From Toxonevra muliebris (lineage: Eukaryota; Arthropoda; Insecta; Diptera; Pallopteridae): DNA of 64,000 bases. The translations under genes were made by a program, and so were the position numbers. Of this stretch, positions 1 through 64,000 are shown piece after piece; the stretch's first letter is position 1; each line of letters starts with the position of its first letter. Under the pieces are notes generated by a model. The model was given only the letters and a program-made list of their open reading frames with translations, had not been told where the DNA came from and did no database searches. Location: NCBI GenBank assembly GCA_963691655.1, contig OY829326.1, positions 85,305,235 through 85,369,234 on the forward strand, written 5' to 3'.

Positions 1-744
1 ACAAAAAATAAAATGATTAAGGAATAAATTAGAATTCAATACTCTTATTAATAGAATGTTATATAATAATCTAACAAAAAGTTTTTAATAAAGTTATTTA
101 TTCTAGATGAAAAAAAATGATACATTTTTCCCCCGTTTGGTACATTTTTTGTAAATATTGGTACAAAATAAAATGAGTAAGTGGCAACCGTGACGGTCAC
201 CAAATGATTTGGTTTTTGATGCCGAATCATGAGATCAAAACAGGGTTACGTTGTAAAATTATTGTTATTACGTAAATATATAAAAATATATGTTTTTTAA
301 TAGTTATAATTACAAATAAAATTGAATATGTAAGTAATTATTATAATATTTGCCATGAATTATTATAGTTTAATTCAGAAATATATATTTATAAACACTT
401 TCTTGTAACTTGTCTGTGTTTATTCCTCCAAAATATAATTTTTTTTGCATATGCAAATTTTAGCGCTTCTAAACCAATGTCAATATTGCTCATTTTTATT
501 TACTTTTTATTAAAAATTTTATTAACTTATTTCACAAAGTGTTGATAGTAGCAACCAAATGTTACTGTTTTAATAACCATGAATTCCTAATAAAATAGTA
601 TCAAAAAAGTACTAAAACTATACAAAAACGTGCTAGTGACCGACGATCAATTAGCATATCTTAATTAGCATAAGAAAAAGTGACAAATTTCCAATTCTAC
701 CCTTCCTTTTTGATTACAAAAAGTCCATCATGGCTGCACTCATG
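1..744. other. AT-rich stretch without a gene
   Basis: No coding signal, RNA gene or repeat end was recognised here. The reading frames are short and stop-rich. By position it would lie in the intron 3' of the last visible ABHD18-like exon, if the gene continues leftwards. Confidence 0.6.
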
Positions 745-794
745 TGAGCATGCCCATGATTTTCATGCTTGCGCCCGTGTGAGCAGCCACAATT

Positions 795-874
795 TTAGTT
801 AACTTTTGAAAAACCAGAATTATTAATATAATGTTTTTCCTGAATATTGAATTTTAAAATTCTGTTGAACAACA
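795..874 (+). repeat. Gypsy LTR 3' fragment
   Basis: This matches, in the same orientation, the 3' part of the LTR at 6224-6459. Both contain a run starting TTTTAGTTAACT (here TTTTAGTTAACTTTT), then a stretch around GAATTATTAA, then CTGAAT..TTGAATTTTA, and end in CAACA. The 5' half of the LTR, including a TGTTGT start, is not visible. It sits about 125 bp before a gag fragment, as expected for the end of a 5' LTR. Confidence 0.6.
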
Positions 875-999
875 ATAGATATTTGGCCACGAGGATATTT
901 TTTTAGTTCAAACGCACGTTTTTTTTTCTTTTGCGACGAAAATTCCGACAGCCATTTTGAGCAAAACAATACAATGCAAATAAAGGTCAGGAAAGTTTA

Positions 1000-1290
1000 A
1001 TGGAAAGCTTGGCAAGTAGCATTGCTGAATTTTGCTATGGCCCTCAAAATAACTTCACATTTAATGTATGGTTTGCGCAGCACGAGGATCGTCGACGAGA
1101 AAGATCTAGACGAAGCAGCTCGAGTACGACTACTAATGAGGAAGCTCAATCCAATAGTATATGGGAAATACGCAACGTGCTTGTTGCCTAAAAACCCTAC
1201 AGATGTAAGTTTTGCCGACACAGTAAAAATTTTTCAGGAAATGTTTGAGTCAAGAGAATCGCTTTTCAGTTTCAGATACAAATTTTTTTA
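1000..1290 (+). pseudogene. Ty3/Gypsy gag fragment
   Basis: A frame from about 1022 reads ITSHLMYGLRS, then ARVRLLMRKLNP, then LLPKNPTDVSFADTVKIFQ and MFESRESLFSFRYK. This resembles the capsid region of insect Gypsy gag proteins, which have an LPKxPxxxSFxETV block followed by SLFxxRYK. No start or zinc knuckle is present, and the frame stops at 1291. It lies just after an LTR 3' end in the same orientation, so it is probably the 5' end of the element whose integrase and LTR lie at 5530-6459. The family call rests on remembered consensus, not on a search. Confidence 0.55.
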
Positions 1291-1398
1291 ATTTTCTTTT
1301 AGACCAATTTATGTATTGTTAACGAGATTATAATGACAGGGTTTTTGGTCGAAATTTTCATACGCAAATAGTTAACTATTTCATACTTTTTTCCCAAC

Positions 1399-1428
1399 GT
1401 TTCGGCGCAAATTTTAGGCCTTCTTCAG
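1399..1428 (-). ncRNA. Degenerate Penelope-type hammerhead-like motif
   Basis: The minus strand reads CTGAAGA, then A, GGC, an 11-nt loop, GCC, then GAAACGTTG. This is the CTGAAGA..stem..GAAACGTTG signature found in many Penelope-like retroelements and related to the hammerhead core (CTGATGA..GAAA). Stem II is only 3 bp, and no NUH cleavage triplet follows at the right place, so it is probably inactive. No GIY-YIG or reverse transcriptase frame was seen beside it. Confidence 0.35.
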
Positions 1429-1922
1429 GGGATTTTTATTTTTATTTACGGAAAGCAAAATACTGCACTATGATAGCAGGCATAGATGACACAGCAGCGT
1501 TTATACGATATTATTATCTATTATTACACTGTGTGACAGTGAAAATCTACTTTCCTCGAGACATAGCTCCAATTGTAGGTATAGTCAAACAGCTAAAAAC
1601 TGCATACTCAGAATTTTGAATTGACCCTCGAAATCAGAACTTGGGGCCGAAAAACCCATTTTTGATAAGTTAAAGCATATAATTGCCCGAAACTTTATTT
1701 TTATTTGTCCGATGAGTAAGTTTTTATATTTCATTCAAAAGAGGGCACTTAGTTGCTTACAATGATATATAAATTGATAATATAGCCTACAAAATATCTA
1801 GCTCTGGGCAAGATATAACGAAAATTGAAATTTTTATATTTTTTGATTTTGAATGGCATTTTAAACAAGTATTTTGTTTCCCAGTGTATATATAAAGGTA
1901 TAAATAAATAAATTACATTTAA

Positions 1923-2489
1923 CCCATTAAGGCCTTAGCATATAAGGCGCAAAATCGACGAAACTTCACATGGAACTTACATTTCACTCAACTAAGAAAA
2001 AAAATCTAAAAAAAATTCTTATCCGTAACCCTGGGTCTTATAGGGTACGTTGCGAAAACGCTGGACCTATGTGCTACCCAAAATAAGTACCTTTAGTAAT
2101 CACATTTTTATTTATGTAGTATATAGAGATCTTAGTTTTATGACAAAATTAGTGGTTTAAATAAAAAAAAATGTTTTTGGAATTATTTTTTATTATTTAA
2201 AACTTATTTTTATATATTGGTTATAGAAATTTATTGCGTTATTGTCTTGTCTTCCAAAAGTGGTGAAAAAGTACTTACGAGTGGTCAACGTATGACCATA
2301 GATATTGTGATTAGTACATGGACGGACAGGAGTGGACACTAATTTTGAGCTTTTATTTTATTTGTTAGTGGTTATTAAAGCTAATAAACAGTCGTATTTC
2401 GCTGACATTTGTGGAAGACGATGAATCACTGCAATCATTTTGTTCGTAGACATTGGTGCTGTGTACCATGAGATCAATCCCCTCCTGGG
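1923..2489. mobile_element. TTAA-flanked (piggyBac-type) insertion
   Basis: It is bounded by TTAA at 1919-1922 and 2490-2493. It begins CCCATTAAGG and ends CCTCCTGGG, so both ends start CCCA when read inwards; beyond that the inverted repeats are weak. Removing it and one TTAA restores the surrounding dispersed repeat, judged against the copy near 14.95 kb. It is 567 bp and non-coding. TTAA duplication and terminal CCC are piggyBac hallmarks; the family is inferred. Confidence 0.55.
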
Positions 2490-2677
2490 TTAATTCTGTT
2501 TCCAACAAGTTATAAACTTTCAAAATCCATTGAGGTTTGACTGAGATATTCAACTTCAAGCACCATACACAGGAAAAAAATGAGTACATTTTTAAGCTGC
2601 TTTATTGTGTGCTTAAATGGTTGGATTAATACTCGTATAGAAATATTTACATATTGAAATAAAAGAGTTGAATAAGT

Positions 2678-2712
2678 CAGCCACACCTCAATGAAAATTT
2701 GAGGTGTGGCTG
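2678..2712. repeat. Perfect 14-bp hairpin
   Basis: CAGCCACACCTCAA (2678-2691) is followed by a 7-nt loop and its exact complement (2699-2712). It lies inside the dispersed repeat arms and is not followed by a T-run. It could be a subterminal hairpin of that element. Confidence 0.8.
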
Positions 2713-2925
2713 AAAATTTATAGCTAGTTGGACACAGAATTGAACGCAGTTTATTTTTATATACGCCGCTATATTTACTGGTAAACAAAATAGTCGTTTA
2801 AAACGCTATTCAAAATGAAATTTTGTTTTCGATTTTCCTTATGTTTTGGTCTCTAAGTCTGGTATTCCTTAAGACAGTGGTTCTAAAGTGATCGGGCGTG
2901 CCCCCCTAGGAGGGAGGGGGGGGGG

Positions 2926-3425
2926 GTGCAAATTAATTTGCACCACTCCACTTCAGCCTCTCTCGACCTGATGAAGTTCATCGGAGAAAAGGGGGTGGAC
3001 GTAGCTCTGGTTCAAGAACCCTGGCTTATAAGAGGCAGGGTTAACGGACTAGGGTTAAACGGCTATCGCCTTTATGTTCCACCAACCCAAGGTAAGATAA
3101 GAACCTGTATAGTTGTGAAAAAAAAGCATTAATCTTTTTCTTCTAACTCCCTACAGCATAGGAGACCTCACAACGGTGGTATGCGAACACAGGCACAAGC
3201 GTAGCTTGTTGCTAACGTCCGCATACTTTCCATACGATGAGGAAGGCCCGCCCCACAATAAATCCGGCAACTGGTCGCATATGCGGAGTCACGCGGATTG
3301 GACTTGGTGGCTGGCTGTTACGCAAATGGTCTCAATGAACTTTGGGGCAGCTCTAATACCAACAGTAGAGGTGAGCCCATTTGTGATTATATTCTTTCTA
3401 CTATCCTAACTATATGCAACAAGCA
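2926..3425 (+). pseudogene. LINE endonuclease N-terminal fragment
   Basis: It opens QINLHHSTSASLDLM and VDVALVQEPWLIRGR, the first blocks of an APE-type endonuclease. It continues in other frames with LLLTSAYFPYDE and GSSNTNSRGEPICDYI, the asparagine/arginine-rich block near the end of the domain. At least two frame changes are needed. The style (QINLHHS, QEPW) fits LOA/R1/I-type LINEs. The element is cut at about 3428 by the insertion 3429-4336 and resumes after it in the reverse transcriptase, so a large internal part is also missing. Confidence 0.8.
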
Positions 3426-3428
3426 GGG

Positions 3429-4336
3429 CAGTAGCCAGGATTTTTTTTTGGGGGGGAGGGTTTTTCATTCGAAGAAAATTGACATAGACTTGCCATTACT
3501 GATTATGAGCCCGACCTCAAAACAATTAGCAAAAATACTAAAAATAGTCAGAGGCTCATTTTTTTTCAAATGATTATCAGTGGGAATTCGGGCCATGATA
3601 AGGAATCCGGATGAGGTTGGCTTATATTCCCAAAATTCGTGCAGTTACTGCATTGAAAGGGGTCATCCGAGTCGGGGTGCTCTGAGCAATAATGGGTTAA
3701 AGAATTAATTACATTTTAAGATTGTTTCCTAGAACTTTGGAGCTGATCCACTACTACTGCCCTACATGGGCTTTCCGAATAAAACGGTTCCTAGTGTTTG
3801 TGAATGAATTTTTTATACCGAACACGAATCTAAGGGCAAAAATTTCCCATCACGCCACGTTTTAGAAAAAATGGGATGGAAAACACAAAAATTGGGTTTT
3901 TGGCCATTTTTTAAAATTGGAGAGCTGAACACTGGCGTGCTACAAATTTCGAAATCCAGAAATTATAGGCGGAATCATGCCCTTCCAAATGAGCCCTAAA
4001 CCCGAAACTGTAAATCAAAAACAGTTACTGATCTAGAAAAACTATAAATGCAGAATTGCTCAGCATCACCTTCTCTTTTTGTATCCAAAGTCAAACCTCA
4101 TGTCAAAGAAAACAAATCGGATCTGGTCGCATAGTGTAACTAAGATTTCAAGTTTATTTTTTGTATTTGACTTTTTAGAAAGAAACCGATGGAAGTAAAA
4201 AATATTTAAAAACTGTTCAATAGATTTTATTTTGACTTTTTTTCATCCACTGGCAATTAATATAAAAAAATAGAAGAAAGTTTCCACATTTCGGGGGGGT
4301 CAGAACCTCCAAAACCTCCCCCCTAATTTCCGACTG
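3429..4336. mobile_element. DNA element with G-rich inverted ends
   Basis: The left end CAGTAGCCAGGATT runs into a T-run and GGGGGGGAGG. The right end read inversely is CAGTCGGAAATTA followed by GGGGGGAGG. It separates two parts of one LINE, so it is an insertion. No transposase was seen; the interior is AT-rich with no convincing frame. CAGT ends with a G-run are common in hAT-like elements, but an 8-bp target duplication is not evident. Confidence 0.55.
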
Positions 4337-4338
4337 GG

Positions 4339-5525
4339 CTAGACGGAACGGTTTAGCAGTTAATCCTGCTAAGACTGAGCTAGTCTTGTTCGAGAGGAAA
4401 ATAAAAATACCTAAGTTTTCCTTACCAAAGTTGAATGGAGTGACACTGAATCTCTCTTCGAAAGCAAGGTACCATTCTGGATTCGAAACTTAATTGGAGA
4501 AGGAATATCGAAGAGAAAACGAAGAAGGGACTGGCTGCATACTATACCTGTAAAAGAACCTTTGGGAAAAGATGGGGATTGTCACCGTACGTTATTCATG
4601 GAATGTACATCACAATCATTCGAACCATCATCCCCTATGGGCCCCTTGTCTGGTAGCAGGCGTTGGGTAAGAAAAGCAACCAAGCTCGCATGGGAAAAAT
4701 ACAGAGACTTGTCAGCCTGGGGATCTCAGGGTCTGTAAGTAGTGCACCTCAGGAAGGTCTGATTTCATCTCTTACCGTTACGGGTGTTTTTTCAAGGCTG
4801 TGCAGCAAAAGGAGCTCTTAGACTAAGAGAATCCAACGTGTGGAGATTGGCAAACTATGGACACTCTACAATTTTGAGTGAGATAAAGCGGAGGGGTCAA
4901 AATAGAATCAAAGCTGACTTAGATGTAGCCACGGATTATATGACTTCAAATTTAGATTTTATTACTAGAATTCCAACTCTTTATCCAACCAGGGAAGACT
5001 GGGAGTCGGGTTCGGTAACAGGTAATGCTGGTATTACCATCTTTACCGATGGCTCAAAGATGAAGAATGGAACTGGAGCTGGTCTCTACTCCAAAGACCT
5101 GCAGCTAAGGCGGTCGTATCGTCTTCCTGACAGCTGCAGCGTTTTTCAGTCAGAGAGTTTTGCTATTGAGAAAGCAGATCGACTTCTACAAGACAGTACG
5201 ATTCCGATTTCGAATATCACTATCTTTACAGACAGTCAGGCTGCAATGAAGGCAATAGAATCCAAAATAGTTCAATCAGAGATTGTAAAGAAATGTCGTG
5301 CTTCACTGGAACGAAATAGCAGATGAAATGGTCAGAAGGGGCTCTGAAATGGACATTAACGAGGCGGATACCTCTATACAATCTCCGATGAACTATTTAG
5401 GAAAATAAACGAGTACACCATAGCGGTGTCAAATGACGCTTGGACTAACCTAGATGACTGTATAGTTTCACGGGCCTTGTGGCCAAGGTTAGATAGGAAG
5501 AGGACAAATGTTCTCTTAGGGCACG
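4339..5525 (+). pseudogene. LINE reverse transcriptase end plus RNase H
   Basis: From 4339 the frame reads ARRNGLAVNPAKTELVLFER, the region after the RT YADD box. It continues with broken blocks to about 4740. From 4784 an open frame of 180 residues includes ALRLRESNVWRL and the RNase H signatures ITIFTDGSKMKNGTGAG (first Asp), QSESFAIEKA (Glu) and ITIFTDSQAAMKAI (second Asp). The rest, SNDAWTNLDDC and RALWPRLDRKRTNVLLG, lies in another frame to about 5510. RNase H with this C-terminal block is typical of LOA/I/R1-type LINEs. It is the continuation of the endonuclease fragment at 2926-3425. Confidence 0.85.
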
Positions 5526-5529
5526 ATAT

Positions 5530-6223
5530 GGAAACAACTGTAAAACGATCGTGTCTGACAACGGCACACAATTCGTGAGCCAGGAATTTCAGTCTTTTTT
5601 GAAGACTCCAGGAGTAAACCACACTCAAATAGCGCCATACCACCCGCAATCAAATGGGCAGACAGAAAGGTTCGTGGATACTTTTAAGAGAGTCGTAGTA
5701 AAGCTTCAAAATGAGGGAACGAGTGTACAGAACCTGAAGACATTCTTGCAGACATACAGATCAACCCAAAATCCGAATGCACCCGATGGCGGAACTCCTG
5801 CAGAGGCATTTCTTAATAGATAAGGACCTCGCTGAAATTGTTGAATTCACCAACACTGCGCCAAGGTACGCAGCGAATAACAATTTAATGCGAAGCATGA
5901 AGCGAAACCGAGATACCTTACGGCAGGTGATTTAGTTTATGCCAGAGTGTATCATCGTAATAAAAAGCATTGGGCACTATCTTCGACCGAATTGACAATG
6001 TGAACTACAACGTCTTACTCTCTGTAAATCGAAGATTGATAAGATCGTATATATATCAGCTCAAGAGAAGGTTTACAAACGAAAATTCATCGCCACCGAC
6101 AAGATTTTTATGCGACAGTTTCGAGTTCGCTCCAGCCTTATCCCGAAGCATCAATACGACCACGCCCATTTGTGAAAACATCGAGATTGATGGAAGATTA
6201 TGACATCTCTTAGAAGAGAGAGA
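5530..6223 (+). pseudogene. Ty3/Gypsy integrase C-terminal half
   Basis: It starts in KTIVSDNGTQFVSQEF, the second catalytic Asp block. It continues HTQIAPYHPQSNGQTERFV, with the catalytic Glu in QTERF, then LQTYRSTQNPNAPDGGTPAEA to 5823. After a stop it continues in shifted frames with IDNVNYNVLL and RRLIRSYIYQLKRR, the chromodomain-less tail of insect Gypsy integrases. The N-terminal zinc domain and first Asp are missing, replaced by the LINE at about 5525. An LTR follows directly, which sets the orientation. Confidence 0.85.
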
Positions 6224-6459
6224 TGTTGTGGGTATGCAAATACCCACATCATTTTTTATCACTCCCTTTATTTCGTTTTTTCATTCGATAATAATAATAA
6301 ATACAACCCTGAATTCATGTTTTGTATTTATACATTGTTACTCCTTTCATTACGATTCCGTTATGATCAGTTTTAGTTAACTGTTGTAAAACCTGAATTA
6401 TTAACATATTCTTCTTCCTGAATACATTTTGAATTTTAGAACTTTGTTGAACTACAACA
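6224..6459 (+). repeat. Gypsy 3' LTR (236 bp)
   Basis: It starts TGTTGTGGG right after the pol remnant and ends CTACAACA, giving the expected TGTTGT..ACAACA inverted termini. Near its start is the hairpin TGTGGGTA/TACCCACA with a 6-nt loop. Its 3' part recurs at 795-874. A further 40-bp piece of LTR interior (CTCCCTTTATTTCG and flanks) recurs at 7626-7668 beyond the Tc1 insertion. Confidence 0.65.
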
Positions 6460-6485
6460 AACATTTGCAAGAAAAATTTGATATA

Positions 6486-7614
6486 AGGAGTGAGATTGAA
6501 AAAATCTTAACACACGTTTTACCTAATAATTTTTTTGAAAAATATGTCAGTTGTTATTTTTAATGACAAACATGTTGATTTATTGTGAGTTTGATCAAAA
6601 TGAGTGAAGAAAAAGAAGTACGTCTTAAAATTATTAAAAATTTTCAAAAAAATCCTAATTGGTCCTACAAAAAATTGGCCAAAGAATTGAAGGTCTGCCG
6701 TCAAATTGTTTCCAATGTTATTAAACAGTTTCAGGAGAATTCGACCATCGATAGGAAACCTGGTTCGGGAAGAAAACAAGGACCACATGATATTGGGAAA
6801 GCCAAGAAAATAGAAAGCATATTGAAAAGATCTCCAAGCACACCTGGTAGAAAAGCTGCCCGGTTAGCCCAGTGCTCTGACTATTTGGTGCGAAAAGTTA
6901 AAGTCAATGCAGGTTTGAAAACATACAAAGTCCAAAGGCAGATTTTACGCAGCTTCCGGGTCAAAATTTTTATGTTGCTGATGTTCGAGGAAATGTCGAA
7001 GAACAATTTGAATCCAAAAGCAGACAAAATTTCCTAAAAAATTCCTGGTATGGCAAGCTATATGCAGTTGCGGTAAAAGAAGCAAGTCATTTGTTACAGT
7101 GGGATCTATAAATACCGAAATATACATCAAATAATGTTTGAAAAAAAGACTTTGTCCTTTTATAAGAGAACACAATGTGTCCACATATTTTTGGTCCGAT
7201 TCGGCATCATGTCACTACGGCAAGAAAGCTCTGGAGTGGTACCAACACATAGTTTTTGTACTAAGAGAGGCCATTCCTCCAAATTGTCCGGAGCTAAGAC
7301 CAGTGGAGAGATATTGGGCTCTTAAGAAAAGAAACTTAAAGAGCACAAAAAAGGTGTCCCAAAATATTGAAGATTTTAAAAGAAGATGGGCAAACTGTTC
7401 CAAAAAGGTGTCTGAAAGAACTATCAAATTTCTGATGGAAGGCTTACCAAAACAGGCCCAAGAGTTCATAAATAATGGTTAGAACTATAAAAGTTATATT
7501 TTTCTGTAATTTGTAAAATATTATCAATTAAATAAAAAAAATTAAAACTCTAAGATCAACCGTTTAAAAATTATTGAATTTTATATATGTTAAGATTTTT
7601 TCGATCTCACTCCT
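6486..7614 (+). mobile_element. Tc1/mariner element, 1.13 kb, near-complete
   Basis: Terminal inverted repeats of about 28 bp begin AGGAGTGAGAT(T/C)GAAAAAA and continue to TCTTAACA. They differ at one position and are flanked by TA at 6484-6485 and 7615-7616. The element is inserted 25 bp beyond the Gypsy LTR. Both ends are well preserved, so it is younger than the surrounding retroelements. The transposase frame inside is broken. Confidence 0.88.
6585..7482 (+). pseudogene. Tc1/mariner transposase (frameshifted)
   Basis: Part one starts at about 6600 (MSEEKEVRLKIIKNF). It contains an N-terminal paired helix-turn-helix (SYKKLAKELKVCRQIVSNVI), then a GRKQG linker and a second helix-turn-helix (TPGRKAARLAQCSDYLVRK). 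The frame then shifts near 6950 and 7130. The last part has YFWSDSASCHYG (second catalytic Asp) and PPNCPELRPVERYWALKK (terminal Glu). Between that Asp and the Glu of RPVERYW lie 35 residues. The first catalytic Asp was not identified with certainty in the shifted middle region. The frameshifts make it non-functional. Confidence 0.85.
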
Positions 7615-7747
7615 TATTGGTAACATTTTTTTATTACTCCCTTTATTTCGTTTTTTCATTCGATAAGAATGTGCAACATTAATTATGTTTATGCATACTT
7701 GGTGCCACCCAGCTTTACCTTTTGCTATCGAATGAAAAATGTAAGTA

Positions 7748-8247
7748 CAGGTAGACCTCGCTTAACACATACTCCTTATAGTACGGCCTCCCTCTAACAC
7801 GTTTCACTTTTTGCGACGCGTAAAGAAAAAAAGAGAAAAATCAGCAAGTTTAGGGGATCGATCGTTGGTTTTGTTTATTTTCTTATTTACATACATATCG
7901 CTCATTTACTAAAAGACTGTCATAAGTCAAAAAACACGATTTTTGAGTTAATGATGCAGAATTATTCATTATGTCACGCTTCATATTGTGTAATCATATT
8001 AATATCTTGTATACTCTGCGCGTGAGAATTATAAGATTTCTTCTTTTTTCTGCAAAGTGGGAGTTAATTGAAAACTTTAAAAGCGTATTCTGCAAAATCG
8101 TGTTTTTTGAGTCTTTTAGTAAATGAGCGATATGTATGTATAACTATGATTTCAATTAAAAAAATGTTCTTTGTATCGTTTAACATGATTTTACTTAGCA
8201 CGGCATTTTCCAGGAACGTAACACCCGTGTTAAGCGAGGTCTACCTG
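7748..8247. mobile_element. Tigger/pogo-like MITE (500 bp, foldback)
   Basis: The ends are CAGGTAGACCTCGCTTAACA at left and its inverse at right (GTGTTAAGCGAGGTCTACCT then G), flanked by TA on both sides. A second inverted pair lies inside (ATATCGCTCATTTACTAAAA near 7906-7925 and its complement near 8117-8136), so most of the element folds back. TA duplication and a CAGG(T)..CCTCG terminus resemble Tigger/pogo ends. It has no coding capacity. Confidence 0.8.
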
Positions 8248-8249
8248 TA

Positions 8250-9050
<801 letters not shown>

Positions 9051-9265
9051 TTATTTTATAACATATGAAAAATAAATAAATTGAAAACAGATTTGGGAGT
9101 TTTTTATGTAGAAAATCCTTGGATATCACAACGTGCGAGAAATCTAGGATATAATATGTAATAAAAGATTAGCGTTTATTTATTTACATATACATACAAT
9201 AGGTTGTAGCATTTTTCGAAAAAAACATTGGCTATGGCCATAATGATCCCCTGATCACGAATTAA

Positions 9266-9721
9266 CTAAAGAAACGGTTTTTAAATGACGGTAACCACTG
9301 CCAGTATGACAAAAAGACTTTTTGGTGGCAAGAATGAATAAAAATAGATTTGAATACAATTTTCAAATTTATTGCGATAACGATTGAAAAAAATTTGGGA
9401 GCAATCAACCATTCTCATCATCAGCGACAAAAGCATTGTATGTAAAGTTCAAAAACTTTGTAATGAGTCATGTTTTGTTGATATCAGAGAAAAATTTAAA
9501 TTCAAAAATTGAAAAAATCAAAATTTTCAAGGTTAGAATGGGTATTGCGAGACAACCACTTCACCAATTTGGATCAAATATGGCTCAAAATTCTTATAGA
9601 GTACTTTTTATGTTTTCTCCAATAAATATTAGAAAATCGATGATTTATTCGTACTTGCCACCAAAAACTCTTTTTTGCCATACTGGCAGTGGTTACCGTC
9701 ATATAAAAGCCGTTTCTTTGG
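9266..9721. mobile_element. TTAA-flanked MITE with ~78-bp inverted repeats
   Basis: It is bounded by TTAA at 9262-9265 and 9722-9725. The left end is CTAAAGAAACGG and the right end inverse is CCAAAGAAACGG. The inverted match continues through ATGACGGTAACCACTGCCAG and GGTGGCAAG for about 78 bp. It is 456 bp and non-coding. The right TTAA is also the left TTAA of the next element. Assignment to piggyBac is by target site only. Confidence 0.75.
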
Positions 9722-9725
9722 TTAA

Positions 9726-10631
9726 CCCTCAAATGTATAAGTCCTACTCAAGGCGGATTAACATATATCTTTAAATTAAACCCAAATGTAAATTTATTTT
9801 AAACCGAAGGCTAGTTTTTGGAGAGATTTTCAGAAAGCATTTTTTTTTTAGCAACTCTAGCTTAAAAGTTGTGGTTATTTTAAAGTGAAGAGTCAGGCAT
9901 TGTGGTCGTGAAAATTATTTGATTTAGAAGTGTTTTTTTACAGTTTATTTTTTTCAGTTATAATGAAAAATAAATAATAAAAAATTCTGGTAAGTAAGAT
10001 TCAACATTATTTTAGAATATTCAATAAAAATTATGATTGTTTTTGTATTGCATAAGTGATAAATAAACGCTTTAAGTAAAACCGCCTCTATGAGGACCTA
10101 TGCATTGCACATGATAAAAATCAGCCGCTACTTTTGAATTCAATTTGCAATTTATTTAGGAAAAATGCAGAATTAGAAGGAGAAACGCCGATATTATGTG
10201 TCTAAGATGACAAAAAAAAGAAATTGGAGATTTGTTCAAAGAAATGTATAATATAAACTATAAGAGTCATGAAGAGAAGGTGGGTTTTGGGAGTAACTCC
10301 AACCTTGAAGATAGCGTGTAACTCGGAAAATGCATAAATGCATTGGATTTGGGACTTACATCAGCAACACTGAACATATCATCCGTGAAGGATTAAAATA
10401 GTAAAATATTTTAAAAGCTTTACAATTCTCCGTTTGAGCTTATTTTTTCAGGCCATTCCTTTGCAGTGAGCACTGCATAGATTCGCCTTGAGGCTGAATT
10501 CACATTTGGGGCTTCTTAGGATACAGTAAGCCAAAAATCTAAAATTTATCAACATATTCGTAATCTGCAGCCCCAAATTATTCTAAGAACAATTTTTATT
10601 AAACAAAAAAAAATATGCATGCATTAGAGGA
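9726..10631 (+). mobile_element. TTAA MITE family B, copy 1
   Basis: It starts TTAA|CCCTCAAATG and matches most of 54502-55513. Shared features include the subterminal CCGCCT(C)..GGCGG motifs, a block around GGAGAAACGCCGATATTATG and a terminal ATGCAT. The right end is decayed (GCATTAGAGG, then ATCAA instead of GGG-TTAA). The piece around 10190-10380 resembles the 3' end of a reading frame in copy 3 but is broken here. Confidence 0.75.
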
Positions 10632-10639
10632 TCAATTCG

Positions 10640-11540
10640 CGATCACGGGATCATTCTGCAGAGGTTATAACCATAGCCAATGCTTTTTTCTAATATTTTT
10701 TTGATTTTTGCTACACTTGACTTTCTGCTTTTACCAAATTTTTCCATCACTTGGATTCTTTTTTTTCAGGCCTAATTAAAGAGTTTTTATACTTTGTGCG
10801 ACTCTAGTGATTGTAACGTAACGCGTAGGCGTCCGATTTTCAAAACCTTTCATTAAATGGATTCATAAGATCTGCTGAGTTTATGAAAGATTCGAAAGAA
10901 TTGACAAAGTTATAGGCAATGATACAAAACAAAAATGCTTTTTATCAAATTTACCGTCTTTAATATTTTATTTTTATAAAAGATAATTTATTTTATAATT
11001 GAAATGAATGATATTTATATTAGTTTAACATTTTGTTGTTCAGTCATTTCATACTTGGTGAATCCACTTTTAGCTTTTATTACAGCTTGTATGCTATGAG
11101 CATGGTTTAAATGCACGCTGCGGCTGCTTCCTTCAAATTTGGAGTGTTGTACCATACTCTGGTGATATTATCAATTAATTTTATTTTATTAGTAATTATT
11201 TTATCTTTGGAAAATGGAATTTTTAACACTGATTCGAATTTTTAACGTTTACTATTATTTTTGTCCAAAGTGGTATAAAATAACGGAATTTATGTGTCAA
11301 AAAGTACTTTCGGTATTGCCAAACGTAATATCTAATCAATAAACACAGAAATAATACTATTCATACATTATTGTATTAATTACAGCATCGAATTTAACAC
11401 ACTATGAAACATTTTTGATTTTGAGTATAATAATATGACCACCCTCTGTAAAAACATATAAGTTATATTTAACGCATAAACTTGATTTGCATCAAATTTA
11501 GATCAGTATGTAGAAATCTATAAATAGGTTTGCACGTGTC
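10640..11540. other. Intronic stretch with a possible Tc1 remnant
   Basis: Mostly nothing recognisable. On the minus strand at about 11040-11170 the reading IQAVIKAKSGFTKYEM resembles the extreme C-terminus of Tc1-type transposases (..VIKAKGG.TKY). The sequence before it is broken and no inverted ends were found, so this is only a weak call. Confidence 0.35.
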
Positions 11541-11962
11541 ATAGGTCTAGTCGAGCAGGAAAAAACTGCATACTCAGAATTTTGAACTGACCCTCAAAAT
11601 TTGGACCGCAAACCCCACTTTTGATAGGTTGAAGCATATACTTGCACGTAACTTTATTTTTATTTATCCAATGAATAAGTTTTTATATGTAATTCGAAAG
11701 AAGACATTTAGTTGCTTACAACGATATTGAAATTGGTAATATATCTTAAGGAATACCGGAGTTAGACAGCAAAACATAAGGAAAATTTAAAATTTGTTTA
11801 CAAATTTTGATTTTGAATGGCAACTACTTTGGTTGCTAGTGTATATATGAAAGTATACGAAAATGAACTGCATTTAATTTTGTTCCCAACGAGTTATTAA
11901 CCCTCAAATGCATGCAAAATTGTTGTTTTTAACATAACTTGGGGTTGCTAATCCTCAATTTC

Positions 11963-13873
11963 TTTTATTTATTTTATTTATTTATTTTATTTATTTATTT
12001 CAATTTCATCAATTAGAGTACATGCTCTTAAAGACTACTAGATATTCTAAATGCTAACTTAAATAATAATTAACTTGGGTATTGCAGTGTCATAATTAAA
12101 CGATTTTTAAATTTACATCGATTTGAATGATTATAAAAATCTAAGTAGCCGCAGACTTCATTTGCTTCCCTTAAATAACGTGTTATAGGCTCATTGCGGC
12201 AGTAGTTTACTCTATGATAAGGTTCATAAAAAAGACTTCTAGATCTTAAGTTACGAGTAGGACAATAAAAGCCAATTAATTGAAGCAGAGGTGGGCAATC
12301 AATATGATTGTTAATTATGTCTCTTACAAACATAACAGAGAAGTATTTACGCCTAACTTCAAGAGATTGTATACCAAGCAAGAGACATCTGATTCTATAA
12401 GATGGCATATCAGTATTCCAGCGCAATTTATGAATGGCACATCTCGTAAATTTTCTCTGAACCCTTTCAATTCTTAACGACTGAACAGAATTAAAAGGAT
12501 CCCAGATAATGCTGCAATACTCCAATATAGACCTCACAAATGAAAAATATAAAGCTTTGAGAGTATAAGGATCTGAAAAATCTTTGGAGTTCCTTATAAT
12601 AAATCCAAGCATAGATCTAGCTTTAACTATTAAGTAGTCAATATGCTTGGAAAAACACATTTTGGAATCAAAAAGAACCCCAAGATCACACTTTTCGTTA
12701 ATCCTAATTAGTGCTGTATCGTTTAAAATATACTGAAATCTAACTGGAATCAAAATTCTGTGAAGAGATAAATTTTGGCATTTGGAAATATTAAGGGATA
12801 ACTTATGTTTATCACACCAAATCAACAACCTAGACACATCATCCTGAAGCCTCGCACAGTCACTGATGGATTTGACACTACAGTAAAGTTTCAAATCGTC
12901 AGCATACATAAGGCAATGGGAGTGGCGAAAAATTCTAAGGATATCATTTACAAATAATAGAAAAAGAAGTGGGCCTAGGTGGCTGCCTTGAGGGACACCA
13001 GAAGTGACCTCAACTACTTCCGATAAAGTGTTATTTATGCGAACGAACTGAGTACGTCTAGACAGATATGATTCCAACCATTTCAACATACTTGAGTGAA
13101 ATCCCATTGATTCTAGTTTTCTGATTAGCATTAAATGATTTTACTGAAATCCGTATAAATCACGTCACACTGATAACCATTTTTAATATTATTTAGCACG
13201 AAGTTAGAAAAAATTGTTAGGTTCGTTGAAGTAGATCTGCCCTTAACGAATCCATGTTGATAGAGAGAAATAACTTCTTTCAGAAGGAACATAAGTTTGT
13301 TGTAAACTAATTTCTCAAACATTTTAGGAATAGCTGAAATCTTACATATTGGATGATAATTAGAAACTTCAGCCTTGGAGCCAGATTTGTGAATGGGAAT
13401 AGTATACGATTTTTTCCAAACCTCTAAGAATTCACCACGAGCAAGAGACCGATTAAAAATAATTAGCAATGGAGGAGCTAGTGCAATCGCACAATTTTTT
13501 AATAAGATTGGAGGAAGGCCATCAAAACCAGATTGTTTGTCAGAGTTTAAGCAAGTGAGCTCTAGAGCCACTTCTTCTAAGGTTAATTGCAAATTACCAA
13601 TATTAACCAAACTGGAGTTCGAATACTGGTTTAAATCCCTAATGGTAAAAGAAGGGACATAAACAGAGCGAAAAAAGTTTGCAAAGAGATTGCAAATTCT
13701 GGAGATCTCAGAAGACGTTTCTCCATCAAAGTGCATTATGTCTGGAATACCAGAGGATTTTCTTTTATTATTGATGAAATACCAAAAGCTTTTACTGTGA
13801 GATTTCAACTCAGTTTCGACACTGAGAATATAGTTTTTGTATAAAAATTTATTAAGATAATCAAATTCATCTT
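11963..13873 (-). mobile_element. 5'-truncated LINE with TAAA-type tail
   Basis: The element reads on the minus strand and ends at 11963-12000 in a tail of TAAA/TAAAA units. Its 5' side stops at about 13873, where MITE sequence resumes, and no endonuclease is present, so it is 5' truncated. A target duplication was not defined. Confidence 0.75.
12070..13808 (-). pseudogene. LINE reverse transcriptase, single frameshift
   Basis: This is the best preserved RT in the window. The first frame (13808-13131) has LNSDKQSGFDGLPPILLKN, IPIHKSGSKAEVSNYHPI (RT block 1-2), YQHGFVKGRSTSTNL and VIYTDFSKI (first catalytic Asp, block A). It is then interrupted by a small deletion and frameshift at about 13131. 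The second frame (13131-12070) has SGVPQGSHLGPLLFLLFVND, the YADDLKLYC box (two Asp), LSLNISKCQ, LGVLFD and the thumb and C-terminal region to 12070. YADDLKLY, no RNase H and the C-terminal style suggest a CR1/Jockey-supergroup LINE. Confidence 0.88.
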
Positions 13874-14372
13874 TTTCATCTTAGACACATTAAGTCGGCG
13901 TTTTTCCTTCCAATTATGCATTTTTACTAAATAAATTGCAAATTGTATTCCTAAGTAGCAGCTGATTTTTTTCATGTGCAATTCATAGGTCCGCCTTGAG
14001 GCGGTTTAACTTTAAGCGCTTATTTATAACTTATACAATACACAAACATACACAATTTTTATTGAATATTCTATAATAATGTTGAATCTTACTTACCGGA
14101 ATTTTTTTATTACTTATTTTTCACTTTAACTTAAATAAAAATTAACTGCAAAAAAAAAAAAAATACTTCTGAATCAAATAATTTTCGTGGGGCATAATGC
14201 CTAACTCTTTAATTTAAAATAACCACAACTTTTGAACTGCTGTTGCTAGAACAAAGCAGCTTTCAGAAAATCACTTGAAAAACTAACAAAAAAAATTCGG
14301 GGTTATATTCGTATTTAATTTAAATATATATGCCAATCCACCTTGAGGCGGACTTATGCATTTGAGGGTTAA

Positions 14373-14857
14373 CCCTCTAGTTCCCAAATTTTTGACTGAT
14401 AAAAAAAAATCGGAATTGATTAATATTGGCGTAAAAATCATAAACTGATTTAAAACCCCCAAAAAAAAAAACAAATGGGCGTGGTTTTATGAAGTGGGAA
14501 AGTTTGAACGCCTAAAATTATTTGTTGTTGAATGAGCTTTTTATCAATTTGTTTTAAGTAATTAAATATTTTATATAAAATATTCAAATTCTCCGCTATC
14601 CATACCTTTTATTTCTGGATAGTATGACGGGAAGTATTTTATTTATTTTTTTATTTTTTCACTTCTATCTCAAATACAATCAAAATAAGGAATTTTCCTA
14701 TTTTTCACAAATTTTTGATTTTGACTGTCGCTAATTTCTGTAATACGCATTATAACTGATGCATTTTTTAAAAGCTTGGGAAATAGAACATTTTCATGGT
14801 GGCAATTCCATTCTTTTTGGTGAATGCCGTCTAGAGGCGGGCTTGGGAACTAGAGGG
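14373..14857. mobile_element. TTAA MITE family C (485 bp)
   Basis: The ends are CCCTCTAGTTCCCAA and its exact inverse, flanked by TTAA at 14369-14372 and 14858-14861. The left TTAA is shared with the end of family B copy 2. The subterminal GTCTAGAGGCGGGC recalls the GGCGG motif of family B. It has no coding capacity. Terminal CCC plus TTAA supports a piggyBac-type element. Confidence 0.85.
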
Positions 14858-15239
14858 TTAAGTATACAATACAGCAACTTAAAAATGCAAGTATTTTTTC
14901 CAGTTTTTGATCGAATGCCGCAGTCAAACCTCAAGAGATTTTGAAAGTTTCAAACTCGTTGGAAACAGAATTAAATCTTGTTTATTTTCATATACTTTTA
15001 TATATACACAGGCAAACAAAATAGTCGTTTAAAATATCATTCAAAATGAAAAAATGAAAAAAAATTTTATTTTTCAGTATATTTTGCCCTCTAACTTCCT
15101 TAAGATATATTAGCAATTTATCTATTGTTGTAAGCAACTAAAACACAAAAAGTTTTCCAACATTTTTTTGCTTTGAAAAGACGTATATAACGAAAGTGAT
15201 GGTGATTCGGATAGATGTATATAAGTCGGATCGATTTTG

Positions 15240-15760
15240 TTTTGCAAATAACTTTTCTTTGGTATTTTTTTTAATTATTTCCTTTTTTTGAAATGAACGA
15301 GAATTATTTTCCCTTTCTAATGGTATGCAACACTTATTTCGAATTAATCAGTAATGAGTATTTATCACAAAGAGCGAAAGTATTTTCATACAAAGCCTTA
15401 GCAATTGAAATAACAAAACCACAAATATTGTAATATGTATAACTTTAGTGCTGGTAAGAATATTTATAAAATTTATATAGGGTTTGTTCACTAAATATTC
15501 TGCTGTAGTTTGTTAAAAATAAGCACCTTTTAAGAAGGCATACTAAGAAAAAAATTTATTTTTAAAATCGATCCGAATTACCAACATGCGTTTTTTTACT
15601 TGATCCGAATTGCAAGCAAATGAGGTGCTTGCATAATTACAAAATTTGTAATTTAGATATAATAGGTGACGTTTGGAGGTAATTTGGATCGACCCTTTGT
15701 TTAGAGAGTTTTGGTGGAATTTGAGTTCAAAGTGTAATTAAACTTGAATATTTTTTAAGA
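15240..15760 (+). repeat. Repeat family with GATCCGAATTAC motif, copy 1
   Basis: It is closely similar over about 520 bp to 33515-34085, in the same orientation. Shared blocks include CTAATGGTATGCAACACTTA, ATCGATCCGAATTACCA, GCAAATGAGGTG and GGATCGACCCTTTGTTTAGA. The 12-mer GATCCGAATTAC or close variants recurs in both copies and again at 35520-35790. No coding frame was seen, and the superfamily is unknown. Confidence 0.7.
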
Positions 15761-16593
15761 TCCAAATATATTGGTTTTTTATAGGAGAAGCAAATAACAT
15801 TTTTGTATTTGGAGTACTGTTTCGAGAATTTGTAATTTAAACTAAAAGAAAAGATTGCAAGTTTTCAGTGTAGGTTTCTAAAATTTTCGGTACAGGACAC
15901 AGTTTATCATAACCCATCGAAAACTCTACACTGAAAAATTGATGTTATGGCCTTTGCAAAATAAGGCAGAGATATATACCTTTTGAAGCATTTCCTTTGT
16001 ATGCCAAAAAACTTCCACATTCTGTCCAACAACTACTACTAACAATCCCCCTTCACGCACAAACTGCAAGTGTGTTCTTTGCATTGTTTTCTCAGGTATA
16101 CAGTTTCAAACATTTTCTTTGCATGGGAAGTGTAACGCATATTTTATTTATTCCATTCATTTTTTTCTAGCATTTTCCATTGGCAATCAAAGCTCTCTAA
16201 CCACAAATAATTTAGGAAATATACCCTATAAAACCGAGGTGGAACAGTCACTAACTCAAGTGTACCCATACTTTAGCCACCCAATTCCATTGACAAATCA
16301 TATTATCATTCCAAATCTTAGTACTGCACTACAAATAGTTTCTAAGATATACAATAATGAAAATTCAGGCTATATGGAAAGTTCCTCGCCGTGTCCATGT
16401 CCTCTTTTTTCAATTTCACAGACCTTTTTCCTGCGGCATTACATTGTTAACATCCTTGTACTAAATCTCTGGTTGTTATCTGAGTTATTGATGGGCATAT
16501 GTCCATGAAATCAAGTTACAGTTTTATATAATAGTATAAAAAAAATTAATTATTTGTATAAAAAAAGAATCACTTGGTGGATTCACCTGTAGT

Positions 16594-16925
16594 GGGATTC
16601 GAACTCATTATACCAAAAAAACTCACAATTTCTTTCCACAACCACAACTTTACTCTCCTTTTTAACTCACTAAACCACAAACCTTTCCAAAATATCGTGA
16701 TCACATCAGTAATATATAATAATGCCTTTTGTGTGTTTGCATGTTTTATATTCACCTTTGTCGATATTTGTTTTTTTGTTGTATATTTATTTTTTTTCCA
16801 CCAAACAATATATTGAAAAAAAAAAATTAATTATTTGTTCGCGCTTCAAGTGGGATTCCAACTCACAATTCCGCATCTCTTCCCTACATCCACTACTTTA
16901 CCTTCTCTTCTAACCATCTCATCCA
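16594..16925 (-). repeat. Two tandem tRNA-like units
   Basis: Unit 1 on the minus strand has an A-box-like GGTTTAGTGAGTTAA (about 16664-16677) and a B-box-like GAGTTCGAATCCC (16594-16606). Unit 2 (about 16850-16925) repeats the layout with GATGGTTAGAAGAG and GAGTTGGAATCCC. The units lie about 260 bp apart, each with similar flanks (TTAATTATTTGT on one side). The A-B spacing would fit a tRNA with a long variable arm. They are probably SINE heads or tRNA pseudogenes, not functional tRNAs; the acceptor stem was not found. Confidence 0.4.
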
Positions 16926-18310
16926 CACACCACTATGAAATATGGAATACTGTGATCAAATTAATAATATGTAGTTACATTCATGCAAATGAAAAAGAAT
17001 TTCAAACGCAAAGCTCATACGCATTCTTTTCTGCTTTGTGTTTGTGTGGTGGAAATCACAGGGAGCGAAATAAAAAAATCTTTTGCTTTGATTCGAGGAA
17101 AAACATAAATATTTACAATAACAAATGTAAGGGGAACAAATTTTTAATATAAAAATGCATTTCACAGGTAAACTATTAACTTTAGATATATGCCACCACT
17201 GACTTTATTTTAGCAAACGATAAGATCTATAATCTTTCTAACATAACATAATTTTTATGTACCTCTTATAGTTTAAGCAGCATTTTGTATTAAGTAACTA
17301 AATTTTATAAAAAAGCTGACTTTGGTCCAAATAATGGTCTATATTAAAGAAACTATTTAAAATTAACTTAAAATAAATATCGACTTAACTCGACAAATGT
17401 CCAAAGCAATTACATACTAAATTTCATGACAATCCGTTGCGAAATATAGAAACCTATTAGGACTAAACATTTAACAGAGCTCTATTTTATATATATAGAT
17501 TAATTGAAATTAATAGCGTTTATTAGTATTATACCAATTTTGGAACTAACAACTATTTTTTAGTTAAATTCAATAAGAAAAATATTTTTAAGAACCAGTT
17601 TGTGTTAAGTGATTTTAATTTTTGACTATGTCAACATACTTATTAATTTTTATTCAGAAATTGTTTAGAATGATTCGAAGAAATTATTTTTTATATATTT
17701 CATTGTTCACCAGTCCATGGACTAGCGGATCCAAATTTTATTGCCTTAGCTTGATATGATATTCGAAGATGTTGGATTTTTGCGAAAATACCACGCCCAC
17801 TTTGAGATACGGTCACATTTTATAGCCCACAACTGGACATACATACAAATACATCTCCACACCAAATTTGACTAAGATCAGACATAAGGAAAACACATAG
17901 ATTTGGCCATAATTTGCCTGTATGTCTCTTTACGCAAACATACATACATTTTTTTTATATATGGGACATTCTCTGTCAATGGGAGACCTCCCCCTGTCCA
18001 AAATTGGTTAAGGTATTTCAGAGAATGTTTGGGGTCAAATGAAAGCTTATTATCTCTAGTTTCGAATGCAACAAGGCCTTTTTTGATTTGACATGATGGC
18101 TGATCAATATGGCGGCTTTAAGTCTACCACCTCTCCTTGAAAGAATAGTTTTATCAAGCTTACGTTTACCCAAGTCATCATAAAAAAACAGATGTAAGCC
18201 TTTTCCGTATATTTTTTCGCTAAATATGAATATAATATATAAAAACAGATAAAGCCTTTTTCGTATATTTTTTTTTCGCTGAATATGAATTTAATATTAT
18301 TTTTCACGAG

Positions 18311-18663
18311 AAATGTTACGTGTCGTCCCTAACCTCAAAAAACGAAAAATTCCAACAAACAGTTTTTTGTGTCTCACGTGTCTCAAGTCATCTGAAAACT
18401 TCTCAAAAAGCTTATTTTTATTATTAATTGTTTTTTCACTCTAATTAAGCACCGCAAAGTAAACAGAGACTTACTAAGTTCATTTCGTGGTTTCTGGGTA
18501 ACGCTAAAAGTATGTTACAGCCAAGTTAAGGAATGAAAAATGAAGAATAAGTTGTAGTGTGTAATAAGTGGGAAGTTTTCTGATGACTTGAGACACGTGA
18601 GACACGAAAAAAAGTTTTTTGGGATTTTTCGTTTTTTGAGGTTAGGGACGACACGTAACATTT
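18311..18663. mobile_element. Nested inverted-repeat MITE (353 bp)
   Basis: AAATGTTACGTGTCGTCCCT at left and its inverse at right begin arms of about 100 bp (18311-18415 and 18565-18663). The arms run through AACCTCAAAAAACGAAAAAT and CTCACGTGTCTCAAGTCATC. The centre is about 150 bp. It lies inside the longer inverted repeat. A target duplication is not clear. Confidence 0.75.
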
Positions 18664-19460
18664 CCCCTGGAAAGTAATATTAGATTCATGTTTATCAACT
18701 GAAATTACACAAAAAAGGAAAAAGGTTTGTGAAATTGAAAAAAGGGAACATGGCATCTCCAATATAATCTGAGTTTTAGCTATGGAATATCTCAGTATTC
18801 ATTTGTGGCACGTCTCTAAAAAACGTTATTTATCAATGGCATTCTCTGAAAAAATATGGATAGGCGTGGCCTTTTCCGTTCAACTCTAATGCTTTTATAA
18901 ATATTTCCAGAACTATTTACCCACGTTGGTTGACAAAACGACAAAACCACGCCATAAAAAAAATGTGGTTAGGATTGAAAAGATTTGGAATGATAATATG
19001 ATTTGTCAATGGAATTTGGTGGGTAAAGCATGGGTAGACTTGAGTTATTGACTGTTCCACCTCGGTTTAGGTATATTTCCTAAATTATTTGTGGTTAGAG
19101 AGCTTTGATTGCCAATGGAAAATGAATGGAAAAAATAAAATATGCGTGACACCTCCCATCAACTGTATACCTGAGAAACCATTGCAAAGAACACACTGGC
19201 AGTTTGTGTGTGAAGGCGGATGTTTAGTAGTAGTTGCTGGCAGAATGTGGAAGTTTTTTGGCATACAAAGGAAATGCTTCAAAAGGTATATATCTCTGCC
19301 TTATTTTGCTAAGGTCCTAACATCAATTTTTCGGTATAGAGTTTTCGATGGATTATGATAAAGTGTGTCCTGTACCGAAAATTTTAGAAAAAAAAAAAAT
19401 ACAAATTCTCGGCACAGTACTCCAAATACAAAAATGTCTTTTGCTTCTCCTATAAAATTT

Positions 19461-22080
19461 TAAAATTCCTGTTAGGGCTTTAGCTAATTAAGGCAGCGAT
19501 ATGTGGAACCATATTGGGCAATCTTATTCAATTATATTAAATTTTATTTTATTTCACATTTTGAAAGTGAGAATGTAACCGTTACATAAATTTTGAATTT
19601 TCTAGTACCAAAAAATGTGGCATGACTTTTATGTAGTGTAAAATTTTTTTTTTAAATTTATCTTCTCATTATAACATTCTATTCCATTTACACGCGCTTT
19701 TAGAAATTGCGTGTGTTGAAGGCTGATCTCTTTTTCTATGAAAAATAAAAATGCTTGCTGTGTCTGGAAAGACATTATACGTATAGATTTGCGCATTGTC
19801 ACTGTGCGTTGTTGATCGAACATTCTTTTGAGTACAAAAAACAAATAGCGAAGCACACCTTATTATGTCAAAAAAAAAAAAAAAAAAATAGTTCCTTGCG
19901 TTACTTCAGAGCATGCAATGAATAGCAAGCTATCTCGTCTGCCATATATTGCATACTATGTAACAATGGAGACCCCATTTACATATTTCTTGCTATAAAT
20001 AGTATGCTATGAACTATTGCCAGGGAAGACGCGATGTTAAACCAGCGTGGGCCAAAGAGTAGCCCGTGTGCCTAAGAGCTTTTCAGCTTTTACATGTACA
20101 CAAACCGAAGATCAGTCATTCACACAACAAAAGATTACTCGGTCATTATCATTCTTGCGAATAGGTTTATGCTGACACAGAAAAAAATTTTTAATATCGT
20201 ATAGGAATAAAATTTTTCGTTTGTCAAAAATTTTTTCAAAAATAAATTTTAAGTCGAGAGGCATTTTGCACTTGCCTTGCAAATTACTTTTCAAATAATG
20301 AATGCGATTCGTTATAAATTGCAAAGCAGATTTTTTTTTTTTGGAAAAAATGGTAATTACAACCATTTTCACTGGAATTAAAAAATTATAACGATGATTT
20401 TAAATATTCCCAACGAAAAGTTTCTTTTCTAATTTCGTATGCATTGGCAAAGCGATGTAGTGTAGCGTCTCCATACAACCGGTGGACAAAAATAGAAGGA
20501 GTAGTGGTAGGCCAATGAAATTTTGCACAGATATTTTTTAGGTAAATATTAAGAAATATTGCGAATTTCAACTAATCGCTAAGCTGGATCAAAAAATTAC
20601 AATATCTCAAAAACGTTTAAAGTAATTAATATTAATAATTAAGATTAATATACATAAATAGTTAGGTATTATCAAAATATTTTATTTCACTCATTAGTTA
20701 ATACAATTTTTTAAATATATAAACTTATAATTTTACTAAAATGAAATAAATTACTTAAAATTCATTCGCTTTCATTTCCTCCTTCATAGTTTGACGACGA
20801 ATCAGATGAGAAAACAATTTTTAAATCTACTATTTTCCGATTCTAGGAAAATGAACTGACTAACATCTTTTTCGTTCATTTGTTTTTTACTGTAAGTTAT
20901 TCGTTCAGCAGAAATAAGTGGATCAGAAGATAGTAATAACCGCGTCAACAAATACATATTACACGCTTTTCTAGAAGTTTTTTATGTATTATCTTATTGT
21001 GTCTTGTTTCTAAAGCATCCTCCGAAGAAACCTTCCCTCCCTCAAAAATCAGTTCTGGGGTTTGCAGAGCGACCCTCCCAAAAAACCCTCACTTTGGTGA
21101 AACCGTACTTTTTGTACGGTTTTGTAATAATAACCGTTGGAGATATCAAAAAATTGCCTAGCACACATAAAAAGCTTAAGTGATTTTCTAAAAAAAAGGT
21201 ATTATGTAATTTTTTCGTATATGTCATAGTTTCCGAGATATTCAATATTTAAGAAATTCCAAATTTAGTACTTTGGATATACTGTGGATGCGCGCGCATC
21301 TTTGTTTATTTGAATTTTTGAGTGCGGAGCCCATAGGAAAAATTGAATTATTCGAAAACCAAACAAGCTACGAAGAAAAATCAAAAAGAGTTTTGAAAAA
21401 ATTTTCATTGACAACGGATAATTTTTTGTATACAAAAATAACAATATAGTATAGTTGCCTGTTGGTTTTTACTACTTTTACTATTTGCAGGCCTAATAAA
21501 AATAACTGGTTTTACTATATGTTATAAATGTATTATCTTTTAGTTCAAGACATTACTTCTGAAAATCCTGTACAACAAAACAAAAACAATACACTACTTT
21601 GTTGTTTCAAAGACTCAGAAATGTCAAAATCAGTTGTAGTAAACATAAAAATAAATGTCTTTCAAAAAATTATAAACGAAAAATCTTGGTTTTTAAATTT
21701 GTTTTTTTATGAAATATTTTTATATTTCAATAACATATAAGCAAATAAATAGTAAGTTTGTGCTGATGTACATTTTGCATGTATATAATCGAGTGTGGGA
21801 AGATATACAGCGAAGTTGTCTGTATAAGTGAATAATCTTAAACAGAAACCGAACCAAACTAAATCAAAATGGCAAATCTTCCACTGATTTTGAGTTTGAC
21901 TGATGATTTTAACTGTTTTACTCCATTCTATGACCCATCCAGGCACCAGCTCCACAACTTAAGCTGCAGAAGCATACAATAGGCATAACATAAGAATTTG
22001 TATCCATTTTACACATTGTGGGCCAAAGAAGCCGAATGCGTTCTTCATTCGGAACTTTAAGAAGAGACAGTTGACGCTGC
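19461..22080. other. Long intronic stretch without recognised content
   Basis: No convincing coding frame, RNA gene or element end was found over 2.6 kb. It is AT-rich, with homopolymer runs near 19868 and 20330. Frames of 60-90 codons on both strands look random in composition and lack family signatures. Confidence 0.55.
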
Positions 22081-22397
22081 TAGGTTAGGTTAGGTTGGAG
22101 TGGCTGTCGAGAGACACACTTAGACCTGAACGGCCCATTGTGATACCACATAGTTGGACCTACAGTTTAACGCCGATTCCGAACGGCAGTGTGGCAATTT
22201 TTTATCGGCTTGGTGGTTTTGCCATTACCAACCAATGTGTGTACTTGTACACTATCTTATAATTCTCATACACTTCATATTGATAAGTGAATATAAGAAA
22301 GTAATGAAAATTAACCACCAGACGAAGACGGGAATCGAACCCGAACCTCACAGATGAAAGTCTAGTGCACTATCCACTAGGCTATCGAGGTCGCTGC
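22081..22397 (-). mobile_element. tRNA-derived SINE with LINE-like 3' tail
   Basis: Read on the minus strand, the 5' head has A box TAGCCTAGTGG (22374-22384) and B box GGTTCGATTCC (22331-22341). Both match the RNA polymerase III consensus. The anticodon-like loop CTTTCAT suggests a tRNA-Glu (TTC) origin. A body of about 150 bp follows. The tail contains GTGGTATCACAATG, CTAAGTGTG and CCAACCTAACCTAACC. The tail resembles the 3' end of the LINE at 26116-27725, which would explain mobilisation by that LINE. Shorter copies of body and tail lie at 25018-25073 and 52222-52306. Confidence 0.8.
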
Positions 22398-23970
22398 TAC
22401 CACCTATTATAATTCCGCCACCTTCGTTACACTGTGCGACGTATACCTCTTTCAATTCCTTTGAAATCGATAGCACAATCTGTGCTAGACGGATTTTTCA
22501 ACTGGATGCATATTGGTGGCCACCACTGCTTTAAACACAACTAAAGGAGCCGACCTCCGACTGCCGACTTCTTCAGAGAGAATAAACACAATAAGAGCGC
22601 GAACCCTTAGCGCCAAGAATATGTAAAAGAAAAACGATATATATTTTTGTTTTTACAATTCATTTTATTTCTACTTATGTTGTCAATTGCCAAAAAGTAA
22701 AAGGAAAATTTCAAGATTATGCATTTTGAAATAATTGTTGCATAAATAAAACGTTGACTCTAAGAGTTTATGCTCGATTGCAAAAGTTCTTTTTGGTGAA
22801 AATTGAAATGCGTTAAATGCCGTTGTTCTATAATGTTAGGGCTGAGAATCGGCGGTCATTAATATTTGATTATTCACAAATGCATATTGCTAATTGATTA
22901 CAATACAATGGAATAAAAATGGTAGGGGACACTGGGGTATTGTGGATCGCATTTTTATTTTGGCTAAAAACTCACAAAAAAAAACTTTTTCTGAAAATTT
23001 CAAAGCTTGAATTTGAAGTACGAGAAATAACCTCACAAAGGGTCGCAACAGTTCGACCAAATTGTATTAAAATTACAAGTTATATCAGTTGGCACCAAAA
23101 TGGTGTTTTTGATAATTCTCGGGGAATTATGGAACAGTTTGTAAATCGATTAAAAATGGAAAAATGTTGTAGAAAAACATTATTTATAATTCAAAATGAC
23201 AGAAGATTCGTTATTAAAGAGAAATAAAGTAAAATGAAGTGAAAAATAGCAATGAAAATCAGTCCGAAACGGAATATTCGCAAGTCCAGAAACTTGCAGT
23301 CTGCGGCGCATGCCAAGTGAACAGCTCTATCGCATATGTTGCAATGGGTGTTATTTTGGTGGTTCATCTTTTTTGGCATATTTTACTTACAAATTATGCA
23401 AAAATCAATGTTTTCTTGTCCCGGTGTCCCGACCTTATTTGTTTTTTGGAAAATATAGCGTCGATCTCGTGTGTATTCTTGTTGAGAACGAAGCGATATC
23501 ATTGATAAATTTTTCGAATGCTTGAAAATATAAATATGAATACAAATTCGCTTTTTTGAAAATGTAAGCGAAATTCTCTACAGAGCGAATCCTCAACATT
23601 GTATACTGGTTTACAAATTTCAAGTCTTGAAAAGTACCAAGAACAAAACATGTTTGGGTAGATAAATTGAGACCTCCTGAACACAAAAAAAAAAGAATCT
23701 GATCGAAATCAGCAGTATTTTGTTGGAAAGTTAATTGATTACACTGTGCAACAATTTTAGGGTCATGGAATCTAACGGAGAAGCATTATAGGTCGATAGT
23801 ACTAGTCTACAGTATCAAAACCCTAAGAGGGATTTAAAAATTTAGCTCGCTTTTAAATGTTATAGCCTTTCAAAGTTGTGATATTTTAGTGTATTTTTCA
23901 ATATTATTTTCTGTTTTCAATAAAAACAACAATTTGAAAATCCAAACTCTATTAAATTCTATACATTTTT
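22398..23970. other. Intronic stretch with unassigned frames
   Basis: A 102-codon plus-strand frame (22919-23227) and overlapping frames at 23239-23525 are present. Their residues, including a cysteine-rich stretch with RICCNGCYFGG, match nothing I recognise with confidence. They may be decayed transposon sequence. No element ends were seen. Confidence 0.45.
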
Positions 23971-24039
23971 GAAGTTGTATATAAACAGGCTTAATGAACA
24001 AATGTAGTCATCACAACAACAATGTATATAGAGACGGGC

Positions 24040-24088
24040 AAATCAGACGGCCGTTTCGGAATCCGCCACAATTCCTCATCAGTGATCT
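24040..24088 (-). ncRNA. Type I hammerhead ribozyme motif, copy 1
   Basis: The motif is identical in core to the plus-strand copy at 24253-24301 and lies in the other arm of the inverted repeat. The core CTGATGA is at 24082-24076 on the minus strand. Stem II is GGAAT/ATTCC with an 8-nt loop, followed by GAAA, a minimal stem III AC/GT with GGCC loop, and the cleavage triplet GTC. Stem I pairs AGATCA with TGATTT. This copy is in the sense orientation of the ABHD18-like gene, inside the intron between exons B and C, so the pre-mRNA would carry it. Confidence 0.8.
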
Positions 24089-24252
24089 TAGTGATAGTTC
24101 TTAATCTTTCAATATCCTATATAAGCTACTAATATTTGAAATCATAACCCAGAATTACGGATTTGATTCCAAATATCTTCACTGAATAGAGATATTGAAA
24201 TTCAAATATTAGTAGCTTATATAGGATATTGAAAGATTAAGAACTATCACTA

Positions 24253-24301
24253 AGATCACTGATGAGGAATTGTGGCGGATTCCGAAACGGCCGTCTGATT
24301 T
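24253..24301 (+). ncRNA. Type I hammerhead ribozyme motif, copy 2
   Basis: All conserved core parts are present in order. Stem I 5' strand AGATCA is 24253-24258 and CTGATGA is 24259-24265. Stem II is GGAAT (24266-24270), loop TGTGGCGG, ATTCC (24279-24283). GAAA is 24284-24287. Stem III is AC/GT closed by GGCC (24287-24294), then C17 at 24295. Stem I 3' strand TGATTT is 24296-24301. Predicted cleavage is after 24295. The two-base-pair stem III is like that of retroelement hammerheads, which may cut best as dimers. It is antisense to the host gene. Confidence 0.82.
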
Positions 24302-24844
24302 GCCTGTCTCTATATACATTGTTGTTGTGATGACTACATTTGTTCATTAAGCCTGTTTATATATAACTTCAAATAAGGAAATTGACATGAACTTAAGTCA
24401 TGACTTTGAAAATTAACCTCTAGATTTAATTTTCATAGTCTCCTAAAAAACTATACATTTTTGTTTATGGTATTGCTGCTTATTTTTTACAAAAGTCAAG
24501 TAATGGATAGTTTTATCTTCTTAGTTTGGAAAACTATTATAATGTTAAAATTGTTAACGACATTATTTGTTATTTCGCTCAGAAAGCAGAAAAAATATCA
24601 AAACATTGAATACTGTACTGTACAACGGCCAAAAAAGCTCAAGAGTTTTGAAAGTTGATCTTATATAACTCAAGTACACTGAACATAATGGTTTTAGTTT
24701 TTCTCTATCACGTCTAATTTATTTTTTATAACTTTCAAAAGGAAATATTAATAATTGGAGTCATTACAGTCATTGTGCCAAAACACAATTTTCCTGACAT
24801 CTTTCGCGGTGTGCATGATAAAGAAGGAACTGCTTATCTGTAAT

Positions 24845-25612
24845 TAGTGTTGATTCGATACCCACATAGTATCGATACTTTTACTCATTACTTGTATCGA
24901 ATAAAAGTATCGATGATACCGAAAATATCGGAAAAAAGTATCGAATATGTACTTGTATCGAATACTCGTTTAAAAAAACAAATTACTCTTTTTTTAAATG
25001 GTTCTCAAGGAAAACATTCAGGCCAGAACGGCCCATTATGATACAACATGGTTGAGCCTACAGTTTACACTACTCAACACGAGTTTTTCGCCAATAAATC
25101 ATGGTTTTGAGATATTTCCACTGGAAACACGTGAATCATATAGAAATGACGTTAATTTTAATTAGCAAATCGATAGAAAATTTATAATAGAAGGAAAACT
25201 AATCAACAGATTAAAGCTTGTTAAAAATATTTTATTTTAATGAAAAGGTTTCAATTAACATTATGTTCTACATGCATGGCCGAAAATATCTTCTAGAACT
25301 TCAATACTGTACTGCAATATTGTCATACATTGAAATATTGCAATATGGACTGAAATATTTTGAATAACTCTGCAGTAGTGTTTTGAAATATATTATTGAT
25401 TGCTGTAAAATATTGTAAAATGATCCACAATTTTAAATATTGTATAGCAATATTTCAGTTTTTTAAATAAATATTTTCCAAAAGTATCGAGTATCCGATA
25501 CTGACCCTTTTTTCCGATAACAAGTAAAATACTTATGTTATAGCATCGAGTAAAAAAAGTACTTGAATCGAATGAAAAGTATCGAGTTTTTACTTGTATC
25601 GAATCATCACTA
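24845..25612. mobile_element. hAT-type MITE with perfect 8-bp duplication
   Basis: It is flanked by TCTGTAAT at 24837-24844 and 25613-25620, an exact 8-bp target duplication. The ends are TAGTGTTGATTCGATAC and, inverted, TAGTGATGATTCGATAC. Subterminal sequence is rich in GTATCGA repeats on both sides. The 8-bp duplication fits the hAT superfamily. It is non-coding. A SINE tail fragment lies inside (25018-25073). Confidence 0.88.
25018..25073 (-). repeat. SINE 3' tail fragment
   Basis: On the minus strand it reads AAACTGTAGGCTCAACCATG, then TGTATCATAATGGGCCGTTC. This parallels the body-tail junction of the SINE at 22081-22397. The tail repeat (CCTAA) is absent. It is nested in the hAT MITE. 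Confidence 0.65.
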
Positions 25613-25620
25613 TCTGTAAT

Positions 25621-26115
25621 ACAAAAAACAAAAAAAACTGTAGTTTGTACCTTCACGATCTGAGTGAAGGAAGGATTTTGCAGAATTAACTTTTTTACAA
25701 AAATGGTGATCGTTTTTCTAAAAAGTTTGATTTTTGAACGTCTCAGCTTTCGATTTTTGCAGCAAGAAAAAAAAAGGTTTGATTGAAATTAAAAATCCTT
25801 CGTTCACTCAGAGGCTATTGTATAAATTTTTATAAATAAGCCTGCCAAAATTCAGATTGATCGGGTTAACGGTTCTTAAGAAAAAGTTTCGAGATAATCG
25901 CGTTTGAACTTTCGGCACCATATCGGAGGTAGCGCGTTGTTGGCAGCTGTAACTTTGGTTCTAGTGTTTAGATTTCTATGAAATTTGGAGAATATTTTCT
26001 CAAGAGAATGTATTTTGAGAAAATGCAATAAAAATTTTTCGTTTTTATTCGGTCAACACAAGTGTATATAATCCCTTAGTATAATTCGAGCTGATGGAAG
26101 ATATTTTTTTTAGCT
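25621..26115. other. Intronic stretch, nothing recognised
   Basis: No coding frame or element end was recognised between the hAT MITE and the 3' tail of the LINE at 26116. Confidence 0.5.
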
Positions 26116-27725
26116 GTTAGGTTAGGTTAGGATGGACTGGCAGCCTTCTGCTTGAAAGCACACTTAAGCACATTAAGGCTCATTGTGATACCACAGTACG
26201 GCGAGACTCCCCCATTTACGGATTGGAGAACCATGAGGATTCCATAATGAATCTGGCTATGTCCTTAATATTTACGGATGATAGCTCGGACAGACTAGTG
26301 AAGAAAGGTGAGCCCAGGAGTTTTAGTCTCCTCCTGGCCAGGGATGGGCATTCGCACATGAAATGGAGGACTGTTTCTTCCTCCTCCTCAGAGCCGCAGC
26401 CCCGACAGAAGTCATTGAATGGCAGTCCTAGTCGTGCAGCATGTCTCCCCATTATGCAGTGCCCCGTGAGCACCGAAGTCGTAATGCTGATGGAGTTTCT
26501 GCTAAGGTTGAGTAGCTGTCTAGTTCGTCTATTGACCATAGTGGTCCATGTTAGCCTGGTAATACCACAGGTATGCTACGCTACCCAGGATATTTTGCTT
26601 CCTCAAGGTAGTTTTGGTTAATGGTTAATTTAATAGACGTAAGAGGGACACCAATTGTGCAGGAAGGTGATATATCTGTAAGCTGCGAGCCCTGTTTTGC
26701 TAACTCGTCGGCATTGCAGTTACCTGAAATATCCATATGTCCAGGCACCCAATATAGGTGGACCTGCGAGTGACTTGACAAAATGTTGAGTGAAGATCGG
26801 CAGTCGAGAACAAGCTTTGATGTAGTGAAAACACCGGCAGGGGACTTGATTGCTGCTTGGCTGTCCGTGTAGATGCAGATATTCTTATCGAATGAATCGT
26901 TGCGAATAAGCCACTTGGACGCTTGATAGATAGCCATTACTTCCGCCTGAAAGACGCTGCAATGGTCAGGAAGTCGGAAAGAGAGTCTGAGATCTAACTT
27001 ACAAGAGAAGATGCCACAGCCGACTCTTTCCTCCGATTTGGATCCATCTGTATAGATGTCAATTGAATTGTCAGTGACCACCTCGTCATTAACCCATTCC
27101 TCTCTACTGGGGATATGGATGAAAAACGTGTGGTTTAAATTAGGGGTAGAGCAAATGTAGTCTACGTTAGTTTGTACGGACGTATCGTGGATTAAAATCT
27201 TGGCATGGCCCAGGTTTGACCGGGTCCAGCGAGTTAGGGCACTGAGTCTGGCAGCAGAGCACTTAGCTTGTTGCTTGACCAGAAGTGAGGTTGGCAACCA
27301 ATGAAGGATTGCGAAGAGAGCTTTCGTGGAGGTAGTACGGAGGGCCCCAGTAATCAATATGGCTGCCGTTCTTCTAACCTTATCTAGTGGTTTAAGGTTG
27401 ACCGCCTTTGCTCGACCACTGCTGAATAGAGCCAGGAAGTGACTCGAGGTTGAAGACCCCATCTTGTTCCTAATGCCCTCTTACAGCAGTAGAGAGCGCA
27501 AGAAGCTTTCCGTACTCTCTCTGCTATATTAGCTTTCCATTGAAGTTTAGGATCAAGAACAAGTCCTAAATATTTGACGAGCTTGCTAAGGCAAAGCGAG
27601 GTACCATTAATTTTAGGTAGGGCAAAAGTTGGTATTTTATACTTTCTAGTAAAAAGCATAACCTCTGTTTTGGCAGGATTAACATTAAGACCGAATTCAC
27701 GGCACCAGTGAGACAGAATGCTAAG
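26116..27725 (-). pseudogene. LINE RT end, RNase H and zinc knuckle (LOA/R1/I-type)
   Basis: Read from 27725 down, post-YADD RT sequence has FALPKINGTSLCLSKLVKYL and GLVLDPKLQWKANI. After a frameshift near 27430 comes KPLDKVRRTAAILITGAL, then RNase H blocks SIDIYTDGSKSEERVGCGIF (Asp), VFQAEVMAIYQ (Glu), ICIYTDSQAAIK (Asp) and YWVPGHMDISGNCNADELAK (His/Asp). A second frameshift near 26575 leads to the C-terminal knuckle CRGCG..HFMCECP and a stop at 26216. The 3' UTR contains GTGGTATCACAATG and ends in CCTAACCTAAC at about 26116. It is 5' truncated at about 27725. Confidence 0.88.
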
Positions 27726-28090
27726 TGAGAGCTGTTAGCAACTACTAGGGGGAAAAATATGACGCTGGTCCCCAGTTTCTCTTATATAGGCATTTTTTAA
27801 AGTTTTTATAAATTTTAATAATTTTTAAAAAATTTTTAAGGTTATTTTGAATAGTTTTTTATGGCATTTTATTGGTAATTTTTTAAGTTTTTTTAGGTCA
27901 ACAAAATACTTATATGTAATAAGATGGGGATGTGCACATGTGATATCATAGAATCCATTTTTCGGCAAATTCACAAAAGTAAGTAAAAAAATTATCTTTG
28001 ATGACCTACTGCCAATTTGATGATGATTTACTAGTACAATCTTATTTTACAATAATTAAATACTATTTTTAAAATGTGGGTAATCAAAAT
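27726..28090. other. AT-rich spacer between two LINEs
   Basis: T-rich sequence near 27785-27900 may be the remains of the poly(A) tail of the Jockey-type LINE, which reads leftwards. Nothing else was recognised. Confidence 0.45.
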
Positions 28091-28426
28091 AATTATCCAA
28101 GACTTGTTTGGTTTCGCAGCTTCAATACCCTGTTTCCGTAACAATGTGAGTAATTAACCAACTAGTTCATGAGGCTTTACTCTTCGCAGGCGCCTGACCT
28201 CGTTTGTAATGTCTAAGAGCTTATGCTTAATGACTTCGTCCACTGATAATATTTGAAGTTCTCTATGTAGTTCTTCATTCGTCATGTATCTGAACGCACC
28301 AGTTATTGCGCGTAAGGTTTTATTTTGGATCTTTGAATTTTCAGGCGATTTGTATTTTTAGAACAGCCCCATAATTGGCAGCCGTACGCCCAGATCGGTT
28401 TTATTATTGACTGATATATTAGTATT

Positions 28427-29494
28427 TTATATTTTAAATTTAATTTGGAGTGTGTGCCTAGCAATCAGTTTTGCATCTAAGTGTATCCCGAGATACTTTG
28501 CTGTTTCGGCTTTTGGTACTGCAACACCTTTAATATGTGTGTGCAAAAAGCTGTTCCGTCGACGCAAAGTAAACGTGACGTGAATAGATTTTAACTCATT
28601 AAGTTTGATCTTCCAATTATTAAGGTTATCTAGCGCTGGTTGTATGTGATGACATAAACACAGTATCATCTGCAAACGTGCCAATAAAAACTTTGTTTGT
28701 TAATGGAATGTCAGCGGTATAAAGGGTGTACAGAAAGGACCCAAACACACTTCCTTGAGGAACTCCAGCTTCCGCATTATAGTACTCGGACACTTCATCT
28801 TCGTGCAATACTCGGAATTTCTTTCAGGAAAAATTCTGATAATTTTGTATATGAGCCCATGGTGCCACACTTTGTCGAACGCTTGCGGCTTATCCAGGAA
28901 GTCTGCTTCGCAGTATTGATTTTATTCCAGCGCTTTTTCTACTTTTGAGACAACACAATACATTTTTGAGATAGACAATACTTGGTCGATTGTTGAGTGT
29001 TGATCCCTGAAACTAAATTGAAAGTCCGGCAGGACAAGGAGAGGTTTGAGTCTTTTCAGAAGTAACTTCTCAAATAGTTTACTGATTAATGGCAGCAAGG
29101 ATATTGGTCTGTAGGAGGTTACAAGTTTAGCTGGTTTGCCTGGTTTTTTCAGCATGATTATTTGTGCCATTTTAAAGCAAACTGGGACGTGTGTGAGTCA
29201 AAAGCAAGCATTAAATATGTATGTCAATATAATTACTGCTTTTGGCGAATTTCATCAATTCCGGCAGCTTTTTTCAGGTTTATATTCATGTCAATTTCTT
29301 TTGCAACTTCTAAAGGCGTTACAGGTTTCAAAACGGATGATGACATGTAGAGGAGTTGTATCGATCCCTGATGACATATTGTGTGGTGTAAATACTGCCT
29401 TTAAGTGCTTTGCAAACAATTCAGCCTTATCTCTATTACTTCTTACCCATTTTTCATTTTTTATTGGAGGTATTTGAGCTACTGGTTTTTTCAT
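28427..29494 (-). pseudogene. Jockey-type reverse transcriptase
   Basis: Successive broken frames show IPPIKNEKWVRSNRDKAELF (29494), then AQIIMLKKPGKPAKLVTSYR with PISLLPLISKLFEKLLLKRL. A gap corresponds to catalytic block A. Next come AGVPQGSVFGSFLYTLYTAD (block B) and IGTFADDTVFMSS (FADD, catalytic Asp pair) at about 28690. The C-terminal end has NLNNWKIKLNELKSIHVTFT, then AETAKYLGIHLD. FADDT and KYLGIHLD are typical of Jockey elements. Confidence 0.85.
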
Positions 29495-30193
29495 TCCTCT
29501 AGTAGCCTTCCAGAGCGAATAATTAGTGTCTATTCCCGGTCCTAGATTCCTCAGATATCTTTCTAATTTATTATGTTTGTAAAGTTTGATGAGTTTCTTA
29601 AGTTTATTGCTCGTATAATTAAAAGATGATTTGCCGTTTTCTGAGTCTTTCTTTTATTAGCTGCTTTATCTTTAAAAGATAATTGACCTGCTGCACCAAC
29701 CGTTCACCTTTTTTGGGGGGGTAGATTCATGCGCTGTTTTTTGTAATTTACGAATAAAAAAATTTGTTTCTATCTCAAGGTCGTCTGTAGTTTTTAGTCG
29801 TATGTTTAGATCTAACTCATTATCCAGATTATGTCTAAACTTCTCCCAATCAGTAAGTTAATTATATAGAAATTGTTTTTTCCTTTTTTTAATAACATTT
29901 GTACTCAAAGTCAAAAGCACTGGTGTATGATCAGATGTTAGGTCATCACTATCTTCAACATGGATATAACTTGAGGATATTCCTTTAAATTTAAAAAAAA
30001 GTCGAGTAAATCAGGGACTTTATTTGGGTCCGTCGGCCAATAAATCGGTTTTCCTGATGAGTGATAATCGCAATTTAAAGCCTTTATTCCCCTTAACAGT
30101 TCATTACCTTTGTAAGGTGTTATTAGCCGAGAACCCCATGCTGTATGCTTAACGTTATAGTTCCCACCGATTATGAATCTCGGACCAAGATTG

Positions 30194-30556
30194 TTAAATA
30201 TATACAGGTATTCCTTTTGGTGGGCAATATGCTGCTCCTAAAACTAGGCCAACACCTCCATGATTTACCGATACAAATGTAGCTTGTATAAATGGTTCTC
30301 GAATGTCTTCTCTTTGTGAATGTTTAATATTTTCTTTAATGAATATAGCTGTTCCTCCACGAGCCCACTCACTGGGGTGAGTAGTCCAGTATGCTGTATA
30401 TCCTTTAATTTTTATGTAATTTGTGTTTGAAAAATGTGTTTCTGAGATGAGTGCAATATCTATATTGTTCATTGCAAGGTACACTTCAAGTTCATTTGCT
30501 CTTTGGTTGAGCCCATTTGCATTCCAGGATACTATACGGAAGAAAGAGCAGGTCAT
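30194..30556 (-). pseudogene. Jockey-type APE endonuclease, N-terminal part
   Basis: The frame of 120 residues begins MTCSFFRIVSWNANGLNQR. It contains the catalytic Asn of WNAN, IDIALISETHF (the Glu of SETHF binds metal), YTAYWTTHP and GGTAIFIKENI. It ends in GLVLGAAYCPPKG. The remainder of the domain, including the conserved SDH block, is in broken frames further down. It would nick target DNA for target-primed reverse transcription. Confidence 0.85.
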
Positions 30557-30779
30557 TTTTGTTTCTTTTGGCTTGTTTTACTTGGTGGTTTGGATAATTG
30601 CTCCAAACTTTCCAACCTTTTTGTCATCTGGCTAAGATTTAATTTAACCTCGTTATGAAATTTTATAAGGACATCCGTTAGATCATATGGTATATCGATG
30701 GTTCCTTTGCCGCTGGTGTTGAATTTGCTTTTTCTTTTGCTTGCTTCCAGCTCAGGGATTTTGGGCTTCGAAGCATTTA

Positions 30780-31830
30780 TTTTATTATGGTACACCTCAC
30801 AGCCTTTGTAACTGGCCAGATGACCATTTTTACCGCAAAGAACACACGTTGGTTCTACAGTTCTGGGTTTAGTACACTCATTAGTTGGATGTTCGCCAGC
30901 GCATTTTACGCACCTGGCTTGCTTATTACAAAAGTTTTGGGTATGTCCAAACTGCTGACAGTTTTTACATTGAGGTATACTTTTAAGCTTTTTTGGTGGC
31001 TCGATTGATATTCGGCAGTGTAGCAGCTCGTTTATATCATAAACTTACTTATTATTGTCGCTTTGGAACAAATCAGCAAAAAATAAGGAACAATTTTTAA
31101 TTATAGATTTACAATTTTCATTGTATTTTTTATAGACATTAGTTACAGATGCTACATTGTGTCATTTTTTCTCTAACGCCACTTTAATTTCATTTGGTTC
31201 AGTTGACGATGGCATGCCACGGATAATAACTCTGTACGATTTATTATTTTTGAGATGAAGTGTTGTACTCTAATTTTTTTGCAAATTATTTAGTGTTGCT
31301 TTTATGTTTCTATAATCAAGCTTATCTTGAAATGTAATTTTTATATTGTTGTTTGTAGTAGCTTTAAATTGTACTTGATTTTTCGCTATTGACTGAATTT
31401 TGGTTCTGAATGCATTAAAGTTGATAACGTTACTAACGTTAATTAGAGGTGGCAATGACACTTTCTTTTTTACGTTTTTTGGGCTGCTTGGAATATCCTC
31501 GTCATTGTTTAATTGTTTTACTTGAACTTTCAATGGTGTGTCAACAGTTTTTTTTTCCTTTTTTGGCTTCTCTACAAAATTCTTTCCTAGTTCTTCTTCG
31601 TCTGTGGTATATTCAGGTCTTATGTTTAACTTTGATGCGTCGTTTTTACTATTATGAGTATTCATTACTATCTTTTCAAGATCCTTTAATCTTTTCTCTG
31701 GCTCATTTATGTAAAGTTGTTGTCGTTGACATGTCGCAATAAGTTCATCATTTTTATTTCCGTTGGCTTCTACTATTGTAGCTGTCATAATTGGGTTTTG
31801 GGTATCCATATTATTGGTATATGTTGTCAA
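30780..31830 (-). pseudogene. Jockey-type ORF1 (gag-like)
   Basis: The first frame gives 186 residues from 31830. It opens MTTYTNNMDTQNPIM, then shows charged coiled-coil-like EPEKRLKDLEKI, a Lys/Glu-rich linker, and FKATTNNNIKITFQDKLDYR near its end. This is the start of an RRM-like domain common in ORF1 proteins. The rest lies in broken frames to about 30790. Two zinc knuckles can be read there, CQQFGHTQNFCNKQARC and CVLCGKNGHLASYKGC. It would bind element RNA. Confidence 0.75.
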
Positions 31831-31960
31831 CAGTCATTGTAGTCAAAATTTTTAGTACTAATATAAATAATAGAAAATATCACCTGGTCACGTTACGCTT
31901 CTTGTATCTTTGCGACACCCTGTGCTGTAGATATATGTGACTGACACAGCTGATAAACAC

Positions 31961-33268
31961 TTGTGTGGAGAGATATGATCGTGCTAATTTGAGTTTCTTT
32001 TTTTTTTATATTTTAATAGAATATTATTTTCAACTTGCCAACGATTTTAGGGCACAATTTATTATGATTGCAACATCCGAATCTGGTTTACTTCAATTGC
32101 AAGCGATTGCTAATAATCTGCGTGCGAGCAATAACAAATTTGCTGAAGTGCTGCTAGAATTCTATTGTATTGTCTAGAATTCCCTCAGTATTCGCTGAAC
32201 ACCTTGCGGTACGTGTGTTAATTTTGAAAAAACGAACGAACTGAACTACTCTTTTATGACAATATAAAACTAATAACTTATTAAAAACTTACATTTTTGC
32301 TCATTTCTGAACATGTTTCTAAAATAAACCATTTTGTGTGAAACACTACAGTAAGATACTCCCAAATAAATTGCATTTTTTCAAAGAGAATTGCTTTTTT
32401 ACCCAATTACGAGGCTTCACTGAGGGTTAATAGATTCTAGAAAAATTTATTGTGGATTTTACCATGACAAACTGGGAAAGAAATACTTTATTTATAAGAA
32501 AAATAAGCATATGAACATTTTTCAATTCACTTAAGGGGCTATACGCACTTAGAAGGCCGAAAAAACGATTTTTCTGAAAATACATTATAATGCATTACGT
32601 ATTTTTTATGATTTTTAAAGCTCATATAGATGATCTCCAAGAAGTAAAAGCTCTTTAAGAATATTTGTCAGATATGATATGAAATTTTCAGAGAATATAC
32701 TTAAATATAAAAATATATATAAAAAGTACAAAAATCGAATAAAAAAATTAATTTTTTGAAAATTCAAACTGCGTATAACCCGTTTTTTGGCCGTGGTAAT
32801 TTAAAAACTAATTTAATACGTTTTTGATGTTTTGGCAACAAGAAATAACTTTTTTAAAGCACTTTTACTTAAAAAATGCTTGCATTTGTTAATAGATTAA
32901 AATAATTTAGAAATAAATAATGATACTTTTTGCAACTTAAAGTTATTTCACATTATAATATTATTGTTTATAAATGTTTTAAACTGTTTGCAGTGTCTTT
33001 GTCCATTAGACTGTACGCCATTTTTAATGTGTCTTTCGCTTTTGAAATATTATAAACTAGGAATAACCATAATTTGATACAGCTAATGTGGCTTAGAAAA
33101 CCGATTCTTGAGACTAACAGTATAAATAATAATTTAAAGGAAAGGAACAAATTCTTATCACTTACCCCCCACGGTACGCCTTGGCTTAGTCATCTACTAG
33201 AGTACAATGGTAAATTATAATCCATATGTTATAAAAGTAAATTAAAGGGCATGATTAAGATACTTTAC
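31961..33268. other. Intronic stretch, nothing recognised
   Basis: No element ends or family signatures were seen. A 62-codon reading at 31990-32175 (QLANDFRAQFIMIATSESGL) looks like coding-quality sequence but matches nothing I know. Confidence 0.5.
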
Positions 33269-33381
33269 ACTTGGTGGTCTGGTTTTCTCAATCCATAAAA
33301 TGGGTTTTCCAATATAATGGCTCCAATATTAGCATCCTTCAACAACGGTTTTGCAATAAAATTACGCCTTCGCCAGTAAAA
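33269..33381 (-). CDS. ABHD18-like hydrolase, internal exon B
   Basis: This 113-bp exon has acceptor TTATTGCAG ending at 33382 and donor GTAAAG starting at 33268. It reads FYWRRRNFIAKPLLK, then DANIGAIILENPFYGLRKP and DHQ plus two bases of Val. It enters in phase 0 after the GDH codons of exon A and leaves with a split codon that exon C completes. YWRRR..ARP and LENPFYG.RKP are the best conserved stretch of ABHD18 proteins and precede the nucleophile elbow. An alternative donor 2 bp earlier would break the frame into exon C, so GTAAAG is preferred. Confidence 0.93.
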
Positions 33382-33514
33382 CTGCAATAAAAATATTAAG
33401 TTAGGATAAACGAATCTTGCACGAAATTCTTAAATTCCTTTCATGCGAAACACATTTGAAAAATTAACAATATTTGATACATATTTTTATTGATAACGTA
33501 AATGAGGGTTATTC

Positions 33515-34090
33515 GATTTTATTTTGCTAATAACTTTTCTTTCGTATTTTTGAAAATTACGTCCTTTTTTCTAAACGAACTTTCTAATGGTATGCAACAC
33601 TTATTTCAATTATTTCAAATTAATCGGTTGTGAGCGATGAAACAAAGAGTGAGCGTATTTTCATACAATGCCTTATCAAATAGTAAAAGAAACCCACAAA
33701 TTTTATAACAATAATGACTTTTGTGCTGGTAAGTATATAGGGTTTTGTCCACTAGACATTCTGTTATAGTTTGGTAAAAATAAGCACCATTTTAGAAAAC
33801 ATACGAAGAAAAAAATTGACTTTTAAAATCGATCCGAATTACCAGCATGCGTTTTTCTAGTTGCATATAATTCGGATCGATGATCGGAATTACAAGCAAA
33901 TGAGGTGTTTGCATAATTACGAAATCTAGGGAAACTGTATAGTTTTAATTAATGAAAGTTTTTTAGTTGAGATTTAGATATAATAGGTGATGTTTGGAAA
34001 TAATTTGGGTCGACCCTTTGTTTAGAGACTTTTTGTGGAATTTTATTTCAAAGTTTAGATAAACTTGAAAAATATTTTAAGTTTTAGTCA
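33515..34090 (+). repeat. Repeat family with GATCCGAATTAC motif, copy 2
   Basis: It matches 15240-15740 over its length in the same orientation. It adds an inverted motif pair (AATTCGGATCGATGATC near 33870). It carries about 70 bp between GCATAATTACGAAAT and the TAGATATAATAGGTGA block that copy 1 lacks. Confidence 0.7.
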
Positions 34091-34242
34091 AAAATTTTGC
34101 ATTTTAAAATCAAAAAATATTTTTTTTTAATTTAAATATTAATTGTAATTAATAGCTTTTATACTAATAGTTATACCAATTTTGAAACTAACAAGTAATT
34201 TTTAGTCAAATTCAATATAAAATATATTTTTAAATATATATA

Positions 34243-35226
34243 GGGGAAAAGCATGCATGTTGAGACAGTCCAATATTTTTGTTTTTTTCCACTAACGGTA
34301 CGAATGTTTCTGCTGTCACGTTGATATAACATCAGCAGTAAATTTTTCATTACAGAGAGACCTACTTGATGCCATTCCTTATGTTTCAAACAGAATTTCC
34401 AAAAAATTTTTGTGAAAAAAGTGAATTCGAGAATTTTCTAAACGTAAAAAAATGTAGTTATTAAAGCCGTACAAAAAGGTTAATATAACATTCGTACTAC
34501 AGTTTTTGTTCTACTTTAATGTTCCGAAGGAATTTTTAACATATCTTGCATAGTGAAAAAAAATATTACATCATTTCAAAATATCGGCGATGCTTGCAGG
34601 TTGAGACACATGAAGGCATGCAGGTTGAGAAACTGTGTACCGTTATATGTTTTGGTGGGGAAATGCCAGAGACCTCATTTTAATGCTTGTTTATGTTCGG
34701 AATTGCTATTGAACTTTTATAATAAGCGAATACAGGCAATCGAAAAAAGTAAACGTCGTCTTCAGATGAAGATGTTGATTTCTATATGATATGTATGAAG
34801 AATCTGCCAGTCAAACTAACTAACACAAATTCCGTGGAATGCAACAAGTGTCAACAACCATTCTATTTAAAGTGTGCCAACATAACGCGAAGTTATTTCA
34901 CGTGCCGAAAATGCTACCTTTTTTCTCTTCTTCTTGGCTTAGGCCTTTATGATAAATAAATTAAAAATAATACTTTGAAGTTCATCGTCATAATTTTTTT
35001 TCGCTCCATCATTTTCTAAATTTCTATGACTGTCTCAACCTGCATGTCAATAATTTTGTTTGCCAAAAAACATATGTTCGGAAAATTGGCCACAACTTTT
35101 TTCTGCAGTAAAGGTGTAGCCCAAGACATTACGTTTGTAACAGTATATAGCTTTCTGTAATATTTTTTTTAGTAAAAAATTTTGGACATAAAAACAAAAG
35201 CCATCTCAATCTACAAGCCTTTCCCC
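34243..35226 (+). mobile_element. DNA element with PHD-like cysteine cluster, copy 1
   Basis: It is flanked by TA. The left end is GGGGAAAAGCATGCATGTTG and the right end inverse is GGGGAAAGGCTTGTAGATTG, with GAGA following in both. Internal AGGTTGAGACA/TGTCTCAACCT motifs repeat near 34595 and 35025. Near 34840 the plus strand reads CNKCQQPFYLKCANI, then YFTCRKC, a C-x2-C..(Y/H)xKC..CxxC pattern like a PHD finger C-terminus. The rest of a transposase is not readable. The superfamily is uncertain; TA duplication points to Tc1/mariner/pogo. Confidence 0.6.
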
Positions 35227-36000
35227 TACTTATCATTTAACACAAGGAGTATTTAACCCCAAATCCTTTCCCCTTTTCTAAGCCCGTTAAATCTGCTATT
35301 GCTACGTAAAATTGCACAGTCCCATACTTTTGTTTTTAATATATTCACACCTATCGCCCAGCCACAGCCTCTTTCCCTAATTTTGATACGCCCATGAGTA
35401 GGCCCATAATTGAGAATCAGTATACATGCATAAATTGTTTTTATATAAATATTTTTCTTAAACACCAAATTTATCTTTTGCATTTAAATAAACCTCAAAT
35501 TAAAGATAATTTGCTCTAAATTTTGCTGATCCGAATTACAAACATCATCGATCCGACTTTCATGCGCACTCAATTTTTCGATCCGAATTACATGCAATCC
35601 ATTTTTTTCGAAGTGATATTACCCAAGTAACTATTAAAAAAAAAATGTATGTTTTGTTTTTTTTTTTTGTTGGTAGCTAAGAACTTAAAAAGAGGAGGAA
35701 AAATGCTTTAATTTTCTTTAAAGCACTTTTTTCACAAATCTGTAATCCTTATTTTTAACGCTTAAAGTTTCCCTTGCAAAAATCGATCCGAATTACCTAC
35801 ACTTACGTTATATCTAGTTTTTCTTTTGGATAAAAATATAAGACCACATACTAAAAATGTGGCTCACACGTCCGGCTTTCCTCGCTTAACTTTTTTCGAT
35901 AGCATCTTCATTCCTTAAAGTGTTATACACAGTTAGAATTAAAAAAAAAAAAATCGATTTTTTCTTCCATTTTTGTAATGTACATATATTTAAATATGTA
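35227..36000. repeat. Remnant with GATCCGAATTAC motifs
   Basis: Four variants of the motif occur at about 35525-35790 (GATCCGAATTACAAA, GATCCGACTTTC, GATCCGAATTACATG, GATCCGAATTACCTA). This tail probably belongs with 33515-34090, split by the PHD-type element. No coding sequence was seen. Confidence 0.5.
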
Positions 36001-37011
36001 CCCGGGTATGAGACAGCACCAAGTATGAGACAGTGGATTATTTACATCATGCAATATCAATATTTCCGATCTGACTACTATCAAACTTTTTTTAACATGA
36101 GCCAGTTTTTATGGTAATGCCGGAGTGAATAGACTTATTGCGTGTATCAGTTGAAAACATCGTGTGTAAAAATCAATTACGAAACCTTTTTTTGATTTTT
36201 TTCAAAGCGATATATTTTCGAACGAAATAATTGAAAAAGATGAGTACGATATAATACATTAGCATTTAGTGTTTTACGTATATTTCGCGATTAAATTTTG
36301 GATTATGCCAATATATCTGAGGTCAAAAGAGTAACTGCTTAAGTCTGAAAATCTCATTTCTAGTAAACACGGTTTGAAGTTAATGTGATTGGTTGCCACT
36401 CTATGTAAGCGAAAACCTTTATTTTTTATAACTTTGGTTTTAGAAAACATAGACTTTCGGGGACTCCACGCACATATGCATTAGAATAAGAAGAACACGA
36501 TAGTATTTATAACTCAATTCTGTCTTAAGTCGACTTAAGCGTTTATTGCTATTGACCACAGATATGGTTGGAAATAGTTTTTTTTTGTTATTTAGCGGGT
36601 ATGAGACATAGCATATCACAGGGTATGAGACGCCACTTAACTACTGTTTTGATCCATTTTCTTTTGGAATTTTAACCTTGTCAAACCCAAAAAAGAAAAT
36701 CGTCCATCAAATGCATCACATGCAAGCGACCTGTTCATTTGAAATGTGAAAACATTGCGAAAGCAATTTGGATGGAGAAGACGAGGGAGATGATGAATAA
36801 AAACTGCCATTTCGATTTACCTTAGCCACTGAAGGCCTATAAAATAATTAAATTTATATTTATTAATAGTTATGGGGTAAACATTATTTTTTTTGGCAAA
36901 AATACACATCCTCAGAAAATTGCGTATTTTTACTGCCTTTCCCACAGTATATAAAACTTTCGATTTGGTTTAACCAGTGAAAATGTATGGCTCAAAAACA
37001 AAATCCGTCTC
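36001..37011 (+). mobile_element. DNA element with PHD-like cluster, copy 2 (related family)
   Basis: The left end CCCGGGTATGAGACAG and right inverse TTCCCGGTTATGAGACG are next to TA on both sides. The motif GGTATGAGAC repeats inside (36598-36635). Near 36700-36760 the plus strand reads CITCKRPVHLKCENIAKA, again a C-x2-C..HLKC pattern, parallel in position to the copy at 34243-35226. The interior is otherwise decayed. A shared layout with different end sequences suggests two subfamilies of one transposon type. Confidence 0.55.
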
Positions 37012-37279
37012 ATAACCGGGAATACTCCTTTATATTCTCGGAAAATTCTACTGAATTCGAATTCATCCGATTTTTGGAGTACTAAAATAATTTCCATGTT
37101 TTGTTAATTTCTTTTGTCATTGGCGTGTTCGTAGTTACACAGTTATTAGTATTAACATAGGTGACATTGTTGATACTAATTTGGACCTGACAGTTCTACC
37201 AGTGCCATCCGGTGCAATGCCAACAATTCCAAAATAGCGCTATGCAATACAATTCTAGAAGTCTAACCTTGATTTTTGC

Positions 37280-37516
37280 AGGGAACTGGGCCTGGACTTG
37301 ATTGTAAGCACATTTTCACTGGCGTACTCCGTACTCTGTCGTCTACAGCCATCAACACCACAATTAATGAGTGGGTCGATTTGGCTCACATTCGTAAATG
37401 GGAGGTACTGAGGGGCTTTAGACAAACAAAGATCACGTTGCCTGTCTTCTCAAAGCATTTCACAGATTTCTTGCTATTAGTTAACAGAAAGAGCTATAGG
37501 CAGCTGGTGGGATTAT
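37280..37516 (+). pseudogene. LINE C-terminal fragment
   Basis: It reads LRTLSSTAINTTINEWVDLA, then RGFRQTKITLPVFSKHFTDF and NRKSYRQLVGL. This is the region between RNase H and the terminal zinc knuckle of the LOA/R1/I-type LINE, closely parallel to 59180-59380. It stops before the knuckle. Confidence 0.8.
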
Positions 37517-37549
37517 AAGTTCTAAGCCATTACGAGCGAATCCGTATAA

Positions 37550-38010
37550 AATTTGGGTCACTTCTCTCGTAACGGCTTATTAGAAGCATTTTACAATGAT
37601 TCCCGAAATTTTTTTTTATTTTTTTTTTTTGTTTCCCTGGAATTGAACTAAAAGGGAATCAATTACTTTCGAGGAATCATTCCAACTAAATTGGAATTTA
37701 TTTCTAAGAAAGTAATTGATTACACTTAAATAATAAATTCATTTCTTTTCAATTACATTTTTAATTCCTTTAAGGAATTGATATATTTTTAATTACAAAA
37801 TGCAATTCCCTGTAATGGAATCGAAAATTTTTCCAATTCCTTTACCTAGGAATTTAAAAATTTTAATTACTGATTACAATTCCTTGTAATAGTATTGAAA
37901 CTTTTATCAATTCCATTACCAAGGAATTGAAAACATTAAAGTGCCAATTACAATTCCTTGAAATTGGAATCGGGAATGTAATGTAATTGAATTTACCCAG
38001 CTCTGATTTT
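37550..38010. repeat. AT-rich repeat with AATTCCTT motifs
   Basis: Short degenerate motifs of the type AATTCC(T)TTGTAATTG recur many times on both strands. The right boundary TTTACCCAGCTCTG resembles a hAT-type terminus (CAGAGCTGGGTAAA inverted). A matching left end was not found, so the boundaries are uncertain. Confidence 0.4.
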
Positions 38011-38289
38011 AATGAGGGATCAATGAAGAGTAAGATATTTACTTTTGGATTCAAACCGAGATACGATTTTTTTAATTTTGGCCAACTAAATTTTTCAGCG
38101 GCCTCATAATGCACTGTTTATATGTAAATGCAAATAAAGAAAATGGCAATCTACGTCACAGACACAAAAGCTTCTCTCAATTTTGTGAGAGCCAAATAAC
38201 GGAGATGAGCGTGGCGTAATCTTGTATTCTATCATTCTTGTACTGGAACTTAAAAAAGGAGGATAGCACAACGTATAACCCTTTGTGAG

Positions 38290-38505
38290 TATGAGTATAT
38301 CGCACCATGAGAATAGAAGTGTCGTAACTTTCAATGGAACACTGCCGAAACTTCCACCTTTTCCCGTTTAAGCGCTATTTAGCCAACAACAGTTTTCCAT
38401 CACATGAAACATCACACTATTACAATGTTTGAAATGCGATTATCTCAAAACTATGTTGTGGAAGCTACGACACTTCTATTCTCATGATGCGATATAGTTA
38501 GATTA
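38290..38505. repeat. Small inverted repeat
   Basis: ATATCGCACCATGAGAATAG at 38296 and its near-exact inverse near 38497 form arms of about 40 bp, running on through AAGTGTCGTA. It is probably a MITE remnant. No coding sequence. Confidence 0.6.
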
Positions 38506-40860
38506 CTACTCGTCTTATGTAAGAGTTATGAGTTGTACTCTGTTATTACACCCGCACTAATACTTTATAGCAAAGTACTCTCCAATTACAGGTCGATTCC
38601 GTACGTTGTGGGGGATTCCCCAAATTGTGGGGAAACGCATCAATTTTTTGACGACATTTGTCAAAGGTGAACTTCATTGTTCTCGACATGGGTTCACTAA
38701 AAGTTAATTTACTAGTTCAAATATAACTCGATTTGAAAAATTTTTGTACTTTAAATAAATTAAATTGAATTACCTACAATCCTACGTACTTTAGTTTTAA
38801 AAAAATTACCGCTATATTCGAAATCCTAACGGGTGAATTTAAAAATTCATAAAAAAAAAGTGCTAAATGGTCACTTTAGGCGCTAGGGGTGGCTTTGGGT
38901 TCAGTTGTATCAAAAAACTGGTACGCTTTAGCGTCATTTTTTACATAGATATGGATATCTGAAAATCTTTTATATGCAAGTTAAATGCTTTTTCCATACA
39001 AAATCCCAAACCACGGTTTTCGGAGTAGCGCATCCAGTTTTCACAAATTTAAATTTTTTTTTCATTTTAATTGGTTTTTAACACCCTATTTTCATATTCT
39101 GCTGTCACAATTAAGATCTGAAATATTTTAGCAAAATGTATGGAGCAAATAAGCCATCTAATATACATATACAAAATTGTGTTTTTTATATGTATCGGTA
39201 GAAATGTGTGAGGAATCGTTCCGGAAATTGGGGAATTTTTTGACGTGTTTCGGGGAATTAGCTCAACATCACCTGACAACACTGGTTACCACAAAAACTA
39301 ATATTGTTACTGAGTTTGAGAATCGATATTCTCGCATCGCGTTAACGCAATAACCCACCATGGAGTTGTTTTTTTGTGGGGTGAAAAGATTTTGCGATAT
39401 TTTCATAGCAAATAGAATACGGAAATGAATCGTACATGTTTTTTATAATTTTCATATTTTTGTATAGTTTTAGAAGAATATACATTTTTTCTTCAAAGGA
39501 AATATATTAAGTTAAATATTTTTATAAAACATGACCATTTCGTCGTTTTTTCAATGCAAAGCATACAAATGCCAGCTATTTTGTAATTATTACCAGCTTC
39601 AGAGGTTGTAATAAAAATAACGCTTGCTTACAGAATACCAATTAGACGTAAAATTTGCCAAAGCTTCTATTTTTCGGTAACAAAATAGACGTTACCACGA
39701 CAGAATCGATCTGTTATTGAAAATCCAATCAATCATTGAACGACTTGAGTCACTGGCGTATTTTTCTTGCAAAATATCATGCTCTTTTTTTGGGATTACG
39801 CTATTTTTTCATTGCAGTATGGAGAGTAATAAAGATTGATTTTTGTGTAGTTAGTTTTAGTGTTACCATAAAGAAACATTCATCTGTAAACTACAGTTTT
39901 TTTAGACGCATTGCAAATGCAATATTATTATTATACAGCAGCTTTATTGCAATTTGAACCAAATAGCATATTCCTTGTTATCAGAGTGTTTGGAATTTAG
40001 AAAAATACACGAGACACTAAAACAGTTTTTCTGTGCGTTTTATTTTTCAAAATCGACCAAATCTGGAATCACTGCTAATAACTACTGTCTGTATCACACT
40101 CTCATTCTCTGCGTGCGTTTTGTGGTACTTGCATACATAGACCCCTGTTATATGCAGCAATACTTGAGTCTCTTTTGAAGTTGCTCCGTAATTTCTCGTG
40201 CTATTATACGCTGCAGATCAAAAATTGAGTTGCAATATTTTTGACATTTAATTCAATTTGCCTTATACTGTTTCCGTTGAAAACCATGCAAACCTTTAAT
40301 GATAACATTTCATTGTTTATAATTTTTAACAGTTTTTAATAAATTTTCATACACATAAGTCTTAAATTTTCGAAATTTTCGAAAAAAAAGAAATATTTAT
40401 GCTGACGAATTAATGTTATGTACATAAATCTGAGTAAAGATCTCAAAATGAGAATAAAGCAATTACGCAAAAATACGGAAGAGTTAAAAGAAACGGTTAG
40501 AGTATTGCAACAACATCAGCGATCGTGCAATTTTGCCTACCCCGCAAGCGTCTCACCCCTTTTACTATCGAACTCAAATTGCACGAAGAATTGCTGGGTA
40601 TAGTAGGAATCATACTAATATTATACTTACCTAATAGTGTGTTCACAAGGAAGTTGAAAATCGATTTTCGTTGACCAAAATTCGATTTTCAGGAAAGTCG
40701 TTCAGACGACATTTTATTTTTCATCTGTCAATGTTTATTTCCATTTTTTTGATATTATTTACTTTTCTTACACTTTTTACAAATAACTAATCTCATCATG
40801 TTTGGCAGATAGCAAAAAAAAGTACTAAATATTGTAAAAGATGGAGATTGCAGCCTTCCT
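38506..40860. other. Intronic stretch, nothing recognised
   Basis: No family signature in 2.3 kb. GGGGAA-containing segments at 38610-38640 and 39220-39260 share GGGGAA..AATTTTTTGACG in the same direction and may be ends of an old element. Frames of 60-74 codons look random. Confidence 0.5.
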
Positions 40861-42207
40861 TGATATAGAAAGCACATTCAATTGATGGCTCTATTGCGGC
40901 TTTTGTCTACAGTCTATTAATGAATAGGATCATTAACGCAAAGTTTGGTACCTCTTTCATTAGAAGGTTTGCGGTCAGAGGCACTCCGCAAGGTAGTGTC
41001 CTCTCTCCACTCCTCTGAAACCTTGCTGTAAATGATATCCTAACGAAACTTGAATAAACAGGGTGCAAAGTATTTGCCTATGCGGACGATGTTGTCATCG
41101 CCGCTTCGGGGAAATTTCTTGGTACACTTGTAGACTTATTGCAATGAGCTGTGAATGTCTTATCGTCCTGGTGCAATCACAGAGGACTATCGGCCAATGC
41201 ATCCAACACAGAATTAGTTCTATTCACTCGAAAGCACTCTATACCAAATTTTGATCCATCAACTCTAAATGGTAGTTCACTTATCGACTCGGAACAAGGC
41301 TATAGGCAGGAAATGGGGGTTAAAACCCAAGGTAATCATGTGGTTGCATACCAGTGTTTAGTCTTATTATATTCTACGGCGTAATAGTGTGGTGGGCAGT
41401 CATCTCAAAGAGCACCCAAAACAAAGAATTAGACAAAGTGCAGCTACTAGCTTCAATGTTAATTACAGGAGCACTGAATACGACACCCTCTAAGGGGCTC
41501 TACACCATCTAGGATCTCCTTCCAATAGATCTAGTCGGAAAGATCTCAGCGTTAATATCTGCAGTGAGACTGAATGCGATTCGTAGGTGGTCCCTCACAA
41601 ATTATGGTCATGGTACGATACTCAGTGAAACTAAATTTCTTTCACCCTCTGTTGATCTCACTCTCTCCCCATTATCCTCAGCTTCAGCTTCAGCACATAT
41701 ATTCTATCTCGACAAGAATGGAGTGTGAGTAATGTGATACGCCCTGATATCATCCACCTTTATACTGAAGGTTCAAATTCGGATGGTAGGGTTGGGGGTG
41801 GAATTCACTCTGAGCGCCTGAACATTTCGGTGCAGTTTCGTTTTCCTGATCACTGCAGCGTCTTTCAGGCAGAGCTGCTTGCGATCACTGAAGCCGCAAA
41901 TCTGATAAGATGTAATGCGATACCCTGTGGTGATATCTGCATTTTCACCGATAGTCAAGCGGCAATAAAATCCTTCCAATGTCCAGCTAATAACTCTAAA
42001 GTTGCCCTACAATGCAGATCGTCTCTTTACGAAACAGCCATTGCATGTAACCTGCACCTTATATGGGTACCTGGGCATAGCGACATTGAGAGAAACTGTA
42101 AGGCTGATGACCTCGCCAGACTTGGTACGACACTCAGCAATTCACTTATTATTGGTAACGTAGGTATACCACTTGCCACGTGTAAACTTCTAATTAAAGA
42201 TCCCACA
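40861..42207 (+). pseudogene. LINE RT plus RNase H, split by a hAT element
   Basis: Broken frames show the RT catalytic box KVFAYADDVVIAASG near 41080, then GLSANASNTELVLFTRKHSI. The RNase H frame from 41740 has IHLYTEGSNSDGRVGGGIHS (the Asp of TDGS is Glu here), VFQAELLAITEA (Glu), ICIFTDSQAAIKS (Asp) and IWVPGHSDIERNCKADDLA. The frame is cut at 42207 by the hAT insertion. The LINE resumes at 45373 with SRIAGREWNQLARQFWPM to about 45465. It is the same LINE group as 26116-27725. Confidence 0.85.
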
Positions 42208-45200
42208 CAGTGGCGGTACGTTTATATAAGCCAAAAAGCCGGGCTTACCTAGCAATCCTCAACTGAAATATTGTGCAATATTCACATATTTTCAAATTTG
42301 CACGTTTTGTTCCAAATGCAAGAATAATTTTCTTTTAAAGTTTTTAATTTGTGTTGCCCTGTTTTCAAATGGTTTATGCATGTGGAACATGTAGCATAAG
42401 TAAAATACCTAAGTACAAGCATTCATCCTATAGCAGTTTCTCTCATTGGCTTTTACAAGGCTTTCAAAATTTACAAATCACAACATTCTATTTCGCTTAT
42501 ACTCACAGGGAATTGTATGAATGTGCAGTTTTAAAAAGAGTACTAATGTACATTTCTTCCAATTATGTAGGATTTTATATTGAAATTAAAAGCTGGCTTT
42601 CGTTTTTTTTTTTACGTGTTTGAAATAAGTAAAAAAAAAAAAATTGCAGTTATTCTTATTTGGAACATTTTCGTTCCACTTCGCTTGGTTTTCTTTTTTG
42701 TGCGCTGTTGAGCTTACAATTGCTCAATTAATCAGGACAATATAAAAGAAGATCGCAGTTAATAAAGTTTTAAGAAACATTTCGTAAGTTTTTAAAGCTT
42801 TATTAATAGGGAAATTAATTTTGCATGTATTTTTCGATTTGCAGTGACGAATTCGGAGAGGCAGCAAGACGTTCTGTGTGCCGAAGATTTTCATTTACCG
42901 AAGAAATTGTGTAAACCGCGAAATGTAAACAACAAAAGTTTTAAGAAACATTTTATTACGATATTGCAAAATTTTGTAAGTTTAAAAGGGTTTAGTTATT
43001 AGGACAATTAATTTTGGATCTATTTCTGAATTTACAGTGCCGCATTCTTTAAAAATGTAACATATTTCTATTCAAGCAACGTGGTATTTCACAACTTCAG
43101 TCATTAAATGAGGGCCATGTTCATCATACCTGCACCTGCAAAAATTTAAATAAATAATAATTGAGCATTTTATCGATATTCCCATCCACGATCGTCTCAT
43201 CTTTGAGAATTTTATTGCCCGGTGTAGTTTTAACTAGATTACAGCATAAGTTTGCAGAAGTATACTTATAAGCTTAAACATTTTATTTTATTTTTTATAT
43301 AATTATAAGTTTTTGGCAAACTATGAGTTCGGAAGCCAATGAAATTGTTGTATGTGAAGGATTAAAGTGTATTAGGGAACTAATTTGTAATCAAAAACTA
43401 CAAACATTAAATTTTTCAAAGAAAAAAGAAATAACGGGCTCATTAAAACCTACTCCTAATTTATGCATAGCTCAAACTGGGAAATCGCACAAAAGGTTTT
43501 TCAATCGTTCGGTGTATAAGAATCGTTGGGTAGCTGGTTGTTCACATTTGAATAAACTACTTTGTTGGTATTGTATCTTTTTTCGAATGACAAAGGCTTG
43601 TGGAATTTTTTGGGTTACGATGATTTAAATAATTTATCAAATGCTATCAAAAAACATCAGATATCGCAAAATTATTTGAATGCAGTTATATCTTTCCACA
43701 AATTCGATAAAAAGCGGAAACCACTTTATCACGACAATTTTCGGAAGAAATTAATTGGCACAATTTAAAACTAGATCACAACCGAAGTGTATTTCAACGA
43801 CTAGTAGATATTGTTTGTCATTTGGCTCAACAGGAACTTCCATTTAGAGGTCATAATGAATCTGGATCCTCTTTAAATAGGGGTCATTTCTTAGAATGTG
43901 TTTCTTTATTGTCAAAGTATGATCACGCTTTAGAAAAACATATGCAAAACAGTAATACTGACCCAAACTATTTATCAAACAAAATACAAAATGGTTTCAT
44001 TTATTTCTATTATTCTGGATGAAACTCCAGATATTAGTAATAGAGACGTATCCGAAGATCGTACTGCAGATGCACTTACTAAAATTATTTTTGAATTCAT
44101 AAATAAATATGAGTGTAGTAAAAAACTAGTTGCTCAAAGCTGTGATGGTGCTAGCGTTATGTCCGGTGCTAGAAATGGAGTGCAACAAAAAGTACGGGAG
44201 TTATACCCTCACGCTATATATGTTTGGTGTAGTGCACATATTTTAAACTTAGTTTTATCTAAATCATGAAACAGAATTGGAGAAGTGAGTTTATTTTTTT
44301 CTGCCCTACAATCATTAGTTAATTTTTTTTTAATAATAGTATGAAACGGTCTGCACATTACAAAAAGTTCTGTAATAAAAAACTACCGCATATTTCTGCA
44401 ACTCGTTGGGCGTATTCATCCCTTATTGTCAATACAGTTTTTGAACAACAAAAAAAAGCCTTAACGATTTGTTTGAAGATATGATGGAAAATGACCAGAT
44501 TTGGGATGGCGATACCGATTTATTTGCTCGAAATATTCATAGTTTGCTCAAATCATTTGAATTTAATTTCTTCCTTGAAGTATTTCAAAATATATTTGTA
44601 AGAACAGATAACTTGTATAACATCATACAAAAATCGCAAGTAGAAGTCGGTTATAGTAGCAATAAAATTAAAGAATTTGATAATTGGTTGTGTTCAGATT
44701 TTCAATCCCTATTTGATCAATTTTACGATAAATCATTAGAACAAAATTCAGCACCATGATTGAAAAGAAATATCTCATGCCCTTCAGAGTTGTTGAAATT
44801 GGCTCACTTGGTTGTTACAATACCTGCAACCAGTTGCTCAGCAGAACGAGCTTTCTCTGCCTTAAAACGAATACACACTTATTTGAGAAATACGCAAGGG
44901 CAATGTCGTCTTTCCGAACTGTCCATAATCGCCAATGAAAAGGAACTCTTAATTAATGTAAAACGTTCAGTTCATTTTTATGACGACGTTATTAAATCTT
45001 TTCTGAAAAAAATAGGAGATTTCAATTTGAATATAAATGAACCTTTATTTCTTTTTTTTAGTGTAAAATAAATTTACTTTGATTACAGTTCCCAATTTTT
45101 TCTAATCCACTTTTAATCTGTATTTTTGTAGATATACTTTGTTTATTTTTTGTAATTGCTGAATTTGTGAATTTTCCATATGTTTGTACGCAAGTATTTC

Positions 45201-45364
45201 CATATAATCAATAAAAAAAATTAAATGAAACATTTCATGATTTTTTAAAGATCTTTAATATTCAACCACTTTCATAAATCCTATGTTGTTCTGAATTGAA
45301 GATATTTGGAGGAAAATTTTTTTCACTGGGCTTGTCCCATCAACAAATGCTAAGCACGCCACTG
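42208..45364 (+). mobile_element. hAT element (3.16 kb), former autonomous copy
   Basis: It starts CAGTGGCGGTACG and ends CGTGCTTAGC inverted to GCACGCCACTG, so both termini are CAGTGGCG. It is flanked by ATCCCACA (42200-42207) and CTCTCACA (45365-45372), an imperfect 8-bp duplication. Excising it and one duplication joins the LINE frame KDPT to SRIAGREW. The transposase inside is broken. Confidence 0.85.
43322..45071 (+). pseudogene. hAT transposase, ZMYM1-like
   Basis: Successive frames read as follows. KSHKRFFNRSVYKNRWVAGC and LNKLLCWYCIFF form an N-terminal TTF-type zinc domain. Next are LDHNRSVFQRLVDIVCHLAQ and LPFRGHNESGSSLNRGHFLE, then the catalytic-core ILDETPDISNR and KLVAQSCDGASVMSGARNG. 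YVWCSAHILNLVLSKS follows. The C-terminal hAT dimerisation block is PATSCSAERAFSALKRIHTY with LRNTQGQCRLSELSIIANEK. Several frameshifts (about 43620, 43770, 44000, 44270 and 44760) break it. The family resembles zinc finger MYM-type 1-like transposases with a DUF4371 core. Confidence 0.88.
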
Positions 45365-45469
45365 CTCTCACATCGCGAATAGCAGGTAGAGAATGGAACC
45401 AACTTGCCAGACAGTTTTGGCCGATGCCTAACCATAGTAACCTAACTCGCATACACGAGTAGTAATCGG

Positions 45470-46074
45470 CATCGTGGCGTCGTACGAATATTAATCGGCG
45501 TCGCCATAGGAAATTTTCAAACTTATACAAACGAAATGTTTTTTTTTTTCATTTGAATTGAAATAGATTCCATACAAATAGTTAACTGCAGAAAATTAAG
45601 AGATTTTTCATATGAATGCATTTAAAAATGATTTTATTTGCATTTTTTTTTTAATTGGAGAAAAAAATATTAATTTTATTGATTTTAATGTAAATACTAA
45701 AATAGGAAATAATTAATTTTTTTTCAAAAATTAAATCGATTTGATAAAAGCTAATTTTATTAATTTTAATTTGAATGAAAAAATAGTGAAATAATTAATT
45801 TATTTAGGAAATTTTATTAAAATAATAATAATTGTAATATTTGTTGGTGTGACTGCAAATTACAATTGGTTTCAATTTGATATTTTCCTACACAATATAG
45901 AGCACGCAATCATCTATATGCAAAATTGAATTTGCAAAGAAGAGCACGCAATAAACGATTACAGCGATGCCTACGATGCTGAATTTACAGTTACGTATTC
46001 GCATCGTACTCGGCGATTATTCATTAAATTTTAACGTACTCGTGCATACGTCCCTAGTACATACTTCAAGCACA
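45470..46074. other. AT-rich stretch, nothing recognised
   Basis: Long A/T runs near 45540-45830 and two similar GCATCG-containing segments near 45470 and 45965. No coding sequence or element ends. Confidence 0.5.
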
Positions 46075-46082
46075 CCGTGCGT

Positions 46083-46759
46083 CAGTGCTGTCGCTGTTAC
46101 TTCAAATTAAGTTTTTCACTTCACTTTCAAGCCCGACACTTCGTCACTTCCTCTTTCATAAAAATACTTCGGTTTATCAGTTTTAATAAAAAACTAAAAT
46201 CCATATAAAAAAAAAATTTGAATAGGTTCATCTATATCAATTATTTCGTTGAATTACTTTTTTGCAGTTCTCCTTAATTTGAAAGGGGATCATCGACTGT
46301 AGCCAGATCGGTGTGTTTGAATCTATATTCTCTATAAGAAGTAAGACTCTATCTAGCACACATCCTATAGTATATTTTGAGACCTTTTGTGATTATTTAA
46401 ATACCTATTTAGCAACATTGATGAACTGAATTTAACTGATTAGAATTTGGTGGAAAATGACGAGGTAGAAGGCGAGGCTTATACTTTTAAACATTTTAAT
46501 GCAAAAGGACTGGCATTGAGAGTATGTACCCTCATTTTAAAAATTTTGTCGGAGCTTTATTGGGTCTGCCTCACAGTAGCGCTATCGCCATAGGTTTTTT
46601 TTTTCGCAAACTAAGCACATAAAATCAGATAAATTTTGATAACATGTCGTTTTCTCATTACACTTCAAAAAACACTTCACTTTTTTTAAAAATCACTTCG
46701 AAACACTCGAATATTTTAAAAATTTCACTTCACAAAAAAATTTCAAAACGACAGCACTG
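46083..46759. mobile_element. hAT-type MITE (677 bp)
   Basis: The ends are CAGTGCTGTCGCTGTT and, inverted, CAGTGCTGTCGTTTTG. The flanks CCGTGCGT and TCTTGCGT agree at six of eight positions. Subterminal CACTTC motifs repeat on both sides. It is non-coding. Confidence 0.7.
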
Positions 46760-46767
46760 TCTTGCGT

Positions 46768-47590
46768 TATGTTCCTATTGTATACTTATTTTCTTTTATA
46801 AAATAGGTAATGTGAAGTACCTTATTTATTTTGTGAAGTTTGTTTATTTTTTATGTACATTTTACATGTAAAATTTGCAAAACCATGAGAACATATAAAA
46901 AAATCAGAAAAGAAAAGCGGAACGATATACAAAATGCGGAGTCCGGACTTTCGCATTGTTTTGCATGGATTTGCCAGCCGTTAAATTAATGTACCAACTG
47001 AACGCGAGCACTTCCTATTATAAAATTAAATTGGAGGTACATAACTTTACTATTTACAACGTAGTCACACATGAATCGTACAATTATGCATTACTGGCTT
47101 TCTGGAATAACAATTGAGCAAAAATATTCGATAAGTAGACATTAGGTTGCCATTAATTTTCGAAAATCGGAAAATTTTCAACGGCACCCTCTCGATCGGT
47201 TCGTTTTACTCAAAGAATAATAATAAAATTTTAGTTTAATTGGATAAGGGGAAATGGTGCCGCAAGAGCTCCAAGTTTTGAAAATAATGATTTATTGCAC
47301 TAAATTCATATTTGACTGCTTGTATCTCTAACATTTTTCATTTCTCATAAAAACTGAAAAACAAAATTTATAGATCTATCAAAGAGGATAGGAAATCACT
47401 CAAGTGAGCTTCCTCGCCGTATGCAAGATCACCCACAAGAGCGATGCAGTCCTTAAAAGGCAGCGCTGGCATGAGCAAGAGCAGCTCAATCAGCATATAC
47501 GTGCAAAACCCAGTGCCACCTAATGTGTGCAGTCAGCCCGTATGTTCAGTGATGTCTCCAGAGATAATCTCATTAGAGCAGTCACTGATC
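46768..47590. other. Stretch without a recognised gene
   Basis: No element ends or domain signatures. A short segment near 47440-47570 (SLKGSAGMSKSSSISIYVQN) has coding-like composition but is unassigned. Confidence 0.45.
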
Positions 47591-47598
47591 GTAGTACA

Positions 47599-48180
47599 AT
47601 TACATTTGAGTTACATTTATAATTTCAAATTACTGTATAAAAAAAATAAATTACTGTTTTTTTGGTTAAATTACTGTACGTTTGAAAAATGAAATAAAAC
47701 TACTGTTTTTACCGAAAAACAATCTTATATTTAATATCAAAACAAAAAAAGTAACAGCAATTCAATAAAGAAAATAATATAAGAACAGTGTGTATAAAAT
47801 ATGTTAGGGGCCAAAGGTTGTAAAAATAAAGAAACAAATTTAAGTTTTATGACTTTCAAGAAGGAGGCAAAGGAAAACTTTGCATGTTATGTATTGCCAA
47901 ATAGCCTGGTTCTTGAATTTTCCCATTAGAGCAATTGAAAGCTTATGTCTTATAAAAAATAAGTGACAAATTTTGAGCTAAACTAGATAATACAGTCACG
48001 TGGTGTTTATATAAATTATTCTTTTGTTTGTAATTTAAAATAGTTTTACCGAAAAAGTTCTGAGCATAGTAAAACTTAATATTTTCAAATTACTGTATTT
48101 TTTTCACCAATTACTTTCGTACAGTACACGGGTCAAAATTACTCTACAATACAGTAATTACTGAACATGTAACATCACTG
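47599..48180. mobile_element. Possible hAT-type MITE, left end incomplete
   Basis: The right terminus TGTAACATCACTG (CAGTGATGTTACA inverted) is followed by GTAGTACT. GTAGTACA precedes the left side. Interior blocks with AATTACTGTA recur inverted on both halves. The left CAGTG is missing, so the call is tentative. Confidence 0.4.
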
Positions 48181-48239
48181 GTAGTACTTAACATTGATGG
48201 GACCATATTTCAAAGTAATTGGAAATTGGTGGAGATGGC

Positions 48240-49015
48240 ACTTATAAAGGTAAATCGGGAAGTCCTAGCAAGGAATCGCGAACCGGCCCCTTTTTGTCGC
48301 GACGCTGATTGGTATTGCTCTCCTCGGTGAAGTCTGACCGGACTGTAAACTCGAGGTCGTAACGCTGGGTAAAATCGCAAATTGACCACGATTTAGAGCT
48401 GGGATTCTGGTTGAACCTCCGTTTTCCAAGAAGATCCTTAAGCTCATTCAGATGAGCAACCCGAATCATCCAACAGCTGGAAGGTCGTCAGGGTTGAGGA
48501 GGCAGGTGGCGTCTCTAGACATACCATTATGACGGTCAACGAAGGGTCCTTAGCCTCCCTGTGTGAGCCAAAGGGTGAGATTAGCTATGGTTTTGGCTCA
48601 ATCACCCCGAAAATATTCCGCAGGGATGTCCTGGCGGGCAAGCCAAGCTGCTTGAAAGAAGAAGGGGACGAAGGCCCAGAGGCTCCTATTAGCGATGCAG
48701 AGACCCTTCCATCGATAGAAAGTGACGCTCAGTCTACTTTGGAAATAGTAAGCTATTTTCTTCGCCAATGGGAAGTCGAAGGGGATGACAACCTCCTAAA
48801 CGCGTCTGATGTTGATGACGACGAAAGCACGGTCATCGAGATGGAGTTGTCTGAAAGTCCCCATGAGAGTGCTCCAGACCAACCTACTTCACTCCAAAGC
48901 AGCATAAGTCGCTCTAATTCTCCGCATTGCCTTTATCCAAGAACCCTGGGTGGTTGGAGATAGGGTTTGAGGACTGGGCTTGAAAACGCATAAGCTGCTA
49001 TAAGTAAGAGGTGCA
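48240..49015 (+). pseudogene. LINE ORF1 end and endonuclease start
   Basis: A 144-codon frame (48529-48963) is acidic (EEGDEGPEAPISDAETLPSI, VDDDESTVIEMELSESP). Overlapping it in another frame is IAFIQEPWVVGDRV and GLGLKTHKLL, the first blocks of the LOA/R1-type endonuclease, also seen at 2926. So this is the junction of ORF1 and ORF2 of that LINE group, cut off at about 49015. The GC content is higher than the surroundings, which suggests a more recent copy. The upstream part (48240-48520) has high coding-like GC but no clear frame. Confidence 0.65.
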
Positions 49016-50023
49016 GGTAACCCTGAATCCTCTATAATTACCAGTGCTAGTTTTTCCAGCACTAAAAATTAGCGAAATATGCAGCAAAACAGTACAATTT
49101 CTATGCAAAATATGCGTTAAAAGCATATTTTCTTTATTTTTAATCTCTATTGCAATTTACAATTACTACAAGTGTTTTTCAATATTAAAATTTGTAATTT
49201 CTACGGTTATCGCTCAAAATAGATTTAAATGACGAAAATTAACGTTCTACATCACAAGATGTCATTAGGCAGAACTTGAATGCTGCTAACTTAGCCGATG
49301 TTAGTTTTTAATGTAGTTGTCGCTAATATCAGTATGTGCAATATATGTATATAGTTTTGTGAATAGCCTCTAGCGTTTCGTAAACGGGATTACGTTGAAA
49401 AATTTTAGTAAATTTAACTAAAAATTATTTCATGTCCAAGCCATCTAAGCGCATTACGAAGTTCTACAACCCACGCAATAGCCTTATTTAACTCTAAGCC
49501 TTGAGTTTCTAGTTTTTTACATTGGGTACTATGATCCACAAATTTGTTTTAATAAATGCCAAGTGTGCTACGATATCTGCATTATAGAGCGGACACGCGA
49601 GTGTGGACTGCAGGCAAATTTAGCTTTTCGTCGAAATGCGGAATTTCGCCATACAAAAACTATCAAATGAAATTCTGCATTTCAGACGCATTTCAATAAA
49701 ATACAGAGAGTAACTAACAAGGTTGGACAAAACAGTAAATATTTTAATTTTTTTTGGGCATTTTGGATTTTAATAATGTTTATTAAGTAATATTTATTAA
49801 GTGAAAAAATAATGGATTCTATCTATTTATACTATCCATAATTGCTATATACATTCTCTATTTTTATTTACACAAAACACACACAAAAGTTCTTCCTCTT
49901 CTCCAAACTTATAATTATAATATTAAAGTCTTAGTATATTAAAGACGTTAAAAAAGGTTTAAATATGCGCTTTTCTTCTAAATCTGTAAAATATGCATGC
50001 GTTAGGAAAAATGTTTAAAATAC
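49016..50023. other. AT-rich stretch, nothing recognised
   Basis: No domain signatures or element ends were seen. Confidence 0.5.
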
Positions 50024-50593
50024 GCAACTTTTTTTTATTGACATCAAAATTTTTAAAATAAAAAAAGAAATTAAAAATGCACTTCATATTTTTTTTTCAT
50101 CAAGACATCCATTTTTACAAAAAAAAAATTTTTCGACTATGTTAGGTACTTACGTTTTTTATTTTATATTATATATTTATCTGAAATGAGTTCAAAAATG
50201 AATACGTGAACGTGTAAAAAACGAAACAACAATATATCAATTTATTTGTAGGTATACACAAAGAAATTCTTAGGATTTAATTGTTCAAGAACACAAAGTA
50301 GATTGATCAAGAAAGTAACTTGAGAAAAAAATTTGAACCTGGCTAAGGAACGGCTCAGCGACAAGGTGCCATATGTTACCACTAGGCATTACTGGGTTAA
50401 GCTAACAACGAGATAAAAGTGAACGATAATAACGATGATGAAAAAATAAATTAATTAAAAAAAACACTTTGTTTAAAAATTTTAAAGTTAAAAAATTTTT
50501 TTTTGTAAAAATGGATGTTTTAATGAAAAAATTATGAACTGCATTTTAAATTTTAAAAATTTTGATGTCAATAAAAAAAAATCTGACGTAGCA
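50024..50593. repeat. AT-rich foldback repeat, ~115-bp arms
   Basis: Left arm about 50030-50147 (TTATTGACATCAAAATTTTT..ACATCCATTTTTACAAAAAA) is mirrored by about 50478-50590. The centre is about 330 bp. It is a MITE-like foldback. Target duplication not determined. Confidence 0.65.
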
Positions 50594-51541
50594 GAGCAAC
50601 ACGGACCACGGATTCGGACTCAGTTACCCTAAGTGCATTTGTCCCGTCTCTGCTCGTTTTCAAAAGTTTCAATTTGCAGAACAGTGTAATTACACTAGTT
50701 TATAAATTAAAAAAAAGTTTTTGTGCTAAAGACTATTTTGTTTTTCATTTATATACTTTGGTCAGTTTCATTGGCCGCACATTGAAATTAACTTAATGTT
50801 TAGTTTTAATAACCGGCCACCCTCTTAAAATTTTAGGAGTTCAAAATTATTATTATAAAAATGGGAAAAAACTTGGAAAAAAAAAATTGTTAAACATTGA
50901 AATCGTAAAAGTATCAGTTTGCTGAGAACCACCGATATACCGTTTAAAGCATTTCCTTAGTAAGAGAGATGTCACATCCACTTTTTCTAAACCATTAACT
51001 TTTTCCTTGTAGCATCCACTGTAAAACGAAGTTTTTGTGCTAACTCTCAGTATTGTTCCAGAAATAATTTAAGAATTATACTATATTAAAAATCAGTGTT
51101 GCATGGGATGACACACCCACTAACCCAGCCAATTAACTAATAATACTTTTATACCAAATCTAATTACCGTACCAAAAGTGTTTCCTGAGATATCCCATAA
51201 TGGGAGTTAATAAGTCAGCCAGGATACTTAGATGTATATATATATATATAGATGATATAGATTTGGTTTGAAAAAATAAAAGCCATTAAAATTTTGCCTA
51301 AAATGCATTTGCGTATTTCTCAAAAACCTTACGTGAAAAAATTAGTACGCCATCAATATCAACACCCGCGAGTAATATAAAGCTGATGTATAAGGTCCTT
51401 GACGCGAAACATTGCAATTTATCGACTGTTAATTTTGAAAAATAAATAAGAAAACTTTTAATCATACATTACAAGTAAAAAAAAAATTCCAGCTCCTCTC
51501 CGAAATTATTTTCTGACTATGTAATTGATATGCTGACTTAC
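50594..51541. other. Intronic stretch next to exon A
   Basis: Nothing recognised apart from a (TA) microsatellite at about 51233-51250. Confidence 0.5.
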
Positions 51542-51809
51542 ATGGTCTCCGGTACCAGCTAAATGGATACAGATTGGTTTATATTTCTCATGTTTCCACT
51601 TATTGGGCAATAAAACTTGAAAATGAGCTTCTTGAACTGATTTCGGTACTACGTCAGGTAAATGTAGCTCCAAAGGCGTCATAAACTTCCCCTCAATAAT
51701 TTTGCAATCAGGATACTTCTCTTCATTGATAATTTCCACAGGGTAATCATATGGAATTAACTTGTAACACGTTTCTCTTCGAGAAATAATTTTACGAAAT
51801 TCAAATAAC
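51542..51809 (-). CDS. ABHD18-like hydrolase, exon A
   Basis: This 268-bp exon has acceptor TCTTATTTCAG ending at 51810 and donor GTAAGT starting at 51541. It supplies the last base of a split codon, then 89 codons: LFEFRKIISRRETCYKLIP, then DYPVEI, DCKIIEGKFMTPLELHLPDV, AHFQVLLPNKWKHEKYKPIC and IHLAGTGDH. This matches the N-terminal third of ABHD18 proteins (RLFEFRKII..RE, ICIHLAGTGDH). The split codon is probably Arg. The preceding start exon (about 30 residues) was searched for by eye to 64000 and not found. A longer reading upstream of the acceptor is intron, being hydrophobic and unlike the family. Confidence 0.93.
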
Positions 51810-52221
51810 CTGAAATAAGAAAACAATAAAACATAATATAAAGCGGTAATGAATTGTTTAAAACAGTGACCGAAAATAATACATATTTTTAAATATTTTA
51901 AAGAAAAAATTAACATGTTCCAAATATCGGAAAACAAAGTCGAGTATACCAAAATGATAAGCATTCTCACTAAGAAGAATAGTTTTTATCTGTTGATTTT
52001 TATTTGTTGGGCAGAAATTATAATAATTTTCCGATTTTTATCTGTTTGCTCAGAAATAAGAATTATTTTCTGATTTTTTTTTATGTTCAGGAATATATTT
52101 ATATATTTATATTTTTAATCGAAAGTAAAAAATCAAATCATTGCGCAGCTTTGCACACACGATGTGTTCAGTTAGAGTCTGAAATTCGTGTGATTATTTG
52201 TGTTGTTATTTTTTGCGTTGC
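51810..52221. other. Intronic stretch upstream of exon A
   Basis: No coding exon or element end recognised. TTTTTATCTGTT..GCAGAAAT-type segments repeat near 51985-52070. Confidence 0.45.
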
Positions 52222-52306
52222 TTTGCGTTCGGCGTTAAACTGTTGGTCCAATTATGTGGTATCACAATGGGCCGTTCAGGCCTAAGTGTGCCACTCCAAC
52301 CTTACT
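52222..52306 (+). repeat. SINE 3' half
   Basis: TTCGGCGTTAAACTGTTGGT, then GTGGTATCACAATGGGCCGT and CTAAGTGTGCCACTCCAACC match the body and tail of the SINE at 22081-22397, here on the plus strand. The tRNA head is absent. Confidence 0.75.
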
Positions 52307-52549
52307 AAAAAGAGTATAGGTAATGAAAAAGTGTGTTAATAGATTTTTTATTATTCGTGGTCGCCCACGACAATTACTTTTCCAGCAGCATAGCACATAC
52401 AATTTGATTCATTTGTCCATTTATTGCTAAACATTTAGAGAACGTTTTATTCATTCCCCCAATCTGTACATTTCTCTGATAAAATTGGATCATATCTGAA
52501 AGCCGACTTATTACCGATGGCTAAAATTCGACTCTGCTCTCTAGATGTA

Positions 52550-53542
52550 AAGGGTTTCCCATTAGGGGCATAACGATTTCGTATCTTTATATGAACGCAC
52601 CTTTAAACTTTTTTAATGAACTGCCAATGTCAAAAGGTTAGTTAAAGTCAACATTTTTATTATGGTTAAGTTCACGAAGAAGCAACGTTTGGAAACTATT
52701 AAAAATTACTATCGAAATTCTGAGTCGGTGGTCGCCACTTTAAGAGCGCTTCCTCCAATTTTCGATCATGTTACCGTCAATGGAGAGCGCTATCGTGTTA
52801 TGTTGGAAGATTCTTTGTGGCCAGAATTTGATGATACAGTGTGGCCAACTCAGCGCTTTTCCCGCTGATTTTAGTGTTTTTTGAAAATTAAAACGCGGGA
52901 AAAAAGTGATTTAGCGCTCAGTAAGTTTTTTCAATTTAAAATATCTTTGAAAATCGCCTATACTAGTGAAAAAGTTTTAATGTATTGAGTTTTCTCGAAC
53001 TTTTAAAAGGAAAAAATGTTATACGCTTTTTTAAAGAAAATACTCGTTTTAATCTTCATTTTAGCGGATTTTGAAAAACAAAAGTTGGCCACACTGCAAC
53101 GATATGTGGTTTCAACAAGACGGTGCCACTAGCCACACAGCACGCTTCACAATCGATTCATTGAAAGGCAAATTCGGTGAACGTGTTATCTCGAGGAATG
53201 GTCCGGTGGAATGGCCGCCTCGTTTATGCGATCTAACGCCATTGGATTTCTTTTTATGGAGCTATATTAAGTCACTGATCTATGCCAACAATCCAGCAAC
53301 TTTAGACGAGTTCAAACGCGAAATTGCCAACGTTCTGTTCGAAATGTGTGCGAGTGGTGGAAAATTGGGTCCAAATAATCGATCGCTGTAAACGGGCTCG
53401 TGGTGGTCATATGACGGAAATCGAATTTCATTCATAAAATGTAATGCTTCCACTACACCCACAATAAATTTTAACTCAATATCTCAAAAAATTCTGTGTT
53501 TTATGGTGTGTATAGTTGTTATGTCCTTAATAGAATCCCCTT
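52550..53542 (+). mobile_element. mariner-group element with broken transposase
   Basis: Imperfect ends AAGGGTTTCCCATTAGGGGC and, inverted, AAGGGGATTCTATTAAGGAC are flanked by TA. The transposase opens MVKFTKKQRLETIKNYYRN (helix-turn-helix). It loses a large middle part and ends with MWFQQDGATSHTARFTIDSL (second Asp) and WPPRLCDLTPLDFFLWSY (third Asp). Forty-one residues lie between these two Asp, as in DD41D-type mariners. The missing part spans the first catalytic Asp. A MITE is nested at 52837-53096. Confidence 0.82.
52837..53096. mobile_element. Nested 260-bp MITE
   Basis: The ends CAGTGTGGCCAACT are exact inverse copies. The flanks TGATGATA and CAACGATA share five of eight positions. 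It sits inside the mariner transposase frame. CAGTG ends and an 8-bp site suggest hAT or P-type. Confidence 0.7.
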
Positions 53543-54261
53543 TATAAGTTATTTGTCCCTGCGAGCTTGTTTCTGAGCCCGTTTGCAATAGTTTAAGCGA
53601 ACGTTCGCTTAACATTCGCTGCTAGGTCCATTGGGAACATACTCTCATTCAAATTTTTCTACTTTATTGTTAATTTGATATTCACCACGTTAGCGTCTAA
53701 AAATAGAATTGAGTTCGTATCTATGGTTTTCATATTAGATTGAAGTTTTATTGTCACTTTAATTTAATTTTATGCTTGGATATGTGCATATATGTATAAC
53801 ATCAATTTGACAACACATAATTAATCAGCGCAATGAACGAGTTGGCTCAGGAGCGAGTTAGATATTGAGATGAGAAACATTTTTTTGAAATGTTATCGGC
53901 GGAAAACTTTTTTTTATAACTTTTTAACACACATTTTTTTAAATTAAAACATAATAAGTCAAACTTTTTTCGTAGTCAAAATAAAAAGTCCTTTAAACAA
54001 AACCATTCGTATTCACAACTTTGCATTGCATATGGCATTGAATTGCAGTTAAGTTAATGAAAATGCAAAAAGCGGGAATTCTAAATTCTAATTTTGATAT
54101 GCTAAATGGTGTTTTAGAACATCTCACTCTTGAAATCTTAGTAAGATAAAATGTTTGTGTAAAATTCAAAGAGTTTTTATTAGTTGCAGGCGGATTTTTC
54201 TCCAATTCGTCTTCATTTACTCTTAGTTTATTTGGCTACACATTAAACCATAAAAAAAAGT
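53543..54261. other. Stretch without a recognised gene
   Basis: No family signature or element end was recognised. Confidence 0.5.
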
Positions 54262-56445
54262 GCGCCGCACACCTTCGAATCTTCGAAGGCAATTTAAAAA
54301 AAATATATTTTTTTTTTTGACCGTACGTAGGGGTTCGTCTTTTTAAATTTTTCGTTATATCTTCGGCATTTACAGTCGAATCTTAAAATATGATATATCG
54401 ATGTTTTTGTCTCAAGATCAATTTTTTTGCTTCAGAAGTCACTGACCTCAAGTACCCTATACTAGTACTTACCCATCATATTTCAATTTTTACTACATTA
54501 ACCCTCAAATGCATAAGCATCAAGGCGGATTAACATATATCTTTAAATTAAACCCCGATGTGAATTTATTTTAAATCGAAGGCCAACCCCATGTCTTTTT
54601 GCTAGTTTATAGATAGATTTTCAGAAAGCATTTTTTTTAGCAACTCTAGTTCAAAAGTTGTGGTTATTTTAAAGTGAAGCGTCAGGCATTGTGGCCGTGA
54701 AAATTATTTGATTCAGAAGTGTTTTTTGAAAGTTAATTTTTTTTTAAATTATAGTGAAAAATAAATAATAAAAAAATTCTGGTAAGTAAGATTCAACATT
54801 ATTTTAGAGTATTCAATAAAACTTATGAATGTTTTTGTATTCCATAAGTGATAAGTGAACGCTTTTAGTAAAACCGCCTCAAGGCGGACTAAGCATTACA
54901 CATGATAAAAATCAGCCGCTACTTTTGAATTCAATTTACTATTTATTTAGGAGAAAATGCAGAATTGGAAGGAGAAACGCCGATATTATGTGTCTAAGAT
55001 GGCAAAAAAGGAAATTGGAGATTTGTGCAAAGAAATGTATAATATAAACTATAAGAGTCATGAGGAAGTGGGCTTTAGGAGTAATTCCAACCTTGAAGAT
55101 AGTGCGCAGCTCGGAAAATGTATTGTACTTGGGACTATTTGGGAGAAATGTAATTTTAAACCCACAATATTGGCAACTTTTCTGATCTAAATACACCATA
55201 TGCTGGCTCTGAGTATTTTATTTTGTCACTCATAGTATAGGAAAATAATGCGTATTGCTTTGGTTTCCTTGTTTTAAAACGTTAAAATAATAAACTCTTT
55301 TGAAAGCTTAACAATTCTCCGTTTGAACTTATTTTTTCAGGCTATTAATTTGCAATGAGCACTGCATAGATCCGCCTTGAGGCGGAATTCACATTTGGGG
55401 CTTTTTAAGAAAAAGTATGGCAAAATTCGAAAATTTAGTAACATATTCGTAATCTGCAGCCCCAAATTATTCTAAGAACAAATTTTATTAAAAAAAATGC
55501 ATGCATTTGAGGGTTAAAAATAAAAGTAAAATTAAATAATGGAAATTTTAATGGATCATATTTCGACGAGATTCAAGTTGGCTGGATTTCTGGCGGCTCT
55601 CAAGTTTAGAAAAAATGTGGTCCATGCGTTGTTCATCGGTGACCGCCATGACAGATTCATGTTCTACATGAACAAAACACTCGGTGTTTTGAGAATGACA
55701 TGGATTTTAGCAGAGAAAACTATCAAATGAAGTTATTTTCCTTGTCGTAAACTGGTAATTCGATTATTTCTTTTTAATATTGTAGTGCTTCCAGCTGCTC
55801 TTGCATCCAGAACTGCAAGCATGGCGGCTCAGTCAATTATAGTTTGGGCCAACTGATCATATTGAATTATGAGTCACTTTCAAAGTTTATGAAATGATAA
55901 ACTTGTGGACTGAACATTTGACGAATACACCCCATTATTTGATTTTAGTTTAATTGTTTTAATTAATGTTGTAGAGGTTCAGATATGATGTGTAAGTACT
56001 AGAAGAGGGTACTTGAGGTCAATGAATTATAAAGCAAAAAAATTCTTGAGACAAAAACATCGATATATCATACTTTAAGATCCGACTATAAATGCCGAAG
56101 ATATGACGAATTTAAAAAACCCGACCCCTACGTTCGGTAAAAAAAATATCGAAAATTTTTCTTAGCAAAAGTTTAATGATTATTTGGGAGCTTTAATTTT
56201 CTGACATTAGGGTGGTAAGAACTGAGAACTGATGGGTAAATACTAGAACGGGGTACTTGAAGTCAATGACTACTGAAGCAAAAACATTGGTCTACTTGAG
56301 ACAAAAACATCGATATGTACATACTTTAGGATCCGACTGTAAATGCCAAAGATATAACGAAAAATTTACGTTCGGTCAACACAAAAAAATTGTATTTTTC
56401 AAAATTGCCTTGCAAAAATAAATTAGATTCGAAGGTGTGCGGCGC
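54262..56445. mobile_element. Inverted-repeat element with terminal GCGCCGCACACC
   Basis: The ends GCGCCGCACACCTTCGAA are exact inverse copies. A left segment (about 54300-54490, with CGATGTTTTTGTCTCAAG and GTACTTACCCATC) recurs twice in inverse at about 55975-56150 and 56215-56400. So the right side is tandemly duplicated. A family B TTAA MITE is nested (54502-55513). A 63-codon plus frame at 55539-55730 (MEILMDHISTRFKLAGFLAA, GDRHDRFMFYMNKTLGVLR) is coding-like but unassigned. Confidence 0.7.
54502..55513 (+). mobile_element. TTAA MITE family B, copy 3 (best ends)
   Basis: It is flanked by TTAA at 54498-54501 and 55514-55517. It starts CCCTCAAATGCATAAG and ends TGCATGCATTTGAGGG. Subterminal CCGCCT(C/T)(A/G)AGGCGG motifs occur near both ends (54874 and 55374). 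A 77-codon frame (54957-55190) reads MQNWKEKRRYYVSKMAKKEI, then GDLCKEMYNINYKSHEEVG. It may be a relic of the transposase or an accessory frame; it is unassigned. This copy defines the family. Confidence 0.85.
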
Positions 56446-57646
56446 TATTTTTTCCCCTTCAACGTGTAAATGCTTCGAAACCTTGTAAGCCTTGAATATT
56501 TTCGAGCCTTGAAAACGAACTGTCAAAATTTGTATGGAAAATAGTTTATACTCACCTCATCATATTGCGAGTCAAATTTGATGCGTAAGCAGCCTCGAAA
56601 AAGTACACGAGTATTTCAGTGTTGCCTGTAGTTAAAACAATTTGATACTAAGTTTGAGGACCAAGGTGTATTTACATAAAAATATGAGACGATGTAAATA
56701 TGTCGGCAGAATAATGAACCAATTTTTAAAAATAATTCAAAGAATTATTCAAATCTTTGTTAAAAAAAAAGTAGTCGATACATTCAGCCATTTCACTACT
56801 ATCGCAGTGTTTTCAGACCCAGTAAAATTAGACCGCTTGATTTTAAAAATGTAGTTAGGCCGTTTTGCTAAAATACATTTGACCATATGATTTAAGACTA
56901 AATTCCATCCAGCGTGTTTTTATTACAATTTCCGCCGTTTGGTAAATTACGACGTATCTCGAAATGTACCATTTTTCAGAAAACGGAAAAAACTTTAAGT
57001 TTGAAAACGTCTGTTAAAAACTTTCTAGATTTCGAGACAGAATTAGGTCGTCATGGACCCGAATATCCACAACCTTCTCGTGGCGCCCCTGGATAGCAAT
57101 CTGACATCGTCAGCTAGCTAATATTTGCGGCGGGTTTATTTGTGGTCTTGAATGATTTGTTGTACGCCGGGTTGGAAACACACCACTTCAAAAACATTTC
57201 AAGGGAATCCTCAAAAAAAAAAAAGCCTCAGATAAGAAAACGACTCTATACGGATATACACCTGGAATGTCCGAAATCTCTACAGAGACGGTGCCTATAA
57301 CGAAAAAACACGAGTGCCAACCCAGGTGAGCTGGCTCTTGCGAAGATAAACTGCAACGATAAAAGGACAAATCAAGACAAATCAAAATAAATTACTAAGA
57401 AAAAAGATTAATATAAAAAAGAAAATAAAATGTTTTGCATTAAATTTTTAAGTATCTACAAAATTAAAAAACATTTCTTAACTCAATTAAAATCAAAAAG
57501 TAAAAGTGAAGCTAAAAAAAAAAATGAATTGAAAATTTTTGTTAAGTCCTCACGAAATCCGTTTTTGCAAATATTAGAAAAAGAAAATGAATAGAATATA
57601 AATTTTCAAAACCACGCAAATTTAATCAGGCTTTTTTCCTATAATA
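56446..57646. other. Stretch upstream of a gag-like frame
   Basis: No gene. TGGCGCCCCTGG at 57081 resembles a retroviral primer-binding site and may mark the end of a 5' LTR for the element at 57647-58560, but LTR boundaries were not found. Confidence 0.35.
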
Positions 57647-58560
57647 ATGGCATACTACTCCCCGGTAAAAATACCAAAACCAGACCCAACAAGTTTACTC
57701 GAAGCTCTCCATTTTTGCTTAAAACTACAGAACCAAGGTTTCCGAGCTTACCATGATAACCACCAAAATGAATTAAGAATATTCACAGCCACCAAAGAAT
57801 TTCCACCCACCACAATTTCATCCAGAGTTGACAAACATGCCACAACCCCAAAAAACATTTGGGTCAAATGTCCATGGTTCACAATAACATGACCCTTTTA
57901 ACCATTACAAAAGCAAAAGCAGACAAATCAATACTGCAATCCTCCTCTAAGGCCAATAGCACCAAAACCAGCTTTAAAACCAAAACCTATGGACGTAGAC
58001 AGAAGCATCAAACTTTGTTAATTATACCAATAGAATTTAAATACGCAGGAAAATGCCAAGAAAAATCGAGCCTTAGTAATCCACCTATCAATATTCAAAA
58101 AAATTTTCATATATGTACTGGCCAAGGATGGTAGAAAAGTCCCCCTTAGAGGATCATGAACAAACCAATCCTGAATACAACGACCAGGATTTCCATTTGG
58201 AAAATGAGGAAGAACAAGATAACCCATGCAGCTATGAAACTTTCGACTATACGGATATCCATTTTTAGGCTAAACAACTCTTCGTTATCTTACTTTGAAT
58301 GTATAATGAAAGAGCTTAGAAATCCTTAAAATATTAGTGGACACTGGCTCCAACTACAGCTACAATCAGCTCAAAATATCATTAAAAACGACAAAAATTT
58401 GTACGCTAATTTAATTGGAGGACAAATAAAAATTAAAGACACTTCGCTAGTTATAATTTTAGGGAATTGGCAATCGTCGTTCATACCAAACACAAATATA
58501 CATATATGATAATAAAAAATTTGATTAAAATCCGGTCAAAACAATTAATCTCACAAGACG
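57647..58560 (+). pseudogene. Gypsy-type gag and protease remnant
   Basis: A frame from 57647 (MAYYSPVKIPKPDPTSLLEA, FRAYHDNHQNELRIFTAT) continues in another frame from 57859 with basic, Ser/Lys-rich sequence. At about 58330-58370 the reading ILVDTGSNYSYNQ carries the D-T-G active-site motif of a retroviral-type aspartic protease. The frames are broken after that. The order gag then protease fits a Ty3/Gypsy element; subfamily uncertain. Confidence 0.6.
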
Positions 58561-58979
58561 TCAACCATATTAACCTTAGGAAGGCAACACTTTTTTGTCT
58601 ACGTAAATAGCAACATTTTTAAACAGAAAAAATTAAACTTATTTATTACAAAGTATTCATTTTATTCATTACTATAATAAATAAAATTTACTATAAAATA
58701 AATACATTAATTTGTTTTTTATATTAAATACAGTTAACCCTTTAGTAGGCCAATTTTTTTCAGGAATAAAAATATGAGGATTGGTTGATTTTAATGTATA
58801 AAACTCAGAAATGAAATCGAAAATCGAATTGGAGTCTTTATTTTTGCTCGAGGTGAGAAAATAGGTGGTCCATTAAAAAGCCTGTAGTCCCGATAAATGG
58901 AAAAGTAAAAAATTATTATGTATTCAAATTGCATAAATGTAAAATATAATCAATTCCCTATTTCCTATTACTTTTTCAT
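58561..58979. other. AT-rich spacer
   Basis: No coding sequence. TTAACCCTTTAGTAGGCC at 58734 looks like a piggyBac-type end, but no convincing partner was found. Confidence 0.45.
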
Positions 58980-59620
58980 TAAAGTGACAGTCAGGCTGCA
59001 CTTAAATCCTTGCTTAATTCTCTAACCACATCTAAACTTGTTATGCATTGTAAATCCAGGCTTAATAGTGTTGGAAAACCGAATATCCTGCTGTTGATAT
59101 GGGTTTCTGGACACTCAGGAATTTCAGGAAATTAATCTGCTGAAAGGTTCGGAAACTGGTTTCCTGGGCCCTGAACCTGTACTCTCTTTGTCGTCTACAG
59201 CCAACAAGATCACCATTAATGAGTCGATTCGACCCGCACTCGTAAATGGGAGTAACTGAGGGGCTGTAGACAGACAAAGGCCATGTTACCTGTTATCTCG
59301 AAGCGTCTAACAGACTTTCTGTTATCACTTAACAGAAAGAGCTGTAGGAAGCTGGTGGGACTATATACAAGTCACTTCTTTTGGGCCAAACATTTGAATA
59401 TGATTGGCCTGGGAGTTAGTGCCTTCTGTGCTTCCTGTGGTTTGGAGGAAGAATGTGAAGCGACGGTAGACCACTTTCTTAGTGTCTGCCCCGCTTTCCG
59501 CCAGATCAGAGTTAGCATATTTGGCACTGGAGTGTTGGGAGACGAACACCTGAGCTCTTTAACACCGCAGGATCTGCCAAGATTTATTAACCCATTTTGG
59601 TCAGCCCGGTGATTCTAGTC
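58980..59620 (+). pseudogene. LINE RNase H end and zinc knuckle
   Basis: It starts in SDSQAALKSLLNSL (RNase H second Asp) and LLLIWVSGHSGISGN. After frame breaks and a short deletion it gives a 109-codon frame (59283-59612) with LTDFLLSLNRKSCRKLVGL, YTSHFFWAKHLNMIGLG and the knuckle CASCGLEEECEATVDHFLSVC. It ends in LTPQDLPRFINPFWSAR. It is the C-terminus of the LOA/R1/I-type LINE, parallel to 37280-37516. Confidence 0.87.
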
Positions 59621-59844
59621 ACCACTACTTTGAGAGACCATAGCGCCGCAGATACAGCAAATATGAGACAATTTTTTATTTCAACGCTTACAAGGGACAT
59701 TTTTAAAAAAGCAATTTGAAGGATTTTTATGTGTATGTGTGTGTGTGGTATGAGTAAACCCTTAAAAAACGTATTTTTTAATATTTTTAATGTTTCATAA
59801 GAAAATCTGACCAAAAATCAAAGAAGAATTGCAAAAAGTACATA

Positions 59845-60526
59845 CATTCTGTCAAATAAGTACCCGGAAGTTCTCATTTTAAATTTTCCCTCTGAGAATA
59901 TTTAAAAAAAAATTTTTTCCCAGGTTGGCACAACTGTCAACCACTATTCTGTGAATTTTTATTGCTATGTGTCATTTAGTTTGGTTACGGCATCATTAAG
60001 AACAAGTCAACCTTTTGTGTGCGTTGCGATTTTTACTATGGATAAAAATATCGAACAAAGAGTTTGTGTGAAATTTTGTGTTTCAAACGAAATTTCTTGT
60101 GCCAAAACGACATGTTTTGGGTATGCGGAAAGTCTCAGCGCGATTGGTGCCAAAAGATCTGAATTTTCTTCAAAAAGTGAATCGCAGTAAGGTGGCTGAA
60201 GACATGCTTGAACGCGTAAATTCCGATCCAACGTTCATCGAACGCATCATAACTGGTGACGAGACATGGGTTTTCGAGTACGACATGCAAACAAGTCAAC
60301 AATCATCGGAATGGCGCGCCAAAAATGAGCCGAAACCGAAATCGCAACGCACACAAAAGGTTGACTTGTTCTTAATGACGCCGTAACCAAACTAAATGAC
60401 ACATAGCAATAAAAATTCACAGAATAGTGGTTGACAGTTGTGCCAACCTGGGAAAAAAAATTTTTTGAAATATTCTCAGAGGGAAAATTTAAAATGAGAA
60501 TTTCCGGGTACTTATTTGACAGAATG
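59845..60526 (+). mobile_element. mariner derivative with 188-bp inverted arms
   Basis: It is flanked by TA. Arms 59845-60032 and 60339-60526 are nearly identical inverses from CATTCTGTCAAATAAGTACC to GTGTGCGTTGCGATT. The centre holds a mariner transposase piece: SKVAEDMLERVNSDPTFIER and IITGDETWVFEYDMQTSQQS (first catalytic Asp in TGDE), then SSEWRAKNEP. The right arm is thus an inverted copy of the element's own 5' end, including the start of the coding region, in place of the normal 3' end. Confidence 0.88.
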
Positions 60527-60652
60527 TAGAACGGTAGTGGTAGTTCCTTTCAAGTGAACTAACTGTCAGTAAAAATAACTGTCTTTGTAATTCGCATTTA
60601 TTTTACAGTATTTTCACTTATATAGATTGTTGAAATTAGGGAACTATCACAA

Positions 60653-60701
60653 AGGTCACTGATGAAGAACCGTACCTGGTTCCGAAACGATCGTCTGATC
60701 T
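60653..60701 (+). ncRNA. Type I hammerhead ribozyme motif, copy 3
   Basis: Stem I 5' strand is GGTCA (60654-60658) and CTGATGA is 60659-60665. One A faces C at the base of stem II. Stem II is GAACC/GGTTC (60667-60671 and 60678-60682) with a 6-nt loop. GAAA is 60684-60687. Stem III is AC/GT with loop GATC (60687-60694), then C17 at 60695. Stem I 3' strand is TGATC (60696-60700). Compared with the 24-kb copies, stem II differs at paired positions with pairing kept. The A-C mismatch at the first stem II pair (normally G-C) may weaken cleavage. Confidence 0.72.
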
Positions 60702-60729
60702 GTTAGTTCTATGAACTTTTTGATATTCT

Positions 60730-61400
60730 TCTGGCATCATTGTTCATTCAAAGTCTAATAATTTTAATAATCTTTTTTATAATTTCATAAAAAATAAATT
60801 TAAACAAAAAAAAACTAAAACTAAACTTATACTAGAATGGGTAAAAAAATGTTTTTTCCAAAACTTTGCTTTCTTTTCATCAAATCGTCGTCGAGCAAAA
60901 AAGTAATATTTTTGCCCACTGGTGACTGAAATTACCAGTCCATATCTCGGGAACCGCTTAAAGAGTCAAAATAGACATACCCTAAAATTTTCTTTGAAAT
61001 CGGTCCACTAAAACTGGTAGCTGCCCAAAATGGGTTAATAAATCTGGTAAATTTAAAATCTGTTATTTAATTTAGATTAAAATTTTGTAAATTACTCGAA
61101 ATGTGATCTCCAACTGGCGGTAAAATTAAAACGAAACAACGCACAGAGTATTGAAGCTATGCAACGTGTAGCTCCGATATTTATCTATCGACTGATTGGA
61201 ATTAATACACATAAAAAACGTATGAACGTATTTCAAATTGTATCAAGCGGTTACCCGACTGGAAAGGGTCCTGCCTACTAGAGAGTTAAAGTAAATCTCT
61301 TTGCGATACTTTTGTCAAATAGTGGGTGACTAAACCAAAAAAGTTACTGTAAGCATCCGAACGAATTCCAATTAATAATAAAAACAGATAAGCCACCAAC
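60730..61400. other. Stretch without a recognised gene
   Basis: No domain signature. Sequence after the hammerhead to about 60770 still resembles the family at 24.3 kb (ATTGTTCATT block). The rest is unassigned. Confidence 0.45.
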
Positions 61401-61780
61401 TGTTAAGAGATAGGGTTATCAGACCTTCAAGATCCCCATATAATTCACCTTTAGTTCAGAAGAAACAGGACGCTTCTAAAGAAAAAAGTACAGATTGGTA
61501 ATCGATCACAGTCACGATAGCAGACAGCTATCTGATTCCCAACATCAACGAGGTTCTGTCTCACCTATGAAAAAAAAACTATTTAGCATAATTAACTTGA
61601 AAAGTGGTTTTCACCAAATTCCTCTGAAGAAAGCTGTTTTTTCTATCTATATGTATGTTTCTCAGGACATATTCATAAAAGATATGCAAGTACAATAATA
61701 TAAATTTGGATCCTTTGAGTTTCGGGTCATATTGGGATTAAAGGGAATATGTAAATCTGCGGATACACTAACTAAAAAAA
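61400..61780 (+). pseudogene. Ty3/Gypsy reverse transcriptase fragment
   Basis: Readings in shifting frames are KKYRLVID (RT block 1), then SDSQHQRGSVSPMKKKLFSI, INLKSGFHQIPLKKA (block A, where the usual catalytic Asp of LDLKSGFHQI is Asn) and YKFGSFEFRV (block B start). It is cut before the YVDD box. It resembles 17.6/297-type insect elements. Confidence 0.75.
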
Positions 61781-61839
61781 AATACCTTAGTAGGTACAGA
61801 GACATTCTGCGGAATAGGTAAACACTCCATATACTAATT

Positions 61840-62280
61840 AGGAAACAAGAAGAAAATCAAAGGAAATTATACTGGGAACACAGACCAGGACTAGAACATT
61901 CGAAAGCACTATTAGGAACCTATAACCTAAAACGCTTCAAGGAATGTATGAATTTGTTAAAGAATAGTGTTAGAATTATTACAGGAATTCTAACAGGTCA
62001 TTGTAGGTTAACTATCACCTAACAAAACTGGGAATTGCATCTAATGAATCATGAAGGTTTTGCAGCAAAGATAGGAATTCTGCGAAGCACATCTTAGGAC
62101 AGTGCCCCGCACTTATGCATATTCGTCAAAGAATGATGATAATCTCAACTCCATAGAAGTAGGATCTATACTAAAAGGAGGCTGGACTTATGGAAACGCT
62201 GTAAGTCCATGAAGGGGCACAATAGATCTTAAACGTCGCAGTGCGCAACCCCAACAATAATAATAATAATATGAATTTAT
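61840..62280 (+). pseudogene. LINE C-terminal fragment with 3' end
   Basis: It reads WEHRPGLEHSKALLGTYNLK, then RIITGILTGHCRLT, LGIASNESCRFC and AKHILGQCPALMHIRQ, a C-terminal zinc knuckle as in R1/I-group LINEs. A (AAT)n tract at 62262-62271 follows the stop region and probably ends the element. Confidence 0.7.
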
Positions 62281-62349
62281 AAACTTATAGCCAATACTGA
62301 ACAGTTTCGTAAAACAAGAAATCGCTGTAATGACATTTTAAGAAGCGAA

Positions 62350-63290
62350 AAGTTTTCGATAGGAGTAGTAAGAACTTTTTGTCCTTTGTAAAGAGAGTAT
62401 AGAACTGTCAATTCCAACTTTTTTCATAGGTGATCGCCTTGTCATTAGCTCGGTTGATAAAGCCAATCTTTTAGGTGCAGGTGTATTTCCGTCTTGTTGC
62501 AAACCTCAACCTATTTCTAAAAAAGCCAATACTACGGACGTTGCGAATTATAGCCCCATCGCAATGAGCTCTACACATTGCGCTTAGGAAATTGAGAGTA
62601 AACGGTATGCTATGAATGGCTAGTTTAATAAGGTTGTCTGTTATCTCACAAAAGAGTGTCCCAACCCTTTGTTAACCCCCTGGTTATGGGTGGGGTGATT
62701 ATTGCGGAGTCAGCAACTCTTGATATTCTGGGCATGTCCATCCAATGTGACGTTCGTTGAAATAATCATATTTTTGAAGTGTCGATAGAAGCAGTCAAGT
62801 GCCTCAACTGTCTGAAGCGGTGTAAGAAATATTTCACTCCGAATGATCTCCGCTATGGGCAGGAGCTTCACGAACGCAACTAGAGCTACTGGACAGTATT
62901 CAACATCGAGCGATAAAGCTAATAGGAGGCAGTAGGGTTTTCAACTCTATTGACTTCTTGGAGCACCGTAGAAACGTGGCCTGTGTGACTCTGTTCTACC
63001 AGTATTTTCACGGTAGATCTTCCGCTGAGATACGGAATTTGATTCCACTAGTATCCACATGTGTTCACTACAACTACATGAACCGCAAGCGGTTCTTTTC
63101 TCTGCCGTACCGCGCGTATATGGAATAAGCTCCCTGGAACCGTTTTTCCTGATTTTTACGACATTTCCAAATTTAAAGCAAACGTTCACAACTTTTTCTC
63201 TCTCTTTTCTCCTACCACTTATCTATACTCCTCTCCCAATCAACGCAATGCTTTGCAATCATAGGAGTACCCCCTGAGTGTTGATTGCTT
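62350..63290 (+). pseudogene. LINE RT fragments and C-terminus (CR1-like)
   Basis: Broken frames show DVANYSPIAMSS (RT block 2 like) near 62540. Downstream come the conserved C-terminal blocks SIDFLEHRRNVACVTLFYQY and FHGRSSAEIRN, LIPLVSTCVHYNYMNRKRFF and SLPYRA, then NLKQTFTTF. The C-terminal LEHRR..LFY.YFHG pattern occurs in CR1-like and related LINEs of insects. Many frameshifts and stops. Confidence 0.65.
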
Positions 63291-64000
63291 TAAAAAAAAG
63301 AAGGGTTGAGGGTAACATTAAAATATTGTTGCAGCATTTTGTCAAGAAAAAAATCGCTTTTAGTCTATTTACAAAGATTCGCCAATTATTTATGTTACGC
63401 GCTATTGCTCTTAATTCGCTGAATGTTTTGCCTGTTTCACTCATAACTGTTCGTTTTTATGGGACGCCCTTGCGGATTTCATTCCGATGGAGTAAGCGCA
63501 ATTGCACTTACAGGTTTGCGGAGCGTGTGTCCTAGTCATCCACATTTTTTTTTCATGATGTCAATTCAAATATGGTGTTGATGTGCTATACTCTACAAAC
63601 GTTCTCAAGATCCGCGCAAGACATCTGTTAACGAATACCTGGAGTTTATGTAAGACTACAGCCGTTAAAAACCAAGGTTCAGATCCATATAGCAGCATTG
63701 TTTTTACACACGCATTGCAAATTTTGATTTTGATTAGTATCCCTTTTGCTCTCCAAACACTTTTCTGGCTTGCAAACACGTATCTTACCTTCTTCAACCT
63801 GTTGTTGACGTCAGCTACTGTACCACCATCAATCGATACAATACAGCCTAAGTATTCGATTTGCTCTACATCCTCAACTTACGTTCCCCTTATATTGGCC
63901 TACGTAAGCATTGATTCTCCAGAATTTGGTTTTGGAGATGTTATGTAGATTTTTAGTCCCATTTTTTTGCATGATATTCAAAATATCCCAATTTATTACG
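63291..64000 (-). pseudogene. LINE RT C-terminus running off the window
   Basis: From the right edge down, readings are VEQIEYLGCIVSIDGGTVAD (RT thumb), then VRYVFASQKSVWRAKGILIK, KTMLLYGSEPWFLTAV and LHKLQVFVNRCLARILRTF. Broken frames continue to KTFSELRAIARNINNWRIFV near 63400. LLYG.E.W..T and the final ELRAIA.N...W are shared by a large insect LINE group. The 5' part lies beyond 64000. Confidence 0.75.

Follow-up and report, generated by a model that had tools for sequence, protein, structure and literature searches.

How one short piece of insect DNA comes to carry a hammerhead ribozyme on each of its strands is the question raised by a palindrome in Toxonevra muliebris. The palindrome lies in a 64,000-nt stretch that was analyzed as a whole and is referred to here as the window. 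We consider it likely that a single insertion of a type I hammerhead retrozyme, non-coding and non-autonomous, produced the feature as two cDNAs made from both target ends, with a Penelope-like element (PLE) as the most likely source of the machinery.

An inverted repeat with a type I hammerhead in each arm

The ribozymes and repeat arms of the window are as follows.

23968..24140, minus strand: left arm of the inverted repeat (repeat comparison)
24201..24373, plus strand: right arm of the inverted repeat (repeat comparison)
24040..24088, minus strand: type I hammerhead, predicted cut after 24046 (core pattern and structural descriptor)
24253..24301, plus strand: type I hammerhead, predicted cut after 24295 (core pattern, structural descriptor and RF00163 match)
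60527..60702, plus strand: old diverged retrozyme remnant with a third hammerhead (71% over unit 311 to ~7)

The original prediction of a near-perfect palindrome was borne out: two 173-nt arms (23968-24140 and 24201-24373), with 60 nt between them, were identical at 171/173 positions, the two mismatches being T/C at 24305 and 24364. The complete hammerhead claimed for each arm was also found, as a 37-nt core running from CTGATGA to GAAACGGCCGTC was exact at 24046-24082 (minus) and 24259-24295 (plus), with a mean of 0.00 occurrences in shuffled sequence. A strict structural descriptor, which misses the third, diverged copy at 60653-60701, detected the two arm hammerheads in the window and zero in 150 dinucleotide shuffles. 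The core elements CUGANGA, GAAA and UH stand in order among three stems, which are 6 bp with one G.U (stem I), 6 bp counting the closing U.G (stem II), and 2 bp with the loop GGCC (stem III); the proposed type I class and retroelement origin were both supported.

The Rfam model RF00163 (Hammerhead_1) matched a 67-base stretch at 23.8 bits and E 2.7e-4, below its gathering score of 34. Over 550 bases, Rfam returned no hammerhead family at E≤10, its 16 matches being to hairpin, snoRNA, and other families, and over the window no family reached its gathering score. Matches of the palindrome to miRNA precursors, obtained with Rfam at a relaxed E-value, were set aside because they reflect the hairpin.

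The third hammerhead, at 60653-60701 on the plus strand, matched RF00163 at 17.2 bits (E 0.05). When this old copy and the arm were compared by eye, as two sequences only, stem I was retained, as was most of stem II, with one two-sided stem II change from U-A to C-G, three one-sided changes that keep pairing, and the first stem II pair broken (A.C). The stem III/loop III octamer of the hammerhead at 24253..24301, ACGGCCGT, is self-complementary. Judged from sequence, the octamers ACGGCCGU in the arms and ACGAUCGU in the old copy would resemble the self-complementary stem III/loop III of newt and Aedes hammerheads, which are thought to act as dimers in the parts of the sources drawn on here (PMC3088659; PMC6155905).

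The suggestion that a long hairpin competes with the ribozyme fold agrees with predicted energies: -311 kcal/mol for the palindrome RNA hairpin. The isolated 49-nt hammerhead is predicted at -5.0 kcal/mol in the ribozyme fold versus -11.2 kcal/mol in its best fold. On these predictions, RNA transcribed across the locus would probably adopt the hairpin instead of the ribozyme fold, with the hammerhead inside the palindrome probably masked.

Genome copies and alignment to a 486-nt unit

We searched the source genome (491 Mb, 96 contigs) with the left arm plus spacer (23968-24200), which matched many places at 99-100%; many of these were short tandem arrays with a period of mostly 484-494 bp. Copy counts are lower bounds, since 40 of 1,026 candidates were scored in this single search. 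As reference we used one 486-nt unit, numbered from the predicted ribozyme cut, with a GC content of 0.337, and segments extended up to 4.6 units. Low GC and target duplications of >4 bp, both traits of a metazoan non-LTR retrozyme, were present. The 40 fetched stretches and the window make 41 records, two of the stretches overlapping (L143 and L166 are one locus). An element-specific pattern gave 0 matches in the viral contig and genome contig collections searched, and a general hammerhead pattern found at least 120 stretches in the viral contig collection. The sequence TTCAAATA, present at both arm ends, had been considered as the joint of a 167-nt circle or as an 8-bp duplication; it was excluded as such by the genome copies, which show the 486-nt unit.

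Aligned to this unit, the window insertion has the following parts.

23959..23971, no strand: left target-site duplication CTATACATTTTTG (direct repeat; last 4 nt match the element too)
23968..24200, minus strand: left cDNA, unit 332..486,1..78, outer end at site A (99.6% to unit)
24141..24200, minus strand: "spacer," unit 332-391, left cDNA only (unit alignment)
24201..24454, plus strand: right cDNA, unit 392..486,1..159, outer end at site B (99.2% to unit)
24374..24454, plus strand: unit 79-159, the A-B interval, right cDNA only (unit alignment)
24402..24440, plus strand: hairpin between sites A and B (inverted repeat, predicted fold)
24451..24463, no strand: right target-site duplication (direct repeat; first 4 nt match the element too)

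Two cDNAs meet between 24200 and 24201 and are enclosed by the 13-bp direct repeat CTATACATTTTTG. As read from the alignment, they are antisense cDNAs of the same unit, one per target flank, with starts at unit 78 and 159. Neither arm was copied from the other, because unit 332-391 is found on the left only and 79-159 on the right only. The 60-nt spacer corresponds to left-cDNA sequence lying beyond the point where the right cDNA stopped, and the palindrome stops at 24373 because the left cDNA started at unit 78 and the right at 159. The arms of the predicted inverted repeat were real, but its extent fell short, since the inserted DNA continues to 24450/24454. By this alignment the palindrome is accounted for over its full length by the two cDNAs and the duplication.

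A DNA-level or snap-back inverted duplication of one cDNA or genomic copy would suit the near-identity of the arms (171/173 positions), and self-priming is proposed for PLE palindromes in a portion of PMC3846280. At the window locus, however, this explanation is contradicted by the unequal arms (332-391 left only, 79-159 right only), and we regard it as very improbable.

Outer ends of insertions fall at two preferred sites

We defined site A as 78-89 nt and site B as 155-169 nt after the ribozyme cut and divided the 41 records into 13 simple inverted insertions, 24 simple single-direction insertions, and 4 that were left out. The inverted set consists of the window and 12 fetched loci (L130, L135, L136, L140, L142, L146, L156, L157, L160, L161, L163, and L164), with L160 kept although weak (second arm 73 nt at 94.5%). 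Left out were L132, L143, and L166, which are complex or cut, and L152, a B-end insertion beside an old 83% piece.

In 12/13 simple inverted insertions, one outer end lay at A (78-88) and the other at B (155-165), and none of the 13 paired A with A or B with B. The exception was L156, with outer ends at 56, which is not A, and at B. Without L156, 12/12 discordant A/B pairs have a probability of about 2e-4 under independence. Snap-back duplication does not predict this rule. Outer ends of the 24 single-direction insertions were divided equally (12 A, 12 B), and a search for cryptic inverted pieces at these 24 insertions gave none that was convincing. For multi-unit segments (≥719 nt), in which the query could not have selected the end, 17/18 outer ends fell at A or B; the shorter arm also ended at one of these sites in all 13 inverted insertions, and in the window that arm was the query itself. 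A and B appear as two preferred internal reverse transcription start sites with an optional tail, as in PLEs.

Inner ends (n=51) were scattered over the unit. Five of the 51 lay no more than 10 nt downstream of the predicted cut (P 0.004 versus uniform, with the limit set post hoc), and these look as if some templates were ribozyme-cut. At L154 and L135 the inner cDNA ends lay exactly at the predicted cut (unit 1), perhaps by run-off on cut RNA.

This variation bears on whether the palindrome itself is the unit, either as a foldback/MITE-like DNA transposon or as a selected, viroid-like ribozyme of two polarities. The palindrome would speak for such a unit, as would the intact hammerhead core seen on each strand in 8/41 records. 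A MITE or foldback element has fixed termini and a fixed palindrome across copies, whereas here the inner junctions vary: the 51 inner ends are spread over the unit, and any two of the 13 inverted insertions differ in at least one inner end. In addition, 24/41 records run in a single direction. We find this reading barely credible. The notion of the two-strand arrangement as a functional unit was likewise unsupported, given 12 more inverted loci and the 24/41 single-direction records, and the paired-strand hammerheads look like a side effect of two-ended insertion.

Target duplications enclose the inverted insertions

An exact direct repeat of 11-16 bp was present at 13/13 inverted insertions, compared with 1/156 mismatched left/right flank pairings from this set that reached 11 bp. 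Single-direction insertions had a duplication of at least 11 bp in 8/24 cases versus 17/552 mismatched pairings; that no more than 8/24 have one counts against our best explanation. In the inverted insertions, the two segments met within 5 nt in 9/13 cases and more widely in L135, L142, L156, and L163.

We considered whether two independent retrozyme insertions in opposite directions could lie side by side. The family is abundant, and copies on the same strand abut or nest (L143, L152). Yet the duplication encloses the composite in 13/13 cases, which contradicts independence unless by coincidence, and the segments meeting within 5 nt in 9/13 and the A/B pairing also stand against it. Little credence can be given to this account.

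Composition at the target bore on priming. In a tally made with no background control, the 20 clear duplications had an A-rich start and a T-rich end; therefore, both nicks would expose T-rich 3′ ends. Duplication and element overlapped by a mean of 3.9 nt, with at least 1 nt at 29/33 ends (an uncontrolled count). The first base past the duplication was A in 5/20 and T in 8/20, and T occupied the next three positions in 12-13/20.

Sequence variants shared among units

The hammerhead had 1 variant per 4,662 bases, against 12 per 17,131 in the remaining query region and 146 per 19,214 outside it. We make no claim of hammerhead conservation, and excess conservation was dropped as a candidate, because the loci were selected by that same query region.

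At L130, L132, L142, and L163, some variants were shared by all units that cover the position, whatever their orientation: a 2-nt deletion in 4/4 units of L130 and 3/3 of L142, three variants in 5/5 units of L132, and one insertion in 2/2 units of L163. The 2-nt deletion and the L163 insertion also occur at other loci and therefore mark subfamilies. Other variants were confined to some units (e.g., in L134, L137, L143, L146, and L164), as expected of later mutations. From their distribution, the unit-wide variants would fit a single RNA circle that was copied repeatedly and served as template at both ends, and in some arrays they appear compatible with expression of circular RNA; an array that was already homogeneous and gave multimeric transcripts would also account for them. 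L132 is itself complex, with four alternating-strand retrozyme segments in 4 kb that carry the same three variants wherever these are covered.

Proposed mechanism and candidate machinery

These observations suggest that retrozymes are mobilized by PLEs, with a circular RNA primed at two sites from both target ends. In this scheme, the ribozyme would cut multimeric transcripts into monomers and a ligase would close these into circles, as in the published retrozyme life cycle. An endonuclease/reverse transcriptase would nick the two strands of the target at positions about 12 bp from each other, and the T-rich 3′ ends left by the nicks would then prime cDNA at the two preferred sites that flank the hairpin on the retrozyme RNA, with a circular (or multimeric) RNA as template. 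Joined head to head, the two cDNAs would form a palindrome in which both strands carry a hammerhead. The machinery would most likely come from a PLE, with a LINE as the main alternative.

PAc, a PLE of Anolis, offers a comparison. Both target strands are cleaved and extended by PAc, which has two internal reverse transcription start sites whose interval forms the genomic "tail" (PMC11167929). One start lies 111-118 nt into the ORF and the hammerhead cuts 26 nt in (PMC11167929), so by subtraction the start is about 85-92 nt after the cut, versus 78-89 nt for retrozyme site A. For Penelope of the rotifer Adineta vaga, part of PMC3846280 describes duplications of 8-10 bp, a pLTR in inverted orientation, and a tail at one of the ends. 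The retrozyme shares with PLEs the two start sites, the upstream hammerhead, and inverted copies in which one end bears a tail. It differs in its A-B interval of about 75 nt rather than 30-40, in having no ORF of its own that we could see, and in its fuller type I hammerhead. The start sites of PAc are not homologous to the target, and PAc inserts without ribozyme activity (PMC11167929), whereas our account of the retrozyme infers ribozyme use and overlaps between target and element.

The genome holds 148 reverse transcriptase (RT) matches, among them open frames of 827, 859, and 866 aa around PLE-type RT, which are candidates for an autonomous PLE. Identical PLE-type RT scores recur in this assembly (G000) at C4:32220825, C3:82088232, and C60:41352 and at C3:56000546, C5:20204534, and C14:3936; such frames may reflect recent activity. 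A broken copy at L168 has GIY-YIG behind the PLE-type RT, L170 has a long open PLE-type frame with an inverted PLE endonuclease end upstream, and endonuclease-like pieces are present at L170 and L171. Pfam GIY-YIG matches occurred at two places only, one a PLE and the other not a PLE by its neighbors, and two such places versus 148 RT matches counts against the PLE account. Minimal hammerhead-like motifs were seen in two of three PLE 5′ regions with a relaxed descriptor and no shuffle control. A comparison of the unit to 5′ regions from three of the PLE families in this genome, which has more, gave nothing better than chance (best E 0.06); part of one of these regions was masked. A PLE is the most likely candidate for the mover.

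The same twin-primed retrozyme insertion could instead have been driven by a LINE through L1-type twin priming, which we think unlikely but a serious competitor. The 11-16-bp duplications, T-rich primers, and short RNA overlaps fit target-primed reverse transcription. LINE-like fragments are present in the window, and, in part of PMC4918200, the authors liken Nematostella retrozyme repeats with 15-bp duplications to LINEs. As in L1 twin priming, two target ends prime one RNA and leave an inverted product with a target duplication; unlike it, the retrozyme arms repeat the same region, with starts at two preferred sites. L1 twin priming yields a rearranged single copy. L1 endonuclease sites are TTTT/A, to which the bases past the duplication (A 5/20, T 8/20) are a poor fit; this argument is weak because the overlaps blur the nick position. 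The paired internal start sites, moreover, resemble a PLE tail.

Our favored PLE-driven reading extends to a broader proposal, to which we would give slightly less than an even chance: animal retrozymes could be the "SINEs" of PLEs, in which a PLE dimer would cut both strands and prime at two set sites on one ribozyme-made circle, with rolling-circle cDNA made for each strand. If true, each such palindrome would be the trace of one RNA circle having been used at both target ends.

Relation to known retrozymes and neighboring features

According to the parts of PMC7229834 used here, metazoan non-LTR retrozymes have published units of 150-450 bp, and our family resembles them in its type I hammerhead, 2-bp stem III, tandem low-GC units, and duplications of >4 bp. 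Its 486-nt unit is slightly over that range (PMC7229834, in part). The portions of PMC7229834 and PMC7761336 drawn upon do not settle which autonomous element mobilizes animal retrozymes but treat PLEs as a strong candidate; that portion of PMC7229834 describes no inverted insertions of two cDNAs with a pair of preferred start sites. No description of two-ended retrozyme insertions was found in the literature searched, which was chiefly open-access main texts. The feature is a real insertion form of a known kind of element, and the form was not found in that literature. Its two-site, two-ended anatomy is a countable genomic signature, checkable in any retrozyme-bearing genome; it explains both-strand ribozyme palindromes without invoking selection, and the anatomy of the start sites hints at the enzyme that moves such elements.

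Several other features were noted in the window. Short TATCGA-type repeats, direct and inverted, are clustered at 24853-24964 just downstream of the insertion, and a 74-bp tandem repeat (2.7 copies) occupies 37772-37972. LINE-like fragments at 12070-13131, 26581-27462, 30194-30556, and 41725-42252 contain RVT_1, RNase H, and endonuclease in separate frames. At 43711-45068 there are hAT-like transposase fragments, with DUF4371 (just under the cut-off) and a hAT dimerization domain, and an exon-like piece at 51506-51970 resembles ABHD18. A short mariner-like element at 59843-60528 adjoins the old retrozyme remnant; it has 27-bp exact inverted repeats (59843-59869 and 60502-60528) and a Mos1/SETMAR transposase fragment.
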